Below are positions 1-9,616 of a stretch of 9,616 bases of DNA, one piece after another. Location: assembly GCA_030531025.1 (NCBI GenBank), contig JAUMTV010000114.1:1-9616 (forward strand). Reading direction: 5' to 3'. How positions within the stretch are numbered: position 1 is the stretch's first letter; every line of letters starts with the position of its first letter. Source of the DNA: Turicibacter sp. (GTDB lineage Bacteria > Bacillota > Bacilli > MOL361 > Turicibacteraceae). The position numbers and the translations under genes are program-made. The notes beneath the pieces are model-generated. The model did not search any database. It was not told where the DNA came from and was given only the letters and a program-made list of their open reading frames with translations.

Positions 1-99
1 AGGTTATCCAAAGACTATGCGAGAAAATGTGAAAAATTTTTCGCCATATATATATTGTCGAAAAGGTGAAAAAAAAGAAAATTAAGAGGGTGAATTTAA

Positions 100-405
100 A
101 TGAATTTATTTTTAATCTTATGTATTTTAGGTATAGGGTTAATACTCTTAGGAAAATCAGCAATTAGAGTAAATAAAACCGCACTAGAAGCTAATAAAAC
201 TAATAATTTTAAAGTTTTTGATATTTCTATCTTATGGGGAAAAATTAATATAAAATATGGAAAACTATTATTGATTACAGGGATGTTGGGTGTGTTCTTT
301 TATGATAAATTAGGTTTATTGATGTTGGTAATCATGATTTTAGTTTTAATTTCCTATATTGCAAATTTATTTATTAGTGGATATAAATTTTTGATTCATA
401 CATGA
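100..405 (+). CDS. small hydrophobic membrane protein of unknown function
   Basis: A 101-residue protein with an ATG start preceded by GAGGGTG at 86-92, a good ribosome binding site seven bases upstream. Hydrophobic stretches at about residues 3-18, 54-68 and 70-95 suggest three membrane segments, with a polar lysine- and asparagine-rich loop between the first and second (about 20-53). No catalytic motif is visible. The layout resembles small two- to three-helix Bacillota membrane proteins such as the DUF3784 group, but I cannot assign it to a family. It stands alone: the upstream sequence shows no clear gene, and 35 bases after its stop the first TAGCGGGA core of the hairpin array begins. 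It may be a resident gene or array cargo. I am fairly sure it is coding because of the start context and amphipathic pattern, and unsure of any function. Confidence 0.65.
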   Translation: MNLFLILCILGIGLILLGKSAIRVNKTALEANKTNNFKVFDISILWGKINIKYGKLLLITGMLGVFFYDKLGLLMLVIMILVLISYIANLFISGYKFLIHT

Positions 406-439
406 TAATCTTTACAGCTTTAATATGAAGAACTTATCG

Positions 440-502
440 TAGCGGGATTTTAAAGTGCTATCTGTAATAGTGGTCATATCATTAAACACAAGCATCCCGC
501 TA
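440..502. repeat. minimal core-to-core cassette
   Basis: TAGCGGGA (440-447) and TCCCGCTA (495-502) lie only 47 bases apart with no C or D hairpin between them. It looks like a CED cassette that has lost its interior. The flanking bases (GTAGCGGGATTT and GCATCCCGCTACAAG) match other copies. Confidence 0.6.
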
Positions 503-722
503 CAAGAACTAATCAAATTTCAATGCACATAAAAAAATAATAATCTATGGATAGGCTAATCATGCACTTGCATCATTAGCCTTTTCTTATTAGATGTTTA
601 ATCTATAACCAGGCAATCACTAACCATCCAATCCCTTTATACGCCCCCATCCTATTGATGTGGGGCAGTGAGGGCTTGATGTTTAGTTGCCTACTTAACA
701 AAGATAATTCCTAGTAGCGGTA
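495..722. repeat. AB cassette, copy 1
   Basis: Hairpin A has stem AGGCTAAT/ATTAGCCT (553-560 and 575-582) followed by TTTTC. Hairpin B spans about 619-688, with outer arms CTAACCATCCAATCCC and AGGGCTTGATGTTTAG and an inner CCCC.CATC/GATG.GGGG stem. The right core is altered to TAGCGGTA. Confidence 0.75.
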
Positions 723-983
723 TTACGATACTTAGATATAACCTTAGTACAAAGAGGGCCTTCCATCCCAAACGGTTGCAAGGCAACGATTGGGGATGGA
801 AGATCATCTTATATTCTTTATTTAACAGGGGCTATTATTTATCAAATTAATCTTCTCATACAAGAAAGCATCCTAGTCGTTAGGGGATAAGAAAACCCAA
901 ACGACAGGACTGTGGTTTGGGTATCCTTATGTTTTGAGACAGGATATAAAAGAGAAGTTTGAATAACCAATGCCATCCCGCTA
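715..983. repeat. CED cassette, copy 1
   Basis: Hairpin C (760-802) has outer arms CTTCCATCCC and GGGATGGAAG around the constant GTTGC-AAG-GCAAC tip. Hairpin D has outer stem ACCCAAAC/GTTTGGGT (895-902, 915-922) and inner ACAG/CTGT. The E hairpin position (869-888) is degenerate. Its first 114 bases are almost identical to 3911-4024. Confidence 0.75.
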
Positions 984-1206
984 CCATGCCGCATTAAAAC
1001 TTCATTGTTCACCAGTATCAACAGTAAAAGGATAGGTGAATCATGCTCACACATCATTCACCTTTTCATATTAGATTTTTAGCACTAAAACTATGGTTTT
1101 TACTAACCATCCATCCTTCGAGTTTCCTACATACTGACGTATGTTAGGCGTGGAGTCTTGATGGTTAGTTTCTATGTTGAATAAAGAAGATTTCAAAGTA
1201 GCGGGA
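976..1206. repeat. AB cassette, copy 2
   Basis: Hairpin A uses AGGTGAAT/ATTCACCT (1034-1041, 1056-1063), which differs from copy 1 at two base pairs, both compensated. Hairpin B spans about 1102-1168, with inner stem ACATAC/GTATGT (1129-1134, 1139-1144) and loop TGAC. Confidence 0.78.
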
Positions 1207-1469
1207 AAATTAGTTCTTTACTGAATGTTTATCTTAGTAAATGGTTTCATGAAGTGGCTAACTGTTGCAAGGCAACGATTAGCCCTTCATGATCCTAAAC
1301 AGTTATTTATAAAAATTTTGTTGTTCATAAAAAATTATCACTCTTCAAGTAGAATGATAGTTTGCAAACAATAAGAAAACCAACACGGCACGAGTGCGAT
1401 GTTGGTATCCATTGATCTTTTGAGAATAGATTTAAAAAGCATTAATCATAACCAGGAATGATCCCGCTA
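1199..1469. repeat. CED cassette, copy 2
   Basis: Hairpin C (1247-1292) has TCATGAAG/CTTCATGA outer and GCTAA/TTAGC middle arms around GTTGC-AAG-GCAAC. Hairpin E (about 1337-1362) pairs around CTTCAAG. Hairpin D (1379-1406) has outer ACCAACA/TGTTGGT and inner GCAC/GTGC. One base at 1399 breaks the last outer pair. Confidence 0.78.
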
Positions 1470-1589
1470 CGAGAATTTATTCAATTACATTTTCCCTAAA
1501 TATCAATCCACCTGCGCCACATCGTGCCGATGTTTTGGCCGGGTGGAGTTGCTATTTAGGTGCATTTTTTAATGATGAGTATCCCGCTA
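1462..1589. repeat. B'-only cassette with same-direction cores
   Basis: Two TCCCGCTA cores in the same direction (1462, 1582) enclose one long hairpin, about 1494-1560. Its outer arms are CCTAAATA and CTATTTAGG, its middle arms TCCACC and GGTGGA, and its tip ACATCG/CGATGT. The tip is a compensated variant of the inner B stem. The same arrangement recurs at 4848-4976. Confidence 0.65.
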
Positions 1590-1691
1590 TAATAGAAAAT
1601 GGATAGGCGAATCATGTCGCACATCATTAGCCTTTTCTTATTGGATGTTTAGTTGTTTTTACTTAATAGAGGGGACTTCATAGTAGCGGGA
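1582..1691. repeat. A-only cassette
   Basis: Hairpin A lies at about 1601-1640, with AGGCGAAT on the left arm and ATTAGCCT on the right, so one pair is mismatched (G opposite A). Hairpin B is missing. The short T-rich remainder runs into TAGCGGGA at 1684. Confidence 0.6.
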
Positions 1692-1741
1692 TATTCTTCT
1701 TTGTGGATAAATAATAAATCTTAGTACATAGAAATTGATAA

Positions 1742-1780
1742 AAGCCATCAAGATAATTAGTTCTTGATGGCTTATTTTTT
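1742..1780 (+). terminator. terminator-like remnant of hairpin C
   Basis: A perfect 11-bp stem AAGCCATCAAG/CTTGATGGCTT (1742-1752, 1763-1773) is followed by A and six T, which is a good intrinsic terminator. The linker in front matches the C-hairpin linker at 3445-3507, so this appears to be a C module that lost its GTTGC-GCAAC tip. It would stop any array transcript before the zinc-ribbon gene. Confidence 0.7.
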
Positions 1781-1838
1781 AGGAGATAAAGAAAATGAAT
1801 CAGTGTATTTAAAGACAGTCATATTATAAGGTAAAATG

Positions 1839-1847
1839 TGGTATTAT
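1839..1847 (+). promoter_or_regulatory. possible extended -10 promoter for zinc-ribbon/GNAT pair
   Basis: TGGTATTAT fits an extended -10 element (TGn plus TATTAT). The matching -35 region is poor. It lies about 80 bases before the zinc-ribbon start and after the terminator at 1742-1780, so a promoter is needed hereabouts. Confidence 0.4.
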
Positions 1848-1922
1848 AGAGGTGTAAATTAGGAGCGATTATATTAGAAACTAGTAAATAGGGGGTGATA
1901 GATATTAGAAAGGAGCAAGTTT

Positions 1923-2138
1923 ATGAAAATAACAAAAGTATGTCCCAAATGTAACAGTAAAGATATTATCAGAATCGAAGGAAGTGTAAAAGGTTATGGA
2001 GCAGGTAATAACATTCCTATGGGTGTTACTACTTTCTCTTATATAAAAGTACCACGATATGTATGTTGTGGATGTGGATATGCAGAAGAGTGGATTGATA
2101 TGGATGATACTTCAAGACTAAAAAAGAAATTTAAATAA
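1923..2138 (+). CDS. small zinc-ribbon protein
   Basis: A 71-residue protein with ATG start and AAGGAG at 1910-1915, seven bases upstream. Two metal-binding knuckles are visible: Cys7-Pro-Lys-Cys10 at the N terminus and Cys48-Cys-Gly-Cys51 in a VCCGCGYAEEWID context. Together these form a four-cysteine zinc ribbon. Between them is a glycine-rich, beta-prone stretch. The C terminus is basic (RLKKKFK). Small proteins of this build are common in Bacillota and usually uncharacterised; a nucleic-acid or protein-binding role is possible but unproven. The gene is followed after 26 bases by the acetyltransferase, so the two are likely co-transcribed. It lies between array cores TAGCGGGA (1684) and TCCCGCTA (2737). 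I am confident of the zinc ribbon and not of the role. Confidence 0.85.
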   Translation: MKITKVCPKCNSKDIIRIEGSVKGYGAGNNIPMGVTTFSYIKVPRYVCCGCGYAEEWIDMDDTSRLKKKFK

Positions 2139-2164
2139 TAAAGGGAATTTGCAGAGGTGATAAT

Positions 2165-2677
2165 ATGAATTTAAGAATGGCTAACATTGATGATTTACCA
2201 CAGCTTAAATCAGTATATGAAAAAATAATCTACAATATGAACAAAGATAATATCCAGATCTGGGATGAAATTTATCCATGCGAGTTTTTTTATGATGATA
2301 TTAAAAATAATCGTCTTTATGTTTTAGAGGAAAACAATGAAATAGTTTCGGCTTTTGCTTTGTGTAATTCAAATGCAGGAGCGGAGTATGTGACATGGGA
2401 AAATAAACATGATAAAGCATTGTATCTTGATAGGTTTGGAGTTAATGTCAATTATTCAAGAAAAGGAATTGGCAGTTTAATGCTTAATGAGGCGATTTCT
2501 CTTGCAAGAGATAAGGGTGCTAAATATTTAAGGCTTTTTGTTGTGGATATAAATAAACCTGCGATAAATCTTTATATAAAAAATGGCTTTAAAAGGGTTG
2601 ATGGAATCTATGATGAAATAATTGACGATGATCTTGTATTGCATGAATATGGATTTGAAATAGAAACGTCAATGTGA
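2165..2677 (+). CDS. GNAT family N-acetyltransferase
   Basis: A 170-residue protein, normal length for a single GNAT domain, which transfers acetyl from acetyl-CoA to an amine. The acetyl-CoA pyrophosphate loop (motif A) is seen as RKGIGS at residues 99-104, after the beta-strand FGVNV. Motif B follows as NKPAINLYIKNGF (130-142), typical of the family. The N terminus (LRMANIDDLPQL) is the usual first strand and helix. The substrate cannot be told from sequence; the family includes protein, metabolite and antibiotic acetyltransferases. The start has AGAGGTGA at 2153-2160. It is downstream of the zinc-ribbon gene in the same probable operon. No terminator with a T tract follows; the next candidate is hairpin A of the array at about 2797-2832. 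The family is certain, the substrate unknown. Confidence 0.93.
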   Translation: MNLRMANIDDLPQLKSVYEKIIYNMNKDNIQIWDEIYPCEFFYDDIKNNRLYVLEENNEIVSAFALCNSNAGAEYVTWENKHDKALYLDRFGVNVNYSRKGIGSLMLNEAISLARDKGAKYLRLFVVDINKPAINLYIKNGFKRVDGIYDEIIDDDLVLHEYGFEIETSM

Positions 2678-2736
2678 GGCAATGTTAGGAACACGTATGT
2701 CATTGGATGCGAGTATAGTATTAATACTCATTGGCA

Positions 2737-2970
2737 TCCCGCTACAAGAAACTATTTAACTACATTTATCCTAAAGAAACACACTAAAGCATGGATAGGC
2801 TAATCATGTTGACACGTCATTAGCCTTTTCTTATTTGATTTTTAGCACTAGAACCTTTTATTTATCACTAACCATCCATCCACTTATAGCCCTACATACT
2901 GACGTATGTTTAGGGCGTGTGTCTTGGTGGTTAGTTTGTATGTAATCAAGGTAGCTACAACGTAGCGGGA
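2737..2970. repeat. AB cassette, copy 3
   Basis: Hairpin A is AGGCTAAT/ATTAGCCT (2797-2804, 2819-2826) followed by TTTTC. Hairpin B spans 2866-2936 and has inner ACATAC/GTATGT (2894-2899, 2904-2909), loop TGAC. The copy at 9153-9386 is very similar, including linkers. Confidence 0.78.
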
Positions 2971-3231
2971 GAATCTTTTTTATACCTAGTGATTATCTGG
3001 GTACATAGTTTCATGAAGTCGCTAACTGTTGCTTTGCAACGATTAGCACTTCATGATAGAAACATTTATTTATAAAAATTTTGTTGTTCATAAAAAGTTA
3101 TCACTCTTCAAGGAGAATGATCAATCACAAATCATAAGAAAACCAACACGGCATCGATGCGGTGTTGGTATCCATGATCCTTGTGATACAGATATAAAAG
3201 GGGATTGAACTAATCATGGATTATCCCGCTA
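2963..3231. repeat. CED cassette, copy 3
   Basis: Hairpin C (3011-3056) has outer TCATGAAGT/ACTTCATGA, middle GCTAA/TTAGC and tip GTTGC-TTT-GCAAC. Hairpin E lies at about 3100-3122. Hairpin D (3141-3169) has ACCAACAC/GTGTTGGT outside and GCAT/ATGC inside. Confidence 0.8.
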
Positions 3232-3452
3232 CAAAGAATTATTTACCTACATTTATCCTAAAGAAACACATTAAAGCATGGATATGCTAATCATGCACAA
3301 GCATCATTCGCCTTTTCTTATCGTATTTTCATTCTAAAACAAGTATTCACTAAACATTCAATCCACCAGTGTCACCATACTAGCGTATGGTAAGGCAAGG
3401 GGCTTGATGTTTAGCTGTGGTATTTAATCTGAAAATACTCAAAGTAGCGGGA
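3224..3452. repeat. AB cassette, copy 4
   Basis: Hairpin A (about 3281-3315) is decayed, with left arm ATGCTAAT against right arm ATTCGCCT. Hairpin B (3349-3415) is intact, with inner CCATAC/GTATGG (3375-3380, 3385-3390) and loop TAGC. Confidence 0.72.
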
Positions 3453-3626
3453 TATTATTCTTTATGGATAAATAATAATAAATCTTAGTATCTAGAAATT
3501 GATAAAAGCCTCAACGGTTGCGGAGCAACTATTGGGGCTTTTATCATCATCAACAGAACTATGAATATAAGGAACGTAAATAACGGTTCAGTATTGAAGA
3601 AACTGAACTATTATTTACTCCCGCTA
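3445..3626. repeat. CED-type cassette, copy 4, rearranged
   Basis: Hairpin C (3501-3546) has a different outer stem, GATAAAAGCC/GGCTTTTATC, around GTTGC-GGA-GCAAC. A short hairpin GTTCAGT/ACTGAAC follows (about 3586-3608), then TCCCGCTA. Hairpin D is absent here and appears after the core. Confidence 0.65.
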
Positions 3627-3774
3627 CTAAATAGTATCTTCTTATTAATAAAGAGATTGATATAAAAAGAAAAATAGGAAAACCAAAACGACATGAATTC
3701 ATGTGGTTTTGGTAGCCATGATCTTTTGTAATAGATTTAAAACATGCTAGAAATAAACATGGAATATTCGGCTA
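3619..3774. repeat. D-only cassette
   Basis: Contains hairpin D with ACCAAAAC/GTTTTGGT outside and the palindrome ACATGAATTCATGT inside. It ends in a decayed core, TTCGGCTA. Confidence 0.6.
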
Positions 3775-3918
3775 CCATGAAGCATTCTAACTACATTTAT
3801 CCCTAATAACAGTATAACTAAATATCAATCCACTTAGGCCTACATCCTAGCGGATGTTTGGGGCAGGTGGATTGATATTTAGTTTTATATTTAATCTGAA
3901 AAACTTATTGTAGCGGGA
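3767..3918. repeat. B'-type cassette
   Basis: One long hairpin at 3815-3884 with outer arms AACTAAATATCAATCCAC and GTGGATTGATATTTAGTT, an almost perfect match over 18 pairs. The inner stem is ACATCC/GGATGT with loop TAGC, again a compensated variant of the other B tips. Confidence 0.7.
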
Positions 3919-4024
3919 TTACGATACTTAGATATAACCTTAGTACAAAGAGGGCCTTCCATCCCAAACGGTTGCAAGGCAACGATTGGAGATGGAAGAT
4001 CATCTTATATTCTTTATTTAACAG
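3911..4024. repeat. 114-bp direct duplicate of 715-828
   Basis: Aligns without gaps to 715-828 with two differences by eye: the core base (GGGA here, GGTA there) and one base in the right arm of hairpin C, which weakens that stem here. Similarity stops abruptly after TTTAACAG in both copies. Confidence 0.85.
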
Positions 4025-4047
4025 TTGCTGTTAATTTATCAAAATAA

Positions 4048-4073
4048 CCTAGCTAATGACAGCTAGGCTTTTT
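4048..4073 (+). terminator. intrinsic terminator, plus strand
   Basis: Stem CCTAGCT/AGCTAGG (4048-4054, 4061-4067) with loop AATGAC is followed by C and five T. It would end any rightward transcript of the array half to its left. Confidence 0.7.
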
Positions 4074-4091
4074 CTTTCAGTTTTCAGACAT

Positions 4092-4125
4092 AAAAAAAGA
4101 AGAACAGTTGACTAGGCTGTTCTTC
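4092..4125 (-). terminator. intrinsic terminator, minus strand
   Basis: Nine-pair stem GAAGAACAG/CTGTTCTTC (4099-4107, 4117-4125). The run of seven A at 4092-4098 becomes seven T on the minus strand, so this stops leftward transcription. It faces the plus-strand terminator only 18 bases away. Confidence 0.75.
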
Positions 4126-4245
4126 AACAAACAAAACAAACAAACTAACTAAAAGAGAAATAACAATAAGAGTTATAACTTTTTAATTCGTTACATAAAT
4201 AGTATATCACAATTCATTCGTAGTTACTATATAAAATTATATAAT
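4126..4245 (-). other. A+T-rich gap with possible small-RNA promoter
   Basis: This unique stretch interrupts the array. It includes AAC-rich repeats (ACAAACAAAACAAACAAAC). On the minus strand a -10-like TATACT (4201-4206) would start a transcript near 4194 ending at the terminator at 4092, about 100 nt long. The -35 region is weak, so a small RNA is only a possibility. Confidence 0.25.
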
Positions 4246-4370
4246 TAGCGGGAAACCTCTACGTATAAAACTAGAATCAGAAAAGTTAAACGGCATATCA
4301 TGCCATTTAACTCTCCTTGAATGAATAGCATCTTAGGATACCCAGTTTCTAAACCAAACTCATCCCGCTA
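4246..4370. repeat. small cassette with a single distinct hairpin
   Basis: TAGCGGGA (4246) and TCCCGCTA (4363) enclose one hairpin, about 4285-4311, with arms GTTAAA-GGCAT and ATGCC-TTTAAC. It resembles none of hairpins A to E in sequence. Confidence 0.6.
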
Positions 4371-4592
4371 CAAGTGAGTATCTAACTTCAATAATCCTAA
4401 ACATAAATTAACCAATGGATAGGCGAATCAGATTTCACATCATTAGCCTTTTCTCATTGGATTTTTCATCCATAAATAAGAGTGGTCACTAAATATTCAA
4501 CCCCACCAGTACCTCCCATACTAGCGTATGGTGAGGGTATGGGCTTGATATTTAGTTTTTATATCTAATAGAGATGATACAAAGTAGCAGGA
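4363..4592. repeat. AB cassette, copy 5
   Basis: Hairpin A has left arm AGGCGAAT (4421-4428) and right arm ATTAGCCT (4442-4449), with one mismatch. An extra outer stem CCAATG/CATTGG (4412-4417, 4455-4460) is present. Hairpin B (4486-4558) has inner CCATAC/GTATGG (4516-4521, 4526-4531). The right core reads TAGCAGGA. Confidence 0.75.
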
Positions 4593-4855
4593 CAATTATT
4601 TCTATACCTAGTGATCGTCTTTCTACAGAGGGGATGAAGTGCTAACTGTTGCAGCAGCAAGAATTAGCACTTCATCATTCTAATTCTAAATTTATAAACA
4701 GTTCATAGTTCATAAAAAAACACTCACTCTTCTAAGTGAAATATTTCCTCATAAACAATAGGAAAACCCACACGGCACGAGTGCGGTGTGGGTATCCTTA
4801 ATCAGTTGAAACTCGGATTTAAAAAGCATTTAAACTAATCAGCATTATCCCGCTA
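4585..4855. repeat. CED cassette, copy 5
   Basis: Hairpin C (4633-4675) has an unbroken 13-pair outer stem, GATGAAGTGCTAA/TTAGCACTTCATC, without the bulge seen in other copies; its tip is altered to GTTGCAGCAGCAAG. Hairpin D has ACCCACAC/GTGTGGGT outside and GCAC/GTGC inside. Confidence 0.78.
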
Positions 4856-4976
4856 CAGGAAAATTTCTAACTACATTTCCCCTAACTATCCCTCCACCAG
4901 GGCCTCTATCCTACGGATATTCTTGGCGGGTGGAGTGGCTATTTAGGGTTATTTAATAATCGGATTTATTCCGCTA
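4848..4976. repeat. B'-only cassette with same-direction cores
   Basis: TCCCGCTA (4848) and TTCCGCTA (4969) enclose a hairpin at 4880-4948 with outer arms CCCTAA and TTAGGG, middle CTCCACC and GGTGGAG, and tip ATCC/GGAT. It mirrors 1462-1589. Confidence 0.65.
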
Positions 4977-5092
4977 TAACAGTATATGGATAGGCGAATC
5001 ATGTTCGCACATCATTAGCCTTGTCTTATTGGATTTTTAGCACTAGAACCTTTTGTTACCCAGGTAATAAAGGTAGCTACAACGTAGCGGGA
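4969..5092. repeat. A cassette with truncated B
   Basis: Hairpin A has AGGCGAAT against ATTAGCCT (about 4992-5020). Hairpin B is reduced to a short TTACC/GGTAA palindrome at 5056-5066, while the linkers on both sides match intact copies. This looks like an internal deletion. Confidence 0.65.
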
Positions 5093-5361
5093 AAATCTTT
5101 TCTATACCTAGTGATTATCTTAGTACATAGTTTCATGAAGTCGCTAACTGTTGCTATGCAACGATTAGCACTTCATGATCCTAAAGATTTATTTATAAAA
5201 ATTGAACTGTTCATAAAAAAATAATCACATCTTCTAGAAGAATGATAAATCACAAATAATAAGAAAACCAAAACGACATGAATTCATGTGGTGTTGGTAT
5301 CCATGCCTTTATAGTGATAGAGATATAAAAAATAATTGAAATAACCATAGACATCTCGCTA
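5085..5361. repeat. CED cassette, copy 6
   Basis: Hairpin C (5133-5178) has TCATGAAGT/ACTTCATGA and tip GTTGC-TAT-GCAAC. Hairpin E is around 5228-5247. Hairpin D has left arm ACCAAAAC against right arm GTGTTGGT, one mismatch, as if halves of two D variants had been joined. The right core is TCTCGCTA. Confidence 0.72.
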
Positions 5362-5526
5362 CAAGGAACACCCTAACTGCATCTTTCCATAAAAAAACTA
5401 AACAGACAATTATACCTATGCCTTAGCCTTACGGTGGGGTCCCCACACGCTTTATCTCCACCTTGAGTGGGGTATGGGGCAGGTGCAATAATTGCAGTTT
5501 AAAAATACGATCATTTTATAGCGGAA
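5354..5526. repeat. enlarged B-type cassette at array edge
   Basis: Between TCTCGCTA and TAGCGGAA lies a large imperfect hairpin, about 5388-5500, with outer arms near AAACT and AGTTT. Its inner palindrome GTGGGGTCCCCAC (5434-5446) could alternatively pair with GTGGGG at 5467-5472. Both cores are decayed, as expected at the edge of an array. Confidence 0.5.
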
Positions 5527-5596
5527 AAATATAAGTTCCGATAAAAGTTCTTTGATGACTAAGTTTGATTTTGAAAATATTAAAGTAATTTTAGAG

Positions 5597-5625
5597 TTTA
5601 CATTAAAGGTTAGGGATGGTATACT
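5597..5625 (+). promoter_or_regulatory. promoter of the P-type ATPase gene
   Basis: TTTACA (5597-5602) and TATACT (5620-5625) are separated by 17 bases, and TGG directly precedes the -10, giving an extended -10. Transcription should begin near 5632, leaving a leader of about 200 nt that contains the riboswitch. This is the best promoter in the window. Confidence 0.75.
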
Positions 5626-5656
5626 TTTTAAGTATTAATTAAATTGAATTTAGATA

Positions 5657-5744
5657 TTCCTGAGGGAGTAGTTTGCATAGAAATATGTGGTTAGGTCAAC
5701 ATATTGACTTCGGTCTGGTCTAATCTTAAAAAACGAGACTCATG
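5657..5744 (+). promoter_or_regulatory. probable yybP-ykoY Mn2+ riboswitch aptamer
   Basis: The leader contains GAGGGAGTAG (5662-5671), close to the conserved GGGGAGUAG of the yybP-ykoY L1 loop. A GNRA hairpin CATA-GAAA-TATG (5676-5687) follows. Then comes a P3-like arm: lower stem GGTTAG/CTAATC (5689-5694, 5720-5725), internal loop GTCAACATATT opposite TGGT, and upper stem GAC-TTCG-GTC. The 3' side CGAGAC (5734-5739) matches the second conserved L1 strand, and TGAG/CTCA (5661-5664, 5739-5742) closes P1. This family senses Mn2+ and is known to control P-type ATPases such as Lactococcus YoaB. A P4 arm is missing. The family call was made by eye, without a covariance-model search. Confidence 0.72.
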
Positions 5745-5781
5745 TATAGTTTTTTGCTATACATGTGGTCTCGTTTTTTTT
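5732..5781 (+). terminator. riboswitch expression-platform terminator
   Basis: Stem AACGAGAC/GTCTCGTT plus CATGTATAG/CTATACATG, 17 pairs with a small bulge and loop TTTTTTG, followed by eight T (5774-5781). Its left arm reuses the aptamer's 3' strand (CGAGAC, CTCA), so aptamer and terminator cannot form together. Metal binding should therefore permit read-through into the ATPase gene. Confidence 0.85.
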
Positions 5782-5815
5782 ATTTTTTGTTGCAGCTAAA
5801 TTTGATTTAAAGGAT

Positions 5816-5823
5816 AGGAGGAG
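5816..5823 (+). promoter_or_regulatory. ribosome binding site deciding a TTG start
   Basis: AGGAGGAG, a near-perfect Shine-Dalgarno sequence, has its GGAGG (5817-5821) seven bases before TTG at 5829. No in-frame ATG or GTG is better placed, so TTG is the likely start. Confidence 0.85.
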
Positions 5824-5828
5824 AAGAT

Positions 5829-8549
5829 TTGAGATTTTATTCAAAAACAATTGATGAAACATTAGAAAATTTAGAAGTTAATGTTTCTAAAGGATTATCT
5901 TCAAATGATGTTAAACAAAGGCAAGAAAAATACGGATTAAATGAGTTTACGCCACAAGCCAGTGCAACATTTTGGGATAACTTAAAAGAGAGCTTAAGTG
6001 AACCTATGATTATTATATTAATAGTTGCGGCACTTATTAGTGCCTTAATCGGTGAGGTTACAGATTCTATTGGAATTATCGTAGCGATTATTATTGGAGT
6101 AGGCATTGGACTAATAACAGAAGGAAAATCTAAAAAAGCTGCTGATGAGTTATCAAAGTTAACGGAGAATATAGAGGTTAAAGTCCTTCGTGATGGTCGT
6201 GTGCAACAAGTTCCAAAAAATCAATTAGTACCAGGTGATATTGTTTATATTGAAACTGGAGATTTAATACCAGCCGATGGGCGTGTCATTCATGATATTA
6301 ACTTAAAAGTTCGTGAGGATATGTTAACAGGTGAATCAGATGATGTAAGTAAATCAAGTCACCTTGTTATTGAAATGGAATCAATCCGAAAAAATCATGA
6401 ATTGATTCAACAAGATCCTGTTCCAGCCAAGCAATGTAATATGGTTTTTGGTGGAACACTAGTAGCTTATGGTCGTGGAACGATGGTAGTGACGTCCATT
6501 GGAGATGCAACAGAAATGGGGCATATTGCGAAAAATCTATCTGAGTCAGACGAAGAAACCCCTCTTCAAATTAAATTAGGTGGATTAGGGGCAACAATTA
6601 CAAAAATTTCTGGTGCGATAGCAGGAATCTTATTTATTTTAATAATTGTAAACATGGTAAAAAAGAATATTTTAAATATAGATTCAAGTTCAGTCGGAAG
6701 TTTCTTTACATCATTAGCACCGATTAAAACAGCCTTTACTACTTGTGTTGCTTTAATTGTTGCAGCAGTGCCTGAAGGTCTTCCAACAATGATTAATATT
6801 ACATTAGCTATGACCATGCAAAAAATGGCTAAAATAAATGCCTTAGTCACAAAGAAAGAGGCTTGTGAAACAATAGGTTCGGTTTCAGTTATCTGTTCGG
6901 ATAAAACAGGAACATTAACAGAAAATCGTATGAGTGTTGAAGTAGCTTATGTTGATGGAACCTATGTGGAAACAGGAAATTTAGACAGTCATAGTTATTT
7001 TATGGAGAATTGCTTAGTGAATTCTACGGCTGATATTGAGAAAATTGATAATCAAGTAAAATATATCGGAAGTGCTACAGAGTGTGCCTTGCTAGTATAC
7101 AGTCAACCTATAGATTATGTAGCTATGCGTCAAAATACCGAGCTAGTTGCACAGACACCATTTAACTCAGAATTGAAGCGTATGCGAACGATTATTAAAA
7201 AAGGAAATCAACATATTTTATTAGTAAAAGGTGCTCCTGAAGTTTTACTAGATAATAGCCAGTTTTTTCAGCAGGATAATCAAAAAGTAATTCTAACAGA
7301 AGAGTTAAAATTAGAGATTCTTTCAGAAATTGAAAAATTACAGGTGAAATCCATGCGAACACTTGGATTTGCTTATCGTAATATTGAGGAAAGTGATTTA
7401 GAGGAATCAATTCCTGATAATGGATTAATCTTTAGTGGATTTGTTGGAATTAAAGATCCATTGCGTGCTGATGTCAAAGAATCTGTTATGCTTGCTAATG
7501 AGGCGAGTGTTGAAGTTAAAATGTTAACAGGGGATAACATTAATACAGCTCGTGCTATCGGAGAAGAATTAGGATTATTAACTAACGAATTTAGAGCAGT
7601 TGAAGCAACATATATCGATACTTTAACAGATGAGGAGTTACAACAAGAAATCAAAACCATTTCAATTGTAGCAAGATCAAAGCCAGACACAAAAATGCGA
7701 ATTGTAGCAGCTTTACAAGCCAATGGAGAAGTTGTTGCAGTAACAGGAGATGGAATTAATGATGCTCCAGCTCTTTCGAAAGCAGATGTTGGAATTGCGA
7801 TGGGAATTTCGGGAACAGAGGTTTCTAAAAGTGCAGCCGATATTATCTTAACCGATGATAGTTTTTCAACCATTATCCATGGAATTCAATGGGGGAGAGG
7901 AATCTATGAAAACTTCCAACGTTTTATTCAGTTCCAGTTAACGGTTAACATTATTGCCTTCTTAATTGCAATCATTTGTCAGCTAACAGGAGAAGAAATG
8001 CCATTTACAACGATTCAACTGTTATGGGTCAATATTATTATGGATGGCCCACCTGCATTAGTACTTGGATTAGAACCAGCAAGACGTCATATTTTAACTC
8101 GTAAACCTATTTCACGCCGTGCTAATATTATTACGAATTCAATGAAAATAACTATTTTATCAAATGCTATTTTTATTACTTTTGTTTTATTACTTCAATT
8201 AAAAGCTAATATTTTGAATGCAACATCAGCTGAAATGGGAACAGTTATGTTCTCAATCTTCGCTTTCAGTGCATTGTTCAATGCATTTAACTGTCGTGAA
8301 TTTGGAACAGACAGTATTATTCCAAACTTTATGAAAAATACATTGGCCATTAAGGTTATATTATGTACAGGAATAGCACAAATTTTATTTACCCAAATCT
8401 TTAGAGAGTTCTTTAACTCAGTTCCATTAAGTTTCATGATGTGGGTGAAAGTAGTGGCCTTAGCTTCAATAATTATTATTGTTAATGAGATAGTCAAATT
8501 TATCTTAAGAAAAGTGAAACGTATACAAATCAAAATAGATAATTTCTAA
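5829..8549 (+). CDS. PMCA-type P-type Ca2+/Mn2+-exporting ATPase
   Basis: A 906-residue, full-length P2-type ATPase that pumps a divalent cation out of the cytoplasm using ATP. In order: an N-terminal cation-ATPase domain (about 5-70); M1-M2 (about 57-97); the actuator domain with TGES at 167-170; M3-M4 with the ion-binding PEGLP at 315-319; the phosphorylated Asp358 in CSDKTGTLT; nucleotide-binding KGAPE at 467-471; MLTGDN (565-570) and TGDGINDAPAL (639-649); then M5-M10 to about 892. Ligands of a single site are present: Glu316, Asn735 and Asp739. The M5 position that carries a second-site Glu in SERCA is Ala710, as in plasma-membrane pumps, predicting one ion per ATP. There is no calmodulin-binding tail. 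The Mn2+ riboswitch-like leader suggests Mn2+ export, alone or with Ca2+. Related riboswitch-controlled pumps are Lactococcus YoaB and pneumococcal MgtA/CaxP. The start is TTG. No T-tract terminator follows directly. Confidence 0.95.
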   Translation: MRFYSKTIDETLENLEVNVSKGLSSNDVKQRQEKYGLNEFTPQASATFWDNLKESLSEPMIIILIVAALISALIGEVTDSIGIIVAIIIGVGIGLITEGKSKKAADELSKLTENIEVKVLRDGRVQQVPKNQLVPGDIVYIETGDLIPADGRVIHDINLKVREDMLTGESDDVSKSSHLVIEMESIRKNHELIQQDPVPAKQCNMVFGGTLVAYGRGTMVVTSIGDATEMGHIAKNLSESDEETPLQIKLGGLGATITKISGAIAGILFILIIVNMVKKNILNIDSSSVGSFFTSLAPIKTAFTTCVALIVAAVPEGLPTMINITLAMTMQKMAKINALVTKKEACETIGSVSVICSDKTGTLTENRMSVEVAYVDGTYVETGNLDSHSYFMENCLVNSTADIEKIDNQVKYIGSATECALLVYSQPIDYVAMRQNTELVAQTPFNSELKRMRTIIKKGNQHILLVKGAPEVLLDNSQFFQQDNQKVILTEELKLEILSEIEKLQVKSMRTLGFAYRNIEESDLEESIPDNGLIFSGFVGIKDPLRADVKESVMLANEASVEVKMLTGDNINTARAIGEELGLLTNEFRAVEATYIDTLTDEELQQEIKTISIVARSKPDTKMRIVAALQANGEVVAVTGDGINDAPALSKADVGIAMGISGTEVSKSAADIILTDDSFSTIIHGIQWGRGIYENFQRFIQFQLTVNIIAFLIAIICQLTGEEMPFTTIQLLWVNIIMDGPPALVLGLEPARRHILTRKPISRRANIITNSMKITILSNAIFITFVLLLQLKANILNATSAEMGTVMFSIFAFSALFNAFNCREFGTDSIIPNFMKNTLAIKVILCTGIAQILFTQIFREFFNSVPLSFMMWVKVVALASIIIIVNEIVKFILRKVKRIQIKIDNF

Positions 8550-8679
8550 ATTTGAGCCTATAAGCTAATCATTAGAAAGTGCAGGTGTATAGATTTTTCT
8601 ATTTGAGTTGATGATTTAAATTAGATTGTCTCTTAGTTGAAGTCAGTGAGCTATTAGATTATTTCATTATAGGAGATAT

Positions 8680-8703
8680 GTCTTTGAGTAGAGTGTCAAA
8701 GAC
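8680..8703. other. hairpin between ATPase gene and array block 3
   Basis: Perfect eight-pair inverted repeat GTCTTTGA/TCAAAGAC (8680-8687, 8696-8703) with loop GTAGAGTG and no T tract. It abuts the first A hairpin of block 3, where the usual TCCCGCTA core is missing. The 8550-8679 stretch before it holds nothing I recognise. Confidence 0.5.
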
Positions 8704-8707
8704 AATC

Positions 8708-8895
8708 AATGGATAGGCTAATCATGTCAGTCAAGCATAGACATCATTAGCCTTTTCCTATCCTATCTTTCATCCTTAAATAGAGTCATCACTAACCATT
8801 CAATCCTCCTAATTTCCTACATACTGGCGTATGTGCGGGTGGAGTCTTGGTGGTTAGTTTCTATACTGAATAAAGAGGGTTTCAAAGTAGCGGGA
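8708..8895. repeat. AB cassette, copy 6, lacking left core
   Basis: Hairpin A has AGGCTAAT/ATTAGCCT (8715-8722, 8746-8753), a stem lengthened by ATGTC/GACAT, and TTTTCC behind it, so it may end the ATPase transcript. Hairpin B (about 8790-8858) has inner ACATAC/GTATGT with loop TGGC. Confidence 0.72.
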
Positions 8896-9160
8896 AAATG
8901 ATTTCTCTACTTAGTGATTATCATAGTACATGGCTTTCATGAAGGTGCTAACTGTTGCAAGGCAACGATTAGCGCTTCATGATCCCCGATATTTATTTGT
9001 AAAAGTTTTACTGTTCATAAAAAAAATAATCACATCTTTAAGGATATTGATCAATCACAAATAATAAGAAAACCAACACGGCACGGGTGCGGTGTTGGTA
9101 TCCATAATATTTTGAGAAAGATATAAAAGGAGATTGAACTAATCAGAAGCTATCCCGCTA
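8888..9160. repeat. CED cassette, copy 7
   Basis: Hairpin C (8937-8982) has TCATGAAG/CTTCATGA and tip GTTGC-AAG-GCAAC. Hairpin D has ACCAACAC/GTGTTGGT outside and GCAC/GTGC inside, loop GG. Confidence 0.8.
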
Positions 9161-9386
9161 CAAGGAATTATTTAACTACATTCCACCCAAAGAAACATAA
9201 TAAGGCATGGATAGGCGAATCATGTTCACACATCATTCGCCTTTTCTTATTGGATTTTTAGCACTAGAACCTTTTATTTATCACTAACCATCAAGCCACC
9301 TATTGCCCTACATACTGGCGTATGTTAGGGGCGTGTGTCTTGGTGGTTAGTTTGTATGTAATCAAGGTAGATACACAGTAGCGGGA
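9153..9386. repeat. AB cassette, copy 7
   Basis: Hairpin A is fully paired as AGGCGAAT/ATTCGCCT (9213-9220, 9235-9242), the compensated counterpart of the TAAT/ATTA copies. Hairpin B (9282-9353) has inner ACATAC/GTATGT, loop TGGC. It closely matches copy 3 at 2737-2970. Confidence 0.8.
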
Positions 9387-9616
9387 AAATCTTTTCTATA
9401 CCTAGTGATTATTTTAGTACATGGTTTTATGAAGTCGCTAACTGTTGCTTTGCAACGATTAGCACTTCATGATATAAACATTTATTTATAAAAATTTTGT
9501 TGTTCATATAAAGTTATCATTCTTCAAGTAGAATGATAAATCACAAATAATAAGAAAACCAACACGGCATGAATGCGGTGTTGGTATCCATGATCTTTTG
9601 GAAATAGATTTGAAAA
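9379..9616. repeat. CED cassette, copy 8, cut by window end
   Basis: Hairpin C (9428-9472) has GTTGC-TTT-GCAAC. Hairpin E is clearest here, TTATCATTCT/AGAATGATAA (about 9516-9540). Hairpin D has ACCAACAC/GTGTTGGT outside and GCAT/ATGC inside. The right core lies beyond the window. Confidence 0.78.

Follow-up and report, generated by a model that had tools for sequence, protein, structure and literature searches.

Palindromic modules alternating between shared inverted 9-bp cores in a Turicibacter lineage

Closest described systems

BIME/REP arrays consist of extragenic imperfect palindromes that alternate in orientation, form mosaics and carry compensatory stem changes, according to the portions of two reports that deal with these features (PMC2817692, PMC3733652). 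The array analyzed here, found in a 9,616-nucleotide stretch of DNA from a Turicibacter metagenome-assembled genome (hereafter the window) and in related genomes, resembles BIMEs in being composed of regularly spaced, alternating extragenic palindromes (123 of 149 core-to-core intervals alternate) and in the inverted relation of its hairpins A (+) and D (−). However, its modules are 220–280 bp long and have a common 9-bp core, while REPs measure 20–40 bp. The unpaired GTAG/CGTC tag of REPs is absent from the hairpin foot; the core contains GTAG, at a distance of tens of bases from the hairpins. Unlike BIMEs, the arrays lie in few zones, with genes between modules. A RAYT (Y1) gene was found in five of eight genomes, at an array locus in none.

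In the part of the source devoted to them, Acinetobacter dif modules (pdif, XerCD) are described as two classes that alternate via inverted boundary sites, carry genes within and become fused upon site decay (PMC13141974). Two classes between inverted sites are also seen here: 60 intervals run from core + to core − and 63 from core − to core +, compared to 9 ++ and 17 −− intervals. In contrast to dif modules, the modules here are bounded by a 9-bp core flanked by hairpins, and non-coding filler modules are frequent. In a plain comparison of the flanks of exact cores, no second strongly conserved arm stood out.

Staphylococcal cassette chromosome and other serine-recombinase islands contain large serine recombinases and cargo with restriction genes. 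The islands considered below differ from them in having hairpin-core arrays amid the cargo, a phage-type repressor, a rolling-circle Rep, TerS and lysis genes.

Module layout in the window

The GTAGCGGGA/TCCCGCTAC core is present in 23 copies with at most one mismatch in the 9616 bases, compared to 0.54 expected, and none of 200 shuffled sequences reached this number. The repeat array is real. At the same threshold, 20 of 22 successive core pairs in the window alternate; the two breaks are 1462−/1582− and 3910+/4245+. Intervals from core − to core + (AB and variants) are referred to as class X, and intervals from core + to core − (CED and variants, or genes) as class Y. X and Y modules alternate, and each 9-bp core is common to two neighbours in an inverted arrangement. 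The array amounts to about 5.1 kb and is interrupted by the three downstream genes of Table 1; the 101-aa ORF precedes it.

The six full AB units, with both cores at no more than one mismatch, span 228–234 bp between outer edges. The six full CED units span 271–279 bp as measured by the 9-mer, a seventh being truncated at the window end. An earlier sequence-only reading had proposed AB and CED cassettes of such sizes, and these hold. It had also described the hairpin order as fixed and the orientation as single. The order is not strictly fixed, exceptions being the BA, lone B, lone C, lone D-type and mini units. A single orientation applies to unit order but not to the hairpins, A (+) and D (−) being inverted forms of the same hairpin. 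Segments 673–840 and 3869–4036 of the window are 87% identical.

Table 1. Repeat units and genes of the window
Feature	Position	Strand	Remarks
ORF, 101 aa	100..405	+	no family; the 3 relatives in databases unnamed
Mini unit, 65 bp	439..503	+	core + (439) to core − (495); two G878 intervals of the same type (56 and 58)
AB unit, X type	495..722	+	core − to core +
CED unit, Y type	714..984	+	hairpin C with second stem sequence
AB unit	976..1206	+	A stem: one pair altered on both sides
CED unit	1198..1470	+
BA unit	1462..1691	+	reversed order; additional internal core 1582–1590
C only	1683..1790	+	terminator-like hairpin (1742–1773) in place of stem
ORF, 71 aa	1923..2138	+	cysteine-rich (zinc-ribbon-like by eye); no family match
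GNAT acetyltransferase	2165..2677	+	cargo gene
AB unit	2737..2970	+
CED unit	2962..3232	+
AB unit	3224..3452	+
Split CED variant	3444..3775	+	inner core at 3619
B-only unit	3767..3918	+	left core decayed, 2 mismatches
C-only piece	3910..4036	+
Lone D-type hairpin unit	4245..4371	+	stem sequence altered on both sides
AB unit	4363..4592	+	97% identity to a G878 module (C1:94175); sequence left of the core unrelated
CED unit	4584..4856	+
BA unit	4848..5092	+	internal core at 4969 decayed
CED unit	5084..5362	+
B-type unit (B alone)	5354..5526	+	right core (5518) decayed
PMCA-type calcium P-type ATPase	5829..8549	+	cargo gene
AB unit	8700..8895 (about)	+	without left core
CED unit	8887..9161	+
AB unit	9153..9386	+	89% identity to module at 2737; left flank unrelated past core
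CED unit	9378..9616	+	truncated by window end

No Rfam family matched the window at the gathering score; ten rows obtained at E≤5 (best E 0.15) were all below it. Within the searches made, the earlier statement that the array cannot be matched to any named repeat or RNA family holds. The exact A-hairpin pattern was found at no place in IMG/VR or in GTDB r220 contigs. As 13 of 142 loci examined (some overlapping) do contain this pattern, the r220 result is not proof of absence from the lineage; in the representatives scanned, the exact form is either lacking or was missed. Core-pair patterns in viral contigs gave five stretches for one pattern and none for the other; none of the five contained an array, and they were taken as chance. 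In Clostridia and kin, the R1 query matched none of 8, 71 and 206 genomes (the larger two are weak nulls, with only 56 and 19 candidates per genome scored), the core pattern was found in 0 of 391 genomes and the DNA query in 0 of 246. DNA query matches of 22–65 bases with E 1.6e-5 or weaker, obtained in 7 of 247 and 19 of 225 genomes of this group, were judged to be chance. A DNA search of plasmids and phages produced no match, and a literature search by words or by the 9-mer yielded no paper on the repeat among the matches listed; of 226 papers containing either 9-mer, the 20 listed appeared unrelated judging from their titles.

Hairpins and module re-use

Within the window, compensatory changes affect 2 of 14 predicted pairs in hairpin A, 7 of 21 in B, 6 of 17 in C and 6 of 12 in D; hairpin E is weakly conserved. 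Over 71 distinct rows, both-sided changes affected 19 of the 21 stem pairs of hairpin B; over 50 distinct rows, they affected 13 of the 17 in hairpin C. The number of cells with both sides changed was 214 for B compared to 73 in shuffles, and 132 for C compared to 42, values that 0 of 500 shuffles reached. Stem mispairs in 108 non-redundant hairpins comprised 28 G-T and 33 A-C (p 0.61, without a known-RNA control). Covarying stems combined with no single-strand wobble bias, as judged without a positive control, favour a DNA-level structure.

Hairpins A and D belong to a single type and differ in orientation. Both are flanked by GGATA and TTTTCTTAT, and each ends in a T-rich tail when A is read on + and D on −. 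With the window and relatives pooled and related copies included, TTTTCTTAT stood on the + strand in 17 and on the − strand in none of the 51 X units, and on + in 1 and on − in 20 of the 38 Y units (p 6e-10, relatedness ignored). Overall, X resembled reverse-complemented Y only slightly more than it resembled Y, with means of 19.2 for X against reverse-complemented Y, 18.2 for X against Y and 17.5 for shuffled sequences (23 X, 20 Y).

Arrays are present in three of eight genomes of the order of the Turicibacter genome, and dozens of diverged copies are known. They are located between genes in Turicibacter relatives, often within mobile DNA islands. Interval lengths are clustered, with 20 of 63 X intervals at 217–229 bases and 14 of 60 Y intervals at 262–265 bases. 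Genes occur somewhat more often in Y intervals (14 of 60) than in X intervals (8 of 63), so that their confinement to Y is not cleanly supported. Conserved cores flank variable inner palindromes, and near-identical modules (16 pairs, 88–100% identity) reappear beside different neighbours. Just past the core, identity was at background in 12 of the 32 flanks of these pairs, and on both sides in 3 of 16. Alignment ends fell near a core in 9 of 45 cases compared to 3.8 expected (p 0.011, a value weakened because ends can snap to the conserved core); the other 36 were not at cores. The modules look as if they were shuffled like building blocks.

Islands, cargo and explanations of the array

Four of the seven array zones in related genomes adjoin an island module of large serine recombinases, a phage-type repressor, a rolling-circle Rep and an amidase, present as genes or matching DNA in four islands. 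In the flanking DNA covered, no such module lay beside the other three zones (G878 445–472 kb, G866 690–728 kb and 948–955 kb); the idea that all arrays lie inside islands was thus not borne out. The Rep protein was found only in the three array genomes of the eight, at four places, each adjoining an array; one TAG was counted inside each of the two G842 matches. The G878 island encodes both Rep and SSB. The islands also contain TerS and lysis genes, as well as restriction-modification and Pbe/Ssp-type genes. Cargo ORFs are oriented one way in 43 of 45 cases (43 +, 2 −); gene orientation in the G866 690–728 kb zone is mixed (19 + and 11 −).

Two candidate roles for the core were considered. 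A role as serine recombinase att site was not borne out in G866, the one island whose two ends were compared: its att sites fall within Walker A codons and are without core. A role as Rep origin was rejected as improbable, because the core near rep is coding (x-Ala-Gly-Phe near the ORF start in three islands) and is missing from G842A. The sequence-only reading had considered a composite non-autonomous mobile element. Module re-use and the four zones next to an island module agree with this, but no transposase is tied to the array and self-transposition is only putative. No sign was noticed that the modules are remnants of an IS. With regard to a MITE of a DDE transposase, inverted cores are present, neighbouring modules have one core in common, and no target-site duplication was noticed by eye.

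Our preferred explanation, held with somewhat less than even confidence, is that palindromic repeat modules form a mosaic which occupies much of the non-coding DNA in cargo zones of the Turicibacter lineage, and that strand exchange reorders these modules. It is best read as a BIME-like and dif-module-like mosaic repeat that may shape island cargo; the resemblance is functional, and identity with either system is only putative. The hairpins would act as folded DNA. Replication of the island by rolling-circle Rep and SSB would generate long single strands on which hairpins and cores are exposed. At these elements, strand exchange or template switching could duplicate, lose or reorder modules together with intervening genes. 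Rep or some other enzyme may help, both being candidates. Against this explanation we count that no enzyme is tied to the core, the coreless att sites of G866, the coding core near rep, the three zones without an island module, the mixed gene orientation in the G866 690–728 kb zone, the alignment ends away from cores, the weak preference of genes for Y intervals, the slight overall likeness of X to reverse-complemented Y, the TAG inside each of the two G842 Rep matches, and the fact that Rep/array co-occurrence rests on eight genomes.

A stronger version, which we regard as possible but doubtful, is a new gene-cassette platform in which Rep/SSB/serine-recombinase islands reorder one-way cargo and the inverted 9-bp cores serve as single-stranded DNA exchange sites. 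Should exchange really take place at the cores, a gut lineage would possess a cassette system distinct from integrons and dif modules, partly tied to islands with restriction-modification and Pbe/Ssp-type genes. The arrays, for which no counterpart was found among the repeat and RNA families examined, might represent a new means of gathering genes.

Alternatively, the modules may be passive palindromic spacers or two-way terminators. Ordinary homologous recombination and replication slippage would have multiplied and shuffled them without a dedicated enzyme, and quasi-palindrome template switching would keep the stems perfect. Nine terminator-like sites in the window, compared to 4.3 ± 2.0 in shuffles, are consistent with this, as are the T-rich tails of A and D, the alignment ends off cores, the lack of wobble bias and the zones that no island module adjoins. 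The maintenance of core spacing and alternation across genomes and the sharp loss of identity past the core of otherwise near-identical modules count against a purely passive origin, which we consider rather unlikely. Even passive repeats would be long, strongly covarying sequences caught by no Rfam family. Since they are concentrated in few zones per genome, their spread and function are directly testable by strain comparison.

Tandem large RNAs had also been suggested from the sequence; in such an explanation, each cassette would be a structured RNA that the core pair closes. Strong covariation points in this direction, as do the folds of many of 23 pieces, which are multi-branched and closed by a core stem. 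However, the reverse strand folds about equally well, promoter-like sites in the window (29) are below the shuffled level (47.7), copies are diverged and number in the dozens, and neither a G-T excess (in the count made without a known-RNA control) nor an Rfam match was found. The suggestion is therefore disfavoured, and we consider it quite improbable.

Similarly improbable is that the modules are multiple single-strand origins (sso) that prime second-strand synthesis during rolling-circle replication of the island. The published sso layout, in the section of the source that presents it, includes an RSB, hairpins and CS-6 TAGCGT (PMC4598088); the hairpins found close to a TAGCG core, together with the Rep and SSB of the G878 island, are reminiscent of it. 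In contrast to an sso, the array copies are many, TAGCGG matches only 5 of the 6 bases of CS-6 (by eye), and two inverted cores per module are foreign to the published layout.

That the array is integron-like, its cassettes being handled by a tyrosine integrase through folded sites of the attC type, is very improbable: one-way cargo, folded sites between cassettes and conserved cores at both ends of variable palindromes recall it, but the modules form two inverted classes, the core differs from the attC boxes (RYYYAAC/GTTRRRY), and integron integrase TIGR02249 exceeded the cut-off in 0 of 8 genomes (weaker matches, best 90 of 265 bits, occur in all eight and in 14 control genomes, none of them in an array zone among the matches listed).

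Named relatives of the calcium ATPase in the window reach at most 69%. This ATPase pointed to Clostridia, which was misleading as to the host; the host was indicated by the arrays. JetC3 is not island cargo and sits outside the arrays, in a stretch common to G878 and G866.

Inverted cores and conserved hairpins

The 9-base core GTAGCGGGA or its complement, with at most one mismatch, was found 23 times in the window against 0.54 expected, a count reached in none of 200 shuffles. The array of AB and CED cassettes proposed in the sequence-only reading is thus real, but it stands only with corrections. Of the 22 pairs of neighbouring cores, 20 alternate in orientation. The array spans about 5.1 kb, most of the intergenic space in the window. 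Intervals running from core - to core + (AB) are hereafter referred to as X units, and those from core + to core - (CED) as Y units. The window contains six full units of each class, 228-234 bp long for X and 271-279 bp for Y, measured between outer core edges. The 149 core-to-core intervals of the window and five array stretches comprised 63 X, 60 Y, 17 of the -- and nine of the ++ type. Core-to-core sizes of 217-229 bases recur in 20/63 X intervals and of 262-265 bases in 14/60 Y intervals; other sizes recur too.

The array is a mosaic of modules whose hairpin stems are conserved. RNAalifold analysis of hand-cut sets of 8 or 9 copies revealed both-side changes in 7/21 pairs of hairpin B, 6/17 of C, 6/12 of D and 2/14 of A. 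Two covariance models, trained on 9 and 8 copies from the window, yielded 54 matches to core+C and 72 to B+core, drawn from both strands of the window and 18 loci. Among these matches, both-side changes affected 19/21 pairs in the 71 distinct rows for B and 13/17 pairs in the 50 distinct rows for C. Cells altered on both sides numbered 214 for B (73 in shuffles) and 132 for C (42 in shuffles), values reached in none of 500 shuffles; the effect size is inflated because the alignments are model-fitted and include reverse-strand matches and related rows. The signal disappeared for both hairpins when the 3' partner was slid by 1-3 columns. The hairpin C stem is wholly replaced at 714, 1198, 3444 and 1683. 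We conclude that the structure of the array hairpins is real.

X and Y units are in part inverted versions of one another. Hairpin A on the + strand and hairpin D on the - strand have a common frame, consisting of GGATA, a stem, often with a mid-stem C-C mismatch, a loop, the returning stem and TTTTCTTAT. This tail occurs in 17/51 X units on the + strand and 0/51 on the - strand, compared to 1/38 and 20/38 Y units, respectively (Fisher 6e-10, relatedness ignored). Whole units showed slight likeness, with mean local scores of 19.2 for X against reverse-complemented Y, 18.2 for X against Y and 17.5 for X against shuffled Y (23 X, 20 Y). Given the common frame, core - in typical copies is flanked by outward-pointing hairpins of one type, an arrangement that recalls BIMEs.

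Array-bearing genomes and adjoining islands

A core-pair pattern search covered 296 genomes from the class to which G008 belongs; G008 is the genome of a Turicibacter-labelled MAG (L061), and our term Turicibacter lineage rests on that label. Three of the 296 were positive and contained 1, 4 and 8 core pairs. A 464-bp query against eight genomes of the order (E<=1e-4) gave 28 matches in G878, 20 in G866, 13 in G842 and one in G887; the last was 39 bp long, and covariance models gave no confirmation on its locus L124. The window and G878 have blocks in common, the longest being 558 bp at 96.6% identity, and the window therefore comes from a close relative.

Likely genes of the window and array zones of three genomes
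Sequence	Feature	Position	Strand	Status
Window	ORF	100-405	+	likely gene
Window	ORF	1923-2138	+	likely gene
Window	GNAT acetyltransferase	2165-2677	+	likely gene
Window	calcium P-type ATPase	5829-8549	+	likely gene
G878	array zone	about 93-114 kb		
G878	array zone	about 445-472 kb		
G842	array zone	about 654-664 kb		
G842	array zone	about 2001-2016 kb		
G866	array zone	about 650-668 kb		
G866	array zone	about 690-728 kb		
G866	array zone	about 948-955 kb		

Four of the seven array zones (the first in G878, both in G842 and the first in G866) adjoin an island module. In island direction it contains serine-recombinase genes or matching DNA, a repressor gene, a Cro-like gene, a gene for a 108-aa protein, a rolling-circle Rep gene and, later, an amidase gene; SSB, terminase small subunit and holin genes are additionally present in G878. 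Family searches, made with G878 genes only, identified two large serine recombinases, an S24/HTH repressor, a PF23343 Rep (PHROG replication initiation), SSB, TerS, holin and amidase; for the other islands, assignments relied on DNA similarity, length and sequence starts. In three of the eight genomes, the same three that have strong arrays, the Rep protein was detected at four places that each adjoin an array (one TAG was counted inside each of the two G842 matches). Its relatives came from 17 phage records, at no more than 38.5% identity, and one plasmid record.

The G866 island, at about 629.4-668.9 kb (C1 about 629377 and 668859; L116, L117), interrupts a gene that is intact in G878. It ends at Walker A codons, with inverted TTTTCCGTTTTCA arms and without the array core (motif identified by eye). 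A similar motif, also seen by eye, marks a G878 island end in another gene. Within the DNA fetched, no island module was found beside the G878 445-472 kb, G866 690-728 kb or G866 948-955 kb zones. A DUF2922 segment common to the first of these and all four islands suggests that this zone may be an island remnant.

PADLOC identified type II and IIG restriction-modification proteins in G878 island cargo (L108 5054-9442) and Pbe and Ssp-type proteins in G866 island cargo (L117 6883-16042). A JetC3 (Wadjet-type) protein left of an array zone (L109 3039-7451, G878 433-437 kb) is not array cargo, because its stretch is also present in G866 outside the island. Two identical 1342-bp copies of a segment with a Transposase_mut (IS256-type) gene lie inside a G878 array zone (C1 454892-456233 and 464509-465850). 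In G842, a gene that weakly matches HNH endonucleases, judged from one tested copy, adjoins arrays at C1 662215-663003 and 2001259-2002047, the two regions being 97% identical over 868 bp.

Module re-use and cargo

Modules are re-used in new surroundings. Sixteen near-identical module pairs (at least 88% identity), not all of them independent, had 12 of 32 flanks at background directly past the core, and both flanks in 3/16 pairs; background meant values up to 0.62, which 95% of random pairs do not exceed. Near-identical alignments ended inside an array in 45 cases, and 9 of these ends lay no more than 10 bases from the centre of a core, against 3.8 expected (p 0.011). This enrichment is suggestive only, because the other 36 ends lie elsewhere and alignments tend to extend to the edge of a conserved core. 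Eight of the 45 identity breaks lie on the Y side, 66-76 bases from a core, about the apex of the hairpin C that adjoins core +, and none at 6-65 bases on this side; the cluster could result from template switching at the hairpin apex.

Cargo runs one way: in five zones and the window, 43/45 ORFs of at least 100 aa follow island direction (mechanical calls, two IS256-type transposase copies excluded). ORF directions in the G866 690-728 kb zone are mixed, 19 to 11. On its Y side, the core is followed by one of a small set of fillers or genes. Genes are held by 14/60 Y and 8/63 X intervals, for which we claim no exclusivity, and some of the latter come after lost cores (e.g. window 5354-8887).

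Clostridia may be the source of window cargo, judging by protein similarity. The GNAT acetyltransferase shares 90% identity with a protein of Clostridium bornimense, and the ATPase, among the matches listed, is at most 69% identical to named Clostridium and Peptostreptococcaceae proteins. Arrays were not found in searches of Clostridia genomes, a group chosen from the ATPase relatives.

Relation to known elements and possible mechanism

The evidence best supports a mosaic DNA repeat, similar to BIMEs and dif modules, that occupies cargo zones in the Turicibacter lineage; in four of the seven zones it belongs to serine-recombinase and rolling-circle islands. Among the matches listed, literature searches by words or by the 9-mer revealed no description of the repeat. 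The layouts of BIMEs and of Acinetobacter dif modules each fit the array. BIMEs have REPs of alternating orientation, compensatory changes and RAYT transposases (PMC2817692, PMC3733652); the arrays, however, lack two BIME features, the REP of 20-40 bp with a GTAG or CGTC tag and a RAYT gene at the array loci. As to dif modules, no second strongly conserved arm stands out in the flanks of exact cores. Two further sources describe the sso layout of RSB, hairpins and CS-6 TAGCGT (PMC4598088) and treat stem-loop families (PMC2267715).

The large RNAs considered in the sequence-only reading are unlikely. Selection on a one-strand transcript should leave more G-U pairs than A-C mispairs on that strand. 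With equal scoring, 108 non-redundant hairpins (51 X and 38 Y units; no known RNA as control) had 28 G-T against 33 A-C (p 0.61), i.e. no overall bias; X alone gave 9 against 2 (p 0.07), Y alone 19 against 31 (p 0.12), and an initial tally restricted to the window 22 against 33 (p 0.18). Stem mismatches on the + strand of X were pyrimidine-pyrimidine in 58 cases and purine-purine in 5; on that of Y, 40 were purine-purine against 11, as if the other strand of Y were read. A published study reportedly deals with ROOL, GOLLD and OLE (PMC12286853), and a further one with single-strand origins (sso; PMC4595007).

For the mosaic DNA repeat, we propose that the hairpins would act as folded single strands while rolling-circle replication proceeds, and that exchange would take place at cores or hairpins. 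Should a defined enzyme carry out exchange at the core, the array would be a new cassette system. No Y1 transposase was found at the arrays in the eight genomes of the order, and no integron integrase scored above cut-off in any of them, with weaker matches in all eight. The recombinase att sites of the G866 island differ from the core, which speaks against a simple mechanism with the core as att site. A core near rep, considered as a Rep site in a simple mechanism, lies in coding sequence, which argues against that role. A better candidate for the rolling-circle Rep origin is a conserved hairpin motif, TTARCGRRCTTGTAT...TATTAACAAG, located upstream of rep in L107 (5380-5840) and at the same place in L112, L115 and L116.
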